Shown in pieces: positions 1-64,000 of a stretch of 64,000 nt of DNA (position 1 is its first letter; each line of letters opens with the position of its first letter). The translations under genes and the position numbers were made by a program. The notes below the pieces were generated by a model that was not told the DNA's origin, did not search any database, and saw only the letters and a program-made list of their open reading frames with translations. The stretch comes from Fuscovulum sp. (GTDB lineage Bacteria > Pseudomonadota > Alphaproteobacteria > Rhodobacterales > Rhodobacteraceae), in assembly GCA_035192965.1 (NCBI GenBank), contig CP136571.1, forward strand, positions 2,004,501-2,068,500, read 5' to 3'.

Positions 1-635
1 CAAGCCGCATGGGCCCGGGCACAGGCGGCGGCCAACAGCGGCGCACGAAGCGAGCCGATGCCCAGTTCGGCGGCGGCCCGTGTCAGGGCATCCAGCGCGT
101 CCGCGGTCAGGGTCAGCGTCGCAAGGCGGGCGCGGGCAGCGGCAAGTGACGCCGGATCAAGCGCCAATGGCCCGGTCTGTGACAGCGGCATGTCGCTCAG
201 GTCAAGGAACAGTCCCACCCTGTCTGTCAGGGCAGAGGGCAGGCCTTCATCCGGTTCTGCCGCCTCATCCAGCGCGATCAGGCTGTGATGGCTGGTATCC
301 AACGCATGGGCCAGCCGTGCCGCAAGGCCGGGCGGGCAGCGTTCGGCCATGGTCAGGATCAGCGCGGATGGCGTGGCCAGCAGCCCCGCCGTCATCACTG
401 GCTGGCCGGTGGCCAGCGTGGCGGTCAGATCCAGCCCTCCGAACAGAACGTCATCCGCGATGGTCGGGTGCAACCGGCGCTGCGGCAGGGGTAAGGCGGC
501 AAGCCCCGCCGTCACCAGATCACGCACCGGGCCCGCGCGGGCGCGCAGCCACAGCCCCCTTAACCCCGCCGGATCAATGGCAAGACAGGCGAGCGCGGCT
601 TGAACCCGGCCCCAGGGATCATCAAGCTGGGTCAG
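1..635 (-). CDS. bchD: Magnesium chelatase subunit D, N-terminal part (cut by window edge)
   Basis: BchD works with BchI and BchH to insert Mg2+ into protoporphyrin IX, the first committed step of bacteriochlorophyll synthesis, in the cytoplasm. About 211 codons are visible, reading leftward off the edge. The reading begins TQLDDPWGRV and continues with LWLRARAGPVRD and RRLHPTIADDVLFGG, which resemble the degenerate AAA+ N-terminal domain of BchD. No Walker A motif is seen there, as expected for the family. The acidic linker and the vWA/MIDAS domain lie outside the window. It follows bchI directly. The open frame has no ATG, GTG or TTG until codon 34 (GTG), and the best-placed start is a CTG at 635-633 that overlaps the bchI stop as CTGA, with GAGG upstream. 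The start is inferred; the identity rests on the sequence and on the bchI neighbour. Confidence 0.85.
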   Translation of the reverse strand, partial: MTQLDDPWGRVQAALACLAIDPAGLRGLWLRARAGPVRDLVTAGLAALPLPQRRLHPTIADDVLFGGLDLTATLATGQPVMTAGLLATPSALILTMAERCPPGLAARLAHALDTSHHSLIALDEAAEPDEGLPSALTDRVGLFLDLSDMPLSQTGPLALDPASLAAARARLATLTLTADALDALTRAAAELGIGSLRAPLLAAACARAHAA

Positions 636-1636
636 GGCAGAACCTCGGCCACAGCGCGGATGACGCGGCTGGTCGATCCGGCCTCATCCAGCGGGTCACG
701 CCGCAGGCGGTGCGAAAGGCACATCGGCGCCACGGCCTTGAGGTGGATGCGACCCACGGCCTCATCCCCTTCAAAAGCCGCAAGCGCACGGGCCGCGCGC
801 AGCAGCGTCAGTTCACCGCGCAATCCGTCCGATCCGATGGCGATGCACAATTCGGCGCAGTCATGCAGCACGGTGTTCGGCGTCTTCATCTGCGGCAGGG
901 CCGCACGTGCCAGCAGGATGCGGTCGCGCAGCAGCGCGTCCTGCATCCGCCACATCTCCATGAAAGCGCCATAGTTGGATTCGTATCCGTCACGCCTGCG
1001 GATCACCTCTACCCGCGTTTCCACATCGCGGGGCGATGTCACCTCGACCGACAGGCCGAATCGATCCAGAAGCTGCGGGCGCAGTTCCCCTTCTTCCGGG
1101 TTGCCCGAGCCGACCAGCACGAAGCGCGCCGGATGCCGGATCGACAGGCCTTCGCGTTCCACCACGTTTTCGCCCGATTGGGCGACGTCCAAGAGCAGAT
1201 CGACGATATGATCTTCCAGAAGGTTGACCTCGTCGATGTAAAGGTAGCCACGATTGGCGCGCGCAAGCAGGCCGGGTTCAAACGCCTTTTCCCCACGCGT
1301 CAACGCACGCTCGATATCCAGCGCGCCAACGACACGATCCTCGGTCACGCCCAGCGGCAGATCGACCACGGGCGTGGGTTTGCGGATCATCCGCCCCGTC
1401 GCCCCTTCGGCCCAATCGGGCACCTGTTCCGGCGTGGCGGCGTTGACAGGGCAACCCTCGACCGCGTCGATCTCAGGCAGCAGTGCAGCCAGCGCGCGCA
1501 CCGCGGTGGATTTGCCGGTGCCCCGGTCGCCAAAGACAAGGACGCCGCCAATGCCGGGATCGACCGCCGTCAGGATCATGGCCTGCTTCATGGCCTCTTG
1601 GCCGACGATGGCAGAGAAGGGGAAAGGGTGTTTCAT
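632..1636 (-). CDS. bchI: Magnesium chelatase ATPase subunit I
   Basis: This is the AAA+ ATPase of the Mg-chelatase complex (BchI-BchD-BchH); its hexamer powers Mg2+ insertion into protoporphyrin IX. The 334 residues match the family's usual length (about 340-350). Walker A is GDRGTGKST at residues 36-44, and Walker B is LYIDEVNLL near residue 150. The N-terminal FPFSAIVGQE and the segment DIERALTRGEKAFEPGLLA are typical of BchI/ChlI. It lies between crtA upstream and bchD downstream on the same strand, the order seen in Rhodobacter crtA-bchI-bchD. The 94-bp gap to crtA carries palindromes, so bchID may be partly uncoupled from crtA transcription. Confidence 0.97.
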   Translation of the reverse strand: MKHPFPFSAIVGQEAMKQAMILTAVDPGIGGVLVFGDRGTGKSTAVRALAALLPEIDAVEGCPVNAATPEQVPDWAEGATGRMIRKPTPVVDLPLGVTEDRVVGALDIERALTRGEKAFEPGLLARANRGYLYIDEVNLLEDHIVDLLLDVAQSGENVVEREGLSIRHPARFVLVGSGNPEEGELRPQLLDRFGLSVEVTSPRDVETRVEVIRRRDGYESNYGAFMEMWRMQDALLRDRILLARAALPQMKTPNTVLHDCAELCIAIGSDGLRGELTLLRAARALAAFEGDEAVGRIHLKAVAPMCLSHRLRRDPLDEAGSTSRVIRAVAEVLP

Positions 1637-1656
1637 GCGGTCACCGTAAGAGTGCG

Positions 1657-1674
1657 GAATTTCTGCGAGAATTC
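1657..1674. repeat. Imperfect palindrome with CTGCGA core
   Basis: This 18-bp near-palindrome (GAATTTCTGCGAGAATTC) lies in the crtA-bchI gap, just upstream of bchI. It shares the core TTTCTGCGArAA with palindromes at 1703-1729 and 20591-20653. Its function is unknown; it could be an operator or part of an mRNA hairpin. Confidence 0.5.
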
Positions 1675-1702
1675 AGTCCGATCCTTCGCAGTTGGATCGT
1701 TC

Positions 1703-1729
1703 ACAGGAACTTTCGCAGAAAATTCCTGT
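1703..1729. repeat. 27-bp inverted repeat directly after crtA
   Basis: The arms ACAGGAA and TTCCTGT enclose a near-symmetric TTTCGCAGAAA centre, giving 11-bp arms with one mismatch. It starts 2 bp after the crtA stop, the position expected of an mRNA 3'-end hairpin. There is no T-run, so it looks more like a processing or stability hairpin than an intrinsic terminator. Confidence 0.5.
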
Positions 1730-1730
1730 C

Positions 1731-2483
1731 TCATGCTGCCTCCGCCCGGTGCAAGGCCGTCAGCGGGTCGGTGCCGTTCCAGCTGCCGACACTGCCCAGC
1801 AGGTGAAAACGGGCATAAAGCTCTTCGTTGAACCAGTTGCCCTCGCGCACGGCGCGGATGGCGCGGCCATGCGGGCCATCACCACGGGCAAAAGCCGCCA
1901 TGCTGGCGGTATCGGGCCAGATCGAGAAGGTCACCTGATGCAGCAGGGGCAGTTCGCCGATGCCAATCTTGAAGGCGACATTCGGGTCGCTGCCGATCAT
2001 GGCGGAAATCGACGGCACACGATCCCAAAAGCGAAGGGCCTTGGCCGGCCGCACCGTGGCGCGGGTCAGCGCGGCAAGCGGGCCTGTCGAATCGGTGGCG
2101 TTTGTATCCGGCATGAACGGGTTCTCGCCAGCCCAGCGGCCACGCGCCGACAAGGGATTCAGAAACACCGTCCAGCTTTCATCGGCGCGGGATCGCCAGC
2201 GTTGCCAGACCGGGCTGTCGCGCGTGGCGCTGCGCGCCGTCGCCTCATCCGGCCAGACGGCAAGGATGGCCCAGACGCCCCAGTTGGGCCGGGGGGTGAA
2301 CCCTTCACCCGTGCCGGAACCGCAGAGTTTCCAGAACTTCGCCCGCGTTTCCCGTCGAAGCGACAGCCGTGCAGCCCCCATCTGGCCAATCACCCACAGG
2401 CGTGACCCGATCCCGTCAAACCGGAAAAGGCTGAGGCTGGTAACGGAAATGGCGCGAACCTCCGGCGCAGAGAGTGTAAACAT
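1731..2483 (-). CDS. crtA: Spheroidene monooxygenase
   Basis: CrtA oxygenates spheroidene at C-2 to spheroidenone, the red pigment made under semi-aerobic conditions. The product is 250 residues. The N-terminal stretch SLSLFRFDGIGSRLWVIGQM and the downstream FWKLCGSGTGEGF and NWGVWAILAVW are characteristic of the CrtA family. It is transcribed divergently from crtI and precedes bchI-bchD. No alternative ATG, GTG or TTG precedes the conserved SLSLFRF segment, so the ATG at 2483 is taken as the start. A perfect PpsR box (2475-2492) spans that start codon. The gene indicates a spheroidene/spheroidenone carotenoid series. Confidence 0.93.
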   Translation of the reverse strand: MFTLSAPEVRAISVTSLSLFRFDGIGSRLWVIGQMGAARLSLRRETRAKFWKLCGSGTGEGFTPRPNWGVWAILAVWPDEATARSATRDSPVWQRWRSRADESWTVFLNPLSARGRWAGENPFMPDTNATDSTGPLAALTRATVRPAKALRFWDRVPSISAMIGSDPNVAFKIGIGELPLLHQVTFSIWPDTASMAAFARGDGPHGRAIRAVREGNWFNEELYARFHLLGSVGSWNGTDPLTALHRAEAA

Positions 2484-2492
2484 ACTCTGACA
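2475..2492. promoter_or_regulatory. PpsR/CrtJ box over the crtA start
   Basis: TGTAAACATACTCTGACA is a perfect TGT-N12-ACA match. PpsR/CrtJ is the aerobic repressor of photosynthesis genes in Rhodobacter and binds such palindromes in pairs. This one covers the crtA initiation codon and pairs with the box at 2550-2567, about 75 bp away centre to centre, across the crtA/crtI divergent promoter. Confidence 0.85.
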
Positions 2493-2549
2493 GTATCTGC
2501 GGAAGAGGGAAAGAAAAAACGCTGATTTATGCGCGGCTCACAGAGATAT

Positions 2550-2567
2550 TGTAAATTAAACTAGACA
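2550..2567. promoter_or_regulatory. PpsR/CrtJ box upstream of crtI
   Basis: TGTAAATTAAACTAGACA is a perfect TGT-N12-ACA site 16 bp before the crtI start. A possible promoter, TTGTAA-N16-TATCAT (2549-2576), overlaps the box, so binding would block crtIB transcription. Confidence 0.85.
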
Positions 2568-2583
2568 CTCTATCATCCCTCCC

Positions 2584-4158
2584 ATGAAGCACACACCGCC
2601 ACCCCGCCCTGTCCCGGACCTGCCTGACTCAAACCATGCCATTGTCATTGGTGCCGGGTTGGGGGGGCTGGCTTCGGCCATGCGGTTGGGTGCCAAAGGC
2701 TGGCGCGTGACAGTGATCGACCGGCTCGATCGCGTGGGCGGGCGCGGATCGTCGATCACCCAGGGCGGCCACCGCTTTGACCTCGGTCCCACCATCGTGA
2801 CCGTGCCGCAAGGATTGCGCGACCTCTGGGCTGTCTGCGGGCGCGATTTTGACCGGGATGTTCGGCTTGTGCCGATGGACCCGTTCTATGAAATCCGCTG
2901 GGAAGACGGTTCAACCTTCACCATGCGCCAGGACGAGGCCGCCATGAAGGCCGAGGTCGCGCGTCTCTCTCCGGGCGACCTGAAGGGGTATCAGAAGTTC
3001 CTGAACGACAGCGAAAAACGCTATTGGTTCGGGTTCGAAGACCTCGGCCGCCGCCCGATGAACAAGCTGATGGATCTCATCAAGGTGCTGCCGACATTCG
3101 TGCGCATGCGGGCGGACCGGTCCGTCTATGCCCATGCGGCGGGGCGCGTCTCTGATCCGCGCCTGCGCTTTGCGCTATCCTTCCATCCGCTGTTTATCGG
3201 CGGCGATCCGTTCAACGTGACGTCCATGTATATCCTTGTCAGTCACCTCGAAAAAGCCTTTGGCGTGCATTACGCCATGGGCGGCGTGCAGGCGATTGCC
3301 GAAGGCATGGCGCAGGTCGTCGCCGCGCAGGGCGGCGAGGTCGTCTCGCAGACCGAGGTTGATGAGATCGTCGTCGAAGATGGTCGCGCCGCAGGTGTGC
3401 GGCTTGTATCGGGCGAGGTGATCCGCGCGGGGCTGGTCGTGTCCAACGCCGATGCGGGGCATACCTATACCCGGCTTTTGCGCAACCTGCCACGCAAGCG
3501 CTGGACCGATGCGAAACTGAAACGCTCGCGCTGGTCGATGGGCCTTTATGTCTGGTATTTCGGCACCAAAGGCACGCGCGACATGTGGCGCGACGTGGGC
3601 CACCATTCCATCGTCGTGGGGCCGCGCTATCGCGACCATATCAAGGACATCTTCATTCGCGGCAAGCTCGCCGATGACATGAGCCTTTACGTCCACCGCC
3701 CCAGCGTGACCGATCCCACCTGCGCGCCTGCTGGCGACGATACCTTCTACGTCCTATCGCCCGTGCCGCATCTGGGCTTTTCCAACGGGGTCAACTGGGC
3801 CGAGGAAGAACCGCTCTACCGCGCCAAAATGGCGAAAATGCTGGAAGATCGGCTGATCCCCGGTTTTCAGGACCGGATCACCGAAGAAATCACCTTCACG
3901 CCTGAAACCTTTCGCGACCGTTATCTGTCCCCGCTCGGCGCCGGTTTCTCGATCGAGCCACGCATCCTGCAATCGGCGTGGTTCCGGCCGCATAACGTAT
4001 CCGAAGAACTGCCTGGCCTCTATCTGGCGGGCGCAGGCACCCATCCGGGGGCAGGGCTGCCGGGGGTGGTCGGCACGGCCGAGGTGCTGGGCAAGCTTGT
4101 CCCCGATGCCCCGCGGCGCCTCGCCGAGATCCGCGAGCTGAGGATGGCCGCCGAATGA
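2584..4158 (+). CDS. crtI: Phytoene desaturase (neurosporene-forming)
   Basis: CrtI is an FAD-dependent desaturase that converts phytoene to neurosporene (three desaturations in Rhodobacter) at the membrane. The product is 524 residues. A Rossmann FAD-binding motif, AIVIGAGLGGLASAMRLG, sits near residues 19-36, followed by VIDRLDRVGGRG. The C-terminal LYLAGAGTHPGAGLPGV is the bacterial-type phytoene dehydrogenase signature. It is divergent from crtA and overlaps crtB by 4 nt (ATGA), so the two are translationally coupled. A PpsR box lies just upstream. Confidence 0.97.
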   Translation: MKHTPPPRPVPDLPDSNHAIVIGAGLGGLASAMRLGAKGWRVTVIDRLDRVGGRGSSITQGGHRFDLGPTIVTVPQGLRDLWAVCGRDFDRDVRLVPMDPFYEIRWEDGSTFTMRQDEAAMKAEVARLSPGDLKGYQKFLNDSEKRYWFGFEDLGRRPMNKLMDLIKVLPTFVRMRADRSVYAHAAGRVSDPRLRFALSFHPLFIGGDPFNVTSMYILVSHLEKAFGVHYAMGGVQAIAEGMAQVVAAQGGEVVSQTEVDEIVVEDGRAAGVRLVSGEVIRAGLVVSNADAGHTYTRLLRNLPRKRWTDAKLKRSRWSMGLYVWYFGTKGTRDMWRDVGHHSIVVGPRYRDHIKDIFIRGKLADDMSLYVHRPSVTDPTCAPAGDDTFYVLSPVPHLGFSNGVNWAEEEPLYRAKMAKMLEDRLIPGFQDRITEEITFTPETFRDRYLSPLGAGFSIEPRILQSAWFRPHNVSEELPGLYLAGAGTHPGAGLPGVVGTAEVLGKLVPDAPRRLAEIRELRMAAE

Positions 4159-5159
4159 TCGACCCACGCGACATGGACCACTGCCGCGAGGCGATCCGTA
4201 CCGGATCGCTGTCCTTCCACGCAGCGTCGCGCCTGTTGCCCACACGGGTGCGCGATCCGGCACTGGCGCTTTATGCCTTTTGCCGCATGTCCGATGATGC
4301 GGTGGATGAAGGCGGTGACAAGGCCGCCGCTGTTCTGTCGTTGCGCGACAGGCTGGACATGGTCTATCGCGGCACGCCCGCGAACCAGCCCGCCGACCGG
4401 GCCTTTGCCGGCGTGGTCGAGGCGTTCGACATGCCCCGCGCCTTGCCCGAGGCGCTGCTGGAAGGTTTTGCCTGGGATGCGACCGAACGGCGCTATGCCG
4501 ATCTGTCCGGCGTGCTGGACTACTCCGCCCGCGTTGCGGCGGCGGTGGGCGCGATGATGTGCGTTCTGATGCGGGTACGCGATGGCGATGCGTTGGCGCG
4601 GGCCTGCGATCTGGGCCTTGCGATGCAATTGACGAACATCGCCCGCGATGTGGGCGAAGATGCCCGCGCCGGAAGGCTTTATCTGCCCACAGCCTGGCTT
4701 TCGGACGAAGGCATTGATCCCGATGCCTTTTTGCGCAACCCGCGCGCCTATCCTGGCGTCGCGCGCGCCACCCTGCGCCTGCTGGATGCGGCGGATCGGC
4801 TCTATCGCCGGGCCGAGGCCGGGGTGCCCTCCCTGCCACTGGCCTGTCGCCCCGGCATCTACGCCGCGCGGCTGATCTATGACGGGATCGGCGGCAATCT
4901 GCGCCGCGTGCGCGGCGACAGCGTCACGACGCGGGCACGGACGGGCCGGGGTCAAAAGCTGGCCTGTCTGGTGGCAGCGACGGCGCGGGCGGCGGTGTCG
5001 ACGGTGAAGCCGGGGCCTGCAGTGCTGCACGCCGCCCCCGCGCCGGAGGTGGCCTTTCTGGTGCAGGCCGCCACACGCGGCGCGACCCGGCCCGCGCGCA
5101 GTGACACGCTCTTGTCCGTGCTGGCCCAGCTCGAGGCGCGCGACCGCGGCATGGCCTGA
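4155..5159 (+). CDS. crtB: Phytoene synthase
   Basis: CrtB condenses two GGPP molecules to phytoene, the entry step of the carotenoid pathway. The product is 334 residues. The two aspartate-rich Mg-diphosphate motifs are visible: YAFCRMSDDAVDEGGD near residues 40-55 and NIARDVGEDARAGRLYLP near 160-177. It is coupled to crtI by an ATGA overlap. The tspO gene follows after about 107 bp. Confidence 0.97.
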   Translation: MIDPRDMDHCREAIRTGSLSFHAASRLLPTRVRDPALALYAFCRMSDDAVDEGGDKAAAVLSLRDRLDMVYRGTPANQPADRAFAGVVEAFDMPRALPEALLEGFAWDATERRYADLSGVLDYSARVAAAVGAMMCVLMRVRDGDALARACDLGLAMQLTNIARDVGEDARAGRLYLPTAWLSDEGIDPDAFLRNPRAYPGVARATLRLLDAADRLYRRAEAGVPSLPLACRPGIYAARLIYDGIGGNLRRVRGDSVTTRARTGRGQKLACLVAATARAAVSTVKPGPAVLHAAPAPEVAFLVQAATRGATRPARSDTLLSVLAQLEARDRGMA

Positions 5160-5266
5160 TGGCCAAGCCCCTGTAAAGCCGTGAATTTCACCTCTGTCCG
5201 TTTCCGCTTGGACGCAAGGCCCAGACGGGCTACATCGCTGTGTCTGGTGAAACCGGGAGCGATGTC

Positions 5267-5728
5267 ATGGAATTCTTCACCCTGTTTCTGACCTATCTCG
5301 CTGCCTGCGGGGCGGCGGCGGCCACGGGAGCGCTGTTTCAGCCCGGCGACTGGTATCGCAGCCTGAACAAACCGCGCTGGACCCCGCCGGATTGGCTGTT
5401 TCCGGTGGCCTGGACGGTGCTTTATCTGTGCATGTCCACGGCAGCGGCGCGGGTCGCGATGATCGACGGCACAGGGCAGGCGCTGGCGCTGTGGTCGGTA
5501 CAGATTGCCCTTAACGCCTTGTGGACGCCCGTCTTTTTCGGCCTTCGCAGGCTCGGCGCTGGGCTGGTGATCATCTTCCTGCTCTGGCTGGCCGTGGCCG
5601 CCACGATGCTTGCCTTCTGGCAGGTGGACTGGATCGCTGGGCTGTTGTTCGCGCCCTACCTGCTTTGGGTGTCGATTGCCGGGGCGTTGAACCGGTCGGT
5701 CTGGGTGCGCAATCCAGTGACGGCGTAA
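5267..5728 (+). CDS. tspO: Tryptophan-rich sensory protein TspO
   Basis: TspO/MBR is an outer-membrane porphyrin-binding protein; in Rhodobacter it down-regulates photosynthesis gene expression under oxygen. The product has 153 residues, five hydrophobic helices and the family signatures LNKPRWTPPDWLFPVAWT and LNALWTPVFFGLRRL. The ATG at 5267 is preferred: it has GGGAG upstream and gives the normal MEFFTLFLTYLAACGA beginning. A GTG at 5240 would add nine residues. Its place between crtB and crtC is the conserved Rhodobacter position. Confidence 0.95.
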   Translation: MEFFTLFLTYLAACGAAAATGALFQPGDWYRSLNKPRWTPPDWLFPVAWTVLYLCMSTAAARVAMIDGTGQALALWSVQIALNALWTPVFFGLRRLGAGLVIIFLLWLAVAATMLAFWQVDWIAGLLFAPYLLWVSIAGALNRSVWVRNPVTA

Positions 5729-5771
5729 GCTTCAAAGCGACGGAAATCGCCGGAACATGCCGAAACGGGCT

Positions 5772-5815
5772 GTGCAGCGCGCGGTGCAGACACCTGTGCA
5801 GCAAGCCGTATGCAC
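5772..5815. repeat. 12-bp-period tandem repeat, GTGCAG-N6 type, copy 1
   Basis: GTGCAG occurs at 5772, 5784 and 5796, with a degenerate fourth unit (GTATGC) at 5808. Each unit is exactly 12 bp: GTGCAG plus six variable bases. It lies in the gap between the convergent tspO and crtC genes. A related array with the same period, in the opposite orientation, lies at 60716-60757. No function is known to me. Confidence 0.7.
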
Positions 5816-5866
5816 GGAGCGAACGGTCCAGGGCCGCCGCGCGCAACGGCATACAGAAACGCCAGA

Positions 5867-5910
5867 CAAAATTCTTCGAAGAATTTTGCAAATTCCTTCC
5901 AAGGAATTTG
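5867..5910. repeat. Two abutting 22-bp palindromes between tspO and crtC
   Basis: Positions 5867-5888 form a perfect 22-bp palindrome centred on TTCGAA. Positions 5889-5910 form a second one, with 10-bp arms CAAATTCCTT/AAGGAATTTG around CC. Together they end 2 bp before the crtC stop codon. The location between convergent genes suggests a bidirectional transcription end or paired mRNA 3' hairpins. Confidence 0.65.
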
Positions 5911-5912
5911 GG

Positions 5913-6722
5913 TCAGAAGCTCCACCCGCTGCGCCGTGGCACGCGCACGGCCAGCATCGGTTTCAGCAGCGGAGACCGGAACCGGGTCAGATCCAGCGCC
6001 TCATGCACGCCTTGCGTCACCTCACCCTCCAGCCGGGTTTCCACCACGCTGCGGCTGTAGAAAGGTGCATCCAGCATCGACATCACCTCGCGCGGGGTGG
6101 TGCCCACATCGGCACGGGTTTCGCGGCGGACCTGCCAGCGCGACCGGGCAAAGGCCGTGCGGGGCGGCGGCGCCACTTCGCGCGCCTCGCCCCCTGCAGT
6201 AACCTCCAGCCCGAAATCAAGGCGCGATCCGTCGCGGCGGATCGCGTCATAGATGCACAGCGCCCGGTCCTGCATCGGGAACCGGCCCCAGGTCCAGAAA
6301 TCGAAATCCGCCTCCAGCGCAGCGGTGCCGAAGTTTGCGTCGAAGTAGCCATGGCCTTCCCAGACATGGCCCTGCGTCAGGTTCACCGAGATATGGGCCA
6401 GCGGCGCAAACGGGCGCCAGACATGGCGCGGATGCAGCGCCAGTTCCACCCCGGTCACCGCGCTGGGCGTCAGCACGATCCGGCCCTTCACCGCGCTGAT
6501 GAGGGGCGGGGATGACACCTCGTCCACATCAATCACCAATTCCCGCCCTGTCCAGTGCATCCGGCTGGGGCCAAGCGTCAGGGTATCCGCGCTTTGGCGC
6601 AAGGCGCTGCGGCCCCGGTCCGTCATGGTAAAGCGCCCGCCCGGGCCATAGGTGGCGACATTCAGGCAGACATGGTTCTGCGGCTCGCGCCGCCCGGACC
6701 AGGCATACCAAGGCGAAAACAC
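5913..6722 (-). CDS. crtC: Carotenoid 1,2-hydratase (hydroxyneurosporene synthase)
   Basis: CrtC adds water across the C1-C2 double bond of neurosporene, giving hydroxyneurosporene on the way to spheroidene. From the first canonical start codon (GTG at 6722) the product has 269 residues, beginning VFSPWYAWSGRR. Family hallmarks follow: NVATYGPGGRFTMTDRG, WRPFAPLAHISVNL, GHGYFDANFGT, FDFWTWGRFP and MLDAPFYSRS. The family-like N-terminal segment DFRVEVGPDGYAWWYLD and DGVSDDGRR is also readable in this frame, but upstream, inside the end of crtD (about 6740-6830). No ATG, GTG, TTG or CTG exists in frame between 6723 and 7115; the next is an ATG at 7118. The true start is therefore unresolved, while the identity is secure. 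Confidence 0.85.
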   Translation of the reverse strand: MFSPWYAWSGRREPQNHVCLNVATYGPGGRFTMTDRGRSALRQSADTLTLGPSRMHWTGRELVIDVDEVSSPPLISAVKGRIVLTPSAVTGVELALHPRHVWRPFAPLAHISVNLTQGHVWEGHGYFDANFGTAALEADFDFWTWGRFPMQDRALCIYDAIRRDGSRLDFGLEVTAGGEAREVAPPPRTAFARSRWQVRRETRADVGTTPREVMSMLDAPFYSRSVVETRLEGEVTQGVHEALDLTRFRSPLLKPMLAVRVPRRSGWSF

Positions 6723-6736
6723 CGATCCGATGAACC

Positions 6737-8335
6737 CTATGACCGAGACCGCGCGCCGCCCGTCATCCGAGACACCGTCGAGATACCACCAGGCATAGCC
6801 ATCGGGGCCGACTTCGACCCGGAAATCCGGTCCTGCATGATCGCCGCGGCCGCGTGCATCGCGGAGAGGGCTGCCATCGGCACCCCCGCCCCCGGATGCG
6901 CCCCGCCCCCCGCCAGATACAGGCCCGGCAAGGCTGTTCGCGCGGGCGGGCGCTGGAAGGCCGCCATCATCCCTTCGGGCGAGCGCCCGTAGATCGCCCC
7001 CTGTGACGCCGGAAACAGACGGTTCAACTGTGCGGGCGTGGTCAACCCCGCGCTGTCGGGCAACGGGGAAAAGGTCAGCCCCATGCGGGACAGGTGATCG
7101 AAGGTCATGTGGCGGCATCGGGTGAAATCCTCGGGTCGCGCGGGCAGGCCAGCGGGGGCGTTCAGGATGATCTCGAATCGTTCGAGCGTGTTTGCGAAAG
7201 AGTGGGCGGGGGCGGGACCGCGGGCGCGGTCCTCGGCGCACAGGTAAAGGGTGGGGGCTTCCGGCATCTGCCCCTTGCCGATGGGGCCGAATTCACCCGC
7301 AGGATCATCGGTGAAGAACAGGTTGTGATGGATCAGATCCGCCGCCCGTTCCCCCTGCGGCGTTGCGGCAAAGGCCCAGACCAGCGCCGACAGGCTGGGC
7401 GGGCCGGCCGCGCGGGCCGGCAGGGCGGATTGCGCGGCATCCCCCAACAGCCCCGTGGTCAGCGCGGCAGGGTCACCGTTGAAGACGCAGGCACCGCAGG
7501 GCAGGGTGCGCCCGCCATCTATCTGCACCCCCGTCACCCGCCCGCTTTGCCGGGTGATGCGGGTGGCGGATGTGCCATAGCGGAACTGCACCCCCATGCG
7601 TTCGGCCAGTGCGGCCAGCGCAGCGGCAAGGTGGTGCATCCCCCCCTCAACCGCCCAGACCCCCCGCGCCTCGGCCCGCCAGATGAGCGACAGGACAGCC
7701 GGGGAATGGGCGGGCCTGCCGCCGACATAGGTTGCATAGCGCGCGAAAAGCTGGATCAGGCGCGGGTCGCGGAAATGCTTCCGCAGCAGCCCTTCCACCG
7801 TCAGACCGGGGCGCAGGGCAGGCCACAGGCGCGGCTGGCTCAGCGCGGCGCGGGCGATGGCGGGCAGGTCGGGACGGGCGGCCTGCATCACCGGCACGTC
7901 AAAGGCCCGGAACAGGGATTCGGTCAGCGCATCGAATCGCAAAAAGGCCTCTGCCTCGCGCGGGCCCGCAAAGGCGCGGATCGCATCGGCATTGGCCGCA
8001 CGGTCCGGCGTCAGGTCCAGCGCATCAGACCCCGGCCACCAGTGCCGCGCAAGGATGGGCTGGGGGATCAGCGTCAGGTGATCGTCGATCCGTTCGCCAT
8101 TCAACGCGAACAGCGCGTCAAACACATGCCGCATGGTCAGGACCGTTGGCCCCGTATCCACCGGACCGGCGGCTGAGGGCAGGGCGCGCGCCTTGCCACC
8201 CGGCGCATCGGCCCGTTCCAGCACCGTGACCGCAAGCCCCGCCGCCGCCAGACGGATGGCCGAGGCAAGGCCGCCCATCCCGGCACCGATGACGATGACG
8301 CGGTCGCGCGCGTCTTTTGCCTGCGGCTGTTCCAT
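6737..8335 (-). CDS. crtD: Hydroxyneurosporene / methoxyneurosporene desaturase
   Basis: CrtD is an FAD-dependent 3,4-desaturase, homologous to CrtI, acting after CrtC and CrtF. The start at 8335 (MEQPQAKDARDRVIVIGAG) is chosen because the upstream ATG at 8371 lies inside a PpsR box; either is possible. From 8335 the product is 532 residues. Motifs: the FAD-binding RVIVIGAGMGGLASAIRL near the N terminus, TGPTVLTM, and the C-terminal LYLAGGGAHPGAGVPM signature. After the expected family C terminus (HAAAAIMQDRIS) the frame runs on about 27 codons through DNA that also reads as CrtC in another frame. It is divergent from crtE. Confidence 0.93.
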   Translation of the reverse strand: MEQPQAKDARDRVIVIGAGMGGLASAIRLAAAGLAVTVLERADAPGGKARALPSAAGPVDTGPTVLTMRHVFDALFALNGERIDDHLTLIPQPILARHWWPGSDALDLTPDRAANADAIRAFAGPREAEAFLRFDALTESLFRAFDVPVMQAARPDLPAIARAALSQPRLWPALRPGLTVEGLLRKHFRDPRLIQLFARYATYVGGRPAHSPAVLSLIWRAEARGVWAVEGGMHHLAAALAALAERMGVQFRYGTSATRITRQSGRVTGVQIDGGRTLPCGACVFNGDPAALTTGLLGDAAQSALPARAAGPPSLSALVWAFAATPQGERAADLIHHNLFFTDDPAGEFGPIGKGQMPEAPTLYLCAEDRARGPAPAHSFANTLERFEIILNAPAGLPARPEDFTRCRHMTFDHLSRMGLTFSPLPDSAGLTTPAQLNRLFPASQGAIYGRSPEGMMAAFQRPPARTALPGLYLAGGGAHPGAGVPMAALSAMHAAAAIMQDRISGSKSAPMAMPGGISTVSRMTGGARSRS

Positions 8336-8364
8336 GGCGGAAGTCTTAGACGCGTCCGGCGATA

Positions 8365-8382
8365 TGTCCATCCGGAATTACA
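8365..8382. promoter_or_regulatory. PpsR/CrtJ box 1, crtD/crtE divergent promoter
   Basis: TGTCCATCCGGAATTACA is a perfect TGT-N12-ACA site. It overlaps the upstream crtD ATG candidate (8371), which argues for the crtD start at 8335. It pairs with the box at 8389-8406, leaving a 6-bp gap. Confidence 0.8.
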
Positions 8383-8388
8383 TCAAGG

Positions 8389-8406
8389 TGTAAGATTTAG
8401 TTTACA
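8389..8406. promoter_or_regulatory. PpsR/CrtJ box 2, crtD/crtE divergent promoter
   Basis: TGTAAGATTTAGTTTACA is a perfect TGT-N12-ACA site with AT-rich flanks. A TACACT hexamer (8403-8408) overlapping its right half resembles the -10 element at bchC. The tandem arrangement with 8365-8382 fits cooperative PpsR binding controlling both crtDC and crtEF. Confidence 0.85.
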
Positions 8407-8459
8407 CTTTAAGCCGTCAGTGCAAGACTGATCGAAATCAGGATGCGAAAGGGGCCATC

Positions 8460-9353
8460 ATGGGTCTGAATGCCGGGATGGACGTGCGGATCGAGGCGGC
8501 TGTCACCGCGGCCCTGTCGCTGGGCATGGGGCCTGCGTCCCATGGCGAAGCCCCGGCCAGGTTGCGCGGCGCGCTGGATCATGCCGTGCTGCCGGGTGGT
8601 GCGCGGATCCGGCCCACCATCCTTGTGTCGGTTGCCCGGGCCTGCGGCGATGATCGCCCGCAGATCACTGATGCAGCGGCGGCGGCGCTGGAACTGATCC
8701 ATTGCGCCAGCCTTGTGCATGATGATCTGCCCTGTTTCGACGATGCCGATACGCGGCGCGGCAAGGCCACGGTGCACCGCGCCTATGGCGAGCCGCTGGC
8801 CGTGCTGGCGGGGGATTCGCTGATCGTGCTGGCCTTCGAGGTGCTGGCGCGGGCGGCGGGTGATCATCCGCGCCGGGCAGTGGACCTGATCCGTGTTCTG
8901 GCACAGCGCACCGGCATGCCCGGTGGCATCTGCGCCGGGCAGGGTTGGGAAAGCGAGCCTGTGGTGAACCTGTCGGCCTATCACCGTGCCAAGACCGGGG
9001 CGCTGTTCATCGCGGCCACGCAGATGGGCGCCATCGCGGCAGGGCAAGAGCCCGAGCCGTGGGAAGAACTGGGCGCGCGTATTGGTGAGGCGTTCCAGGT
9101 GGCTGATGACCTGAAAGACGCGCTCCTGACCGAGGCCGAAATGGGCAAGCCTGCGGGGCAGGATGCGGCCCATGCGCGGCCTTCGGCGGTGCAGGAACTG
9201 GGGGTTGCAGGCGCGGTGCGCCATCTGAAGGATATTCTGGGCGGGGCAATTGCCTCTATCCCATCCTGCCCCGGCGAAGCGATGCTGGCCGCCATGGTGC
9301 GCGCCTATGCCGAACGGATGACCCCGGTCGATCTGCACCCGGTGCGGGGATGA
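8460..9353 (+). CDS. crtE: Geranylgeranyl diphosphate synthase
   Basis: CrtE extends FPP with IPP to GGPP, supplying carotenoids and the bacteriochlorophyll tail. The product is 297 residues. The first aspartate-rich motif is HDDLPCFDDADTRRG near residues 85-99, the second is VADDLKD near 214-220, and GGARIRPT stands at the substrate-binding GxxxRP position. The start has AAGGGG six bases upstream. It overlaps crtF by 4 nt (ATGA). Its promoter carries two PpsR boxes. Confidence 0.96.
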   Translation: MGLNAGMDVRIEAAVTAALSLGMGPASHGEAPARLRGALDHAVLPGGARIRPTILVSVARACGDDRPQITDAAAAALELIHCASLVHDDLPCFDDADTRRGKATVHRAYGEPLAVLAGDSLIVLAFEVLARAAGDHPRRAVDLIRVLAQRTGMPGGICAGQGWESEPVVNLSAYHRAKTGALFIAATQMGAIAAGQEPEPWEELGARIGEAFQVADDLKDALLTEAEMGKPAGQDAAHARPSAVQELGVAGAVRHLKDILGGAIASIPSCPGEAMLAAMVRAYAERMTPVDLHPVRG

Positions 9354-10489
9354 CAGACGCGGCCAGCGGGCCGGGTCTGCGCCCCGTGCGGGCTGCGCGG
9401 CAGCCATTGGCGGTGCGGCTGGGCCTTTCGGCGCGGTTCCATGCCATTTGCGCCCGCGTTCCCGGCCTGCGTCTGATCGCGCGGCGCGAGGGCGAGGCGC
9501 TGTTCGATGTCGTCTCCGGCTTCGTGCAATCGCAGGCACTGCTGGCGCTCGTGGAATTGCGCGTGCTGCACCGGCTGGCCGAAGGGCCTGCACCGCTGGC
9601 TGCACTGGCGGGGCCGGCAGGTGTGCCGCCGGCGCGGATGGCGGTGCTGTTGCAGGCGGGGGCGGGGCTTGGCCTGCTTGCGCAGAGGCGCGGAATTTGG
9701 CGGCTGACCGTGCGCGGCGCGGCGTTCCTGACAGTGCCGGGGCTGGAGGCGATGGTGCGCCATCACCCCGTGCTCTACCGCGATCTGGCCGATCCGGTGG
9801 CCTTCTTCCGGGGCGAGACACAGCCCGAACTGGCGCAGTTCTGGCCCTATGTCTTTGGTGCGGGCGGTGCGGCCGATCCGGCGCTGGCGCAGCGCTATTC
9901 CGATCTGATGGCCGACAGCCAGGGTCTGGTGGCGGCCGATACGCTGCGGCTGGTGGATTTTCGGGGCGTTCAGCATCTGATGGATGTGGGCGGCGGGACG
10001 GGGGCCTTTCTGGCCGCCGTGGGGGCCGCACATCCGGCCCTGCGCATGACGCTTTTCGATCTGCCTGCCGTGGTGCCGGGTGCCGTCGCGCGCTTTGCGT
10101 CGGCGGGGGTGTCGGATCGGGTGACCATCGTGCCGGGGTCTTTCCGCGATGATCCGCTGCCGCAAGGGGCCGATGCCATCTCGCTGGTGCGGGTGCTTTA
10201 CGACCATGCCGACGACACGATCACGGCGCTGTTACGGGCCGTGTTCACATCGCTCCCGCCAGGGGGCCGAGTCGTGGTGTCCGAGCCGATGTCCGGGGGG
10301 GATTCTCCGGACCGGGCAACCGATGTGTACTTTTCTGTTTACACTCTGGCCATGCAGACGGGGCGCACCCGGTCCGGGGCTGAGATTGCGCGTATGCTGC
10401 GGAATGCAGGCTTTTCGGACCCAATAATCCTTCAGGGTTTCCGACCTTTTGTCACCTCCGTGGTGACAGCCACGGTGCCTGCTGCCTAA
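9350..10489 (+). CDS. crtF: Demethylspheroidene O-methyltransferase
   Basis: CrtF transfers a methyl group from SAM to the 1-hydroxyl of hydroxyneurosporene or demethylspheroidene, giving the methoxy carotenoid. The product is 379 residues. The C-terminal half has a Rossmann SAM-binding motif [16 protein letters not shown] (about residues 209-224), then [13 protein letters not shown] and the post-motif [10 protein letters not shown]. It is coupled to crtE by an ATGA overlap. Its 3' region contains a PpsR box (10326-10343), and bchC follows after the bchC promoter. Confidence 0.95.
10326..10343. promoter_or_regulatory. PpsR/CrtJ box inside crtF
   Basis: TGTACTTTTCTGTTTACA is a perfect TGT-N12-ACA site within crtF coding sequence, about 180 bp upstream of the bchC promoter boxes. 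It could be an auxiliary site for looping onto the bchC promoter, or a chance AT-rich match. Confidence 0.6.
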
Positions 10490-10503
10490 GTTGTTCCAAA
10501 AAG

Positions 10504-10547
10504 TGTCTAATTAAGTTGACACTACGCGCTGTCAGTCTACACTTACA
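10504..10547 (+). promoter_or_regulatory. bchC promoter with tandem PpsR/CrtJ boxes
   Basis: Two perfect TGT-N12-ACA sites, 10504-10521 and 10530-10547, are separated by 8 bp, the spacing described for CrtJ at the R. capsulatus bchC promoter. A sigma70-like promoter TTGACA (10516-10521), 16 bp, TACACT (10538-10543) is embedded in them: the -35 hexamer ends box 1 and the -10 lies in box 2. This drives bchCXYZ and reads into puf. Confidence 0.9.
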
Positions 10548-10581
10548 CCAAGCCGTGATGGACCCGAAAGAGCGGGGCAGG

Positions 10582-11547
10582 ATGGCGCAGGGAGAGATCA
10601 AGTTGCAAACCACCGCCGTCATCCTTTCCGGACCCAGGGATCTGTCCCTTGAGGTGCTGGGACTGACAGCCCCCGGCGACGGGGATCTGGTGGTCGAGAT
10701 CGCCCATTCCGGCATTTCCACCGGCACCGAAAAGCTTTTTTATTCCGGCACCATGCCGCCCTTTCCTGGCATGGGTTACCCGCTTGTCCCCGGCTATGAA
10801 GCTGCGGGCGAGGTGGTCGAGGCGGGCGCAGGCAGCGGTTTCAAGGTTGGCGATCATGTGTTCGTGCCGGGCGCCAATTGCTTTACCGGTGATGTGAAGG
10901 GCCTCTTCGGTGGCGCCTCGCGCCATTTGGTGACGCCCGCGCATCGCGTGGCCCGGATCGACCGGGGCATGGGGGCCGAAGGCGCACTTCTGGCGCTGGC
11001 CGCAACCGCGCGTCATGCGCTGGCTGGCTTCAACACCGCGCTGCCCGATCTGATCGTGGGTCATGGCACGCTGGGCCGTCTTCTGGCCCGCCTGACCGTG
11101 GCCGCTGGTGCCCCTGCGCCGACCGTGTGGGAAACCAATGCGGCGCGGCGCGACGGCGCGGCGGGCTATGCCTGCATCGCGCCGGAAGACGACCCGCGCC
11201 GCGATTACAAAGCCATCTACGATGCCAGCGGCGCCAAGGGCCTGCTAGACCAGCTGATCATGCGTCTGGCCAAGGGCGGCGAGGTCGTGCTGGCGGGGTT
11301 CTATACCGAACCCGTCTCCTTCGTGTTTCCCCCGGCCTTCATGAAAGAGGCGCGCATTCGCATCGCCTCGGAATGGAATGCCGAAGACCTGACCGCCACC
11401 CGCGCGCTGATCGAAAGCGGTGCGCTGTCGCTGGCCGGTCTGATCACCCACACCCGGCCCGCGTCAGCGGCCCCGGAAGCCTATGCAACCGCATTCGACG
11501 ATGCGGCTTGCCTGAAAATGATTCTCGACTGGAAGGGCCACGCATGA
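10582..11547 (+). CDS. bchC: 3-hydroxyethyl-(bacterio)chlorophyllide a dehydrogenase
   Basis: BchC oxidises the C3 hydroxyethyl group to acetyl, a late step of bacteriochlorophyllide a synthesis. The product is about 321 residues and is related to zinc-type alcohol dehydrogenases. Visible segments are [47 protein letters not shown] and the cofactor-domain region [15 protein letters not shown]. The open frame extends to 10516, but that lies inside the promoter boxes. ATG 10582 (GGGGCAGG upstream) is chosen; TTG 10603 would give the short N terminus MQTTAVIL. It overlaps bchX by ATGA. Confidence 0.94.
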
Positions 11548-12545
11548 ACGACGTTCCGAATCTGAAGGACTTCGACGCCCGTCTTCGGGACGAGGCCCAC
11601 GAAGAACCCACATTGGAAGTGCCGCAGGGCGAGCCGACCAAGAAAACGCAGATCATCGCGATTTATGGCAAGGGCGGCATCGGCAAATCCTTCACGCTGG
11701 CCAACCTGAGCCACATGATGGCCGAAAACGGCAAGCGCGTGCTGCTGATCGGCTGCGATCCGAAATCGGATACGACCAGCCTGCTGTTCGGCGGCAAGGC
11801 CTGCCCCACGATCATCGAGACCTCGACCCGCAAGAAACTGGCGGGTGAAGAGGTCAAGATCGGCGATGTCTGCTTCAAGCGCGGCGGTGTCTTCGCGATG
11901 GAACTGGGCGGGCCGGAAGTGGGCCGCGGCTGCGGGGGTCGCGGGATCATCCACGGCTTTGAACTGCTCGAAAAGCTGGGCTTCCACGACTGGGACTTTG
12001 ACTATGTCCTCTTGGATTTCCTTGGCGATGTGGTCTGCGGCGGCTTTGGCCTGCCGATCGCCCGCGACATGGCGCAAAAGGTGATCGTGGTCGCCTCGAA
12101 CGACCTGCAATCGCTCTATGTCGCCAACAACGTCTGCTCGGCGGTGGAATACTTCCGCAAGCTGGGCGGCAATGTCGGCGTGGCGGGCATGGTCATCAAC
12201 AAGGATGACGGCACGGGCGAGGCTGCGGCCTTTGCCGCAGCGGTCAATATCCCGATCCTGGCCAGCATCCCGGCGGATGACGACCTGCGCCGCAAATCGG
12301 CCAATTACCAGATCGTCGGCACCCATGCCACGCAATGGGGTGGCCTGTTCACCGAGCTGGCCGAAAACGTCGCCGAAGCCCCGCCGCTGCGGCCCAAGCC
12401 GCTGACGCAGGATGGCCTGCTGGGCCTGTTCGATGCCGAAACCACCGGTGCAGATTTCGTACTGAGCCCGGCAACCGATGCCGACATGCGCGGCAAATAC
12501 TCGGCCGAGGTGAAGTCACTGGAAGTGGTCTACGACAATGTTTGA
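11544..12545 (+). CDS. bchX: Chlorophyllide a reductase iron protein subunit X
   Basis: BchX is the NifH-like ATP-dependent electron donor to BchYZ, which reduces ring B of chlorophyllide a to the bacteriochlorin. The product is 333 residues. The P-loop is YGKGGIGKS at residues 41-49. The [4Fe-4S] cysteines lie in GRGCGGRG and DVVCGGFG, and the switch-like [12 protein letters not shown] is present. It starts inside the bchC stop (ATGA). An 8-nt overlap at its 3' end leads into a short ORF that precedes bchY. Confidence 0.97.
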
Positions 12546-12609
12546 CCTGCATCTTCTTGAAAAACTGGAAGAAGCCCTGCGCGCCATCGCCCGGAAAGGC
12601 ACCAAGTAA
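12538..12609 (+). CDS. Possible 23-residue ORF bridging bchX and bchY
   Basis: A 24-codon frame starts with an ATG at 12538 inside the end of bchX (8-nt overlap) and ends in a TAA that shares its last base with the bchY ATG (TAATG). The peptide begins [17 protein letters not shown] and ends RKGTK, a likely amphipathic helix. GGAAGTGG lies about 10 nt upstream. It exactly fills the only gap in the bchC-to-pufQ series. It could be a tiny protein or a leader that couples bchX to bchY translation. I recognise no family, and its reality is unproven. Confidence 0.4.
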   Translation: MFDLHLLEKLEEALRAIARKGTK

Positions 12610-14180
12610 TGACCAGCGAAACCCGTTATGACATGGCTGACCAAACCCCGGTGACCGAAGGGGTCCGGGATGCGGCTGCGCCTGCCATGGCGGGTGCGCC
12701 GGTTGACGGCATGGGGTGCCATGCCGGTGCTGCCGAGATGGAAGCCGCCGCACGGGCGGCGGGCAATTCGGAAATCCTTGATCAATATGCCGCCGACTAT
12801 CCGCAAGGCCCGCATGACAAACCGCAAAGCATGTGCCCCGCCTTCGGGTCGCTGCGCGTTGGTCTGCGGATGCGGCGGGTGGCGACAGTTCTGTCGGGCT
12901 CTGCCTGCTGCGTCTATGGCCTGACCTTCGTGTCGCATTTCTATGGCGCGCGGCGGTCGGTGGGTTATGTGCCCTTCAATTCGGAATCGCTGGTCACCGG
13001 CAAGCTGTTCGAAGATATCCGCGACGCGGTGCATGAACTGGCCGATCCCGACCGCTATGATGCGGTTGTGGTGACCAACCTTTGTGTTCCCACCGCCAGC
13101 GGCGTTCCGCTGAAGCTCTTGCCCAATGAAATCAACGGTGTGCGCATCGTGGGCATCGACGTTCCGGGCTTTGGCGTGCCGACCCATGCCGAGGCCAAGG
13201 ATGTATTGGCGGGTGCAATGCTGAAATATGCCCGCACCGAGATCGAGGCAGGCCCCGTCGCCGCCCCCGAACGCGGGCGGTCCGACCGGCCGACTGTCGC
13301 CCTGCTGGGCGAGATGTTCCCCGCCGATCCGATGATGATTGGCGCGATGCTGGCCCCGCTTGGGCTGGCTGCCGGGCCTGTCGTGCCTTGCCGCGAATGG
13401 CGCGAGCTCTATGCCGCGCTGGATTGCGGTGTGGTGGCGGCGATCCATCCCTTCTACACCGCCGCAATCCGCGAGTTTCAGGCGGCAGGCCGCAAGATCG
13501 TGGGCTCCGCCCCTGTGGGCCATGACGGCACAATGGAATGGCTGGCGGCCATTGGCGCGGCCTATGGCGTTCCTGCAGACCGCATCGCCGCTGCACAGAA
13601 CGGCTTTGGCGCGGCAATCAAGGCGGCTTTGGCCGACAATCCGATCAAGGGCCGGATCACGCTGTCGGGCTATGAAGGCTCGGAACTGCTGGTCGCGCGC
13701 CTGCTGATCGAAAGCGGCGCGGATGTGGCCTATGTCGGCACCGCCTGCGCCAGAAATGAATGGAGCGAACCCGACCGCGCCTGGCTGGAATCCAAGGGTG
13801 TCGCGGTGAAATACCGCGCCAGCCTGGAAGATGACTGCGCCGCGATGGAGGCCTTCCGCCCCGATCTGGCCATCGGCACCACGCCCGTTGTGCAAAAGGC
13901 CAAGGAACTGGCGATCCCGGCGCTGTATTTCACCAACCTGATTTCCGCGCGCCCGCTGATGGGGCCGGCCGGGGCAGGGAGCCTGGGGCAGGTCGTCAAT
14001 GCCGCCATGGCCAACAAGGGCCGCATGGAAGGCATGAAGGAATTCTTCGAAGGTGTCGGCACCGGCGATACCGCAGGCATCTGGGAAGGCGCCCCGAACC
14101 TGCGCCCCGATTTCCGCGCCACCCATCAGAAGAAGCTCGACAAGCTGGCGAAAGCTGCCAAGGCCGAGGAGATGATCTGA
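12609..14180 (+). CDS. bchY: Chlorophyllide a reductase subunit Y
   Basis: BchY, with BchZ, forms the NifDK-like catalytic part of chlorophyllide a reductase. The product is 523 residues. Cluster-type cysteines are visible at C76 (QSMCPAFGS), C100/C101 (GSACCVYG) and C159 (TNLCVPTAS). An Ala/Gly-rich N-terminal leader of about 50 residues precedes the conserved core. It starts at the TAATG junction with the small upstream ORF and ends in a TGATG junction with bchZ, so the subunits are made coupled. Confidence 0.97.
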
Positions 14181-15655
14181 TGCTGGTGCAGGATCATGAT
14201 CGGGCAGGCGGCTATTGGGGGGCGATCTATGCCTTCTGCGCCGTCAAGGGTTTGCAGGTTGTCATCGACGGCCCGGTAGGCTGTGAAAACCTGCCGGTAA
14301 CGTCGGTGCTGCATTACACCGACGCGCTGCCGCCGCATGAATTGCCCATCGTGGTCACCGGGCTGGGCGAGGATGAGATGACATCCGGCACCGAAGCCTC
14401 GATGGCGCGGGCCTGGAAAACGCTGGATCCTGCGCTGCCCGCGGTGGTGGTCACGGGGTCCATCTCGGAAATGATCGGTGGCGGCGTGACGCCGCAGGGC
14501 ACCAACATCCAGCGCTTCCTTCCCCGCACCATCGACGAGGATCAATGGCAATGCGCAGATCGCGCGATGACGTGGATCTTCACCGAGTTTGGCCAGACCA
14601 AGGGCCGGATGCCGGTCGAGAAAAAGCGTGAACCGGGTGATAAGCCGCGCGTGAACATCCTTGGACCGATGTACGGCGTCTTCAACATGGCGTCGGACCT
14701 GCACGAAATCCGCCGCCTTGTCGAAGGCATCGGTGGCGCGGTCAACATGGTTATGCCGCTGGGCGCCCATCTGGCCGAGATGCGCAATCTGGTGAATGCC
14801 GATGTCAACATCGTCATGTACCGCGAATTCGGCCGCGGTCTGGCCGAGGTGCTGGGCAAACCCTACCTTCAGGCCCCCGTCGGGCTGGACAGCACGACGA
14901 AATTCCTGCGCAAGCTGGGTGAATTGCTGGGTCTGGACCCGGAACCGTTCATCGCCCAGGAAAAGCATTCCACGCTCAAGCCCGTCTGGGATCTGTGGCG
15001 GTCGGTGACGCAGGATTTCTTCGGCACGGCGAACTTTGCCATCGTGGCGAATGAAACCTATGCCCGTGGCATCCGCAACTATCTGGAAACCGATCTGGGC
15101 CTGCCCTGCGCCTTTGCCGTGGCACGCACGGCGGGGACCAAGACGAACAACGAACAGGTGCGCGCCCTGATCCGCCAACACCGCCCGCTGGTGGTGATGG
15201 GGTCGATCAACGAAAAGATGTACCTCGCCGAATTGAAGGCAGGCCACGGACCGCAGCCGCATTTCATCGCGGCCTCGTTCCCCGGCGCCGCCATCCGCCG
15301 CCATACCGGCACGCCCTTCATGGGCTATGCCGGCTGTGTCTGGCTGTTGCAGGAAGTCTGCAACGGTCTGTTCGAAGCGCTCTTCCACATCCTGCCGCTT
15401 GGCACGGACATGGACAGCGCCGCTGCCACCCCCACGACCCTGCGCCGTGACTTCCCTTGGGATGTCGACGCACAGGCAGAACTGGACCGGATCGTTTCCG
15501 AACATCCGATCCTGACCCGCATTTCTGCGGCACGTTCTCTGCGCGACGCAGCCGAAAAGGCCGCGCTCGACCAAGGGGACGAACGGGTGGTCAAGGAAAC
15601 CGTCGAAGCGCTGCGTGGCGCGTTCGGCACAATCACCAAGGGAGGAACTGCATGA
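14180..15655 (+). CDS. bchZ: Chlorophyllide a reductase subunit Z
   Basis: BchZ is the second NifDK-like subunit of chlorophyllide a reductase. The product is 491 residues, beginning [20 protein letters not shown] cluster cysteine is visible at C35 ([12 protein letters not shown]), and [22 protein letters not shown] and [18 protein letters not shown] follow. The ATG shares its first base with the bchY stop, and the stop overlaps the pufQ ATG (ATGA). In Rhodobacter the puf promoter lies in the end of this gene; I cannot pinpoint it here. Confidence 0.97.
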
Positions 15656-15873
15656 GCGATCATTCCGCAGACGGACAGGGCCATCACGCCCACCGTGCGC
15701 CGCGCGTCGAGTTTTACGCCTACTTCGCCGTCATCTTCCTGGTGGTGATCCCCTTCGCCGCCGTCGCCTGGATCGTGCAGACGATCACCGAACGGCGGCT
15801 GCCCGTGAATGGCCCCCTGGCCCGCGCTTGGCGCGAGGCGGGGTCGATCACGCCCAATATCTTCCGCCCGTAA
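15652..15873 (+). CDS. pufQ: PufQ, bacteriochlorophyll/core complex assembly factor
   Basis: PufQ is a small membrane protein needed for normal bacteriochlorophyll production and puf-encoded complex formation in Rhodobacter; its exact activity is unsettled. The product is 73 residues: a His-rich N terminus ([13 protein letters not shown]), one transmembrane helix ([21 protein letters not shown]) and a C-terminal tail [19 protein letters not shown]. The start overlaps the bchZ stop (ATGA) with GGGAGG upstream. It is the first gene of pufQBALMX, and no pufK is seen. Confidence 0.95.
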
Positions 15874-15918
15874 CACGGCGGACGACTTCACCGGGTTGCG
15901 CCCAGCCCGTCACCGCTT

Positions 15919-15948
15919 CGCCGCCCCGCAGACCATCGTGGGGCGGTG
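15919..15948 (+). other. pufQ-pufB intergenic mRNA hairpin
   Basis: CGCCGCCCC (15919-15927) pairs with GGGGCGGTG (15940-15948) around a 12-nt loop, a 9-bp stem with one G-T pair, followed by an A-rich stretch. The pufQ-pufB region of Rhodobacter mRNA is known for processing that separates unstable pufQ RNA from stable pufBA RNA. This hairpin is a candidate boundary. Confidence 0.6.
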
Positions 15949-15985
15949 AAAAAAACGGAACGGCATTCCGCCCGACCGTAACCCC

Positions 15986-16002
15986 GCCGCAGGGATTGCG
16001 GC
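15986..16002 (+). other. Small hairpin before pufB
   Basis: GCCGCA, five loop bases and TGCGGC form a 6-bp perfect stem 26 bp upstream of the pufB ATG. It may protect the 5' end of the processed pufBA message. The strong ribosome site CCGGAGGA lies between it and pufB. Confidence 0.45.
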
Positions 16003-16028
16003 TCAGCTAATCCATCCGGAGGATTGTT

Positions 16029-16178
16029 ATGGCTGATAAGAGCGACCTGAGTTTCACAGGTCTGACCGACGAGCAGGCGCAGGAACTGCACTCGGTGTAT
16101 ATGAGCGGGCTTTGGCTCTTCGTTGCCATCGCCGTTGTCGCGCATATCGCCACGTACATCTGGCGCCCCTGGTTCTGA
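16029..16178 (+). CDS. pufB: Light-harvesting LH1 beta subunit
   Basis: This is the LH1 beta antenna polypeptide that binds bacteriochlorophyll a in the ring around the reaction centre. The product is 49 residues. The polar N terminus ([21 protein letters not shown]) is followed by one transmembrane helix with the ligand histidine in [10 protein letters not shown] and the C-terminal IWRPWF typical of LH1 beta. A strong ribosome site (GGAGG) precedes the ATG. pufA follows after 13 bp. Confidence 0.98.
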
Positions 16179-16191
16179 GGAGGATCATACC

Positions 16192-16368
16192 ATGTCGAAA
16201 TTCTACAAAATCTGGCTGATCTTCGACCCCCGCCGCGTGTTCGTGGCTCAGGGCGTCTTCCTGTTCCTTCTCGCTGCGATGATCCACCTCGTGGTTCTGA
16301 GCAACGGGCTGAACTGGTTCCAAACCGCAGCAAGCGCCGGTGGCGCATCTGTGGTTGCGACCGAGTAA
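16192..16368 (+). CDS. pufA: Light-harvesting LH1 alpha subunit
   Basis: This is the LH1 alpha antenna polypeptide. The product is 58 residues: [21 protein letters not shown], then a single membrane helix with the bacteriochlorophyll ligand His in [12 protein letters not shown], and NGLNWFQ at the periplasmic side. GAGGA lies upstream, just after the pufB stop. A strong hairpin follows before pufL, which fits the known excess of LH1 over reaction-centre subunits. Confidence 0.98.
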
Positions 16369-16389
16369 CGATGCCGCAAGGCACTGGCT

Positions 16390-16418
16390 GCGGGCGGAGG
16401 CAATACTCCTTCGCCCGC
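16390..16418 (+). other. pufA-pufL intercistronic stabilising hairpin
   Basis: GCGGGCGGAGG (16390-16400) pairs with CCTTCGCCCGC (16408-16418) around a 7-nt loop: 11 bp with one G-T pair. In Rhodobacter the equivalent hairpins protect the pufBA segment from 3'-to-5' decay and set the LH1 to reaction-centre ratio. There is no T-run, so this is a stability element rather than a terminator. Confidence 0.8.
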
Positions 16419-16489
16419 GGCGACCCTGAACGGGTTATTCCGACGGCACCAGCGACGACCGCCGGGCGCAACACAGCGGAGAGGGAAGC

Positions 16490-17338
16490 ATGGCACTGCT
16501 CAGCTTCGAACGAAAATACCGCGTGCCAGGTGGCACGCTGATCGGCGGGAACTTGTTCGACTTCTGGGTCGGGCCTTTCTTCGTCGGTTTCTTTGGCGTC
16601 ACGACGTTCTTTTTCGCGGCGCTGGGCACGATCCTGATTTTCTATGGCACCGCCATGGAAGGCGTCTGGAACCCGTGGCTCATTTCGATTGATCCGCCGC
16701 CCGTCGAATATGGGCTGGGATTTGCACCCCTGATGGAGGGGGGCCTGTGGCAGCTCATCACGATCTGCGCGCATGGTGCCTTCATCTCATGGGCGCTGCG
16801 CGAGGTAGAGATCTGCCGCAAGCTGGGTATGGGCTTTCATGTGCCCTTTGCCTTTGCCGTGGCCATTCTTGCCTATTCCACACTTGTCGTCTTTCGCCCG
16901 CTGATGATGGGTGCCTGGGGATATGCGTTCCCCTATGGCATCTGGACGCACCTCGATTGGGTGTCGAACACGGGCTATCAATACGGCAACTTCCACTACA
17001 ACCCCGCCCACATGATTGCCGTGTCGTTCTTTTTCACGAACGCGCTCGCGCTTTCCCTGCACGGCGCCTTGATCCTGTCCGCAGCGAACCCCGAAAAGGG
17101 CAAGGAAATGCGGACGCCGGACCATGAAGACACCTATTTCCGCGATCTGATCGGTTACTCCGTTGGCACCCTCGGGATCCACCGTCTTGGCCTTCTCTTG
17201 GCGCTGAATGCGGGCTTCTGGAGCGCGGTCTGCATCATCATCTCTGGCACCATCTGGTTCGACCAGTGGGTTGTCTGGTGGGATTGGTGGCTGCAGCTGC
17301 CGTGGTGGGCTGATATCGCAGGAGGCGTAAATGGCTGA
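16490..17338 (+). CDS. pufL: Photosynthetic reaction centre subunit L
   Basis: This is the L subunit of the type II reaction centre, with five transmembrane helices. The product is 282 residues. Counting the initiator Met, the bacteriochlorophyll ligands are H154 and H174, and the iron ligands are H191 and H231. Without the Met these are exactly 153, 173, 190 and 230, as in R. sphaeroides. GEMs such as [18 protein letters not shown] and [20 protein letters not shown] are conserved. It overlaps pufM by 8 nt. Confidence 0.98.
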
Positions 17339-18254
17339 GTATCAGAACATCTTCACGCAAGTGCAGGTACAGGCTTCCCCCGAAATGGGGATGGTCGAAG
17401 CGGTCGAACTCTCCAACCGGACCAAGGGGGCAAGTTTCTCCACCCTGGCCGGCTGGTTCGGAAACGCCCAACTCGGGCCCGTCTATCTGGGCACGATGGG
17501 GGTGATCTCGCTGATGTCCGGCGCGGTCTGGTTCATGTTGGTGGGGGCTTGGTACTGGTATCAGGCCGGCTTCAACCCGGCGGTCTTCATGCGGGATCTG
17601 TTCTGGTTCTCGCTCGAACCGCCGTCGTCCGACTATGGCCTGGGCTTCGCGCCCATCGCCGAAGGCGGGCTGTGGCTGATCGCGTCCTTCTTCCTGCTGG
17701 TCTCGGTTCTGGCTTGGTGGGTGCGCACCTATCTGCGCGCCGAAGCGCTGGGCATGGGCAAACATGTGAGCTGGGCCTTTGCCAGCGCCATCTGGTTGTT
17801 CCTCGTGCTGGGCCTGTTCCGCCCGATCCTGATGGGATCGTGGTCGGAAGCCGTGCCCTACGGCATCTTCAGCCACCTCGACTGGACCAACAACTTCTCG
17901 CTGACCTACGGCAACTTGTTCTACAACCCCTTCCACGCACTCTCGATCGTCTTCCTTTACGGGTCGGCCCTCTTGTTTGCGATGCACGGGGCCACCATTC
18001 TTGCGGTGTCGCGCTTCGGTGGCGACCGTGAACTGGAACAGATCGCCGATCGTGGCACCGCGTCCGAACGTGCAGCGCTCTTCTGGCGCTGGACCATGGG
18101 CTTCAATGCCACGATGGAAGGCATTCACCGTTGGGCCTGGTGGTTTGCGGTGCTGGTCACGCTGACAGGCGGTATCGGTATCCTTCTGACCGGTACAGTC
18201 GTCGACAACTGGTTCGTGTGGGCGCAAGACCACGGCTACGCGCCGCTGGATTGA
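17331..18254 (+). CDS. pufM: Photosynthetic reaction centre subunit M
   Basis: This is the M subunit of the reaction centre, with five transmembrane helices. The product is 307 residues. Ligands at the expected places are H182 and H202 (bacteriochlorophyll) and H219, E234 and H266 (non-haem iron). [36 protein letters not shown] and [14 protein letters not shown] are family signatures. It starts within pufL (8-nt overlap). No cytochrome subunit gene (pufC) follows; pufX does. Confidence 0.98.
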
Positions 18255-18264
18255 GGGGATAACC

Positions 18265-18489
18265 ATGTCAGACAATTTCTTTGAACAGAAACCCGGCACT
18301 GCCCTGCGTTCCTGGGCGCTCTATCAGATGCTGGCGGGTGCGGGATGGGCGGCTTTGTTCCTCCTCTCGGTAGGCGCGATCCTTCTGGCAGTCTGGGGCA
18401 TCGGCCTCCTGCTGCCCGAGGAAAGCAAGCAGGCCCCTGATCCCAACGCCTTTCTGATCACGGCCCCGGCGGAAACGCAGACGGCCTGA
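18265..18489 (+). CDS. pufX: PufX, core complex quinone-channel protein
   Basis: PufX is a single-helix protein that breaks or organises the LH1 ring so that ubiquinol can leave the reaction centre; it is confined to the Rhodobacter group. The product is 74 residues, slightly short for the family (about 78-82). The N-terminal [21 protein letters not shown] precedes a helix containing Gly-rich [20 protein letters not shown], and a Pro-rich tail follows. It lies 10 bp after pufM. Confidence 0.95.
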
Positions 18490-18499
18490 CACAATCTTT

Positions 18500-18529
18500 G
18501 CCCGGGCGGGACCAACGCTCCGCCCGGGC
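18500..18529 (+). other. Strong hairpin after pufX
   Basis: GCCCGGGCGG pairs perfectly with CCGCCCGGGC around a 10-nt loop, 11 bp downstream of the pufX stop. There is no T-run. It probably protects the 3' end of the pufLMX message. Confidence 0.7.
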
Positions 18530-18611
18530 CATTACATTCGGGCCATACGCCGGCCCGGATCCGGGGCGCAACCACTGCCCGGTTCCCTTCCTGTTGGCGA
18601 CAGGGACCTGG

Positions 18612-18646
18612 TGCCGTGTGGGTTTGCTCACACGGCATCTTTTTTT
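18612..18646 (+). terminator. Intrinsic terminator between pufX and dxs
   Basis: TGCCGTGTG (18612-18620) pairs perfectly with CACACGGCA (18629-18637) around an 8-nt loop and is followed by TCTTTTTTT. It ends about 16 bp before the dxs start, so dxs expression must depend on read-through or a promoter hidden in this stretch. Confidence 0.85.
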
Positions 18647-18662
18647 CACACGGAGCATGACG

Positions 18663-20582
18663 ATGACCGATACCCCGCTTCTCGACCGTGTCTCCGGCCC
18701 CGCCGACATGAAGGCGCTGACAGATACCGATCTGGCGCGTCTGGCCCATGAGGTGCGGCGCGAGGTGATCAACACCGTCTCGCAGACCGGGGGGCATCTG
18801 GGATCATCGCTGGGCGTGGTGGAACTGACCGTCGCCATTCATGCCGTCTTTGACACCCCGCGCGACAAACTGATCTGGGACGTGGGCCATCAATGCTATC
18901 CGCACAAGATCCTGACCGGGCGGCGGGAACGCATGTCCACCCTGCGCCAAAGCGGCGGCCTTTCAGGCTTTACCAAACGCGCGGAATCCGAATTCGATCC
19001 GTTCGGGGCGGCGCACAGCTCCACCTCCATCTCTGCCGCGCTGGGCTATGCCATGGGGCGCGAGATGGGCATGCCCGTGGGTGATACCATCGCCGTGATC
19101 GGCGACGGGGCCATCACAGCCGGCATGGCCTATGAGGCGATGAACCACGCAGGCCATCTGGGCAAGCGGCTGTTCGTGATCCTGAACGACAATGACATGA
19201 GCATCGCGCCTCCGGTGGGGGCCTTGTCGAAATACCTCAATGAAATCGCGGCCAAGGGGCCGCTTGCGCTGTTCAAGGCGGCGGCGGAAGAGTTCGAATC
19301 CCATCTGCCCGGCCCCATGCGCGACGGCGCGCGCCGCGCGCGGCAACTCGTCACCGGGATGCCCGGCGGCGGCACATTGTTCGAGGAACTGGGCTTCTCC
19401 TATATCGGCCCGATCGATGGCCATGACATGGGGCAGGTTCTGCAAACCCTGCGCGCCGCGCGGGCGCGGGCCACAGGGCCGGTGCTGATCCACGCTGTCA
19501 CCGTCAAGGGCAAGGGCTTTGCCCCGGCGGAAAGCGCGGCCGACAAATACCACGGCGTGTCGAAATTCGACCGGGTCACCGGCGAACAGGCCAAGGCCAA
19601 ATCCAACGCCCCTGCCTATACCACCGTCTTCGGCAATGCCCTGACGGACGAGGCCGCGCGCGATCCCAAGGTGGTGGCGATCACGGCGGCCATGCCGTCG
19701 GGCACCGGGCTAGATATCATGGCGAAACGCTTTGCGAGCCGCGTTTTCGATGTGGGCATTGCCGAACAGCACGGCGTGACATTTGCCGCCGGCATGGCGG
19801 CGGCAGGGCTGAAACCCGTCTGCGCCATCTACTCCACCTTCCTGCAGCGCGGCTATGACCAGATCGTCCATGACGTGGCGCTCCAAGGCCTGCCGGTGCG
19901 CTTTGCCATCGACCGCGCCGGTCTGGTGGGGCAGGACGGGGCCACCCATGCCGGGGCCTTCGACATCGGCTTCCTCGCCAATCTGCCGGGCTTTACCGTC
20001 ATGGCGGCGGGGGATGAGGCAGAGCTTGTCCACATGGTCGCCACCGCCATTGCGCATGACGAAGGCCCCATCGCCTTCCGCTATCCGCGCGGCGAAGGGA
20101 TGGGCGTCGACATGCCCGTCCGCGGCGTGCCGCTGGAGATCGGCAAGGGTCGGGTGATGAAGGTGGGGTCGGATGCCGCCATCCTGTCCTATGGCGCACA
20201 TCTGTCCGAAGCCCTGGCCGCGGCGGAACTGCTCGAGGCCGAGGGGATTTCCATCACCGTGGCCGATGCCCGCTTTGCCAAGCCACTGGATACCCGGCTG
20301 ATCGACATGCTGGTCGAAGATCACCGGGCATTGATCACGCTGGAAACGGGGGCCACAGGCGGCTTTGGCGCGCTGGTCCTGCACCATCTGGCCAATACCG
20401 GTGGGCTGGAAAAGGGCCGCGCGATCCGCACCATGACCTTGCCGGATCGCTTCATCGATCAGGCCAGCCCCGCGCAAATGTATCAATGGGCCGGATTGTC
20501 GGCGGCAGATATCGCAATGACCGTGCGCGCAGCCCTTGGCCGTGCGGAAACCGTCGCAAGACCGGGTCTGCGGATCGTCTGA
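18663..20582 (+). CDS. dxs: 1-deoxy-D-xylulose-5-phosphate synthase
   Basis: DXS is the thiamine-dependent enzyme that condenses pyruvate and glyceraldehyde 3-phosphate, the first step of the MEP isoprenoid pathway feeding carotenoids and the phytyl tail. The product is 639 residues, the normal length. Motifs: [14 protein letters not shown], the ThDP-binding [18 protein letters not shown]...NDNDMSI, and [12 protein letters not shown] in the second domain. ATG 18663 is preferred over ATG 18657 because GGAG lies seven bases before it. Downstream of puf is a known Rhodobacter position for dxs. Confidence 0.96.
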
Positions 20583-20590
20583 TCCCGCCC

Positions 20591-20653
20591 CAACGAATTT
20601 CCTGCGAAAATTCAGGGGCGTCCGGCGCCTGATTTTTCGCAGAAAAATTGTTG
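20591..20653. terminator. Long inverted repeat between convergent dxs and FAH gene
   Basis: Two 26-nt arms (20591-20616 and 20628-20653) match at 22 of 26 positions and form a large hairpin in either strand. The core TTyCTGCGAAAAwTC is shared with the crtA-bchI palindromes at 1657-1674 and 1703-1729. The position between convergent stops suggests a bidirectional transcription end. Confidence 0.6.
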
Positions 20654-20661
20654 GCGGCGTC

Positions 20662-21507
20662 TCAGGCCCGCCCGACGCGCTGGGTCTGCACGCCCAGCCC
20701 GTCGATCCCCAGCCGCATCACCTCGCCACCTTTCAGATAGACCGGCGCAGGTTTCTGCCCCATGCCCACGCCGGGCGGGGTACCGGTGGAAATCACATCA
20801 CCGGGATGCAGGGTCATGAACTGGCTCACGTAATGCACCAGATGGCGCACGCCAAAGACCATCGTCCGGGTCGATCCGTTCTGATAGCGGTGCCCGTCCA
20901 CCTCCAGCCACATACCCAGATCCTGCGGATCAGCCACCTCATCCGCCGTCACCAGCCAGGGGCCAAGCGGGCCAAAGGTATCGCAGCCCTTGCCCTTGTC
21001 CCAGGTGCCGCCGCGTTCGATCTGAAACTCGCGCTCGGACACGTCATTGATCACGCAATAGCCCGCGACATGATCCATTGCCTCTGCCTCGCTGACATAA
21101 GACGCGCGCTTGCCGATCACCACGCCAAGCTCCACCTCCCAATCCGTCTTGACCGATCCGCGCGGGATCAGCACCTCGTCATTCGGGCCGACGATGGCGG
21201 AATTGGCTTTCAGAAAGATCACCGGCTCTTTCGGCACGGGCAGGCCCGATTCTGCCGCGTGATCGGCATAGTTCAGGCCGATGCAGATGAACTTGCCCAC
21301 CTGCCCGACGCAGGGGCCGATGCGCGATGCGGCATCCAGTACGGGCAGGGTGGCCGGGTCGATCGCGCGGATGCGGGCCAGACCTTCGGGCGTCAGCACA
21401 TCGCCCGCGATATCGGGAACGATCCCGGCCAGACTGCGGATCGCGCCGCCTGCATCGACCATCGCCGGAACCTCGGCCCCCGCATTCCCCACGCGCAACA
21501 GTTTCAT
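20662..21507 (-). CDS. Fumarylacetoacetate hydrolase family protein
   Basis: FAH-fold enzymes cleave or isomerise beta-diketo acids (acylpyruvases, 2-hydroxyhepta-2,4-diene-dioate isomerase, ureidoglycolate-lyase-like). The product is 281 residues. The catalytic segment CIGLNYADHAAESG is followed by metal-ligand motif DWEVELGVVIGK and the closing GDVISTGTPPGVGMG and PVYLKGGEV. The start is taken at 21507 with GGGAGGA just upstream. It is convergent with dxs and divergent from the PIMT-like gene. The precise substrate cannot be told from sequence. Confidence 0.85.
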   Translation of the reverse strand: MKLLRVGNAGAEVPAMVDAGGAIRSLAGIVPDIAGDVLTPEGLARIRAIDPATLPVLDAASRIGPCVGQVGKFICIGLNYADHAAESGLPVPKEPVIFLKANSAIVGPNDEVLIPRGSVKTDWEVELGVVIGKRASYVSEAEAMDHVAGYCVINDVSEREFQIERGGTWDKGKGCDTFGPLGPWLVTADEVADPQDLGMWLEVDGHRYQNGSTRTMVFGVRHLVHYVSQFMTLHPGDVISTGTPPGVGMGQKPAPVYLKGGEVMRLGIDGLGVQTQRVGRA

Positions 21508-21726
21508 GCCATCCTCCCGTTTCAGCCGGGGCAGGGAACCCCGAAGCCGGGGCATTTGCAACCCCCCGACTGGCGCTTCACCGCGGCCTCTGGGATCCCT
21601 CGCAAAGCGTTGCATCGCCACGACAAGGGCCTTCACTTTGCGGCGCGTCTGCCCATGGGCCGTTGCCCCTCTGCGGGAAGTGTGGCAGAGAGTTATTGAA
21701 CGCGACCATACAGATGAGTTCGGATG

Positions 21727-22380
21727 ATGAGCGACTTCGCAACCCGGCGGGTGATGATGGTAGACACGCAGGTGCGTCCGTCAGACGTGACCAAGTTCCC
21801 GATCATCGAAGCCATGCTCGCCGTCCCGCGTGAGGTGTTTGTCCCCTCCGCACGGCGCGAAGCGGCCTATGTTGGCGAAAACCTCGACATCGCGCCGGGG
21901 CGGGTGGTTCTGGAGCCCCGCACGCTGGCAAAACTGCTCGATGCGCTGGATGTGCAGCCTGGGGAACTGGTGCTCGATCTGGGCTGCGGGCTGGGCTATT
22001 CGACCGCCGTCATCGCGCGGCTGGCTGATGCCGTGGTGGCCGTTGAAGAAGACGAATCTCTGGCCGCCGAGGCGCAGCGCACGCTGTCTGCCGAAGGTGT
22101 GGACAACGCCGCCGTTGTTGTCGGACCGCTCGCCGCAGGCGATGCCCGCCATGCGCCGTTCGACGTGATTACCATTCAGGGCGGGGTCGAGGTGGTGCCA
22201 GAGGCATTGCTGGCGCAGCTCAAGGAAGGCGGTCGCATCGGCGCCGTTTTCATGGAAGGTGCCCTTGGCACGGCCCGCATCGGCTACAAGATTGATGGCG
22301 TTGTGTCCTGGCGGCAGGTTTTCAACGCGGCGGCCCCTGTGCTGCCGGGGTTTTCGGCAGCGCGCGGTTTCGTGCTCTGA
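21727..22380 (+). CDS. Protein-L-isoaspartate O-methyltransferase family protein
   Basis: This is a SAM-dependent methyltransferase of the PIMT family, which repairs isoaspartyl residues. The product is 217 residues. The N-terminal [22 protein letters not shown] and [16 protein letters not shown], and the SAM motif [19 protein letters not shown], fit the family. The PIMT signature around the active Thr/Ser is weakly conserved, so genuine repair activity is unsure. An ATG at 21724 is equally possible. It precedes the TolC gene by 94 bp, a common pairing in Rhodobacterales. Confidence 0.8.
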
Positions 22381-22474
22381 CATGACGGATGGGATCTGCG
22401 CCGGCCCTGTTCTGGCGCGCGCGGATGCAAGGCAATAAAGGCGGCCGGATCGCCCAAGTCGGATAGGCAGGATT

Positions 22475-23839
22475 ATGATGCGTGGTTTCCTTGCAGCAGT
22501 TGCGGTCTCCGTTCTGGGCATGTCCGCCCCGGCGGTGCAGGCCGAAACGCTCGCCGATGCGCTGGCCTCGGCCTACAAGAACTCAAAACTCCTCGATCAG
22601 AACGAGGCCTTGCTGCGCGCCGCCGATGAAGACGTGGCGGATGCCGTGGCAAAGCTGCGGCCTGTGGTCAATTTCGTGGCGCAGTCGGAGAACACCAACA
22701 ACACCCCCGATGTCGCCGGCAATGACAGCCTGCAATCCACCCTGTCGCTGGCCGCAGAATGGACGGTGTTTGATTTCGGGCGCGGGCGGCTGGGTGTCGA
22801 AATTGCCAAGGAAACCGTCCTCGCCACGCGCGAGGCGCTGAAGGATATTGAGGCGCAGGTTCTGCAGTCCGCCGTCAGTGCCTATGTCGAGGTGCGCCTT
22901 CAGGCCGAGATTGTGGCCCTGCGCCAATCCAACGTCCGGCTCATCACGCAGGAACTGCGCGCCGCGCAGGACCGGTTCGAAGTGGGCGAGGTGACGCGCA
23001 CCGATGTGGCCATCGCCGAAGCGCGGCAAGCGGCTGCCCGGTCGGGTCTTGCCGCCGCGCAGGGTGATTTTCAGGTGGCCCGCGAACGCTATCGTGCCGT
23101 GACCGGGGCCTATCCGGGCAATCTGGCCGGACTTCCCCCGCTGCCCAAGACCGCGCGGTCGATGGAAGAGGCGCGGATGATCGGTCTGCGCAGCAATCCC
23201 GATATCTTGCAGGCCCAGCGTCAGGTTACCGTCGCCCAACTCGGGGTAGAGGCGGCCAAGGCCGGGATGCGCCCGTCAATCGACCTGAACGCCAGTATCG
23301 CGCAGGGCCTTGATCAGGACGTCCGCCGCGACAGCCTGTCCCTGTCTTTCAACCAGACGCTCTATGCCGGGGGCCGCTTGTCCTCGGCACATCGTGCGGC
23401 GCTGGCCAACAAAGAGGCGTTCGAGGCGAATCTGCTGAATACCACCATCACGGTTGGCGAAAATGTCGGCAACGCCTGGACCGCACTCGAAGTTGCGGCG
23501 GCCTCCATTCAGGCAAGCAGCCTGCAGGTGCAGGCGGCGCAAACGGCCTTTGACGGGGTGCGTGAAGAGGCAACCTTGGGCGCGCGGACCACACTGGATG
23601 TGCTGAACGCTGAACAGGAACTGCTGGATGCCCGCGCGACAAAGCTTCAGGCCGAAGCGCAGCGTTATGTCGGTGTCTACAACCTGCTGGCGGCGATGGG
23701 GCTGTTGTCGGTCGAACACCTGAACCTTGGCGTGCCGACCTATGACCCCGCGCTGTACTATAACGCGGTCAAGAATGCGCCTGTGACCAGCCCGCAGGGC
23801 AAGAAACTGCAACGCATCCTTGACCGCATCGACGATTGA
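22475..23839 (+). CDS. tolC: TolC-family outer membrane efflux/secretion channel
   Basis: TolC-type trimeric channels span the outer membrane and periplasm for type I secretion and efflux. The product is 454 residues with a signal peptide cut after AVQA. Long coiled-coil repeats typical of outer membrane efflux proteins follow (LAEALASAYKNSKLL-like start, then ALKDIEAQVLQSAVSAYVEV, GEVTRTDVAIAEARQAAAR and GARTTLDVLNAEQELLDAR). The inner-membrane partners are not adjacent. The MsbA-like exporter at 28150 is not an obvious partner. Confidence 0.92.
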   Translation: MMRGFLAAVAVSVLGMSAPAVQAETLADALASAYKNSKLLDQNEALLRAADEDVADAVAKLRPVVNFVAQSENTNNTPDVAGNDSLQSTLSLAAEWTVFDFGRGRLGVEIAKETVLATREALKDIEAQVLQSAVSAYVEVRLQAEIVALRQSNVRLITQELRAAQDRFEVGEVTRTDVAIAEARQAAARSGLAAAQGDFQVARERYRAVTGAYPGNLAGLPPLPKTARSMEEARMIGLRSNPDILQAQRQVTVAQLGVEAAKAGMRPSIDLNASIAQGLDQDVRRDSLSLSFNQTLYAGGRLSSAHRAALANKEAFEANLLNTTITVGENVGNAWTALEVAAASIQASSLQVQAAQTAFDGVREEATLGARTTLDVLNAEQELLDARATKLQAEAQRYVGVYNLLAAMGLLSVEHLNLGVPTYDPALYYNAVKNAPVTSPQGKKLQRILDRIDD

Positions 23840-23968
23840 TCCGGCGTGCAGCCGGGCAACGGCAGGGCGCGAAGCGTTGTCTGATGCTGCGTGTTCCTTG
23901 ATCTCGCCTTGGTTGTGGGCAATAGATTCGTCTGGAAACGGCCAATTGCCGAGGAGGTTCGACCCGAA

Positions 23969-25243
23969 ATGTCCGAGCGGTTGAATTCCGTCGATATCGA
24001 AGACGTGCTGTCATCCATCCGCCGTCTGGTGTCTGACGATCTGCGCCCTGCCGCAAAGGGCACCGTGCCGCCTGCCGCACCGGTGGAACCACCACAGGCG
24101 GACAAGCTGATCCTGACCCCCGCCCTGCGCATCGCGCCCGAACCGGACGAACCCGCGCCCATGGCAGAGCCCGAGGCCGCGCCGGCCCCGGTTCAGCCCA
24201 CCGTTCAGCCCCCCATGCAAGAGGCTGCGCCCTCTGAACCTGTCATGTCCTTCCATTCCATCCGCCTCGAACGCGGCGCGGCCCGGCTGGACGCGGTGAT
24301 GGGGCAGGTCGCGCGCGGGCTGGAATCCGGACCGGGCGATTGGGAAACGGCGGCAGAGCCGCCCGCGCGGTTCGAATCCGATTGGGCAGAGGCAGAGCCT
24401 GCGCAGGCGCCCGCAAATGATGACGCGGTGGCCGATGCGCCAGAGCCGCTGATGCCAGAACCGCTGACGCTGCGCGATCCGCAGCTGGCCGAAGACATCT
24501 GGACCGTGTCCGAAAGCGAAGCGCCCTTTGTCGATCTCGACAGCGATTTCGAGGTCGAGGCCGTGCTCGGCACCGATCCGATCGCCGATATCGCTGACGT
24601 TGCGCCGTTTGAAGCAGATCCGATCCCGGCAATGGATGCGCTGGATCAGGTGATCGACGACCCCCGTGATGTAACCAGTGACATGACCAGCGATGCCCTT
24701 GCCGATGCCTGGCCCGTTCAGGATTGGGCCGCAGCGGGTGAGCCGGACATCCTGCTTGACGTGGACGCGCAAGACGCGCCCGATGATGCAGGCTGGCCCG
24801 AACCCGAGGCCGCGACCATCGACAGTCAGCCCGTCGCCATGGCCGAGGAGCCCGCGATGACAGACAAGGACGATCCCGCCGATCTGCCGGATTGGGCCCG
24901 CATGGAGACAGAGCCGGTCGATGCCGACCCTGTTGAAATCGGACCGCCCGTCACCCCGGCCGCCGCCGCGCATCAAGGCAGCACCGATCCCCGCTGGGCA
25001 GATGCTGCCGAAGCGGAAATCCGGCGCGAGCTTGAGGATGAGGTGACAGCCTCCGCCTTCGCCCGCTTTGCCGATGATGATCTGGATGACCGCGCCTTTG
25101 ACGAGGATATGCTGCGCGATCTGGTGCGCGACATCATCCGCGAAGAATTGCAGGGTGCCTTGGGCGAACGGATCACCCGCAATGTGCGCAAGTTGGTCCG
25201 GGCCGAAATCGCCCGCGCGCTGGCTGTGCGCGATTTCGAATAA
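23969..25243 (+). CDS. Acidic PopZ-like (DUF2497-type) protein
   Basis: The 424-residue product has three parts. The N-terminal motif DIEDVLSSIRRLVSDD resembles the PopZ/DUF2497 start motif. A long Pro/Asp/Glu/Ala-rich low-complexity middle (about residues 30-330) follows. A charged C-terminal helical region contains MLRDLVRDIIREELQ and ITRNVRKLVRAEIARAL. PopZ-like proteins self-assemble at cell poles, the acidic linker keeping the condensate fluid. That role here is inference. The start is taken at ATG 23969, behind GAGGAGG. A strong terminator follows. Confidence 0.6.
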   Translation: MSERLNSVDIEDVLSSIRRLVSDDLRPAAKGTVPPAAPVEPPQADKLILTPALRIAPEPDEPAPMAEPEAAPAPVQPTVQPPMQEAAPSEPVMSFHSIRLERGAARLDAVMGQVARGLESGPGDWETAAEPPARFESDWAEAEPAQAPANDDAVADAPEPLMPEPLTLRDPQLAEDIWTVSESEAPFVDLDSDFEVEAVLGTDPIADIADVAPFEADPIPAMDALDQVIDDPRDVTSDMTSDALADAWPVQDWAAAGEPDILLDVDAQDAPDDAGWPEPEAATIDSQPVAMAEEPAMTDKDDPADLPDWARMETEPVDADPVEIGPPVTPAAAAHQGSTDPRWADAAEAEIRRELEDEVTASAFARFADDDLDDRAFDEDMLRDLVRDIIREELQGALGERITRNVRKLVRAEIARALAVRDFE

Positions 25244-25294
25244 GCGCGGCCTGCGGGGCCTTTGCGCCCCGACCTTCACGGAACACCGCAACGA

Positions 25295-25320
25295 AAAACG
25301 CGCCCCTTGGGGCGCGTTTT
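25295..25320. terminator. Bidirectional intrinsic terminator
   Basis: AAAACGCGCCCC and GGGGCGCGTTTT form a GC-rich stem ending in T on the plus strand and, by symmetry, on the minus strand. It lies between the convergent PopZ-like gene and the small gene at 25344-25670. Confidence 0.85.
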
Positions 25321-25343
25321 CTATTCTGCCGACGGGGCAGTGA

Positions 25344-25670
25344 TCAGGCGGCTTCGGCCTGATCCGCCTCAAGCGCGTGGCGGCGTTCGGATTCTTCGCG
25401 CGACAGCGCGACCGACGTACGCACGCCCTTGGCGACGAAATCCATAAGGCCCTTCACCACCCGCTCATTCGGGTCGATCCCGGCGCAGGACAGCACTTCA
25501 CGCCCGTCACGCGACCGCGCCCAACGGGCGATCTGTTCCGGCCCGTTGCCGTACTTCTTGTCATCTGCAATCGCATCATCGAGCGCAGCAAGGACCACGG
25601 CAGCGAAAAGCTTGCGCGCCCGCTGGCCTTGTTCGTAATTGAAGGCGGTGCCATCAACGAAATCGAGCAT
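25344..25670 (-). CDS. Conserved hypothetical protein (possibly DUF6280)
   Basis: This is a small soluble alpha-helical protein of 108 residues, beginning [21 protein letters not shown] and ending in a charged tail ([18 protein letters not shown]). It contains [36 protein letters not shown] recall similar small proteins in Rhodobacterales under DUF6280 but cannot check. No catalytic motif is evident. The start at 25670 is preferred over the longer frame (25766) because the extra N terminus runs into the divergent efp promoter region. Confidence 0.6.
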
Positions 25671-25718
25671 CTCGTCGTTTCCTGTTCTTGTCTTGTCTTT
25701 TCTGGCGTCCGGCGAATA

Positions 25719-25732
25719 TGACCATTTGGTCA
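25719..25732. promoter_or_regulatory. Palindrome TGACCA-TT-TGGTCA in divergent promoter region
   Basis: Six-base perfect arms with a 2-bp spacer lie between the small gene at 25344-25670 and efp. This is operator-like in form; the regulator is unknown. Confidence 0.4.
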
Positions 25733-25893
25733 CGATTCGGTATTGTTCTTTTAACAGGACTGCCATGCATTTGCCGCATGTCTTTCCTGTATCGGTACAA
25801 TATATCGTCGGCTTGCCTTGGATGTGCCTGCAAGATATAGGCCACGTTCAGAATTCTTCAACCATTTCCGCCATAATCCGGACACCCACCGAC

Positions 25894-26457
25894 ATGCCCA
25901 AGATCAACGGTAACGAAATCAAACCCGGCATGGTGCTGGAACATGACGGTGGCCTCTGGGCGGCAGTCAAGGCGAACCATGTCAAACCCGGCAAGGGCGG
26001 GGCCTTCGCGCAGGTGGAACTGAAGAACCTGCGTGACGGCCGCAAACTGAACGAACGCTTCCGGTCTGAAGACAAGGTCGAAGAGGTTAAACTCGAAAAC
26101 AAGGACCAGCAGTTTCTGTACGAAACCGATGGCCGCCTCGTGTTCATGGATTCGGAAACCTATGAACAGATCGAACTGGATGCCGAACTGCTGGGCGACC
26201 GCCGCCCTTTCCTGCAGGACGGCATGACCGCGACCATCCGCTATTATGGCGATGAGGCGCTGGCCGTCACCCTGCCGCAAAAGGTGCGCTGCCGGATCGT
26301 GGAAACCGAACCGGTGGTCAAGGGGCAGACGGCAGCGAACAGCTTCAAGCCCGCGATCCTCGATAACGGCGTGCGCATCATGATCCCGCCCTTCATCGGT
26401 CAGGATGAGGAAATCATCGTTCATACCGAACTGATGGAATATTCCGAACGCGCCTGA
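25894..26457 (+). CDS. efp: Elongation factor P
   Basis: EF-P enters ribosomes stalled at polyproline stretches and promotes peptide-bond formation. The product is 187 residues, the standard length. The modifiable lysine is K34 in KPGKGGAF. Domain signatures include [18 protein letters not shown] and the C-terminal [17 protein letters not shown]. The ATG at 25894 gives the usual [14 protein letters not shown] start. The frame extends upstream, but that DNA is the intergenic region. Confidence 0.97.
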
Positions 26458-26475
26458 ACGGCTGTGGTAGGTGGC

Positions 26476-26504
26476 AAGGCCGGTTCTCGTGACCGGCCTT
26501 TTCC
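26476..26504 (+). terminator. efp terminator
   Basis: AAGGCCGGT and ACCGGCCTT form a perfect 9-bp stem with a 7-nt loop, followed by TTCC, 18 bp after the efp stop. Confidence 0.8.
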
Positions 26505-26547
26505 TTTGGTGCCGCCTTTGGCATGATCGGCGGGCAAGTGAAGGGGT

Positions 26548-27321
26548 ATGCCTGTGGTGCCGGATATCGACGTCAGCCTGACCACGATCAGCCCCCGCAT
26601 CGCCCGCCTGGCCCCCGTGATCCGGTCAATCCTCGCGCAGGACATGCCGCCCGCGCGGGTGCTGATCCACCTGTCGCGCACGCCTTATCTGCTGGATCAG
26701 GGCATCACCGACCTGCCCGCCGATCTGGCCGCACTGGTCGATGGCACGCGCGTGCAGGTGGTCTGGGTTGAAAACACCGGCCCCTATCGCAAGATCCTGC
26801 CTTGGGCGGCGCAACATGCGGGCACCGATCGCTGGGTCATCACGGCGGATGACGACACGCTCTATCCCCCCGATTGGCTGGCGCGGCTCGTATCGGCGCG
26901 GCAAGCCACAGGCGCCGTCACGGCCTGGAGCGGGCACGCAATCGTTCTGAAAGGCGCGCGTGTGGCGGGCTATGGCCGCTGGTTCGGCGCGCCCCTGCCG
27001 GACGGCCCCGCGCTGCATCTGCTGCCCATCGGCAAGGATGGGGTGCTCTATTCCGGGCGCGATTTTCCGCCCGATCTGCTGGATATCGCCACCGCACAAA
27101 CCATCGCCCCCACGGCAGATGACCTCTGGCTGCGCTGGCACATGGCCCGGGCGGGCGTTCTGGCGCAGGTGGTGGGGCAGGGGGAGGCCCTGCCCGAAGT
27201 GGCCAAGGGCGGCCCCAGCCTTTGGCGGGCCTTCAACCGCGAAGGCGGCAATGGTGCCGTCGTCGCCGCGCTTGAGGCGCATTTCGCCGAAACCTACGGC
27301 TGGACGATGGCCAAGGCCTGA
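26548..27321 (+). CDS. GT-A fold glycosyltransferase-like protein
   Basis: The 257-residue product resembles family-2-like glycosyltransferases. The N-terminal VSLTTISPRIARLAPVIRSIL matches the start of the nucleotide-binding fold, and WVITADDDTLYPPDWLARL carries the acidic DxD-type metal/nucleotide motif. No transmembrane segment is seen, so it is probably cytoplasmic or peripheral. The donor and acceptor are unknown. It stands alone between the efp terminator and the convergent ygfZ. Confidence 0.7.
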   Translation: MPVVPDIDVSLTTISPRIARLAPVIRSILAQDMPPARVLIHLSRTPYLLDQGITDLPADLAALVDGTRVQVVWVENTGPYRKILPWAAQHAGTDRWVITADDDTLYPPDWLARLVSARQATGAVTAWSGHAIVLKGARVAGYGRWFGAPLPDGPALHLLPIGKDGVLYSGRDFPPDLLDIATAQTIAPTADDLWLRWHMARAGVLAQVVGQGEALPEVAKGGPSLWRAFNREGGNGAVVAALEAHFAETYGWTMAKA

Positions 27322-27331
27322 AGCGCCGCTC

Positions 27332-28120
27332 TTAACCCGGCTGATCCGCGTCCAGCGTCACCACCGCGTCACCCGCCTGCATCGGCCCCGTCGCCCGGTC
27401 CAGCCGCAGATAGGCAATCGCGTGGTCCCCTGATCGGGTGAACAGCGTCCCCGCAGGCTTGCCGCCCGCCGTGATCTCATCCCCAAAGCCCGCGCTGCCT
27501 GTCACCTGCACCCGGACCAGCCCCTTGCGAAGCTCTGTCTTGTGCTTCATCCGCGCGGTGACCTCTTGCCCGACATAGCAACCCTTGCGGAAATCCACGC
27601 CATGCAAGCGCTCGAACCCCGATTCAAGGATATAGCTGTCATCGACCACCAGTTCCCGCGCCGTCTCGGGGATCACATGCGCCACACGGATCGCATCCCA
27701 GTCGATCACTGGTGTCAGCCCCGGCTCGGCCCGATAGGCCCGCCATCCCAGCGCCGGATGGCGCGGATCGGCCAGAGCATCCGCAGGTAGCTCGCCCAGC
27801 CCGCGCTGCACATGCAGGGCGGCGTGGGCCCATTGCACATCGGCGCGCAGGCGATACATGCCCAGCCGCCGCAAGGTGGCATCTGCCAGCACCTCGGGCA
27901 GGTCTAGCAGCAAAGCATCGCCCCTGCGCACCAGAAAGAAATCCGCCAGATACTTGCCCTGCGGCGTCAGCAGTGCGGCCCAGACAATCCCCGGCCCCTT
28001 GCCAAGCGGCAGCACATCATTCGACACCAGCCCCTGCAAGAACGGCAGCGCATCCGCGCCGGTCACCGCCATCACCCGCCGATCTAATGCCGCCTCGCCT
28101 GTCGCCATCTTGCCTGTCAT
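27332..28120 (-). CDS. ygfZ: YgfZ/GcvT-domain folate-binding protein
   Basis: YgfZ-family proteins bind folate and support the maintenance of certain iron-sulphur enzymes. The product is 262 residues. The defining motif KGCYVGQEVTAR is present near residue 180, and the N-terminal FLQGLVSNDV and LLTPQGKYLADFFLV are typical. The start at 28120 has AGGAGG upstream. It lies 29 bp downstream of the ABC exporter gene on the same strand, so the two may be cotranscribed. Confidence 0.9.
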   Translation of the reverse strand: MTGKMATGEAALDRRVMAVTGADALPFLQGLVSNDVLPLGKGPGIVWAALLTPQGKYLADFFLVRRGDALLLDLPEVLADATLRRLGMYRLRADVQWAHAALHVQRGLGELPADALADPRHPALGWRAYRAEPGLTPVIDWDAIRVAHVIPETARELVVDDSYILESGFERLHGVDFRKGCYVGQEVTARMKHKTELRKGLVRVQVTGSAGFGDEITAGGKPAGTLFTRSGDHAIAYLRLDRATGPMQAGDAVVTLDADQPG

Positions 28121-28149
28121 CGCCGCCTCCTGCCGCCCCAAGATAGGCG

Positions 28150-29970
28150 TCAATCCTTGAACTGCAACGCGTGCAGCCCCGCATAGAGCCCGCCGCGCGC
28201 GATCAATTCCTCATGCCGGCCCTGTTCCACCACGCGACCCCGGTCCATGACCACGATCTTGTCCGCCTCGCGCACGGTCGACAGGCGATGCGCGATGACC
28301 AGTGTCGTACGCCCCTTGGCCAGCGTCGCCAAAGCCGCCGCCACCGCCGCCTCGGATTGGGCATCCAGCGCCGATGTCGCCTCATCCAGCAGCAGCACCG
28401 GCGCATCGGCGATCAGCGCGCGCGCAATCGCCACGCGCTGCCGCTGGCCGCCCGACAAGGCCGATCCGCGCGGTCCGGCGGGGCTATCCAACCCGCCCGG
28501 CATCGCTGCCACCACATCCGACAAATGCGCCGCCCGCACCACATCGGACAGGTGATCCGCCGACACACCGTCGCGGCCCATCACGATGTTTTCGCGCAGG
28601 GACTCGTCAAACAGCGCCGTATCCTGCGATACGGTGGCAAACAGCGCGCGCTGATCGGGCAGGGTAAAGCCCCGCACATCCTGCCCGCCGATGCGGATAA
28701 CCCCGGCATCGGGTTCCGCCAGCCCTGTCAGCAGATGGAACACCGTGCTTTTCCCCGCGCCCGACGGGCCAACGATGGCGGTCATCTTGCCCGCCTCGGC
28801 GGAAAAGCTCAGCCCGTTCAGAACCGGCACACCTGGATAGGCGAATTGCACATCCGACAACTCGATCCCCGGCACGCCCTCGGGCAGTGACGCACCCACG
28901 ACAGGCCGATCCTCGGAGGTGTCGGTGTCCAGCAGGCGGAAAATCCGCTCAAGGCTCGCCGCCGCGATCTGCCAAGTCCCTGCCAATTCACCCAGACGGC
29001 GGATCGGCTGAAAGGTCAGCGTCATGGCGGTGAAGAACGACATGAACTCCCCCACCGTCCGCTCGCCCGACGCCACCTCACGCCCGCCCAGCATCAGCAC
29101 GGCGAAAAAGCCCACCCCGGTGACGATGTCGATCATCGCGGGCATGGTCTGCGCCGCGACCACGGCCTTGGTATAGGTGCGGTTCAGCAGCCGCACGATC
29201 TGCATGAAACGGCCGGTCTGATAGGCCTCTTGCCGGTTCAGCTTGATCGCGTTCACGCCGTGAAAGATTTCGTCCAGCCGGGTGGATCGCGCCGCCGCCG
29301 CATCGCGCATCTGCGCCGACTTCCGCCGCAGATAGCGCTGCAAGATCACCGATGGCACGATCAGCAGCGGCGCCCCCACCAGCGCGGCCAGCGTCCAGCG
29401 CCAGTCGATTGACAGCGCCACTGCGAACAACCCGATCAGCGCCACCATATCGCGCCCCGCCGCCACGATCACCGTCTGCCAGATGCCCTGAACCGCGCCG
29501 GTATCGCCCTGCACCCGGTCCATCAAGGCTCCGGGCGGGTTGCGCTGAAAGAAGCCGCCATCCTGTTTCAGGATATGGCGCAGCATATCCACCTGCATAG
29601 CCGATGCGATGCGGATCGAGATGATCGTCAGCAGCGACCGCGACACGACCGTAGTCACCGCCCGCAACAGGAACAGGCTCAGGATCGCCACGCCGACCCA
29701 GATCAGCGACGCCTCGCCCCCGGCGGCAAAGACGGAATCGAACAGCGGCTTTATCATCCACGAAAGCAAGCCCAGCGTGCTGCCCTCGATGGACATCACG
29801 ACAAAGGCCGCCGCCATCAGCCAGACATGCGGGCGCAAATAGCCCGACCACAGCCGCCCGAACAGCGGGCGCGAGGCATAGGCCGCATCCCCATCGCCCG
29901 TGCGGTCGATCGGTTGGCTGACATGCGCCTTGGCGGTTGCAATCTGCGGATCGGGGTGCGGATCGGGCAC
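28150..29970 (-). CDS. MsbA-like ABC exporter (fused permease-ATPase)
   Basis: This is a half-size ABC exporter of the MsbA/lipid flippase type, working as a homodimer in the inner membrane. The 606 residues hold an N-terminal membrane domain (six helices, about residues 45-330) and a C-terminal ATPase. ATPase motifs: Walker A GPSGAGKST, Q-loop VSQDTALFD, signature LSGGQRQRVAIARAL, Walker B VLLLDEATSALD and the H-loop LVIAHRLSTV. The substrate (lipid A, other lipid or drug) cannot be deduced. It heads a short minus-strand unit with ygfZ. Confidence 0.9.
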   Translation of the reverse strand: MPDPHPDPQIATAKAHVSQPIDRTGDGDAAYASRPLFGRLWSGYLRPHVWLMAAAFVVMSIEGSTLGLLSWMIKPLFDSVFAAGGEASLIWVGVAILSLFLLRAVTTVVSRSLLTIISIRIASAMQVDMLRHILKQDGGFFQRNPPGALMDRVQGDTGAVQGIWQTVIVAAGRDMVALIGLFAVALSIDWRWTLAALVGAPLLIVPSVILQRYLRRKSAQMRDAAAARSTRLDEIFHGVNAIKLNRQEAYQTGRFMQIVRLLNRTYTKAVVAAQTMPAMIDIVTGVGFFAVLMLGGREVASGERTVGEFMSFFTAMTLTFQPIRRLGELAGTWQIAAASLERIFRLLDTDTSEDRPVVGASLPEGVPGIELSDVQFAYPGVPVLNGLSFSAEAGKMTAIVGPSGAGKSTVFHLLTGLAEPDAGVIRIGGQDVRGFTLPDQRALFATVSQDTALFDESLRENIVMGRDGVSADHLSDVVRAAHLSDVVAAMPGGLDSPAGPRGSALSGGQRQRVAIARALIADAPVLLLDEATSALDAQSEAAVAAALATLAKGRTTLVIAHRLSTVREADKIVVMDRGRVVEQGRHEELIARGGLYAGLHALQFKD

Positions 29971-30134
29971 GGGGCAGGGCGGCCTTTGCTTGGCGGGCCC
30001 CGCAGCAGGGCCAGTTACACCTGTTGACTAGCGCGATTGCGCCCCATGGGCAAGCGACCCGCCCGCCCGGTCGTCTGGTTGACCTTGCCGTCGGGCAGGC
30101 ATAGCCATTGGGGCGAACCCCAGCGGAGATGACG

Positions 30135-31343
30135 ATGACGCTTGCCAATGGCCGCCCTTACCTTGCCATCCCCGGCCCGTCGGTCATGCCCGACAGGGTC
30201 CTGTCGGCCATGCACCGGGCCGCGCCGAACATCTATGACGGCGCGCTTCCGGCAATGGTGGAAACGCTCTGGCCCGATCTGCGCCGGGTGGCGGGCACGA
30301 CGCAGAATGTGGCGCTTTACATCGCCAACGGGCATGGCGTCTGGGAAGCGGCCAACATGAACCTGTTTTCACGCGGGGACCGCGCGCTGGTTCTGGCTAC
30401 TGGGCGTTTCGGCCTGTCCTGGGCCGAAAGCGTGCGCGCTTTGGGGGTTGAGGTAGAGGTGCTGGATTTTGGCCGCTCCACTCCCGTCGATTTCGCGCGG
30501 GTCGATGCGGCGCTGCGCGCCGACAAGGCCCATACCTACAAAGCCGTGCTGACCACCCATGTCGATACGGCCAGCACGATCCGCACCGATGTGCCCGCCC
30601 TGCGCGCGGTGATGGATGCCGTGGGTCATCCCGCGCTTCTGGCGGTGGATTGCATCGCCTCGCTCGGGTGTGACGAATTTCACATGGATGCCTGGGGCGT
30701 CGATGTGATGGTGGCCGCCAGCCAGAAGGGGCTGATGGTGCCGCCCGGCGTGGGCTTTGTCTGGTTCTCGGAAAAAGCGCGCGAACGGTGCCGCCCCTCG
30801 GACCTGCGCACCCCGTACTGGGATTGGACGCCGCGCGCGGATGGCACCGAATTCTGGCAATACTGGAACGGCACCGCGCCCACCCACCACCTGTTCGGCC
30901 TGCGCGAAAGCCTGACCATGCTGCTGGATGAGGAGGGTCTGCCCGCCGTCTGGGCCCGGCATGAGGTGCTGGCACAGGCCGTCTGGGCAGCTTTCGACTG
31001 CTGGTCAGCCGGCAACCCCGACATCGCGCTGAATGTCGCCGATCCCGCCCATCGCGGCAGGTCGGTGACGGCAGCGCGCTTTGGCGCGCCTCATGCGACC
31101 CGCTTGCGCGATTGGACCGAACACAAGGCAGGGGTCACGCTGGGCATCGGCCTTGGCATGGCCCCGCCCGGTGATCCGGCCTATCACGGTTTTCTGCGCG
31201 TGGCGCATATGGGGCATGTGAATGCCCATATGACGCTGGGCGCGCTGGCGGTGATGGAGGCGGGGATGGTCGCGCTGTCCATACCCTTTGGCGCGGGCGG
31301 CCTTGCCGCCGCCGCCGCTGTGGTGGGCAAAGGCGCGGCTTAA
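30135..31343 (+). CDS. Class V aminotransferase, serine/alanine-glyoxylate type
   Basis: This PLP enzyme transfers an amino group from serine or alanine to glyoxylate, linking glycine/serine and C2 metabolism. The product is 402 residues. Motifs: N-terminal PYLAIPGPSVMPDRVL, HVDTASTIRTDVPALR, the aspartate in LLAVDCIASLGCDE and the PLP lysine in AASQKGLMVPPG. The start at 30135 has GGAG six bases upstream, whereas ATG 30129 abuts it. Its stop shares the palindrome TTAA with the stop of the convergent DUF305 gene, with no terminator between them. Serine versus alanine preference is not readable. Confidence 0.82.
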   Translation: MTLANGRPYLAIPGPSVMPDRVLSAMHRAAPNIYDGALPAMVETLWPDLRRVAGTTQNVALYIANGHGVWEAANMNLFSRGDRALVLATGRFGLSWAESVRALGVEVEVLDFGRSTPVDFARVDAALRADKAHTYKAVLTTHVDTASTIRTDVPALRAVMDAVGHPALLAVDCIASLGCDEFHMDAWGVDVMVAASQKGLMVPPGVGFVWFSEKARERCRPSDLRTPYWDWTPRADGTEFWQYWNGTAPTHHLFGLRESLTMLLDEEGLPAVWARHEVLAQAVWAAFDCWSAGNPDIALNVADPAHRGRSVTAARFGAPHATRLRDWTEHKAGVTLGIGLGMAPPGDPAYHGFLRVAHMGHVNAHMTLGALAVMEAGMVALSIPFGAGGLAAAAAVVGKGAA

Positions 31344-31711
31344 CCGCCGTTCTTGGCCAGCCAGTCGGTCATCCAGGCGATCTCGCTTTCCTGCGCGGCG
31401 ATGATTTCTTCGGCGAGTTTCTTCACCTCGGCATCCTTGCCATGTTCCAGCACGACCCGGGCCATGTCGATGGCGCCCTGATGATGGGCGATCATGCCGC
31501 GGATGAAATCCACATCGGCATCGCCGGAAAAGGGGATGTCCATCCCGGCATGCATCTTCGCGTTGGCCTCCATATAGGCCATCGTGGCCGCGGATTCGCT
31601 GCCCGACATGGCATGTCCGGCATGGGCATCATGGCCGGTCTCTTGCGCCATGGCGGTTAGGGGCAGGGCCAGCATCAGGGCAAGGCTGGCGGCAAGGGCG
31701 GGGTATTTCAT
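31340..31711 (-). CDS. Periplasmic DUF305 (copper-associated) protein
   Basis: DUF305 proteins are small periplasmic four-helix proteins, several tied to copper handling. The product is 123 residues with a signal peptide (cut after TAMA), an N-terminal His/Met-rich stretch (GHDAHAGHAMSG) and the family motif FIRGMIAHHQGAIDMARVVL. The start at 31711 has GGAG seven bases upstream. A CueR-like promoter dyad lies at 31755-31773. This agrees with copper-inducible expression, which is inference. Confidence 0.85.
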   Translation of the reverse strand: MKYPALAASLALMLALPLTAMAQETGHDAHAGHAMSGSESAATMAYMEANAKMHAGMDIPFSGDADVDFIRGMIAHHQGAIDMARVVLEHGKDAEVKKLAEEIIAAQESEIAWMTDWLAKNGG

Positions 31712-31754
31712 AAGATTCTCCGTTCCGGACAGGCTGTTTGATCGCACTGTCCAA

Positions 31755-31773
31755 CCTTCCGGCTGCCGGAAGG
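31755..31773 (-). promoter_or_regulatory. CueR/MerR-type promoter dyad upstream of the DUF305 gene
   Basis: On the minus strand the dyad reads CCTTCC-N7-GGAAGG, the classical copper-regulator (CueR/CopA promoter) form. TTGCCT overlaps its start as a -35, and GACAGT stands 19 bp further as a -10. The stretched 19-bp spacing is the hallmark of MerR-family promoters. No cueR gene lies in the window. Confidence 0.65.
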
Positions 31774-31942
31774 CAAGTCACGGTCGCGCGAGTTTCTGGA
31801 TGGATCATTTGCAGGCAAACAGGCCCGGCTCTGCCCGAACGGCACCCAAAGCCTGCACCTCTGCACAGCGATTGCGTGCTTATCCCCTTTGCTTGTGCAG
31901 CAAGGCCGCCTATCCTTATCGTAACCAAGGAATGACGGACCC

Positions 31943-32752
31943 ATGACACGCGCCCCAACATGCGCCCCCCGCCGACCGGTGGTCGGGATCATCGGCAACA
32001 TGAACCTGATCAATCAGGAATACCCGGTCCATGCCGGCGGCACGATGAATTCCGAAGCTGTGGCCGGTGTCGCCGGATGCCTGCCGCTCATCATCCCTTC
32101 TGACCCGCGCTTCGTGACGGTCGATGAACTTCTGGATCTGTGCGATGGCTTTCTGCTGACCGGGGGCCGCCCCAATGTCCACCCCAGCGAATATGGCGAA
32201 GATGAAACCCCTGCCCATGGCTGCTTTGACCGCTGCCGTGATGCCATCGTGCTGCCCCTGATCCGTGCCTGCGTCGAACGTGGCCAGCCCTTCCTTGGCA
32301 TCTGCCGCGGGTTTCAAGAGGTCAACGTCGCCATGGGTGGCACACTCTACCCAGAGATTCGCGATCTTCCCGGGCGGATGAACCACCGCATGCCCCCCGA
32401 CGGCACGATCGAAGAGAAGTTCGCCCTGCGCCATCCCGTCCGATTTGCCAAGGGCGGCGTGTTCCATCGCCTGATGGGCGCGGATGAGGTGATGACCAAC
32501 ACCCTGCACGGTCAGGGCATCGCACGCCCCGGCCCGCGCATCGTGATTGATGGCGAAGCCCCCGATGGCACGCCCGAGGCGATCTATGTCAAGGACGCGC
32601 CCGGATTCACCCTTTCGGTGCAATGGCACCCGGAATGGAACGCGGCGGGTGATCCCGTCTCGCGCCCGCTGTTCACAGCCTTTGGCGATGCCGTGGCCGG
32701 TTTTGCCGCTGCCCGTCGCGGCGCCCCGGTTGCCGTGGCCCGCCGGGCCTGA
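31943..32752 (+). CDS. Class I glutamine amidotransferase-like hydrolase (C26, PuuD-like)
   Basis: Peptidase C26 members such as PuuD hydrolyse gamma-glutamyl-GABA and similar gamma-glutamyl amides. The product is 269 residues. The nucleophile cysteine is in FLGICRGFQEVNVAMGG, and the catalytic His-x-Glu is in SVQWHPEW. GFLLTGGRPNVHPSEYG is the oxyanion-side motif. It stands alone: divergent from the DUF305 gene and convergent with the TetR gene. A role in polyamine breakdown is plausible but no put/puu neighbours are seen. Confidence 0.85.
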   Translation: MTRAPTCAPRRPVVGIIGNMNLINQEYPVHAGGTMNSEAVAGVAGCLPLIIPSDPRFVTVDELLDLCDGFLLTGGRPNVHPSEYGEDETPAHGCFDRCRDAIVLPLIRACVERGQPFLGICRGFQEVNVAMGGTLYPEIRDLPGRMNHRMPPDGTIEEKFALRHPVRFAKGGVFHRLMGADEVMTNTLHGQGIARPGPRIVIDGEAPDGTPEAIYVKDAPGFTLSVQWHPEWNAAGDPVSRPLFTAFGDAVAGFAAARRGAPVAVARRA

Positions 32753-32757
32753 TCGGC

Positions 32758-33384
32758 CTAACCCGCGCTCAACCCGTCAAACACCGCGTCCAGCACAGCA
32801 TGGGCCGCGCGCAACCGTGCCGGATCGGGGCGATCCCCATCCGCCAGCCACAGCACCTGCGCCATCACCGCCCCGTTCAGCATATGGGCCACCGATTCAG
32901 GGTTCAGGGTCGAAATCCTGCCCGCCGAGATCAGGTGATCCAGATCTTCGACAATCGTCGCAAAGCCCGACGCCATCAGAATCTCCATCGCGCGCGCCCC
33001 CATCACAGCCGGCGCGTCGCGCAGCAGGATGCGCGCCCGATCCGGGCGCAGCGCTAGGTCAAGATAGGCATGATAGCAGGCGCGCAAAGCACGCCACGGG
33101 TCAGGTTCGGCATCATAGATTAGGTCCAGTTCAAGCCCGATCTCCGCGTCCACCGCGCGAAAGACAGCCTCGAACAGCCCGGATTTGTTGGTGAAATGGT
33201 GATGCAGTGCGCCGCGCGTCACCCCCGCCTCGGCCGCCAGCGCATCCAGCGACACCTGCGCAAAGCCCTGTTCGGCAAAGGCACGCCGCGCGGTGGCGAT
33301 CAGCCGCGCGGCGGTCAGCTCCGCCGCTTCGGCGCGTGGGATGGGGCGCGGTTGGGGACTGACAGTCTGCGATCCGGTTGACAT
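32758..33384 (-). CDS. TetR-family regulator, divergent from a MATE exporter
   Basis: This is a repressor with an N-terminal helix-turn-helix: LIATARRAFAEQGFAQVSLDALAAEAGVTRGALHHHFTNKSGLFEAVF, about residues 28-75. The C-terminal half is the ligand-binding domain. The product is 208 residues from the ATG at 33384; a longer frame to 33432 would run through the operators. It is divergent from the MATE gene with two palindromic operators between, so it most likely represses the exporter and itself until a toxic ligand binds. Confidence 0.9.
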   Translation of the reverse strand: MSTGSQTVSPQPRPIPRAEAAELTAARLIATARRAFAEQGFAQVSLDALAAEAGVTRGALHHHFTNKSGLFEAVFRAVDAEIGLELDLIYDAEPDPWRALRACYHAYLDLALRPDRARILLRDAPAVMGARAMEILMASGFATIVEDLDHLISAGRISTLNPESVAHMLNGAVMAQVLWLADGDRPDPARLRAAHAVLDAVFDGLSAG

Positions 33385-33395
33385 ACGACCCGTAT
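33383..33395. promoter_or_regulatory. TetR operator half-copy (ATACG-N3-CGTAT)
   Basis: This palindrome, ATACG-ACC-CGTAT, overlaps the TetR start codon and repeats the core of the site at 33413-33429. The two centres are 32 bp apart, about three DNA turns. Confidence 0.7.
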
Positions 33396-33412
33396 CCGAG
33401 TTAAGGATTTCC

Positions 33413-33429
33413 ACATACGAACCGTATGT
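33413..33429. promoter_or_regulatory. TetR operator (ACATACG-N3-CGTATGT)
   Basis: This is a perfect 7-bp palindrome with a 3-bp spacer. It covers the ATG of the MATE gene at 33426. Binding of the divergent TetR protein here would block exporter expression. Confidence 0.75.
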
Positions 33430-34805
33430 CAAATTCGAACAGGTGGCAAGTGCTGCGGCGGGACAGGATCAGCGCGATCTGGCATCAGGTGCCGGCCCTG
33501 GTGGGGCTGGCGCTGCCCATCGTCATCGGGCTGGCCGCATCAACGCTGATCGGGGTGACGGATTCGCTGATGCTGGCACCGCTGGGCGCAGTGCCGCTGG
33601 CGGCGGTCGGGCTGACGGGGGCAGTGGCGGTGCTGTTCTATGCCGCGATCTATGGCCTTCTGTCGGCCCTTTCGGTGCGCATCGGCGCCGCCCACGGGGC
33701 GGGCGCGGGGCGCGATATCCCGGTGATCCTGCGGTCGGGTCTCGCGCTAGGCGCGGTGGTTGGGGTCTGTGCTGCCGTGATCATGGTGGCGATCTGGCCG
33801 CTTCTTCCCATGCTGGGCCAACCCGCCGAGGTGCTAGAGGCCATGCCCGCCTATTGGGGTTTCATGGCGGCCTTCATGGTTCCCTTCTCGATCCTGACCG
33901 CCTTCAAATCCGCATTCGAGGCAGTGGAAAAACCCTGGCTCGGCACCGCCTTTGCCTTTCTGGCGGTGCTCATCAACGTGCCGCTGAACTATGCGCTGAT
34001 CTGGGGCATCGGCCCCTTGCCGATGTTGGGGCTGACCGGGGCAGGGCTGGCCTCGTTCCTGGCCGAATCCCTCGCACTGGTCGCGGCCTTTATGTGGTGG
34101 CGCTATGCGCCGTCTATGCGGCGGCTGCGGTTGCGCCGCAAGGTGGCGCTGGCCGATATGCAGGCCACCGCCCGCGAAGGTGCGCCGCTTGGCATGATGT
34201 ATGTGGTGGAAACCGCCGCGGTGGGGGTGGCCACGCTGATGATCGGGGCCTTCGGCACGGTCGCGCTGGCGGGCAATCAGGTGGCGCAATCCGTGGGCGG
34301 CCTGCTCTACATGCTGCCTTTGGGCGTTGCGGGGGCAGTGGCGATCCGTGTCGCGCAGGAACGTGGCGCGGGCAATGTCACCGCCCTGCGCCCCATCGCC
34401 TATGCCGCGCTGTCGGTGGCGATGATCTGGCTGGTGGGCGCGGCGCTGGTGCTGGCCACGCAAGGCACGGCCATCGCGCGGCTCATCACCGATGATCCTG
34501 AGGTGGTCACCGTCGCGGCGGCAATCTTCCTCGCCTTCGCGCCGATGCAAATCTCTGACGGGGTGCAATCGGCGATGCTGGGCGCACTGCGCGGCCTGTC
34601 CGATACGATGTGGCCCGCCGCCGTGTCAGCCATCGCCTATTGGGCGGTGTCGCTGCCGCTGGGCTATGTCTTTGCGCATCATCTGGGCCTTGGCCCGGCG
34701 GGCATCTGGGCGGGGTTCATTGTGGCGCTGGCGGGGGCAGGTGCGGCACTGACATGGCGCTTCCAGCGCAAAACGCACTTGTTGGCGCAAACACCATCAG
34801 ACTAG
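33426..34805 (+). CDS. MATE-family multidrug exporter
   Basis: This is an inner-membrane cation-coupled drug exporter with 12 predicted helices in 459 residues. VGLALPIVIGLAASTLIGVTDSLML at the start and the repeat QVAQSVGGLLYMLPLGVAGAVAIRVAQ halfway are typical of MATE/NorM. It is divergent from a TetR gene. The ATG at 33426 lies inside the operator. A GTG at 33450, with AGGTGG upstream, could be the real start, or the message may be leaderless. The substrate is unknown. Confidence 0.88.
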   Translation: MSNSNRWQVLRRDRISAIWHQVPALVGLALPIVIGLAASTLIGVTDSLMLAPLGAVPLAAVGLTGAVAVLFYAAIYGLLSALSVRIGAAHGAGAGRDIPVILRSGLALGAVVGVCAAVIMVAIWPLLPMLGQPAEVLEAMPAYWGFMAAFMVPFSILTAFKSAFEAVEKPWLGTAFAFLAVLINVPLNYALIWGIGPLPMLGLTGAGLASFLAESLALVAAFMWWRYAPSMRRLRLRRKVALADMQATAREGAPLGMMYVVETAAVGVATLMIGAFGTVALAGNQVAQSVGGLLYMLPLGVAGAVAIRVAQERGAGNVTALRPIAYAALSVAMIWLVGAALVLATQGTAIARLITDDPEVVTVAAAIFLAFAPMQISDGVQSAMLGALRGLSDTMWPAAVSAIAYWAVSLPLGYVFAHHLGLGPAGIWAGFIVALAGAGAALTWRFQRKTHLLAQTPSD

Positions 34806-34839
34806 ATACGCCCACGGTCACGCAACGGGGGAGGGGCGG

Positions 34840-35529
34840 ATGAAACGGTCGCGCATCAACGACATCATGGCAGCAGCGGATGACATGATCCGCCATTACG
34901 GCTTTGTCCTGCCACCCTTCGCCTATTGGAGCCCGGACCAGTTCAAGGCGCGCAAGGCCGACGCGCAGGCGATCATCACTGCGCGCATGGGCTGGGACAT
35001 CACCGATTACGGGCAGGGCGCGTTTGATGAACTGGGCCTGTTCCTGTTCACCCTGCGCAACGGCAAACTGGCCGATCTGCAACGCGGCGGCGGCATGTGC
35101 TATGCCGAAAAGCTGTTGATCTCGCGCAAGGATCAGCATTCGCCCTGCCACACCCATGTGATCAAGGCCGAAGACATCATCAACCGGGGCGGCGCAAAAC
35201 TGGCCGTACGGCTGAACGGATCAAACCCCGATGGCAGCTTTTCCGAAACCCAGGGCGGGGTGGTCTATTGTGATGGCGTCCCGCGCCCCTTCACGGGCGG
35301 CGAGGTGATCCTGCTGTCACCGGGGGAAAGCGTCACGCTCCTGCCGGGCGACTGGCACGCCTTCTGGGGCGAAGGCGGCGATGTGCTGATCGGCGAAGTG
35401 TCGACCGTGAATGACGACGTCACCGACAATGTCTTTGTGTCGCAAAAGATCGGCCGCTTCTCGCAGATTGAAGAAGACGTCGCTCCCACCCATCTGCTGG
35501 TCGCGGATTACGACCGCTGGCTCGCCTGA
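34840..35529 (+). CDS. D-lyxose isomerase family protein (cupin)
   Basis: D-lyxose isomerases are Mn-dependent cupins interconverting D-lyxose and D-xylulose (also mannose/fructose). The product is 229 residues. Metal-ligand motifs are QHSPCHTHVIKAEDIINRGG and LLPGDWHAFWGEG. It is usually found beside sugar ABC transporters; here it stands alone after the MATE gene (34 bp), with a strong terminator behind it, so its substrate in this organism is open. Confidence 0.82.
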   Translation: MKRSRINDIMAAADDMIRHYGFVLPPFAYWSPDQFKARKADAQAIITARMGWDITDYGQGAFDELGLFLFTLRNGKLADLQRGGGMCYAEKLLISRKDQHSPCHTHVIKAEDIINRGGAKLAVRLNGSNPDGSFSETQGGVVYCDGVPRPFTGGEVILLSPGESVTLLPGDWHAFWGEGGDVLIGEVSTVNDDVTDNVFVSQKIGRFSQIEEDVAPTHLLVADYDRWLA

Positions 35530-35542
35530 TCACGGGCTGAAA

Positions 35543-35587
35543 ATTGAGAAGGGGCGCGACGGTTACCCGTCGCGCCCCTTTCTCAAT
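35543..35587. terminator. Bidirectional intrinsic terminator
   Basis: A 20-bp stem (ATTGAGAAGGGGCGCGACGG with its complement, one bulged T) has a 4-nt loop. It separates the convergent lyxose isomerase gene and the L,D-transpeptidase gene. Confidence 0.9.
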
Positions 35588-35604
35588 CTGTCAAAGGTGT
35601 CCTG

Positions 35605-36426
35605 TCAGACTGGCAAAGGCGCAATCAACTCGGGGTCCAGCGGAACCGGGGCCGGCAGGGCCGGCATCACCGGCTCTGGCACCACCGCAGGCGCGGCAGC
35701 GGCCTTGGGCTTCGGCGCGGGCGGCGGCAGGACCAGACGGGTGGGGTATTGCCCGTCCCGCGTCAGCACGACGACCTTTTCGCCGCCCTTCAGGCGGTTA
35801 TACAGATCCATCACATCCTGATTGATCATGCGGATACACCCAGATGAGGCATTCCGCCCGATCGACCGCCATTCCGGCGTGCCGTGGATACGATAGCCGT
35901 AATCCACACCATTCGTCGTCAGATAGATCGCGCGCGCGCCCAGCGGGTTCGACGGTCCGCCCGGCTGCCCGTCCTTCCACTTCGCCAGCTTCGGATCGCG
36001 GGCGATCATTTCGGCGGGCGGGGTCCAGGTCGGCCAGGGCTTCTTTTCGCTGACAATCGCGGTGCCCGCCCATTCAAACCCGGCGCGGCCCACAGAGATG
36101 CCATAGCGGATCGCCTGGTTCTTGCCCGTCACATAGTGCAACACGCGCTGCGACGGGTTGACGATGATCGTCCCCGGCGCTTCGTTTGTCTCGAAATAGA
36201 CAGACTGGCGGCGGAATTGCTGCGGGATTTCTTCAACCGGCAGGGCAGGGATGTCGATATTGGCATCTTTGGTGGCCAGATAGGCCCCCTCGATCTCTTT
36301 CGCGACGCCGGGCTTGGCCGCGCCCGATGTGGACATGCCTTCGCCATGCGGCACGCAGGCAGACATCAACCCGGCAAAAGCGCCGACAATCAGAACGCGG
36401 ACAAGGCTGTGAAATCGAAGGCGCAT
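35605..36426 (-). CDS. L,D-transpeptidase (YkuD) lipoprotein
   Basis: YkuD enzymes form 3-3 peptidoglycan crosslinks or attach proteins to peptidoglycan in the periplasm. The product is 273 residues. An N-terminal signal ends in GLMSAC, a plausible lipobox although Met at -3 is unusual. The catalytic segment is HGTPEWRSIGRNASSGCIRM (His...Ser-x-Gly-Cys). The C-terminal tail is rich in Pro, Ala and Val. ATG 36426 is taken; a TTG lies one codon upstream. Confidence 0.9.
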   Translation of the reverse strand: MRLRFHSLVRVLIVGAFAGLMSACVPHGEGMSTSGAAKPGVAKEIEGAYLATKDANIDIPALPVEEIPQQFRRQSVYFETNEAPGTIIVNPSQRVLHYVTGKNQAIRYGISVGRAGFEWAGTAIVSEKKPWPTWTPPAEMIARDPKLAKWKDGQPGGPSNPLGARAIYLTTNGVDYGYRIHGTPEWRSIGRNASSGCIRMINQDVMDLYNRLKGGEKVVVLTRDGQYPTRLVLPPPAPKPKAAAAPAVVPEPVMPALPAPVPLDPELIAPLPV

Positions 36427-36521
36427 CAATCTATCGGTCCATATGTTTCGCGAAGGGCGAGCAGCGCCTGCGCGTGTTTCCGCCCGTTAATCTATCCGCT
36501 GCAGTTGCTTGCGTCAAAGAA

Positions 36522-37361
36522 TCAAAGCGTCGTCCGCACCTGCCAAAGCTCGGGGAACAGCTGAACCTCCAGCATGCGTCGCAGATAGGCCACACCTGAT
36601 GTGCCCCCGGTGCCGCGCTTGAACCCGATCACCCGTTCCACCGTGGTCACATGGTTGAATCGCCAACGGCGGAAGTAATCCTCGAAATCCACCAGCTTTT
36701 CGGCAAGCTCATAGGCCTGCCAATGCTGCTCCGGGTCGCGATAGACCATTTCCCACATCGCCCGCACGCCATCATCGGCCACCCACGGCGCGGCAATGTC
36801 GCGCGTCAGCACCGCCTCCGGCACTGGCAGCCCCAGCCGCGCCACATGGGCCAGCGCGGCATCATAGAGCGACGGCCGCGCCAGTTCGGCCTGCAACTTC
36901 GCCATCAGATCGGGCCGGTGCGCATGGGGCCGCAGCATGGCCCCATTGCGATTGCCCACCGCATATTCGATCAGCCGGTATTGCCAGCTTTGAAACCCCG
37001 ATGATTGCCCAAGATCATCACGGAACGTGGAATAGTCCGACGGCGTCATGGTGCGCAGCACATCCCACGCGGAATTGAGCTGTTCAAAGATGCGCGACAC
37101 CCGCGCCAGCATCTTGAAGGCCTCCCGCGCCCGGTCGGCGCTGATCATCCGCCGCGCGGCGTCCAACTCATGCAGCGCCAGCCGCATCCACAACTCGGAT
37201 GTCTGGTGCTGGATGATGAACAGCATCTCGTCATGCGCCTCTGTCAGGCAATTCTGTGCGTTCAGGATCTTGTCGATCTGAAGGTAGTCGCCATAGGACA
37301 TGCGCCCGTCAAAGGACATTTGCGCGCCGTCGTCGGATGGGTTGAAAGGGCAGGTGGTCAT
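36522..37361 (-). CDS. kynA: Tryptophan 2,3-dioxygenase
   Basis: KynA is the haem dioxygenase opening the indole ring of L-tryptophan to N-formylkynurenine. The product is 279 residues, the usual bacterial length. Signatures: [39 protein letters not shown], and the proximal-His segment [23 protein letters not shown]. It is the last gene of a minus-strand kyn cluster with kynU and ridA. A 144-bp gap separates it from the GH5 gene, so it may have its own promoter. Confidence 0.96.
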
Positions 37362-37505
37362 GTCTCGGTCTCCTGTTCGGGAAAAGGGTTCAGGACGAGA
37401 AGGCCTTTCTGCAATTCAGAACCGAAAGATTGCCCATGCGCCGCCACAGCGCGGCCCATCCCTGCGGGCGGCAGACGGGTGGCAAGGGGCAGTGCAGCGG
37501 GGGCG

Positions 37506-38750
37506 TCATGGCGCGCAGCCCGCAAGGCCAAGGGCGTCGCAAACCGCCGGGTCCATCACGCGCGCAGGATCATCGGGCAGGGTGACCGCCATCTCGCCGG
37601 TCAGCGACCAGACCGCCCAGGCAATGCCCTGCTGCTCGGCCCCGGCCCGCTGATCGGCGATATAGCGCAGGGCGTCATCGCCCGGAAAACGGCCCTCCTG
37701 ATCGGTATGGATCGCCCCGAACTCCCCGAGGATCAGCCGCCGCGCCGGGATACCATGCCGTGCCGCCCACTCCGCCGCGCGGGCGCTGACCGCAGGGCCG
37801 ATGTCATCGGGCATCGCGCGATAGGCGGCAATCTCGGCGGCAATCGCTGCTGGGTCCGCCGCCCCCTCTGCCGCCTGCATCCGCAGCGCCGCCGCCGCCG
37901 CCCGCTCCATCGCCGTCACATCATCCAGCGATGACGGCGGATAGGGCAGGCGCGAGATGTATTTCAGCGGTGATCCTGTCCAGTTCGCCGACTGATGGGT
38001 AAAGGGAAACGGGTCATAGCTGTGATAGGACCAGATGACGTTCTCATCGCCGATCCGCTCCGGATCGACGCGCTCCAACCCGTCAATCCCGCCCCAGCAC
38101 GCCCCAGACAGAACCAGCGGCAGGTCCGGCGCCCCCGCCCGCGCCACGGCATGCATCTGCGCCAGCATGTCGGGCCAGCGTTCGGGCGGCGCATCGGCGC
38201 TGTCATCCCAGATGGCATCGCAATCCAGCGTGGGTTCGTTCAGCGGCTCGAACAATGTCCGCTCGGGCGGCAATCCGTCCAGCGCCGCCGCAACCCGCCC
38301 CACCAGCGGCAGATAGTCCGGCCACAGGCGGCCCACCACATCATCGGTGCCCCAAACCTCATCCGGGCGGGGGATGGAATGCAGGTCCACGATCACCGTC
38401 AGCCCCGCCTCATGCCCCATCTCGGCCGCCGCGCGGATGTCCGCGATCAGCGCGTCCTGCGCCGGACCGGGACCAAGCGCCAGCATCGGGCCGGGGTCAA
38501 ACGGCATCCGCAGGAAATCGAACCCGTCGGCGCGATAGCGTTCAAACTCTTCCTTCCCGACAAAGCGGCGCCAGTCGGGAAAGGGCGTCAGAAACCCCTC
38601 ACGCGCCAGCATGTCATCAACAGCCAGCCACTCCACCCAGATCTCAAGGTTCAGCCCCCGCGCCAGATCGGGCGTCTCTGCCGCCACCGGGCGCATCGCG
38701 CCCAGCAGCAGCAATGCCGCAAGCGCCGCGCCGCGCCTAGCTGGCCGCAT
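37506..38750 (-). CDS. Secreted glycoside hydrolase family 5 (cellulase-like) protein
   Basis: GH5 enzymes hydrolyse beta-1,4 or related glucans/mannans. The product is 414 residues with a signal peptide (ALAALLLLGAMRPVAA), so it is periplasmic or exported. The acid/base Glu lies in LFEPLNEPTLD and the nucleophile Glu in LILGEFGAIH; VIVDLHSIPRP and WSYHSYDPFPF are further family motifs. It starts inside the end of ridA (14-nt overlap) and sits within the tryptophan-degradation cluster, an odd context. The substrate is unknown. Confidence 0.85.
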   Translation of the reverse strand: MRPARRGAALAALLLLGAMRPVAAETPDLARGLNLEIWVEWLAVDDMLAREGFLTPFPDWRRFVGKEEFERYRADGFDFLRMPFDPGPMLALGPGPAQDALIADIRAAAEMGHEAGLTVIVDLHSIPRPDEVWGTDDVVGRLWPDYLPLVGRVAAALDGLPPERTLFEPLNEPTLDCDAIWDDSADAPPERWPDMLAQMHAVARAGAPDLPLVLSGACWGGIDGLERVDPERIGDENVIWSYHSYDPFPFTHQSANWTGSPLKYISRLPYPPSSLDDVTAMERAAAAALRMQAAEGAADPAAIAAEIAAYRAMPDDIGPAVSARAAEWAARHGIPARRLILGEFGAIHTDQEGRFPGDDALRYIADQRAGAEQQGIAWAVWSLTGEMAVTLPDDPARVMDPAVCDALGLAGCAP

Positions 38751-39135
38751 GGATATCCACCTCGGCCAGCAGCGCCGGTGAGGCAAGGCCTGCCACGATC
38801 AACAGCGTCGCCGCAGGCAATGGGCCATCTCCGATCCAGGCATCCCGGCGGGCGCGATAGGTGGCCACGGCCTCGGGCGTGTTCTGGGTCAGATAGACCG
38901 TCACTTTCACCAGATGCTCCCGTGTCATTCCGGCCGACGCCAGCCCCGCATCGACATTGGCAAAACAGGCATCCAACTGCGCCGCCAACCCTTCGGCCAC
39001 CCGCCCATCGGGAAGGGTGCCGATCTGACCTGCCAGATGCAGCCAGCGCGCCGCCCCCTCGACCAGTACAGCATGGGCATAGCGCGACGCAGGCGCGGCA
39101 ATGCCTTCGGGGTTCCAGCGGCGAATGGTGGTCAT
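38737..39135 (-). CDS. RidA/YjgF family deaminase-like protein
   Basis: RidA-family proteins hydrolyse reactive enamines/imines such as 2-aminoacrylate released by PLP enzymes; some members are aminomuconate deaminases. The product is 132 residues. HLAGQIGTLPDG, AQLDACFANVDAGLASAGM and VKVTVYLTQN are the family core. The arginine of the RidA active site is not evident in the C-terminal segment (LLIVAGLASPALLAEVDI), so it may be a non-canonical subgroup. Neighbours kynU and kynA suggest protection or a step in tryptophan breakdown. Confidence 0.85.
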   Translation of the reverse strand: MTTIRRWNPEGIAAPASRYAHAVLVEGAARWLHLAGQIGTLPDGRVAEGLAAQLDACFANVDAGLASAGMTREHLVKVTVYLTQNTPEAVATYRARRDAWIGDGPLPAATLLIVAGLASPALLAEVDIHAAS

Positions 39136-39178
39136 GGCGGTCCTCCCAAGCGTCAGTGACGCGGCCCGTTGTTATGCG

Positions 39179-40375
39179 TCAGGTGACGCGGGCCTTGGTC
39201 TTGTAATCTGTCCTGTCCCAAAGCGCCTTGTCCATCACTTCGGCCAGTATCCGAACGGCGGCGCTGACATCGTCAAACGTGGTGTAAAGCGGCGTGAAGC
39301 CGAACCGCAGGATATCAGGCGCGCGGAAATCACCGATCACACCGCGCGCAATCAGTGCCTGCATGATGGCATAGCCCTCCGAGTGGCGGAAACTGACCTG
39401 CGATCCGCGCAAGGCCGGATCGCGCGGGCTGGCCAATGTCAGGGTGGGGCAGGCGGCCTCTACCCCTTTGATGAAGGCTTCGGTCAATTCGATCGACCGC
39501 GCGCGCACGTCGGCCATGCTGGTCATGTCCCAGACATCGAGCGCCGCTTCCAGCGCGGCCAGTTGCAGTACGGGCGGCGTGCCGACGCGCATCCGCTCCA
39601 CCCCGCGACCGGGGCGATAGCCAAGGTCAAAGGCAAAGGGGGATTCATGCCCCAACCAACCCGAAAGCGCCGGTCGCGCCACTTCGGCATGACGCGGGGC
39701 CACATAGATGAAAGCCGGGCCACCGGGGCCGGAATTCAGATACTTGTATGTGCAGCCCACCGCGAAATCCGCGCCCACCCCGGCCAGATCCACAGGCAGC
39801 GCGCCCGCCGAATGCGCCAGATCCCAGATCGTCAACGCCCCCATCGCATGGGCACGCGCCGTGATCGCCGCCATGTCATGCTTGCGGCCCGTGCGGTAAT
39901 CCACCTCGGTGATCAACGTGACGGCGACAGTCTCATCAATCGCATCCAGCACCTCTTCCGGCGCAACCGTCCGCAACGAATACCCATCGCCCAAAGTCCG
40001 CACCAACCCATCGGCCATATACAGATCAGACGGGAAGTTCCCGGTATCCGACAGGATCACCCGCCGCGTCGGGTTCATCTCAAGCGCCGAGGCCAGTGCC
40101 TGATACACCTTGATCGACAGCGTATCCCCCATCACCACCGTGCCGGGTTCTGCCCCGATCAGCCGCGCAATCCGGTCGCCCACGCGGGCGGGCTGTTCCA
40201 TCCACCCGGCCTTGTTCCACCCGGTGATCAGCATCTGGCCCCATTCCGCCTCTACCGCCTGCGTCACACGCGCAGCGGCGGCCCTGGGCAACGGCCCCAG
40301 CGAATTACCGTCCAGATAAATGATCCCCTCAGGCAGCACAAAAGCCGCCCGCGTGGCGGCGAAATCGGTGGTCAT
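39179..40375 (-). CDS. kynU: Kynureninase
   Basis: This PLP enzyme cleaves L-kynurenine to anthranilate and alanine. The product is 398 residues. IIYLDGNSLGPLPRAA starts the family, DLAHSAGALPVDLA is the PLP-binding aspartate segment, and the Schiff-base lysine is in GCTYKYLNSGPGGPAF. The start at 40375 has GAGGGAGAG upstream; a much longer open frame is not used. It leads the cluster kynU-ridA-GH5-kynA. The formamidase kynB needed between KynA and KynU is not in the window. Confidence 0.96.
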   Translation of the reverse strand: MTTDFAATRAAFVLPEGIIYLDGNSLGPLPRAAAARVTQAVEAEWGQMLITGWNKAGWMEQPARVGDRIARLIGAEPGTVVMGDTLSIKVYQALASALEMNPTRRVILSDTGNFPSDLYMADGLVRTLGDGYSLRTVAPEEVLDAIDETVAVTLITEVDYRTGRKHDMAAITARAHAMGALTIWDLAHSAGALPVDLAGVGADFAVGCTYKYLNSGPGGPAFIYVAPRHAEVARPALSGWLGHESPFAFDLGYRPGRGVERMRVGTPPVLQLAALEAALDVWDMTSMADVRARSIELTEAFIKGVEAACPTLTLASPRDPALRGSQVSFRHSEGYAIMQALIARGVIGDFRAPDILRFGFTPLYTTFDDVSAAVRILAEVMDKALWDRTDYKTKARVT

Positions 40376-40554
40376 GGAACTCTCCCTCTCATTGCGCGCA
40401 GAATGACCTGTCCAAGCCTTAGGCACAACCCGCCCCCATGGCGGCCACAGTGCCGCATTCACGCGGCCATGCGTCGAAAACCGGCCCTTGGGGGCTTGCC
40501 ATTCCCGGCGCGGAACGGAACAAATCGCGCAACACCGTGAAAGGCGAACCGCCC

Positions 40555-41001
40555 GTGTCGAAACTGATCGACCTGCCACCGATCTGGCTTGCCGCCTTTC
40601 TGGCGGCGGTCTGGGGGATTGACCGGCTCCTGCCGTTCAACCTCTTCGGCGCGCTGGGCGATATGCTGGCAGCGGGGCTGGCACTGGTCGGCGCGGGGCT
40701 GTTCGGTGGCGCGATCAGGGCCATGGCGCGGGCCAAGACGACCGTGATCCCGCACCGCATCCCGCAGGCGCTTGTCACATCAGGCGTCTTCCGCCTCAGC
40801 CGCAACCCGATCTATCTGGGCGATGCGGCCTTTCTCTTGGCGGCGATCCTGTGGTGGGATGTCCCGCAGGCGCTGCCGCTGGTGCCCGCCTTCATGCTTC
40901 TGATCCGCAACCGGTTCATAAGGCAGGAAGAAGCGCGCCTCCGCGCCGGCTTTGGCGCGGCGTTCGACGATTGGTCCGCCCGCGTGCGGCGCTGGCTGTA
41001 A
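40555..41001 (+). CDS. Membrane methyltransferase of the ICMT/PEMT type
   Basis: This is a small membrane protein with about four helices, resembling isoprenylcysteine or phospholipid methyltransferases. From the GTG at 40555 the product is 148 residues, [40 protein letters not shown] is the SAM-loop motif and [17 protein letters not shown] plus VRRWL the usual C terminus. The frame is open back to an ATG at 40438. The target molecule is unknown. It diverges from kynU. Confidence 0.75.
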
Positions 41002-41134
41002 GGCCCCCGATGGAATTTCCGGCAACAGTCGGAAAAGTTGCAGCGGGGGCTTTGAAATATTCTTGCGCGGTGATAGATGGCGCAAGGTTGAGCAACCGGA
41101 TGCTGCATTGGCAGCGACAGACGGGGGAAAAAGC

Positions 41135-42712
41135 GTGAAGATCGGGGCACCGAGAGAGATTTTTGAGGGCGAGAACCGGGTGGCAATGACCCCCGATTCC
41201 GTGATCGCACTGGCCAAGCTGGGCCATACATCCGTGGTTCAATCCGGGGCAGGGGCCAAGGCCGGCTTTTCCGACGCCGCCTATGCGGCCGCCGGGGCCG
41301 AGGTTCTGCCCGACGCCAAGGCCGTCTTTGACGCTGCCGATGTGGTGGTCAAGGTGCGCGGTCCCGAACCTTCAGAGGCGGCGCTGCTCAAGCGCGGCCA
41401 GACCCTGATCAGCTTCTTCTGGCCCGCCCAGAATGAGGCGCTTCTGAAGCAGGTTGCCGACGCAGGCGCCACGGTCGTCGCGATGGACATGGTGCCGCGC
41501 ATTTCCCGCGCGCAAAAGATGGATGCCCTGTCGTCGATGGCCAATATCGCGGGCTACCGCGCGGTGATCGAGGCCGGGAACAACTTTGGCCGCTTCTTCA
41601 CCGGTCAGGTCACGGCAGCGGGCAAGGTGCCCCCGGCCAAGGTTCTGATCGTTGGTGCAGGCGTTGCGGGACTTGCCGCCATCGGCACCTCAGTTTCGCT
41701 CGGTGCCATCGTCAACGCCTTCGACGTGCGCCCCGAAGTGGCCGAACAGATCGAATCGATGGGCGCCAGCTTCGTCTATCTGGAATTTGATGCCTCTGAA
41801 CTGCCTGACGGGGCCGCGACGGGCGGCTATGCCGCGCCCTCCAGCCCGGCCTTTGCCGCCAAACAGCTGGCCAAATTCCGCGAACTTGCGCCGGAAATGG
41901 ACATCGTCATCACCACCGCCCTGATCCCGGGCCGCCCCGCGCCCAAGCTCTGGACGGCGGACATGGTCGCGATGATGAAGCCCGGCTCTGTCATCATCGA
42001 CCTTGCGGCCGAACGCGGCGGCAACTGCGACCTGACGGTGGCCGATCAGAAGATCGTCACGGAAAACGGCGTCACCATCGTGGGTTACACCGATTTCCCC
42101 AGCCGGATGGCGACCCAGTCCTCGACGCTTTACGCCACCAACATCCGCCACATGCTGACGGACCTGACACCCAAAAAGGACGGCGTGATCTTCCACAACA
42201 TGGAAGACGACGTGATCCGTGGCGCGACCGTGGCGCATGACGGCGCAGTCACTTACCCGCCACCGCCGCCCAAGATTGCGGCCATCGCGGCAGCCAAGCC
42301 CAAGGAAAAGGTCAAGGAACTCACGCCCGAGGAAAAGCGGGCCAAAGAAGTTGCTGCCTTCAAGACCCAGACCCGCAATCAGGTGGGCATGCTTCTGGGC
42401 GGCGGCGCGCTGATCCTGCTCGCGGGCATCTACACCCCCGCCAGCTTCATGTCGCATTTCATCGTCTTCGTGCTGTCGGTCTATGTCGGTGTTCAGGTGA
42501 TCTGGAACGTCTCGCATTCGCTGCACACGCCGCTGATGGCGATCACCAACGCGATCTCTTCCATCATCATCCTTGGCGCGCTGATGCAGATCGGGTCGGG
42601 CAACTGGCTTGTCGTCATCCTTGCCGCGCTGTCGGTCTTTATGGCGGGGATCAACATTTTCGGTGGCTTCATGGTCACCCGGCGCATGCTCGCCATGTTC
42701 CAGAAGTCGTAA
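41135..42712 (+). CDS. pntA: NAD(P) transhydrogenase subunit alpha
   Basis: PntA, with PntB, couples proton entry to hydride transfer from NADH to NADP+ in the inner membrane. The product is 525 residues from a GTG at 41135 (GGGGGA upstream). The NAD(H)-binding domain I begins [20 protein letters not shown] and contains the dinucleotide fold [18 protein letters not shown] Pro/Lys-rich linker (about 375-410) leads to four C-terminal helices. Alpha is a single fused chain here, as in E. coli, rather than split PntAA/PntAB. Confidence 0.96.
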
Positions 42713-42725
42713 GGAGTAGCGCGCG

Positions 42726-44171
42726 ATGGAATACGGATTCACCACCGCCGCCTATGTTGTTGCGGCTGTTCTCATCATCCAATCCCTGGGCGGGTTGTCG
42801 GGTCAGGAAAGCGCCAAGCGCGCCGTCTGGTATGGCATCTTTGGCATGGGTCTGGCGGTCGTCGCCACGCTCATGGGCCCCGGTGCAGGCAACTGGCTGA
42901 TCTCTGTCGTGATGATCGCGGCAGGCGGCGCCATCGGCTGGGTCGTCGCACAGCGCGTGCAGATGACCGAAATGCCGCAACTTGTGGCGGCCATGCACTC
43001 CCTCGTCGGTCTTGCCGCCGTTTTCATCGGCTTCAACGCCGAAATTGAAATGGTCCGCATCGCCTCGCTCATCGCCGCAGGTGATGCCGATGGCCTGAAC
43101 GCCCTGACCGGCTTTGCCCAGAAAGTGGCCGAAAAATCGGCGACTGAAATCAACATCCTGAAGATCGAGGTTTTCCTCGGCGTCTTCATCGGCGCGGTCA
43201 CCTTCACCGGGTCGGTCATCGCCTATGGCAAACTGGCCGGCAAAGTGGATGGCAAGGCCAAGAAACTGCCAGGTGGCCACGCGCTGAACGCGGGCGCGGC
43301 GATCCTGTCGGTGCTGCTCCTTGTGCTTTACATGCAAGGTGCCGGCACTTGGGCGCTGATCCTGATGACGCTGGCCGCCTTCTTCATCGGCTATCACCTG
43401 ATCATGGGCATCGGCGGCGCGGACATGCCCGTCGTGGTGTCGATGCTCAACAGCTATTCCGGCTGGGCAGCGGCGGCGATCGGCTTCTCGCTTTCCAATG
43501 ACTTGCTCATCGTTGTGGGCGCGCTGGTCGGCTCTTCGGGTGCGATCCTGTCTTACATTATGTGCAAGGCGATGAACCGGTCGTTCATCAGCGTCATCCT
43601 CGGCGGTTTCGGTGGCACCACCGGCCCCGCGATGGAGGTGACGGGCGAACAGATCGCCATTGATGCCGAAGGTGTGGCCGCAGCGCTGAACGATGCCGAC
43701 TCCGTCATCATCATCCCGGGCTATGGCATGGCCGTGGCACAGGCACAGCAATCGGTGTCGGAACTGACCCGCAAGCTCCGCGCCAAGGGCAAGAACGTCC
43801 GCTTCGCCATCCACCCGGTGGCGGGCCGTCTGCCGGGCCACATGAACGTGCTGCTGGCCGAGGCGAAGGTTCCCTATGACATCGTTCTGGAAATGGACGA
43901 GATCAACGATGACTTCCCCGAAACCGATGTCGCCATCGTCATCGGCTCGAATGACATCGTGAACCCCGCCGCGCAGGAAGACCCCAACAGCCCCATCGCC
44001 GGGATGCCGGTGCTCGAATGCTGGAAGGCGAAGCAGGTGTTTGTCTCCAAGCGCGGGCAGGGCACCGGCTATTCCGGGATCGAGAACCCGCTGTTCTTCA
44101 AGGAAAACACGCGGATGTTCTACGGCGACGCCAAAAAGAGCATCGACGCGCTGCTGCCGATGATCGACTAA
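42726..44171 (+). CDS. pntB: NAD(P) transhydrogenase subunit beta
   Basis: This is the beta subunit: an N-terminal membrane domain of about nine helices (residues 5-265) and the C-terminal NADP(H)-binding domain III. The product is 481 residues. [25 protein letters not shown] is the NADP-binding start, and [22 protein letters not shown] and [14 protein letters not shown] follow. It lies 13 bp after pntA with AAGGAG before the ATG. A strong terminator follows. Confidence 0.97.
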
Positions 44172-44198
44172 CAGGCGCTGCGCTTCAACGAACCACCC

Positions 44199-44229
44199 AA
44201 AGGCCCCGGTCGCAGGACCGGGGCCTTTT
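44199..44229 (+). terminator. pntAB terminator
   Basis: AGGCCCCGGT and ACCGGGGCCT form a perfect 10-bp stem (6-nt loop), flanked by A's and T's, 29 bp after the pntB stop. Confidence 0.9.
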
Positions 44230-44441
44230 GCCTTTCAAGGCCATCACCGCCAGAGGCCCGGCCCGGCAAAAAGCCCCGGATCAAGCCCGAAACCGGTTTT
44301 CATCTGCCCCAATCCCGCGCAACCGCGCACAACCTTCGGGCTTTTCTGCAACATCCGCCTTGCATACCCCGGTATTCCTTCAATTCTCTGGAAGCGTCGC
44401 CCCCGCCATCCTACCTCGCTGGAAAGCCTGACAGGACACAC

Positions 44442-45725
44442 ATGCCCACCGTATCGGACCACCCGCTTCGCTATTCCCTTGTGAATGAATTGCACGCGCG
44501 GCCTTTCCCCGCGCTCGAGGTGCCCTGTCACGCCGTCTACATGGCCTTCAAGGAACCGCTCGACGCCGCCAACCGTGACCGCAGCCTCGACCGCGCGCAC
44601 CTTCTGGCCCTGCTGGATCGCCACGCCTCGGCCCATCCGCAGCCCGATGCCACCCATTTCTCTGGCCCCATCGGGCGCTCCGATCTGAAATGGGAAAGCC
44701 ATACCGAGTTCGTCACCTATTCCGCCTTCGGCCCCGGCCTTTCCACCCGCCCCTTCGATCCGGCCGAGGCCGAGGTCTTCCCCGATGACTGGCTCGCCAC
44801 CGCGCCGGGCAAGCGCATCTGTTCCGTCCTGATCCGGGTCGAGGAACTGCCCGAAGACGACGAGGCCGTCATGGCCAAGCTCGAAGACTGGTTCGTTCCC
44901 GAAAGCCTCGCCGTCAGCCGCGTGGTGGATGGCGCGGCCATCGTCGCGGGCGATTTCCGCATCGACCCCGCCGGTCACATGCGCTTTGCCGTCTTCGTCC
45001 GCCCCGGCACCGGCTCGCGCCGCGTGGGCCGCATCGTGCAACGCCTGTGCGAGGTGGAAACCTACCGCTCCATGTCCATGCTGGGCCTGATGCGCGCGCG
45101 CCAACTGACAGGCCGCCTGAACGCGCTTGACCCGCAGCTGATGGAACTCGTTTCGGCCCTCGATACGTCTGAGCGCTCGCCCGAGGCGGCCTTGCACGAA
45201 CTGCTGACCATTTCTTCGGAACTGGAAAGCCTCGCCGTGCAGTTTTCCTTCCGTTTCGGCGCCACCGCGGCCTATGAGGCCATCGTCAACCAGCGGATCG
45301 AGGTGATGCGCGAACAACGCATCCTTGGCCGCCAGACCTTTGGCGAATTCATGATGCGCCGCTACGATCCCGCCATGCGCACGGTGAAATCCGCCGAGGC
45401 GCGGCTCAAAAGCATGGCCGAACGGGCGCAACGTGCGGCGGAACTCTTGCGCACCCGCGTCGATGTGGAACGCAGCGCGCAGAACCAGAAGCTGCTGGAA
45501 AGCATGGACAAACGCGCCGATCTGCAACTGCGCCTGCAACGCACGGTCGAAGGCCTGTCAACGGTGGCCATCAGCTACTATGCCGTGAACCTCGCCGCCT
45601 ATGCGCTGGAACCGCTCGCGCATCAGGTCCATCTGTCCCACGGCGCGCTGCTCGCCATCCTGACGCCCATCGTCCTTGTCGGCGTCTGGCTGATGGTCCG
45701 CCGCATCCGCAACCATTTCGACTGA
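44442..45725 (+). CDS. DUF3422 membrane-anchored protein
   Basis: The 427-residue protein is of unknown function. The N terminus YSLVNELHARPFPAL is the DUF3422 start motif. A helical, coiled-coil-prone region covers about residues 240-370 (RTVKSAEARLKSMAERAQRAAELL). Two hydrophobic helices end the protein (TVAISYYAVNLAAYAL and LLAILTPIVLVGVWLMV), so it is probably anchored in the inner membrane by its C terminus. The 270-bp gap before it holds the pntB terminator and nothing else I can identify. Confidence 0.8.
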   Translation: MPTVSDHPLRYSLVNELHARPFPALEVPCHAVYMAFKEPLDAANRDRSLDRAHLLALLDRHASAHPQPDATHFSGPIGRSDLKWESHTEFVTYSAFGPGLSTRPFDPAEAEVFPDDWLATAPGKRICSVLIRVEELPEDDEAVMAKLEDWFVPESLAVSRVVDGAAIVAGDFRIDPAGHMRFAVFVRPGTGSRRVGRIVQRLCEVETYRSMSMLGLMRARQLTGRLNALDPQLMELVSALDTSERSPEAALHELLTISSELESLAVQFSFRFGATAAYEAIVNQRIEVMREQRILGRQTFGEFMMRRYDPAMRTVKSAEARLKSMAERAQRAAELLRTRVDVERSAQNQKLLESMDKRADLQLRLQRTVEGLSTVAISYYAVNLAAYALEPLAHQVHLSHGALLAILTPIVLVGVWLMVRRIRNHFD

Positions 45726-45806
45726 CCACCCAAGGCTTGCTCAGGATCAAGGACAGCCCCCACCCGCTGCGCCAGTATGGCCGCACTTGGAAACCGGGGC
45801 GCGCGC

Positions 45807-46658
45807 ATGATCTGGGTGAAACTCATCGGAATTGGTCTGGCCTCTGTCCTGCTTCTCTGGGGCAGTCTGGCCCTGCTGGGCGCATGGCTCTGGCCGCAAC
45901 GCATGGCCGAGATGCAGCGCAGGCTGGCGGCAGCAGAACAGAACCTTCCCGACGCCGCCTATGATCCGGCGCAGCTTGACGGCCTGCCTGCCCCCGTCGC
46001 CCGCTATCTGCATGCGGTGCTGACCCCCGGCCAGCCACGCATCCGCCGGGCTGAAATGGCGCATGAGGGGCTTTTCAACATGGGCGAGGGGGCCGATAAC
46101 TGGAAACCCTTCACCTCCACCCAAAGTGTTACCGTGGCGCGGCCCGGGTTTGTCTGGGATGGCCGCATTGCCATGGCTCCCGGCCTGCCAGTGCGGGTGA
46201 TCGATGCCTATGTGGCGGGCGAAGGCATGCTTCTTCCCGCCATCCTTGGGATGATCCCGCTTACCCGGCTGGAAGGCGGCGGCGCGATTGCCGAAGGCGA
46301 GTTGTTGCGTTGGCTTGCCGAAACCCCGTGGTACCCCACGGCGCTGCTGCCGGGTGGTGCAGTGTCCTGGGCCGCGATCGATGATCACAGCGCGCGGGCA
46401 ATGGTCACCGACGGGGCGGTAAAAGTTGAACTGACCTTCACCTTCGGCCCTGATGATCTGATCACCACCATCCGGGCCGAGGCGCGCAGTCGTACCGTTG
46501 CGGGGGCCATGATCCCTACGCCTTGGGAAGGGCGTTGGTGGGGCTATGAACGCCGCAACGGATTTGTCGTCCCGACATCTGGCGAGGTCAGCTGGATCCT
46601 GCCACAAGGGCGCAAACCCTATTGGCAGGGCCGCGTCACGGCCCTGCACGCAGAGTGA
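45807..46658 (+). CDS. DUF6544/DUF6920-like membrane-anchored protein
   Basis: The product is 283 residues: one N-terminal membrane helix (VKLIGIGLASVLLLWGSLALLGAWLW), then a soluble domain with PAPVARYLHAVL, RPGFVWDGRIAM, GEGMLLPAILGMIPL, GELLRWLAETPWYPTALLPG and RRNGFVVPTSGEVSW. These resemble a family I know as DUF6544 (DUF6920). Its function is unknown. An upstream ATG at 45777 would add ten residues. The soluble part probably faces the periplasm (inference). Confidence 0.65.
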   Translation: MIWVKLIGIGLASVLLLWGSLALLGAWLWPQRMAEMQRRLAAAEQNLPDAAYDPAQLDGLPAPVARYLHAVLTPGQPRIRRAEMAHEGLFNMGEGADNWKPFTSTQSVTVARPGFVWDGRIAMAPGLPVRVIDAYVAGEGMLLPAILGMIPLTRLEGGGAIAEGELLRWLAETPWYPTALLPGGAVSWAAIDDHSARAMVTDGAVKVELTFTFGPDDLITTIRAEARSRTVAGAMIPTPWEGRWWGYERRNGFVVPTSGEVSWILPQGRKPYWQGRVTALHAE

Positions 46659-46661
46659 TGA

Positions 46662-47609
46662 TCACCGCCCGCGAATGCGCGGGTCCAGCGCATCGCGCAG
46701 ACCGTCCCCGATATAGTTCACGCTCAGCACCGTCAGCGAAATCGCCAGCCCCGGCCACATCACCCGTTCCGGATAGGTGCGGATCTCGGCGATCCCGTCA
46801 AACAGCAGCCGCCCCCAGGTCGGGAAATCCGGCGGAAAGCCAAGCCCAAGGAAGGACAGCACCGACTCCGTGATGATCGCCGCCGCAATCCCCAGCGTCG
46901 CCGCCACCAGCACAGGCGACAGGACGTTGGGCAGGATATGGCGTGTGATGATCCGGCGCGACGGCGTGCCGATGGACCGCGCCGCCAGCACGAACTCCCG
47001 CTCCTTCAGCGCCAGCACCTCGCCCCGCACAACGCGCGCCGCCTGCATCCAGCTTGTCAGGCCAATCGCCATCACGATCAGCAGGAACGTGCCCAGCCGC
47101 GGCCCCAGCACACCCGCGATGGGATCGCGGAACAGAAAGATCATCACCAGCAGCAAAGGCAGCAGCGGCAGCGCCAGAAACAGGTCCGTCAACCGCATCA
47201 AAAGCCCGTCAAGCCGCCGGAAATACCCCGCGATCACCCCCACCGCCGTGCCGATGAAAATGGCGACCAGCATCGCGACCATCCCCACGGCCAAGGATAT
47301 GCGCCCCCCGAACATCATCCGCGCCAGCATGTCGCGGCCCAGCTGATCGGTGCCCAAGGGATGCGCCAAGGATGGCCCCTGATTGCGCATCTTGAACATC
47401 TTCACCGTGTCGCTTTCGATGAAGTTAGGATCGATCCGCCAGATCAGCGGCCCGACAAGGCAGAACAGCGTCAGCGCGCCCAGCATGACCAGCGCCGTCA
47501 TGGCGCCCTTGTGCTTGCGGAACTGCGCCCAGACATCGGCCCAGGGGCCGCGCACGCGCTCGGCCTGTGTCACTGTGGCGCTCGCCGTTTCGGGGGCCGA
47601 CTCAGTCAT
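46662..47609 (-). CDS. Peptide-type ABC transporter permease (DppC/OppC-like)
   Basis: This is an inner-membrane permease of a peptide/opine/nickel-class importer. The product is 315 residues with six helices. The N-terminal motif AHPLGTDQLGRDMLARMM and the EAA loop ARSIGTPSRRIITRHILPNV are characteristic of DppC-type subunits, as is the end LRDALDPRIRGR. It overlaps the upstream permease gene by 8 nt and ends the operon ATPase-ATPase-binding protein-permease-permease. Confidence 0.93.
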   Translation of the reverse strand: MTESAPETASATVTQAERVRGPWADVWAQFRKHKGAMTALVMLGALTLFCLVGPLIWRIDPNFIESDTVKMFKMRNQGPSLAHPLGTDQLGRDMLARMMFGGRISLAVGMVAMLVAIFIGTAVGVIAGYFRRLDGLLMRLTDLFLALPLLPLLLVMIFLFRDPIAGVLGPRLGTFLLIVMAIGLTSWMQAARVVRGEVLALKEREFVLAARSIGTPSRRIITRHILPNVLSPVLVAATLGIAAAIITESVLSFLGLGFPPDFPTWGRLLFDGIAEIRTYPERVMWPGLAISLTVLSVNYIGDGLRDALDPRIRGR

Positions 47610-48609
47610 AGCGGATCCTCGGATCAAGGATGCCGTACAGGATATCGGCAATCAGGTTGAACATCACGATCAGCACCGCAAAGATGAAGGTCACGGTTTG
47701 CACGGTGGGCAAGTCGGATACATGGATGGCATTGATCAGTGCCGCCCCGATGCCGTTGATCTTGAAGATCTGCTCGGTCACGATGGCCCCGCCAAACACC
47801 GTGGGCAGACCCAGCGCAATCACCGTCACCACCGGGATTAGCGAATTGCGCAGCACGTGCTTCATCACGACCTTGCCTTCGCCCATCCCCTTGGCCCGTG
47901 CCGTGCGCACATAATCCTGCCCAAGGTTTTCCAGCACCGAAGACCGGGTATAGCGGCTGATCTCGGCCGCGTTGAACAGCGCCAGCACGGTGACCGGCAG
48001 CGCCATCTGCAACATCATCGTCTTGAACGTGGCCCAGTCGACCACCTCAAGATTGGTGTCATAGATCGTCGGGAACCAGCCAAGGTTCACCGCGAAAATC
48101 AGGATCAGGATATTGCCGGTAAAGAAGGTGGGGACGGAAAACCCCGCCATGGCAAAGAAAGTGCCGGCCTGATCGAACCAGGAATACTGGCGATAGGCCG
48201 AATAGATGCCGATGGGCAGCGCGATCAGCACCCCGATCAGATAGGCGGTACCCACCACCGTCAGCGTCTGGGGCAGGCGTTCCCCGATGATCTGGAACAC
48301 CGGCACCTTGGATTGCCAACTGATGATCCGCTGCGCGCCTTGGGCGAAATCGGTGCCGAACAGCGCGTCGATGCCATAAAGCGGCTCGATCCAGAAGAAC
48401 TGCTTCAACCACAGCACATAGCGCACCATCACCGGCTGATCCGCGCCCATTGCGGCCAGCATCTTCTGCCGCACCTCAGGGGGAACCGTCAGCGGTATCT
48501 CGGAAAGCGGGCTCCCCGGGGCCAGATCGACCAGCAGAAAGATCACAAGGCTGATCAACAGCAGCGTGGGTATCGCCGCAAGCAATCGCCGGATGGTGAA
48601 TGAAAGCAT
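47602..48609 (-). CDS. Peptide-type ABC transporter permease (DppB/OppB-like)
   Basis: This is the partner permease of 335 residues with six helices. The start MLSFTIRRLLAAIPTLLLISLVIF is the classic DppB N terminus. The EAA loop is YVRTARAKGMGEGKVVMKHVLRNSLIP. It is longer than usual between helices 1 and 2, with an insert around WLKQFFWIEPLYGIDALFGTDFAQG. It lies behind the binding-protein gene with a hairpin between, and overlaps the next permease gene. Confidence 0.93.
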   Translation of the reverse strand: MLSFTIRRLLAAIPTLLLISLVIFLLVDLAPGSPLSEIPLTVPPEVRQKMLAAMGADQPVMVRYVLWLKQFFWIEPLYGIDALFGTDFAQGAQRIISWQSKVPVFQIIGERLPQTLTVVGTAYLIGVLIALPIGIYSAYRQYSWFDQAGTFFAMAGFSVPTFFTGNILILIFAVNLGWFPTIYDTNLEVVDWATFKTMMLQMALPVTVLALFNAAEISRYTRSSVLENLGQDYVRTARAKGMGEGKVVMKHVLRNSLIPVVTVIALGLPTVFGGAIVTEQIFKINGIGAALINAIHVSDLPTVQTVTFIFAVLIVMFNLIADILYGILDPRIRYD

Positions 48610-48668
48610 GAACGTCCTGTCCGCAATGAACGCAAGGGATGTGCCCGAGGGAACGCAAGGTAAGCGAA

Positions 48669-48699
48669 GGGCGCGGCAGGGAAGACCCCCACCGCGCCC
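48669..48699 (-). other. Intercistronic hairpin after the binding-protein gene
   Basis: GGGCGCGG and CCGCGCCC pair (8 bp, 15-nt loop) in the gap between the binding-protein stop and the first permease start. Such hairpins commonly keep the binding-protein message more abundant than the permease message. Confidence 0.6.
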
Positions 48700-48714
48700 C
48701 AACTCATGATCCGC

Positions 48715-50418
48715 TTATTTCACGCGGGTCCAGTCCTGCGCGTTCCACAGTTCGGTATCCCACGAATTCATGATGAACCCGTCCAGCGTGTTGGACTTGG
48801 CCGAGAAGCGGCCGCGATCCACCAGCGGGATGATCACATTCGTGTCCTTGGTCAGCATGTCGTTCATTTTCATGACCAACGCACCGCGTGCCTCGATCCC
48901 GGACGTGCCCGACAGTTCCTTCAGCAGCACGTCATAGGCCGGGTCGCAGAAGCGGTTGATGTTCTCGCCCTGCCACTGGTTGTCCGGACCCGGGATCTTG
49001 TCGCACAGATACTGCGCCATGTAGGGCTCGGCATCGGTGCCATCGAAGTTGTTGGCGTACATTTCCACGTCCGCGTAGAACTTCTGGAAGGTGTCGGGCG
49101 ACGCCGCATCCCCACCAAAGAACACCGACGGGTCAATCGCCTTCAGCTCGACTTCCACGCCCAGCTCATTCCACCAGCCCTTGACCAGCGCCTGGAAATC
49201 CTGACGCACGGGGTTGACGGTGGTCTGGTACACGAGAGACAGCTTCTTGCCGTCCTTGTCGCGGATGCCGTCGCCATCGCTGTCGGTCCAGCCCGCGCCT
49301 TCCAGCAGGGCCTTGGCACCTTCCATGTCCTGGGTCAGGCATTCGGTGTTGTCCGATGCCTGGAACGCCGGGGCCGGCACCAGGTTGCAGGTCGGGCGGC
49401 CCGCGCCGCCATAGCCCACATCCACCAGCGTCTGGCGGTCAATCGCCATCGACAGCGCCTTGCGGACATTCGCATCGCTCAGGATCGGGTGCGGATGCTT
49501 GACCGTGGACCGCTCGCCTTCCGGCAGGGCCGGATCGGGGTTGGTCATGTTGATCTCGATCCGCTCCACCAGCGTGCCGAAAGCGTTGACAAAGGTGCCC
49601 TTGCCGCCGGCTTCCATCTGGGCCTGCTGCTCGGGGTTGATCTGGGTGTTCCAGGCGTAATCGAATTCGCCGGTTTCCATCACGGCCGAGGCCGCCGCCA
49701 GCGCATCGCCGCCGCCTTTCAGCGTGACCTTGGCAAAGGCAGGCTTCGCCGGATCGCGGTAATTCGGGTTGGCTTCCAGCGTGACCACGTCATTCACCTT
49801 GAAATCGGTGACGATGAAGGGGCCGGTGCCGATGGGCTTGGAATTCTGCTCGGTGCAGGATGCCGCCGCAGCGCCAAGGCAGGCCTCGAACTGCGCCTTT
49901 TGCAGGATCGGCGCGGTGCCGCCCGTGAACGGCTGATAGGGATAGGGCTTCGGCCCTTCGAATTTGACGACGACGGTCAGGTCATCGGGCGTGTCGATCG
50001 ACGCGATGCCTTCGTACTTCGCGCCCTGCGCGCAGCCGCCTTCGGGATGGGTGCAATATTCCCAGGTGAATTTCACGTCAGCCGAGGTGACGGGCGTGCC
50101 ATCCGACCAAACCAGGCCTTCCTTCAGCTTCCAGGTGATCGAGGTCAGGTCAGCCGAAACGCCGCCATTCTCGACCGTCGGAATATCCGCCGCAAGGCGC
50201 GGGAACATCTTGCCGTCCTGATCGAAACCGGCCAGCGGCTCCAGCACCAGCGACCCGGCCTCGACGTCCTTGGTCCCGGACGACAGATAGGCATTCAGCA
50301 CCGAGACGGCCTGGTAATAGAATACCTTGACCTCGCCATCGGCGCCCCGTTCGGCATGGGCCGCCGGGGCCAGCGCAAAGGCCGCCGCAGCGCCCAGAAG
50401 GGCGGTTCTGAATTTCAT
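48715..50418 (-). CDS. Periplasmic solute-binding protein, family 5
   Basis: This is an extracytoplasmic receptor of the peptide ABC importer. The product is 567 residues with a signal peptide cut after AAHA. SBP_bac_5 features are [20 protein letters not shown] and [17 protein letters not shown]. Unusual are several cysteines (for example [12 protein letters not shown] and [11 protein letters not shown]) and a [12 protein letters not shown] loop like a calcium-binding motif. It overlaps the upstream ATPase gene by 4 nt. The ligand could be a peptide or another small molecule. Confidence 0.92.
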
Positions 50419-51485
50419 TTCACTTCTCCTTGTTGGTTGTGCTCACGCACCTCGGCACCGGGGGATGCGTGCCCCCCGGCATTGTTCGGGCTGACCAGAT
50501 GGCAGGCGACAAAGCGCCCGGCTTCCACCTCGATCAGCTTCGGTTCGACATCGCGGCAGACCGGCATCACGACCGGGCAGCGCGTGCAGAAATTGCATCC
50601 TTTGGGCGGGTTGGCCGGCGATGGCACATCCCCCGTCAGGATGATGCGCTGGCGCGTCGCCTCCAGCGTGGGGTCGGCCTCGGGCACCGCTGACAGCAGC
50701 GCCTTGGCATAGGGGTGCAGCGGGCGCGCATACAGCGCCTCGCGCGGCGACAGTTCCGCGATCTGGCCCAGATACATCACCGCCACCCGGTCCGCGATAT
50801 GGCGCACCATGGAAAGGTCATGGCTGATGAACAGATAGGTCAGCCCCAGCCTGTCCTGCAAATCCTCCAGCAGGTTCACCACCTGCGCCTGAATCGACAC
50901 GTCCAGCGCGGCTATGGGTTCATCGCAAACGATGAATTTCGGGTTCAGCGCCAGCGCGCGGGCAATCCCGATGCGCTGCCGCTGCCCGCCGGAAAACTCA
51001 TGCGGGTAACGGTTGGCAAAGCGGCGGTTCAGCCCGACCTGATCCATCAACTCATGCACCCGGGCGGTCTTTTTCTCGGCCGACCAATCGGTATGCTCAT
51101 CCAGCGGCTCGCCGATGATCGCGGCCAGCGTCATGCGCGGGTTCAGGCTCGCCTGCGGGTCTTGGAACACCATCTGCATCGTGGGCCGCTTGCGGCGCAG
51201 CGCATCGGGCGACAGCGTCGCAACATCCTCGCCGTCGATCACCACCGACCCGCCCGTCAGCTCATATAGCCGCAGCAGCGCCCGGCCCACGGTGGATTTT
51301 CCGCAGCCGGATTCCCCCACCAGCCCCAGCGTCTCGCCCGCCATGATGTCAAAGCTGACACCGTCCACGGCTTTTACCGCGCCGACCCTGCGGCGCAGGA
51401 TGCCCGCATAGATGGGGAAATGCATCTTCAGATCGCGCACCCGAACCAGCGGCTCACCCTGCGTCACGCGCCCCCCGTCAGCCAT
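50415..51485 (-). CDS. Peptide ABC transporter ATPase (OppF/DppF-like)
   Basis: This is a cytoplasmic ATPase of the importer, with 356 residues. Walker [10 protein letters not shown], signature [17 protein letters not shown], Walker [13 protein letters not shown] and the oligopeptide-type C terminus ([19 protein letters not shown], then [10 protein letters not shown] with cysteines that bind an Fe-S cluster in DppD-like ATPases). It overlaps the second ATPase gene by 8 nt upstream and the binding-protein gene by 4 nt downstream. Confidence 0.94.
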
Positions 51486-52488
51486 GGGTCACCTCCGGGC
51501 TCCAATGGCAGGCGACGTCATGGCCTTGGCCCACAGGCTTGCCATCCACCGCCCGGCGCAGGGGATTTTCCGCCTCGCAGCGGTCATGCTTATAGGCGCA
51601 GCGCGCACGGAAGGGGCAGGCCACAGGCGCCCCCGACAGGATCGGCGGCTGGCCCTGAATCACCTCCAGCCGCGCCGCGCGTTCCCCGGTCAGCGACGGC
51701 ACGGTCTTCAGCAACGCGCGGGTATAGGGATGCTGCGGATTGGCGAACAATTCCCGTACCGGGGCCTGCTCCACAACCTGTCCACCATACATCACCATCA
51801 CACGGTCCGCGATACCTGCGATCACGCCCAGATCATGCGTGATCCAGACAATCGCCATGCCAAGCTTCTGGCGCAACTCTTTGACCAGTTCAATGATCTG
51901 CGCCTGAATTGTCACATCCAGCGCCGTCGTCGGTTCATCCGCGATCAGCACGTCCGGGTCACAGGCCAGCGCGATGGCGATCATCACCCGCTGCCGCATC
52001 CCGCCCGAAAACTGATGCGGATAGCTTTTCAGCCGCTTCTTCGCATCCGGAATGCCCACCAGCGCCAGCAACTCTGCCGCCCGATCCTCGGCCTGGGCCT
52101 TGGTCATGCCCATATGCTTGATCAGCGGTTCCATGATCTGGTTGCCCACGGTGAAAACCGGGTTCAGGCTCGTCATCGGGTCCTGAAACACGAACCCCAC
52201 CTTCGCGCCCCGCACCGCCTGCAAATCGCGCGGGCTGAGCTTCAGCAGATCACGCCCGCCCAGCAGCACCTCTCCCGCCCGCACCTCGGCAGGGGGCGAC
52301 GGCAGCAGTCCGATCAGCGACATCATGGTCACCGATTTGCCCGACCCGCTTTCCCCCACAACGCCCAGCAATTCGCCGGGCCGCAGGTGAAAGCTCACGG
52401 AATTCACGGCATGGATTTCGCCGCCGCGCGTTTTGAAAACGGTCTTGAGCCCCCGCACATCGAGGACAGGTTCCGCCCCATCGGGCAT
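51478..52488 (-). CDS. Peptide ABC transporter ATPase (OppD/DppD-like)
   Basis: This is the first gene of the importer operon, with 336 residues. Walker A GESGSGKS, signature [17 protein letters not shown], Walker [13 protein letters not shown], and the C-terminal [15 protein letters not shown] cysteine motif. ATG 52488 is chosen because a G-rich ribosome site precedes it; a GTG seven codons upstream (52509) is possible. It is divergent from the ArgE-like gene. Confidence 0.94.
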
Positions 52489-52616
52489 ATGTAGACCCCC
52501 CAAGGTCACAGGATTATTGTTTTTCTCAGATGCAGCTTTGCGCTGTCACCCGGCGTGTGGGGGGGAGTGTTAGAGATTTTTTGCAATGCCGCAAGCCGCT
52601 TGTTCGCCCTTACCTT

Positions 52617-52633
52617 GCGTCACCCGGTGACGC
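52617..52633. promoter_or_regulatory. Palindrome in the transporter/ArgE divergent promoter
   Basis: GCGTCACC and GGTGACGC form perfect 8-bp arms around one base. A related half (TGTCACCCGGCG) lies about 75 bp left. This is an operator-like element in the 201-bp region between the importer operon and the deacetylase gene; the regulator is unknown. Confidence 0.5.
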
Positions 52634-52689
52634 CTTGACCACCCGGCAATCCCCCGCCAGTCTGCGCGCACCGCACAGGAAAGCATCGC

Positions 52690-53859
52690 ATGCCCGCCGT
52701 CTCGACTCTTTCGCCCCGCGAAATCCTTGATCAGTTGGTCAAATTCCCAACTGTCAGCCGCGACACCAACCTTCCGCTCATCGACTGGGTGCAGGATTAC
52801 CTCGCCCTGCAGGGAATCGACTCGCATCGCCACTGGAATGAAGACCGCAGCAAGGCCGCGCTTTTCGCCCATGTCGGCCCGTGGGAGGAGGGGGCGGTGG
52901 TGCTGTCGGGCCATACCGACGTCGTCCCCGTGGATGGCCAAAGCTGGACGTCTGACCCTTGGACGGTCACCGAACGTGACGGCCGCCTGTACGGGCGCGG
53001 CACCTGCGACATGAAGGGATTCGATGCCCTGTCCATCTGGGCCTTGGTCGAGGCGCATCAGCGCGGCGTCAAGCGCCCGCTTCAGATCGCGCTCTCCTAT
53101 GATGAGGAAATCGGCTGCACCGGTGCCCCCCCGATGATCGCCGCCATGCAGGGCGTGCTGCCCAAAGGCGCCGCCGCCATCATCGGCGAGCCGTCCCTGA
53201 TGAAGGTCATCAACGGCCACAAGGGCGGCACGGGCTTTCATGTGCATGTCAAAGGGTTCGAGGTCCATTCCTCGCTGCTGCCCTATGGCGTGTCGGCCAT
53301 CATGGAAGGCGCGCGTCTCATCCAATGGGCCAATGACCGCAACGCCTGGATCCAATCACAGCCCCGCACCGCCGAGGCGCTGCCTTTTGACCCGCCCTTC
53401 ACAACGCTGCATGTCGGCATGATTCAGGGCGGCACCGCCCATAACATCACCGCCGCCGATTGCCGCTTCGCGCTGGAAATGCGCGTCGTCCCGGGCGAAG
53501 AGGTCGAGGCCCACGCCCAGACCTTCATCGCCGAAGTGGCACGGCTTGAAGCCGCGATGCGGGCCATCCGGCCAGAGGCCGCCATCCACCTGGACCGTTT
53601 CTTCGGCGTCCCCGCCCTGACCCCTGAACAGGGCGGCGCAGCCGAGGCGCTGGCCCGCCGCCTGACCGGTGATAACGCATCGGGCGTCGTGTCCTACGGG
53701 ACTGAGGCCGGCCAGTTCCAAGAGGCGGGCTACTCTGCCGCCATCTGCGGCCCCGGCGATATCGCACAGGCGCATCAGGCCGATGAATGGCTGGCCCTGT
53801 CGGAATTTCAGGCCGGCCACCGCTTCATGCACCGCCTGCTGGATGAACTCGCCCGATGA
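52690..53859 (+). CDS. argE: Acetylornithine deacetylase-like M20 peptidase
   Basis: This M20 zinc hydrolase probably removes acetyl from N-acetylornithine or a related acylated amino acid. The product is 389 residues. Zinc-ligand motifs: VVLSGHTDVVPVDG, GTCDMKGFDAL and SYDEEIGCTGA. GTGFHVHVKGFEVHSS is the dimerisation domain. It is divergent from a peptide importer and coupled (ATGA) to an FAD oxidoreductase, so a catabolic role on an imported compound is as plausible as arginine synthesis. Confidence 0.85.
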   Translation: MPAVSTLSPREILDQLVKFPTVSRDTNLPLIDWVQDYLALQGIDSHRHWNEDRSKAALFAHVGPWEEGAVVLSGHTDVVPVDGQSWTSDPWTVTERDGRLYGRGTCDMKGFDALSIWALVEAHQRGVKRPLQIALSYDEEIGCTGAPPMIAAMQGVLPKGAAAIIGEPSLMKVINGHKGGTGFHVHVKGFEVHSSLLPYGVSAIMEGARLIQWANDRNAWIQSQPRTAEALPFDPPFTTLHVGMIQGGTAHNITAADCRFALEMRVVPGEEVEAHAQTFIAEVARLEAAMRAIRPEAAIHLDRFFGVPALTPEQGGAAEALARRLTGDNASGVVSYGTEAGQFQEAGYSAAICGPGDIAQAHQADEWLALSEFQAGHRFMHRLLDELAR

Positions 53860-55202
53860 TGCGCTTCCCGATCTCTGATGCCTCTCCGATCCGCTTTCCT
53901 GGCCCGCCCCCGGCGGCCTGCGATGTGGTGGTTCTGGGTGGCGGGGTCATCGGGGTGATGACAGCGTGGTTTCTTGCCGAACGGGGCCTCAAGGTCACGC
54001 TTTGCGAAAAGGGCCGCATCGCGGGCGAACAATCCAGCCGCAACTGGGGCTGGATCCGCCAACAGGGCCGCGACATGGGCGAATTGCCCATCATGATGGA
54101 AAGCCTGCGCCTGTGGAAATCGCTGGCGCAGGAGTTTGGCGAAACCCTTGGCTTCCGACAGGAAGGCGTCCTCTACCTCGCCAAGACCGAGGCCGAAGTC
54201 GGGCGGTTCGAAGCCTGGCTGTCAGACGCCAAACCCCATGGCGTCGACACCCATATGATTACCGCAGGCGCCGTTGCGGAAAAACTGAAGGGCAGCGCGA
54301 AGACCTGGGTCGCGGGCCTTTACACCCCGTCCGATGCGCGGGGCGAGCCGTGGCAGGCCGTGCCGCGCCTTGTCGAAGGGGCCATCGCGCGCGGCGCAGT
54401 GGTGGTGGAACACTGTGCCGTGCGGCGGCTGGATGTGCAGGCGGGCCGGGTGACGGGCGTGCATACCGAACAGGGCCGCATCGCCTGTGATCAGGTCGTG
54501 GTGGCGGGCGGGGCATGGTCGGCGTTGTTCCTGCGCAGCGAAGGGGTGAATATCCCGCAGCTTTCCGTCCTTGCCTCGGTCGCCGCGACCGAACCGATGG
54601 CCGAAATCTTTCCCGGCAATGCCTGCGACGACGACTTCGCTTTCCGCCGCCGACAGGACGGCGGCTATTCCATTGCGCCGGGATCGGGGCATGATTTCTA
54701 TATCGGCCCCGACGCATTCCGCGACCTGCGCACCTATCTGCCGGTGCTGAAAAAGGATTTCCGCTCTACCAGTTTCCGCCCCATGGCCCCTAAAGGCTAC
54801 CCCGATGCCTGGGGCACGAAACGCCGCTGGGGCGGGGATGAAGCCTCGCCCTTCGAAGCCGTCCGCGTGCTCAATCCCACCCCGAACATGGACCGGATCG
54901 CCAAGGTGCAATCCGCCTTTGCCGCAGCCTTCCCCGCCATGGGCCGCCCCCGCCTGCGCGCGGCCTGGGGCGGCATGATCGACACCATGCCCGATGTCGT
55001 GCCGGTGGTCGACCGGGTGGCGGCCCTGCCGGGCCTGACCATCGCCACGGGGATGAGCGGCCATGGCTTTGGCATCGGCCCGGGCATGGGCCGCGTGGTG
55101 GCCGATCTGGTGGCAGGCAACGACCCCGGCCATGACCTGTCCCGCTTCCGCCTGTCGCGCTTCACCGACGGATCGGTGCTGACTCCCGGCCCCTCGCTGT
55201 AA
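53856..55202 (+). CDS. FAD-dependent amino-acid/amine oxidoreductase (DAO family)
   Basis: This is a DAO-fold flavoenzyme, often oxidising amino acids or N-alkyl amines. The product is 448 residues. The dinucleotide motif is CDVVVLGGGVIGVMTAWFLAERG (residues 22-44), followed by CEKGRIAGEQSSRNWGWIRQQGRD, typical of a gamma-glutamylputrescine-oxidase-like group. The C terminus contains IATGMSGHGFGIGPGMGRVVADL. It overlaps the ArgE-like gene by 4 nt, so they form an operon. The substrate is not known. Confidence 0.88.
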   Translation: MMRFPISDASPIRFPGPPPAACDVVVLGGGVIGVMTAWFLAERGLKVTLCEKGRIAGEQSSRNWGWIRQQGRDMGELPIMMESLRLWKSLAQEFGETLGFRQEGVLYLAKTEAEVGRFEAWLSDAKPHGVDTHMITAGAVAEKLKGSAKTWVAGLYTPSDARGEPWQAVPRLVEGAIARGAVVVEHCAVRRLDVQAGRVTGVHTEQGRIACDQVVVAGGAWSALFLRSEGVNIPQLSVLASVAATEPMAEIFPGNACDDDFAFRRRQDGGYSIAPGSGHDFYIGPDAFRDLRTYLPVLKKDFRSTSFRPMAPKGYPDAWGTKRRWGGDEASPFEAVRVLNPTPNMDRIAKVQSAFAAAFPAMGRPRLRAAWGGMIDTMPDVVPVVDRVAALPGLTIATGMSGHGFGIGPGMGRVVADLVAGNDPGHDLSRFRLSRFTDGSVLTPGPSL

Positions 55203-55211
55203 TCTGGATGA

Positions 55212-55234
55212 GCGCGCCCCCAAGGGGGCCGCGC
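55212..55234 (+). terminator. Terminator-like hairpin after the FAD oxidoreductase
   Basis: GCGCGCCCCC and GGGGGCCGCGC pair with one bulge, followed by ATTCCTTTTG, 10 bp after the stop. Confidence 0.6.
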
Positions 55235-55280
55235 ATTCCTTTTGTCTCGCCTGCGCGCCTTCGCGCTTGGCTCGGCTGAT

Positions 55281-55330
55281 GGGGGCGCTGCCCCCAAACA
55301 CCCGGGGTATTTGGGCCAAGCTGAAGGGGG
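55281..55330. repeat. Dispersed intergenic repeat, copy 1
   Basis: A GGGGGC-GCT-GCCCCC hairpin is followed by ACCCGGGGTATTTGGGCC and AAGCTGAA. It matches the segment at 62057-62112 read on the other strand (GCCCCC..A..CCC.GGGTATTTkGGCCAAGmTGAA). I recall similar elements at many gene ends in Rhodobacteraceae genomes. Confidence 0.65.
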
Positions 55331-55396
55331 CTTTAGGCGCTTTACTTCCCCGTAGGCGCAGGCTAGGCCGCGCGGCTTGATCAGGGGGCAGTGGAT

Positions 55397-56650
55397 ATGG
55401 GCGTGGCATTTGCGGGCATCGACTTTGGCACCTCCAATTCCACTGTGGGACTGGCCGATGCGACGGGCGCGCGGCTGATCGCGCTTGAAGGGGATCAGGT
55501 CACGCTTCCCTCGGCCGTGTTCTTTCATGCCGATGGTCTTCCCCCCACCTTTGGCCGCGCCGCGCTGAGCGCCTATCTGGAAGGCGATGAAGGCCGCCTG
55601 ATGCGCGGGCTGAAATCCACGCTGGGATCGGGGCTGGTCAATGACCGCACTGTGGTGGGCAACCGGGCGATCACCTTTCGCGACATCGTGCAGCGCTTCA
55701 TCACCCATCTGCGCGCGCGTCTGGATGCGGCCCAGCCCGGCCTGACGCAGGCGGTGTTCGGCCGCCCCGTGCATTTCGTGGACGACGATCCCGAAGGCGA
55801 TGCCGCCGCCCAAGGCGTGCTTGAAGAGATCGCCCGCGCCTGCGGCTTTCGCGAGGTGGAATTTCAATTCGAACCCGTCGCCGCCGCGCTGGATTACGAA
55901 CAGCGGCTGACGGAGGAGGAGATCGTTCTGGTCTTCGACATTGGCGGCGGCACGTCCGACCTGTCGGTCCTGCGCCTGTCGCCAGATCGCGCCCGCGCCC
56001 CTCATCGCATGGGCGATATCCTTGCCAATGGCGGCATCCGGGTGGGCGGGACAGATTTCGACCGCCTGCTGTCGCTGGCCGAGGTGATGCCGCATCTGGG
56101 GTATCTGTCGCCAAGCCGGGGCGGGCAGGGGATCATGCCGCGCCATTACTGGCTGGATCTGGCGACGTGGCACCGTATCAACACGCTTTATTCGCAGCGC
56201 ACCATGGCCGATCTCAAGGCGCTCTGGCACGATGCCGACCAGCCCGATCTGATCGCCCGCATGATGCAGGTGGTCGATCATCGCCACGGCCACGCCCTTG
56301 CGATGGAGGTGGAGCGCGCCAAGATCGCCCTGTCGGATCTGGAGGCGACGCGCCTTGCGCTGTCGGCGCTGACCGGCGGCCCCAACCCCATGGCCCGGCG
56401 CGACCGGTTCGAAGAGGCCGTCGCCGCCCCCGTCGCCCGCATCCGCGCGCTGATCGACGCCACCATCGCCGATGCCGGCCTTACGGCAGACCGCATCGCC
56501 ACGGTCTTCCTCACCGGCGGGTCATCACAACTTCCGCTGCTGCGCGCCACGGTAGCCGCCGCGCTTCCACGGGCGCGGCTGGCCACGGGCGATATGCTGG
56601 GATCGGTCGGCACCGGCCTTGCGCTGGACGCCCGCCGCCGCTTTGCCTGA
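55397..56650 (+). CDS. YegD-like Hsp70 family chaperone
   Basis: This is a short actin-fold Hsp70 relative without the C-terminal substrate domain. The product is 417 residues. Phosphate-1 motif AGIDFGTSNSTVGLA, phosphate-2 VLVFDIGGGTSDLSVL and adenosine motif VFLTGGSSQLPLLRATV are intact, so ATP binding is likely. FEPVAAALDYEQ is the Hsp70 connect-1 region. No DnaJ or GrpE gene is near. ATG 55397 fits the ribosome site better than GTG 55391. Its client or role is unknown. Confidence 0.87.
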   Translation: MGVAFAGIDFGTSNSTVGLADATGARLIALEGDQVTLPSAVFFHADGLPPTFGRAALSAYLEGDEGRLMRGLKSTLGSGLVNDRTVVGNRAITFRDIVQRFITHLRARLDAAQPGLTQAVFGRPVHFVDDDPEGDAAAQGVLEEIARACGFREVEFQFEPVAAALDYEQRLTEEEIVLVFDIGGGTSDLSVLRLSPDRARAPHRMGDILANGGIRVGGTDFDRLLSLAEVMPHLGYLSPSRGGQGIMPRHYWLDLATWHRINTLYSQRTMADLKALWHDADQPDLIARMMQVVDHRHGHALAMEVERAKIALSDLEATRLALSALTGGPNPMARRDRFEEAVAAPVARIRALIDATIADAGLTADRIATVFLTGGSSQLPLLRATVAAALPRARLATGDMLGSVGTGLALDARRRFA

Positions 56651-56704
56651 CAGGACTTGCGCCGGGGGACGGCTGCGCTAGGCTTGCTGGCAAAGGAGAC
56701 TCCC

Positions 56705-57871
56705 ATGCCCGTCAAGAACCGCTTCGCCGAATTGCTGCCCGAGATCACCGCCTGGCGGCGCGATTTCCACGAACATCCCGAACTGCTGTTCGACGTGCAT
56801 CGCACCGCCGCCCGCGTGGCCGATCTGCTGCGCGGTTTCGGCTGTGATGAGGTGGTCGAAGGTATCGGTCGCACCGGCGTGGTGGGCGTGATCAAGGGCA
56901 AGACAGATACGACAGGCCGCGTCGTGGGCCTGCGCGCCGATATGGACGCGCTGCCCATCATCGAACAGACCGGCGTCCCCTATGCCTCCAAGACCCCCGG
57001 CAAGATGCATGCCTGCGGCCATGACGGCCACACCGCCATGCTGCTTGGGGCTGCCAAATACCTGGCCGAGACACGCAATTTCGACGGCACCACCGTGGTG
57101 ATCTTTCAGCCCGCCGAAGAGGGCGGTGGTGGCGGGCGCGAAATGGTGGCCGACGGCATGATGGACCGCTGGGGGATCCAAGAGGTTTACGGCATGCACA
57201 ACATGCCCGGCATCCCCGTGGGCCATTTCGCCATCCGCAAGGGCGCGCTGATGGCGGCAGCTGACCAGTTTGAAATCGTGGTCACCGGCAAGGGCGGCCA
57301 TGCCGCCAAACCGCATGATTGCGTCGATACCACCGTCGTTGCCGCCCATATCGTCGTGGCGCTGCAAACCATCGCCTCGCGCAATGTCGATCCGCTGAAA
57401 CAGGTCGTCGTTTCCGTCTGCACGGTCGAGACGGACTCGACCGCGCATAACGTCATCCCACAGGTGGTAAAGATGAAGGGCACCGTCCGCACCATGGATC
57501 ATGGCGTGCAGGATTTTGTCGAAAAGCGGCTGGCCGAGATTGCCAATGGCACTGCCATGGCGCTGGGCGCACGGGCCGAGGTGCATTATGCGCGCGGCTA
57601 TCCCGTCACCGTCAATGCGCCGGAAAACACCGATTACGCGGTCGAGGTGGCGCGTCAGGTGTCCGGTCAGGTCGATCCCGACACCGCCCCCCTGATGGGG
57701 GCCGAGGATTTCAGCTTCATGCTGAACGAACGCCCCGGAGCCTATATCTTTGTGGGCAACGGCGACACGGCGATGGTGCATCACCCGGCCTACAACTTTG
57801 ATGACAACGTCATCCCCTTTGGCAGCAGTTGGTATGCCGGCATGGTCGAATCCCGGATGCCCGCCGCATGA
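56705..57871 (+). CDS. M20 family amidohydrolase (hippurate hydrolase-like)
   Basis: This is a metal-dependent amidohydrolase of the M20D group, cleaving N-acyl or N-benzoyl amino acids. The product is 388 residues. Motifs: ITAWRRDFHEHPELLFDVHRTA, ALPIIEQTGVPYAS, the metal-site HACGHDGHTAMLLGAA and FQPAEEGGGGGREMV. A clear AAGGAG precedes the ATG. It overlaps the DUF1304 gene by 4 nt. It is a separate enzyme from the ArgE-like one at 52690. Confidence 0.92.
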   Translation: MPVKNRFAELLPEITAWRRDFHEHPELLFDVHRTAARVADLLRGFGCDEVVEGIGRTGVVGVIKGKTDTTGRVVGLRADMDALPIIEQTGVPYASKTPGKMHACGHDGHTAMLLGAAKYLAETRNFDGTTVVIFQPAEEGGGGGREMVADGMMDRWGIQEVYGMHNMPGIPVGHFAIRKGALMAAADQFEIVVTGKGGHAAKPHDCVDTTVVAAHIVVALQTIASRNVDPLKQVVVSVCTVETDSTAHNVIPQVVKMKGTVRTMDHGVQDFVEKRLAEIANGTAMALGARAEVHYARGYPVTVNAPENTDYAVEVARQVSGQVDPDTAPLMGAEDFSFMLNERPGAYIFVGNGDTAMVHHPAYNFDDNVIPFGSSWYAGMVESRMPAA

Positions 57872-58227
57872 TCGGGGCGGGCCTCACGGCGGCTATCGCC
57901 GCGCTGCATGTCTATATCCTCGTGCTGGAGATGTTCCGCTGGGAACATCCCCGCACCCGCCGCGCCTTTGGCACGACAGAGGAGTTTGCCCGCGCGACCA
58001 AAGTTCTTGCCGCCAATCAGGGGCTCTATAACGGCTTTCTCGCCGCAGGCCTGTTCTGGGCCGTGATCGAAGGGGCAGGGGGCGCAGGCCGCCCCCTTGC
58101 GCTGTTCTTTCTTGGCTGCGTGCTGGTGGCGGGGCTTTACGGCGCCGCCACCGCCTCGCGCCGGATCCTGTTCATCCAGGCAGTCCCCGCCGCGCTGGCC
58201 ATCGCGGCGGTTCTTGCGGGCATCTAG
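57868..58227 (+). CDS. DUF1304 small membrane protein
   Basis: The product is 119 residues with four hydrophobic helices and the DUF1304 features AALHVYILVLEMFRWEHPRTRRAFGT and ANQGLYNGFLAAGLFWA. Its function is unknown. It starts in the amidohydrolase stop (ATGA). Its TAG stop and the cydB stop on the other strand share the palindrome CTAG. Confidence 0.88.
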   Translation: MIGAGLTAAIAALHVYILVLEMFRWEHPRTRRAFGTTEEFARATKVLAANQGLYNGFLAAGLFWAVIEGAGGAGRPLALFFLGCVLVAGLYGAATASRRILFIQAVPAALAIAAVLAGI

Positions 58228-59228
58228 TCATAGCTCAGCTTCGTGGCCTTGCCGCGGAAGATGAAATAGGCAAGCACCGTGTAGCCCATGATCACGGGCA
58301 GCACGAACAGCGTGCCGACAAGGATGATCGACAGGCTCTCGGTCGAGGCTGCCGCCTCCCAGATCGTCAACCGTTCCGGCACGATATAGGGGTAAAAGCT
58401 GTAGGCCATCCCGAAGAACCCCAGCACCATCAGCACCGTCGCCCCTGCAAAGGGAAACCAGGCGAAACTGTCATTCGCCGTCGGCAACCGCCGCAACGCC
58501 AGCCACAACAGCGCCACCAGCAGGCCTGACATCAACGGCAGCGGTGCCAGCGCCACCACTTCGGGAAAGCTGAACCATTTGTCAAAGATGCGCTGCGATA
58601 CCAGCGGCGTCGCAGCAGATACCGCCCCCATTCCCAGCACCACGCCCCAGATGCCGCCCTTGGCCCAATCCACCGCCTTGCGCTGCAACACCCCGTCGGT
58701 TTTCAGGATCACCCAGGCCGCCCCGATGAAGGAATAGGCCACCGCCAGCGCCCCCGCCGTCAGCGCGGCAAAGCCCACCTTGGCCCAGGTCCATTCCAGC
58801 CCCATCACATACATGCCCAGCATGAACCCCTGTGACAGCGCCGTCATCAACGACCCCGACCAGAACGCCACATCCCAGGGCCGCTTGTGCCCCAGCGGCG
58901 CCTTGGCGCGGAACTCGAACGCCACCCCGCGCAGGATCAGCCCGATCAGCATCACCGCCACCGGCAGATACAGCGCCGTCAGGATATCGCCATGCGCCAC
59001 CGGGAACGCCACCAAAAGCAACCCGATGGCCAGCACCAGCCATGTTTCATTCGCATCCCAGAACGGCCCGATCGAGGCGACCATGCGATCCCGCTCGGCC
59101 TCATCGGCAAAGGGGAACAACAGGCCCACCCCCAGATCGAACCCGTCCAGCACCACATAAAGCAGGATGGACACCCCCATCAGCGCGGCAAAGATCAACG
59201 GCAGGACTTCCGGATCAAACATCCCCAT
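58224..59228 (-). CDS. cydB: Cytochrome bd-type quinol oxidase subunit II
   Basis: This is the second subunit of the cyanide-insensitive-type bd oxidase, an oxygen-reducing quinol oxidase of the inner membrane. The product is 334 residues with about eight helices. LIFAALMGVSILLYVVLDGFDLGVG, WDANETWLVLAIGLLLVAFP and FWSGSLMTALSQGFMLG are family segments. The ATG shares its first base with the cydA stop (TGATG). No cydX-like ORF is seen downstream, since the gene meets a convergent stop. Confidence 0.95.
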   Translation of the reverse strand: MGMFDPEVLPLIFAALMGVSILLYVVLDGFDLGVGLLFPFADEAERDRMVASIGPFWDANETWLVLAIGLLLVAFPVAHGDILTALYLPVAVMLIGLILRGVAFEFRAKAPLGHKRPWDVAFWSGSLMTALSQGFMLGMYVMGLEWTWAKVGFAALTAGALAVAYSFIGAAWVILKTDGVLQRKAVDWAKGGIWGVVLGMGAVSAATPLVSQRIFDKWFSFPEVVALAPLPLMSGLLVALLWLALRRLPTANDSFAWFPFAGATVLMVLGFFGMAYSFYPYIVPERLTIWEAAASTESLSIILVGTLFVLPVIMGYTVLAYFIFRGKATKLSYD

Positions 59229-60586
59229 CACTCCGCAGGCTGCATGCCGGGGCTTGTGACGGGGGCCGAAAGCACCCCGCCTTTGCGCGCCAGATGAAAG
59301 ATCACGCCGACATAGGCCGCCAGCAGCGCCACATAGATCGCAAGATAGGCCAGCAGCGTCGACAGTACCATTCCGGCTGCGATGTCACCCACCGCCTGTT
59401 TCGTCGTCAGCACCCCCTGCACCAGCCAGGGCTGACGGCCGATCTCGGTCGTGTACCACCCGGCCAGCGTCGCCAGCCACCCGGCAAAGGTCATGGCCGT
59501 CACCCCCATCAGATAGGGCCGGGGCAGCGCCTCAACCCCACGGCGCCAGATCAGGAACATCCCCGCCCAGGCCACCACCAGCATCGCCATGCCCGTTGCC
59601 ACCATCACCCGGAACGACCAGAACACAGGCGCCACCGGCGGGTGCATCACGGTGCCATCCTCGGCCACGAAATCATTCAGCCCCGGCACCACCCCCGCAG
59701 GGTCATGCTTCAGGATCACAGATGCCATCGACGGAATCCCAATCTCGAACCGGTTTTCGCGCGCCGCCTCATCCGGCAGGGCGAAGAGCAGCAACGGCAC
59801 ATTGCCCTGCGTCTCCCAGTTGCCCTCCATCGCCGCCACTTTCTGCGGCTGATGCTCCAGCGTGTTCAGCCCGTGCATGTCGCCCGCCAAAATCTGAATG
59901 GGCATCAGTACCGCACCAATCATCAACCCCACGCGCAGCCCCGTTGCCACCGCCGGATCGCGGTCATGGCGCAACATGCGATAGGCCGACAGACCGGCAA
60001 TCAGGAAGGCCACGGTCAACCCGCTCGCCAACAGCATATGCACCAACCGGTACGGCATCGACGGGTTGAAGATGATCGCCCACCAGTCGGTGGCAAACAC
60101 GATCCCGTCGCGCAGCTCATACCCCGCCGGCGTATGCATCCAGCTGTTCAGCACCAGAATCCAGAACGCGCTCATCGTGGTGCCAAAGGCCACAAGGAAC
60201 GTCGCCAACGTGTGCAGCCATCCCGGCACCCGGCTTGCACCAAACAGCATGATCCCCAGGAACACCGCCTCAAGGAAGAAGGCTGTCAGCACCTCGTAGG
60301 CCAGCAACGGCCCCGCCACATTCCCCACCGTCTCCATGAAGCCCGGCCAGTTGGTGCCGAACTGGAACGACATGGTGATCCCCGACACCACCCCAAGGGC
60401 AAAGGACAAAGCAAAAACCTTCACCCAGAACATGTACAAGTTCATCCATTTCCGGTCCCCCGTCCGGGCAAAGCGCAGCTTGAAGAACAAGAGCACCCAT
60501 CCCAGCGCGATGGTGATCGTGGGAAACAGAATGTGGAACGAAATGTTGGCTGCAAACTGCATGCGCGAAAGTATCAGGGTATCCAT
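59228..60586 (-). CDS. cydA: Cytochrome bd-type quinol oxidase subunit I
   Basis: This is subunit I of the bd/CIO oxidase, binding haems b and d. The product is 452 residues with nine helices. SRMQFAANISFHILFPTITIALG carries a haem histidine, and LHTLATFLVAFGTTMSAFWIL and the quinol-loop start PIQILAGDMHG are visible. The Q-loop is short, typical of the CioA type. It heads cydAB. About 130 bp upstream lies the GTGCAG-type tandem repeat. Confidence 0.95.
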   Translation of the reverse strand: MDTLILSRMQFAANISFHILFPTITIALGWVLLFFKLRFARTGDRKWMNLYMFWVKVFALSFALGVVSGITMSFQFGTNWPGFMETVGNVAGPLLAYEVLTAFFLEAVFLGIMLFGASRVPGWLHTLATFLVAFGTTMSAFWILVLNSWMHTPAGYELRDGIVFATDWWAIIFNPSMPYRLVHMLLASGLTVAFLIAGLSAYRMLRHDRDPAVATGLRVGLMIGAVLMPIQILAGDMHGLNTLEHQPQKVAAMEGNWETQGNVPLLLFALPDEAARENRFEIGIPSMASVILKHDPAGVVPGLNDFVAEDGTVMHPPVAPVFWSFRVMVATGMAMLVVAWAGMFLIWRRGVEALPRPYLMGVTAMTFAGWLATLAGWYTTEIGRQPWLVQGVLTTKQAVGDIAAGMVLSTLLAYLAIYVALLAAYVGVIFHLARKGGVLSAPVTSPGMQPAE

Positions 60587-60715
60587 GACTCACCTTTCTG
60601 ATTGCCCGTGATCTAGGGGCGATAAAGGCGGATACGAGGGGTCTGCGACGGGCTGCCCCATGCGACAGCCTGTCAGATCGAATCGTGGTTAACAAAGAAA
60701 TTCCGCACCGCGCGT

Positions 60716-60757
60716 ATGCACAGCTGTCTGCACCGCCATCTGCACCGGGCGCTGCAT
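60716..60757. repeat. 12-bp-period tandem repeat, GTGCAG-N6 type, copy 2
   Basis: CTGCAC-type hexamers at 60716 (ATGCAC), 60728, 60740 and 60752 (CTGCAT) repeat with an exact 12-bp period; on the minus strand they read GTGCAG-N6. Spacers also resemble copy 1 (for example CGCCCG here, CGCGCG there). It lies in the 237-bp gap between cydA and moaA, upstream of cydA. Confidence 0.7.
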
Positions 60758-60823
60758 CGCAATTCTGGCAAAAAGGCAGAGGTAAACCCAGCGTTCTCAG
60801 GGGGTTAGATCGTCGATCCGGCC

Positions 60824-61837
60824 TTAACCGCCGGTATGGCTCATATGCCGCGACATCTTCCCCTGCACCCCGGCGCGGGAATAGTCGAAATCATGCCCCT
60901 TGGGCTTTTTCGCAATCGCGGCACGGATCGCCGCCTCCACCACCGCATCCTCCGGGCTCGCCCGCAGCGGCCCGCGCAGATCGGCCATATCCTCTTGGCC
61001 CAGGCACATGTACAATTCGCCCGTGCAGGTCAGCCGCACCCGGTTGCAGCTTTCACAGAAGTTATGCGTCAGGGGCGTGATGAAGCCCACCTTCTGCCCC
61101 GTCTCCCCCAACCGGACATAGCGCGCAGGCCCCCCCGACCGCTCGGCCAGATCGGTCAGCGCAAACCGCTCCGCCAACCGCGCCCGCAGGTCTTTCAACG
61201 ACCAATACTGATCAAGCCGGTCCTCATTGCCCAGATCGCCCATCGGCATGACCTCGATGAAGGTCAGATCGTGGCCTTCTGCTGCGCACCAGTCAACCAG
61301 TTGAAAAAGCTCATCTTCGTTGAACCCTTTCAGCGCCACGGTGTTGATCTTCACCCGCAGCCCGGCCTCTTTCGCGGCCTCGATCCCGTCCAGAACCTGC
61401 GCCAACCGCCCCCAGCGGGTGATCTTGGCGAACTTGTCCGCGTCCAGCGTGTCCAGCGACACATTGATCCGCCGCACCCCACATTCGGCCAACTCGGCGG
61501 CATGTTTGCGCAATTGCGACCCATTGGTCGTCAGCGTCAATTCCTTCAGCGCGCCGCTCTCCAGATGCCTCGACATGGCACGAAAGAAGGTCATGATCCC
61601 CTTGCGCACCAAGGGCTCCCCCCCGGTGATCCGCAGCTTTTCCACCCCCAGCCGGACGAAGGCCGAACAAAGCCGGTCCAGCTCCTCCAGCGACAAGAGG
61701 TCCGCCTTGGGCAGAAAAGTCATGTTCTCCGCCATGCAATAGACACAGCGGAAATCGCAGCGATCCGTCACCGACACCCGCAAATAGGAAATCGGTCGGG
61801 CAAACGGGTCAATCAGCGGGGCAGGGCGCGCATCCAT
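60824..61837 (-). CDS. moaA: GTP 3',8-cyclase (molybdenum cofactor synthesis)
   Basis: MoaA is a radical-SAM enzyme converting GTP to 3',8-cyclo-GTP, the first step of molybdenum cofactor synthesis. The product is 337 residues. The N-terminal [11 protein letters not shown] holds the SAM cluster, [11 protein letters not shown] follows, and the C-terminal cluster cysteines lie in [20 protein letters not shown]. It ends in the activity-required Gly-Gly (HTGG). Confidence 0.96.
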
Positions 61838-62130
61838 GACACAAGGTTAAGAACTATCCCCCACCCTCGCAAGTCACGAAGCGCCGCTTTCCCCCCCGCC
61901 CGCGTCAGACCTTCGTCGCGGGTCACGCTCATGCGCGTCAGGTAAAAAAGCCATTCTACCGGGAGGATCGCCCGCAAGACCTTGGTATCGCCCGCCAAAC
62001 ACACCGTGACCGCACGCAGCCCTAACCTGCCGTTAAGGTTAACGCGCGCCGGGAAAATAAGCTTATTCATCTTGGCCAAAATACCCTGGGGGTCCGGGGG
62101 CAAGCCCCCGGGGCCACCCACCAAGACCAC
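61838..62130 (-). other. Gap between alkD-like gene and moaA; weak ORF only
   Basis: This 295-bp stretch holds the dispersed repeat at its right end. A minus-strand frame (62130-61813, or from an ATG at 62070) reads across it and into moaA, but the first 20 codons are the repeat itself and no family is recognisable. I treat it as non-coding, with the moaA promoter probably near 61850-62000. Confidence 0.4.
62057..62112. repeat. Dispersed intergenic repeat, copy 2
   Basis: Read on the minus strand this matches the element at 55281-55330: CCGGGGGC-TT-GCCCCCGG hairpin, then CCCAGGGTATTTTGGCC and AAGATGAATAAGC. It includes the palindrome AATAAGCTTATT. It lies directly behind the alkD-like gene, where the hairpin could end transcription. 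Confidence 0.65.
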
Positions 62131-62132
62131 CG

Positions 62133-62804
62133 TTACAGGTACCGCGCCGCTTCCTTCCGGGCAAAGGACTTCAACCCGGCGCCAGGCCCGTCCAGAAACA
62201 CCCGCGCCCGCGCGGCATCGTGCTTCGACAGGTCACGCACCCACCAGGCCACCGCCTTCTGGATGAACCAATCGCGATCCGCCACATAGTCCGCCGCCCA
62301 TCCCAAGGCACGCTCGCGGATGACAAGCTCTTGTTCTTTCAGGAAATTCATCTTGGCAAAGGGCAGGGTGACCACCAGCGCCGCGCGCCGGGTCCACATG
62401 TTTTCGCTCGCCGTCCAACCCGCCACTGTCTCGATCCGCGCGGGGTCTGCGACCAGCCGCTTCTGCGCGGCAATCGTGGCATGATCGGCCACGGCCCATC
62501 CCTCGAACCCCGGCACCCATGTGCAGATCAGGTCCCACACCGCCCCGTCGGGCCGGATGCGCGCCTGCGCCAGCAGCTTTGCCGCCGCCACCATCGCCTC
62601 ATGGATGCCGCTCTCCCACAGCCCTGCCGCCAGTGCGACCCGCGCCTCGACATCCAACTCTGCCCGCCATTCTGCGACCAGTTCCTCGACCTGAGGCACC
62701 GTAACCCCCAGATATCGCCGGGAAACCTTGTGATAGGCCGCCATCTCGGCGGCCTTGCCCGCATCGGCCAAAGCCTCCAGTTGCGCCAGTGCCTCGGGGA
62801 TCAT
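62133..62804 (-). CDS. AlkD-like DNA alkylation repair protein
   Basis: AlkD-family proteins are HEAT-repeat DNA glycosylases removing N3- and N7-alkylated purines. The product is 223 residues, all helical, with WESGIHEAMVAAAKLL, VADHATIAAQKRLV, ENMWTRRAALVVTLPFAK and DWFIQKAVAWWVRDLSK, the last two being typical of the family core. It overlaps the glmS stop by 4 nt (ATGA), so it is coupled to glmS. Confidence 0.85.
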   Translation of the reverse strand: MIPEALAQLEALADAGKAAEMAAYHKVSRRYLGVTVPQVEELVAEWRAELDVEARVALAAGLWESGIHEAMVAAAKLLAQARIRPDGAVWDLICTWVPGFEGWAVADHATIAAQKRLVADPARIETVAGWTASENMWTRRAALVVTLPFAKMNFLKEQELVIRERALGWAADYVADRDWFIQKAVAWWVRDLSKHDAARARVFLDGPGAGLKSFARKEAARYL

Positions 62805-64000
62805 TCCACCGTCACCGATTTCGCCAGATTGCGCGGCTGGTCCACATCCGTGCCCTTCGCAATCGCCGTGTGATAGGCCAGCAACTGCGCCGGAATCGCG
62901 TAAAGGATTGGCGCAAAGGCCGCCGGCACCTCAGGCATGGTCAGCGTCCGCCAGGTGCCCGCGCCCGCCTCGGCCACCCCGGCCGCATCGGAAATCAGCA
63001 GCACCTTGCCATGCCGGGCCATCACCTCCTGCATGTTCGACACCGTCTTGTCGAACAGCGCGTCACGCGGGGCAAGAACGATCACCGGAACGCGGGCATC
63101 AATCAGCGCGATAGGCCCATGCTTCAATTCGCCCGATGCATAACCTTCGGCATGTATATAGCTGATTTCCTTAAGTTTCAGCGCCCCTTCCAGCGCCAGC
63201 GGATACATCGCGCCGCGCCCCAGGAACAGCACATCCTGCGCCTCGGCCAGTTCTTCGGCAATCGCGGCAATCGGGGCCGACAAGGCCAGCGCGTGGTTCA
63301 TCAACCCCGGCAGATTGCGCAGGCCCGACAGCAGTTCCGCCGCCCCCGCCGCATCCAGCCGCCCCCGGTCCAGCCCGGCCTTGATCGCCAGCAACGCCAA
63401 CACCGTCAGCTGGCAGGTAAAGGCCTTGGTGGACGCCACGCCCACCTCCACCCCCGCCATGATCGGCAGGCTCAGATCGCTTTCGCGCGCGATCGAAGAT
63501 GTCGGCACATTCACCACCGAAACGACCTTCGCCACCTTTTCCTTGGCATAGCGCAACGCGGCTAGCGTATCCGCCGTCTCGCCCGACTGGCTGACGAAGA
63601 TCGCCCAACCCTTGTCCGACAAGGGAGGTTCGCGATAGCGGAACTCCGACGCGATGTCGATTTCGGCGGGCAGTCCGGCGATCTGTTCGAACCAATATTT
63701 CGCCACATGACAGGCAAAGGACGCCGTCCCGCAGGCCACCATCACCACCCGGTCCACCCCGGTGAAATCCACCCCTTCAGGCAGGTTCAGCGCGGGCACT
63801 GCTTTGCCGCCGGTATAGTGCTTCAGCGCATCCGCGATCACCACCGGCTGCTCGGCAATCTCCTTGGCCATGAAATGTTTGTAGCCCGCCTTCTCGACGC
63901 GCGTCTGATCAATCTGGATCCGCGTTTCGGACCGGTTCGCCCGGCGGTCGGCGGAGTCAAAGATCTCAGCCCCCTTGCGGGTGATCACCGCCCAGTCGCC
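62801..64000 (-). CDS. glmS: Glutamine-fructose-6-phosphate aminotransferase, C-terminal part (cut by edge)
   Basis: GlmS makes glucosamine 6-phosphate from fructose 6-phosphate and glutamine for peptidoglycan and LPS. About 399 codons of a usual ~606 are visible. They begin near GDWAVITRKGAEIFD and include the end of the glutaminase domain and both SIS sugar-isomerase domains (MVACGTASFACHVAKYWFEQ, FVSQSGETADTLAALRYAK, LGRGAMYPLALEGALKLKEISYIHAEGYASGELKHGPIAL). The end is the classic NLAKSVTVE. The N-terminal catalytic Cys lies beyond the window. Confidence 0.96.
   Translation of the reverse strand, partial: GDWAVITRKGAEIFDSADRRANRSETRIQIDQTRVEKAGYKHFMAKEIAEQPVVIADALKHYTGGKAVPALNLPEGVDFTGVDRVVMVACGTASFACHVAKYWFEQIAGLPAEIDIASEFRYREPPLSDKGWAIFVSQSGETADTLAALRYAKEKVAKVVSVVNVPTSSIARESDLSLPIMAGVEVGVASTKAFTCQLTVLALLAIKAGLDRGRLDAAGAAELLSGLRNLPGLMNHALALSAPIAAIAEELAEAQDVLFLGRGAMYPLALEGALKLKEISYIHAEGYASGELKHGPIALIDARVPVIVLAPRDALFDKTVSNMQEVMARHGKVLLISDAAGVAEAGAGTWRTLTMPEVPAAFAPILYAIPAQLLAYHTAIAKGTDVDQPRNLAKSVTVE

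Follow-up and report, generated by a model that had tools for sequence, protein, structure and literature searches.

A dispersed family of strand-polar GTGCAG arrays evolving in concert in one genus of Rhodobacteraceae

The genome of Fuscovulum sp. carries a short direct-repeat array, built from GTGCAG units, at about 79 dispersed loci. The arrays are oriented with the local GC skew, their positions are old, and their sequences are species-specific and evolve in concert; at one locus an array is present in one clade only. We tentatively propose that the family is a dispersed repeat of a REP/BIME-like kind, which a putative factor inserts into, and homogenises on, the lagging-strand template. 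Most short dispersed repeats of bacteria are palindromes that known single-strand transposases mobilise; this array family has neither feature. Strand polarity, spacing and concerted evolution are combined in it.

The window, that is, the whole 64-kb stretch analysed here, spans positions 2,004,501-2,068,500 of a genome assembled as a single contig of 4.23 Mb. Two arrays are found in it, and the coordinates below are those of the window.

5240-5728, + strand: tspO, ending upstream of array 1 (PF03073, E 1.1e-43)
5772-5777, + strand: array 1, unit 1, GTGCAG
5784-5789, + strand: array 1, unit 2, GTGCAG
5796-5801, + strand: array 1, unit 3, GTGCAG
5808-5815, + strand: array 1, terminal unit GTATGCAC (GT-N4-AC), subfamily A; the same end in 35 of 77 parsed arrays of this genome, and species alignment
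5816-5829, + strand: array 1, subfamily A tail GGAGCGAACGGTCC (consensus GCAGCGnACGGt), from column conservation over 37 type-A elements
5913-7241, - strand: crtC, convergent with tspO (NF045922, E 2.6e-147)
59228-60586, - strand: cydA, starting downstream of array 2 (PF01654, E 1.2e-157)
60688-60713, - strand: array 2, subfamily B tail GCGCGGTGC...GTTAAC, from the consensus; the same tail at the moaA/cydA locus in most species
60714-60721, - strand: array 2, terminal unit GTGCATAC (GT-N4-AC), subfamily B; the same end in 41 of 77 parsed arrays of this genome
60728-60733, - strand: array 2, unit 3, GTGCAG
60740-60745, - strand: array 2, unit 2, GTGCAG
60752-60757, - strand: array 2, unit 1, ATGCAG
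60824-61837, - strand: moaA, ending upstream of array 2 (TIGR02666, E 9e-111)

The original prediction described a four-unit array at each site. Both arrays are present and the step between their units is exactly 12 bp, but only two of the four units of array 2 are exact GTGCAG. The fourth unit of array 1 had been called degenerate; instead, the largest subfamily normally has GTATGCAC as its fourth unit. Both arrays are indeed intergenic, array 1 lying in the tspO/crtC gap and array 2 in the moaA/cydA gap, as judged from the profile matches of the neighbours. The NF045922 match on the crtC open reading frame covers residues 167-441 only, and the true start of crtC is therefore probably downstream of the start of that frame. 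Matches to the loose pattern are near chance in the window (15 against 10.1 expected). A third exact pair of units, at 9588-9605 on the - strand, has no tail, lies inside a predicted coding sequence and is treated as chance. The tspO/crtC gap also holds the palindromes CAAAATTCTTCGAAGAATTTTG and AAATTCCTTCCAAGGAATTT (window 5860-5930), and a near-identical pair occurs 3′ of the array at another locus, L032; these look like a separate dispersed palindromic repeat.

Over the whole genome, GTGCAG-N6-GTGCAG gives 144 exact two-unit matches compared with one for the reversed pattern, and the exact three-unit pattern gives 102 matches compared with none for the reversed control, an excess over chance of the kind anticipated. 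These matches resolve to the 79 or so loci. The element consists of three or four units (GTGCAG or GTGCCG) followed by a terminal GT-N4-AC unit and then by a tail of one of a few types; the array portion is about 45 bp long, and in some elements a variant first unit precedes two exact ones. It is non-palindromic, noncoding and mostly intergenic. Tandem copies of the whole element, 116 bp apart, occur in this genome and in that of a relative, G002. Literature searches for a described motif of this form found nothing. The tails fall into four subfamilies.

Subfamily A, 37 elements: GTATGCACGCAGCGnACGGt
Subfamily B, 13 elements: GTGCATACGCrCGG...GTTAA
Subfamily C, 18 elements: GTGCATACAAATttgggcAG...TGGTTAAgGGTGCG
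Subfamily D, 11 elements: first unit GTGCCG, B-like tail

Sets of arrays occur in 11 of the 19 genomes of the GTDB genus, one of purple-type bacteria, with the window's species counted as two genomes. Six of them (G000, the window's genome, with G061, G001, G005, G014 and G017) use the GTGCAG dialect and five (G002, G006, G008, G010 and G012) mainly GTGCCG. The carriers include Rhodobacter ruber, R. amnigenus and Fuscovulum ytuae. We take G005 as R. ruber CCP-1, G006 as R. amnigenus HSP-20, G008 as Tabrizicola sp. TH137, G010 as the MAG Clear-D3 and G014 as R. kunshanensis HX-7-19, and from its dialect and its plasmid we infer G002 to be F. ytuae. Eight sister species (G003, G004, G007, G009, G011, G013, G015 and G016) have no set, with at most one match each. 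The match counts per genome are of pattern windows rather than elements, and several of the genomes are MAGs; the array maps cover G000, from pattern matches, and 400 kb of G002. In about 390 other genera of the family, each sampled by one genome, matches are isolated and single at best, no different from the reversed control. Among plasmids, only that of F. ytuae bears arrays: on NZ_CP124537, one lies 76 bp downstream of the plasmid parB (L469:16943) and a second at about 153.7 kb. At least 120 stretches of viral contigs matched, nearly all by one match of a 17-base pattern; these are counted as background, phage records gave none, and a viral source was rejected.

Steps between units usually measure 12 bp; in G001, G014 and G017 a step of 13 bp often separates units 2 and 3. 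The fixed period slightly above one helical turn had suggested binding by an oligomeric protein; since 13-bp steps recur in several species, strict helical phasing is unneeded. The same steps bear on the idea that the arrays are small coding sequences with a tetrapeptide repeat (V-P/Q-x-x), to which we give hardly any probability. Twelve base pairs do make up four codons, one frame is open through several of the arrays, translation runs through the two that lie within genes, and the V-x-T codon pattern of the terminal unit looked promising. However, at several loci in these three genomes the frame is lost at the 7-nt spacers that accompany 13-bp steps, the last G of CAG, a partly degenerate codon position, is fixed, and the spacer codons vary at non-synonymous positions.

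With a simple codon-usage gene caller, 32 of the 79 arrays in the window's genome lie in convergent gaps, 36 in tandem and 10 in divergent ones, and one has no assigned context; a gene on the same strand precedes 53. Only two are inside genes, both in frame, in agreement with the expectation that the arrays would lie between genes. That the arrays are sites of putative protein binding is plausible. It is improbable, though, that they are transcription-factor operators of direct-repeat type with a regulon including cydA, tspO and crtC. Array 2 is about 130 bp upstream of cydA, and direct repeats with a terminal GT-N4-AC unit resemble protein sites; against this, divergent gaps hold only 10 arrays and convergent gene ends 32, array 1 sits between two 3′ ends, the array at locus L013 separates two genes that abut in species without it, and the orientation of arrays ignores genes. 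A link to the regulation of tspO, crtC or cydA in particular finds no support, because these are only two of about 79 positions and the divergent, promoter-type gap is the rarest context.

An element acting at the RNA level (a 3′-UTR motif, a terminator or a regulatory RNA) is equally improbable in our judgement. The preceding same-strand gene at 53 of 79 arrays would suit it, as would the few type-A tails of other species that run into a terminator-like hairpin. But arrays share the strand of the local genes no more often than chance would give (38 of 79), and the element shows no stable fold, with DNA fold z-scores of 0.2 to 1.3 and no excess as RNA either. Alignment folding yields isolated TGCA-TGCA pairs only and no covarying structure, and Rfam has no match in the window. 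A structured RNA, one of the readings first offered, is thus disfavoured by both the folding and the orientation. The hairpins in question follow the type-A tail at locus L031 in G002, G006, G008 and G010 (in G006, GCGAACGCTTC...GAAGCGTTCGC).

What the orientation does follow is GC skew. With the skew taken over the surrounding 5 kb and the array excluded, array orientation equals its sign in 77 of 79 cases in G000, including all 41 where most of the local gene sequence is on the opposite strand. The agreement over seven species is 148 of 151 arrays. A scan of a contiguous 400-kb stretch of G002 with a relaxed consensus gave 12 elements, every one of them oriented with the skew, also through a switch within 14 kb at about 1.70 Mb. 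The arrays occupy the G-rich strand, and their polarity probably reflects the direction of replication, with GC skew as a proxy for the replication strand. The skew is stronger around arrays than in gaps sampled between them, which fits old core DNA. In G002:C1:1,400,000-1,800,000 the skew sign changes about four times within 400 kb, which suggests several inversions there.

The arrays are also evenly spaced. Apart from the one 116-bp tandem pair, the closest arrays in G000 are 7.7 kb apart; no gap is shorter than 7.5 kb, compared with 10.0 expected under uniform placement (P<5e-5, an approximate value because the null is uniform rather than restricted to intergenic DNA). The coefficient of variation of the spacing is 0.79, compared with 0.99 under uniform placement.

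The sequences of the arrays vary by species more than by locus. Spacers of paralogs within one species are 0.58 identical and those of orthologs between clades 0.37, the latter matching unrelated arrays between clades (0.36), where clades were assigned by dialect and not by tree. The species effect on spacers was reached in 0 of 1000 permutations, while a weaker effect of locus, mainly within clades, was reached in 8 of 1000. Spacers are moreover specific to their position within the array: in G000, identity is 0.54 at the same index and 0.35 at other indices (0 of 300 permutations), with the same pattern in G005, G008 and G017 and, at 2 of 300 permutations, in G002. Units within one array are no more alike than units from different arrays. 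Together these two observations imply that the array was copied or co-selected whole, and did not grow by duplication of units. In most ortholog comparisons the GTGC core keeps an identity of 93-99%, unlike the spacers, partly by construction since the parser requires part of the core.

In contrast to the sequences, positions are retained across species whose flanks, still orthologous, align at about 70%. Counterparts of the tspO/crtC array can be recognised in nine other species, in a degenerate form in G005; those of the moaA/cydA array can be recognised in eight, and G012 has none. The positions at L013, L016 and L031 are equally widely occupied. Because the seven loci compared are occupied in nearly all array-bearing species, present-day jumping is rare. 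At L013, G003, G011 and G013 have a clean empty site in which the two flanking genes abut. A methyltransferase-like gene contains an in-frame array in G000, G061, G001, G014 and G017 and is uninterrupted in G010, G005, G008 and G002, all of which bear arrays elsewhere.

L040, about 2530 (G000:C1:1,315,629): array in the methyltransferase-like gene, a 36-54 bp insertion translated near the C-terminus

Either this site was newly invaded within the array-bearing group, or its array was cleanly lost from the four others. No target duplication was seen at arrays. The mobile repeat family suggested at the outset gains support from the number of loci, the shared tails, the clean empty sites and this clade-specific insertion. 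Likewise, a conserved protein with the ending MQKLxDKFR includes, close to its C-terminus, an array translated in frame in four species (L036, L112, L137 and L140).

How could such a family arise? We propose that a trans-acting, sequence-specific factor would recognise the GTGCMG units, probably on the single-stranded lagging-strand template, and would copy or convert arrays in place and occasionally into new sites. In-place copying with occasional insertion would explain why the arrays are strand-polar, why each species has its dialect and how insertions like that in the methyltransferase-like gene came about. Two candidate partners were rejected. A RAYT is disfavoured since the Y1 transposase profile PF01797 has no match above cut-off in any of the 19 genus genomes, with controls including E. 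coli and Caulobacter positive; reverse transcriptase (PF00078) is found among the 19 only in G010, G014 and G017 and does not track the arrays. The lack of a hairpin and of target duplications, and the rarity of present-day jumping, also count against the copying model. So does the even spacing, which free insertion would not be expected to yield in the absence of target immunity. That the arrays are evenly spaced and have been retained for long suggests that they may serve the host in some selected way.

The main rival, possible but to our mind less probable, is that the arrays are selected polar chromosome sites with a role like that of FtsK-orienting (KOPS), Chi, matS or Noc sites. A putative genus-specific DNA-binding protein would occupy the GTGCMG units as tandem protomers, the sites would co-evolve with the protein, and the orientation of an array would signal the direction of the replichore to a translocase, nuclease or organiser. 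In favour of this reading are the strand polarity (148 of 151), the lack of gaps below 7.5 kb outside the tandem pair, the positions kept across diverged flanks, the better conservation of the GTGC core (in part a product of the parser) and the arrays on the F. ytuae plasmid, one of them 76 bp after parB. On the other hand, a single protein that reads identical units does not predict spacer dialects specific to the position within the array; eight species of the genus do without arrays; arrays persist in skew-inverted segments, so that correct polarity is not strictly required; and one array in about 50 kb is sparse for KOPS or Chi. The copying model and the selected-site model are not mutually exclusive. 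A more elaborate combination, which we regard as unlikely in its full form, would be a new replication-polar chromosome site: some 80 or more arrays at even distances on the leading strand, whose sequence a dedicated system of single-strand copying or conversion would rewrite throughout the genome in each species and which would co-evolve with a reader protein. The family is a compact system for asking how dispersed noncoding DNA is homogenised across a bacterial chromosome. Since some sister species carry arrays and others do not, comparing their gene content offers a clean way to look for the factor.

Among known systems, the arrays most readily call to mind REP, BIME and REPIN sequences with their RAYT (TnpA-REP), which are likewise short, mostly extragenic, present in tens to hundreds of copies and organised in species-specific families (PMC3116915, PMC6006769). 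The single-strand mobilising enzymes of REPs favour the lagging-strand template, as do members of the Y1 family (PMC6006769), which would be a further likeness. REPs are palindromic and extragenic (PMC3116915). The arrays are mostly extragenic, of high copy number and species-specific in sequence; nevertheless they are not REPs, having no palindrome and no Y1 transposase. In place of a hairpin with a GT[AG]G foot they have a direct 12/13-bp array, and unlike REPs and REPINs they are evenly spaced and almost fully polar in orientation, in a genus without a Y1 transposase.

Other systems share single features with the arrays. Rickettsia palindromic elements and some other repeats insert in frame in genes, similar to the two arrays translated in frame, one of which is a clean clade-specific insertion; however, the arrays are non-palindromic and almost all copies are intergenic. 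Caulobacter-type GANTC intergenic repeats are dispersed between genes in Alphaproteobacteria too, and some array tails carry GTTAACC and GAGTC or GAATC; to our knowledge, the GTGCMG array, which defines the family here, is not part of the described repeats of that type. In being co-oriented with the leading strand, by the GC-skew proxy, the arrays resemble FtsK-orienting KOPS and other architecture-imparting polar sequences. KOPS are single 8-mers, far denser and broadly conserved, whereas the array is 45 bp long, limited to one genus and divided into species dialects. Finally, the operators of CarH/LitR, TubR and ParR consist of direct repeats in tandem, 11-12 bp each, to which several protomers bind; their period is similar to that of the arrays, and no protein of these kinds was linked to the arrays. 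Those systems have one or few operators or centromeres, in contrast to about 80 arrays that are polar and evolve in concert.
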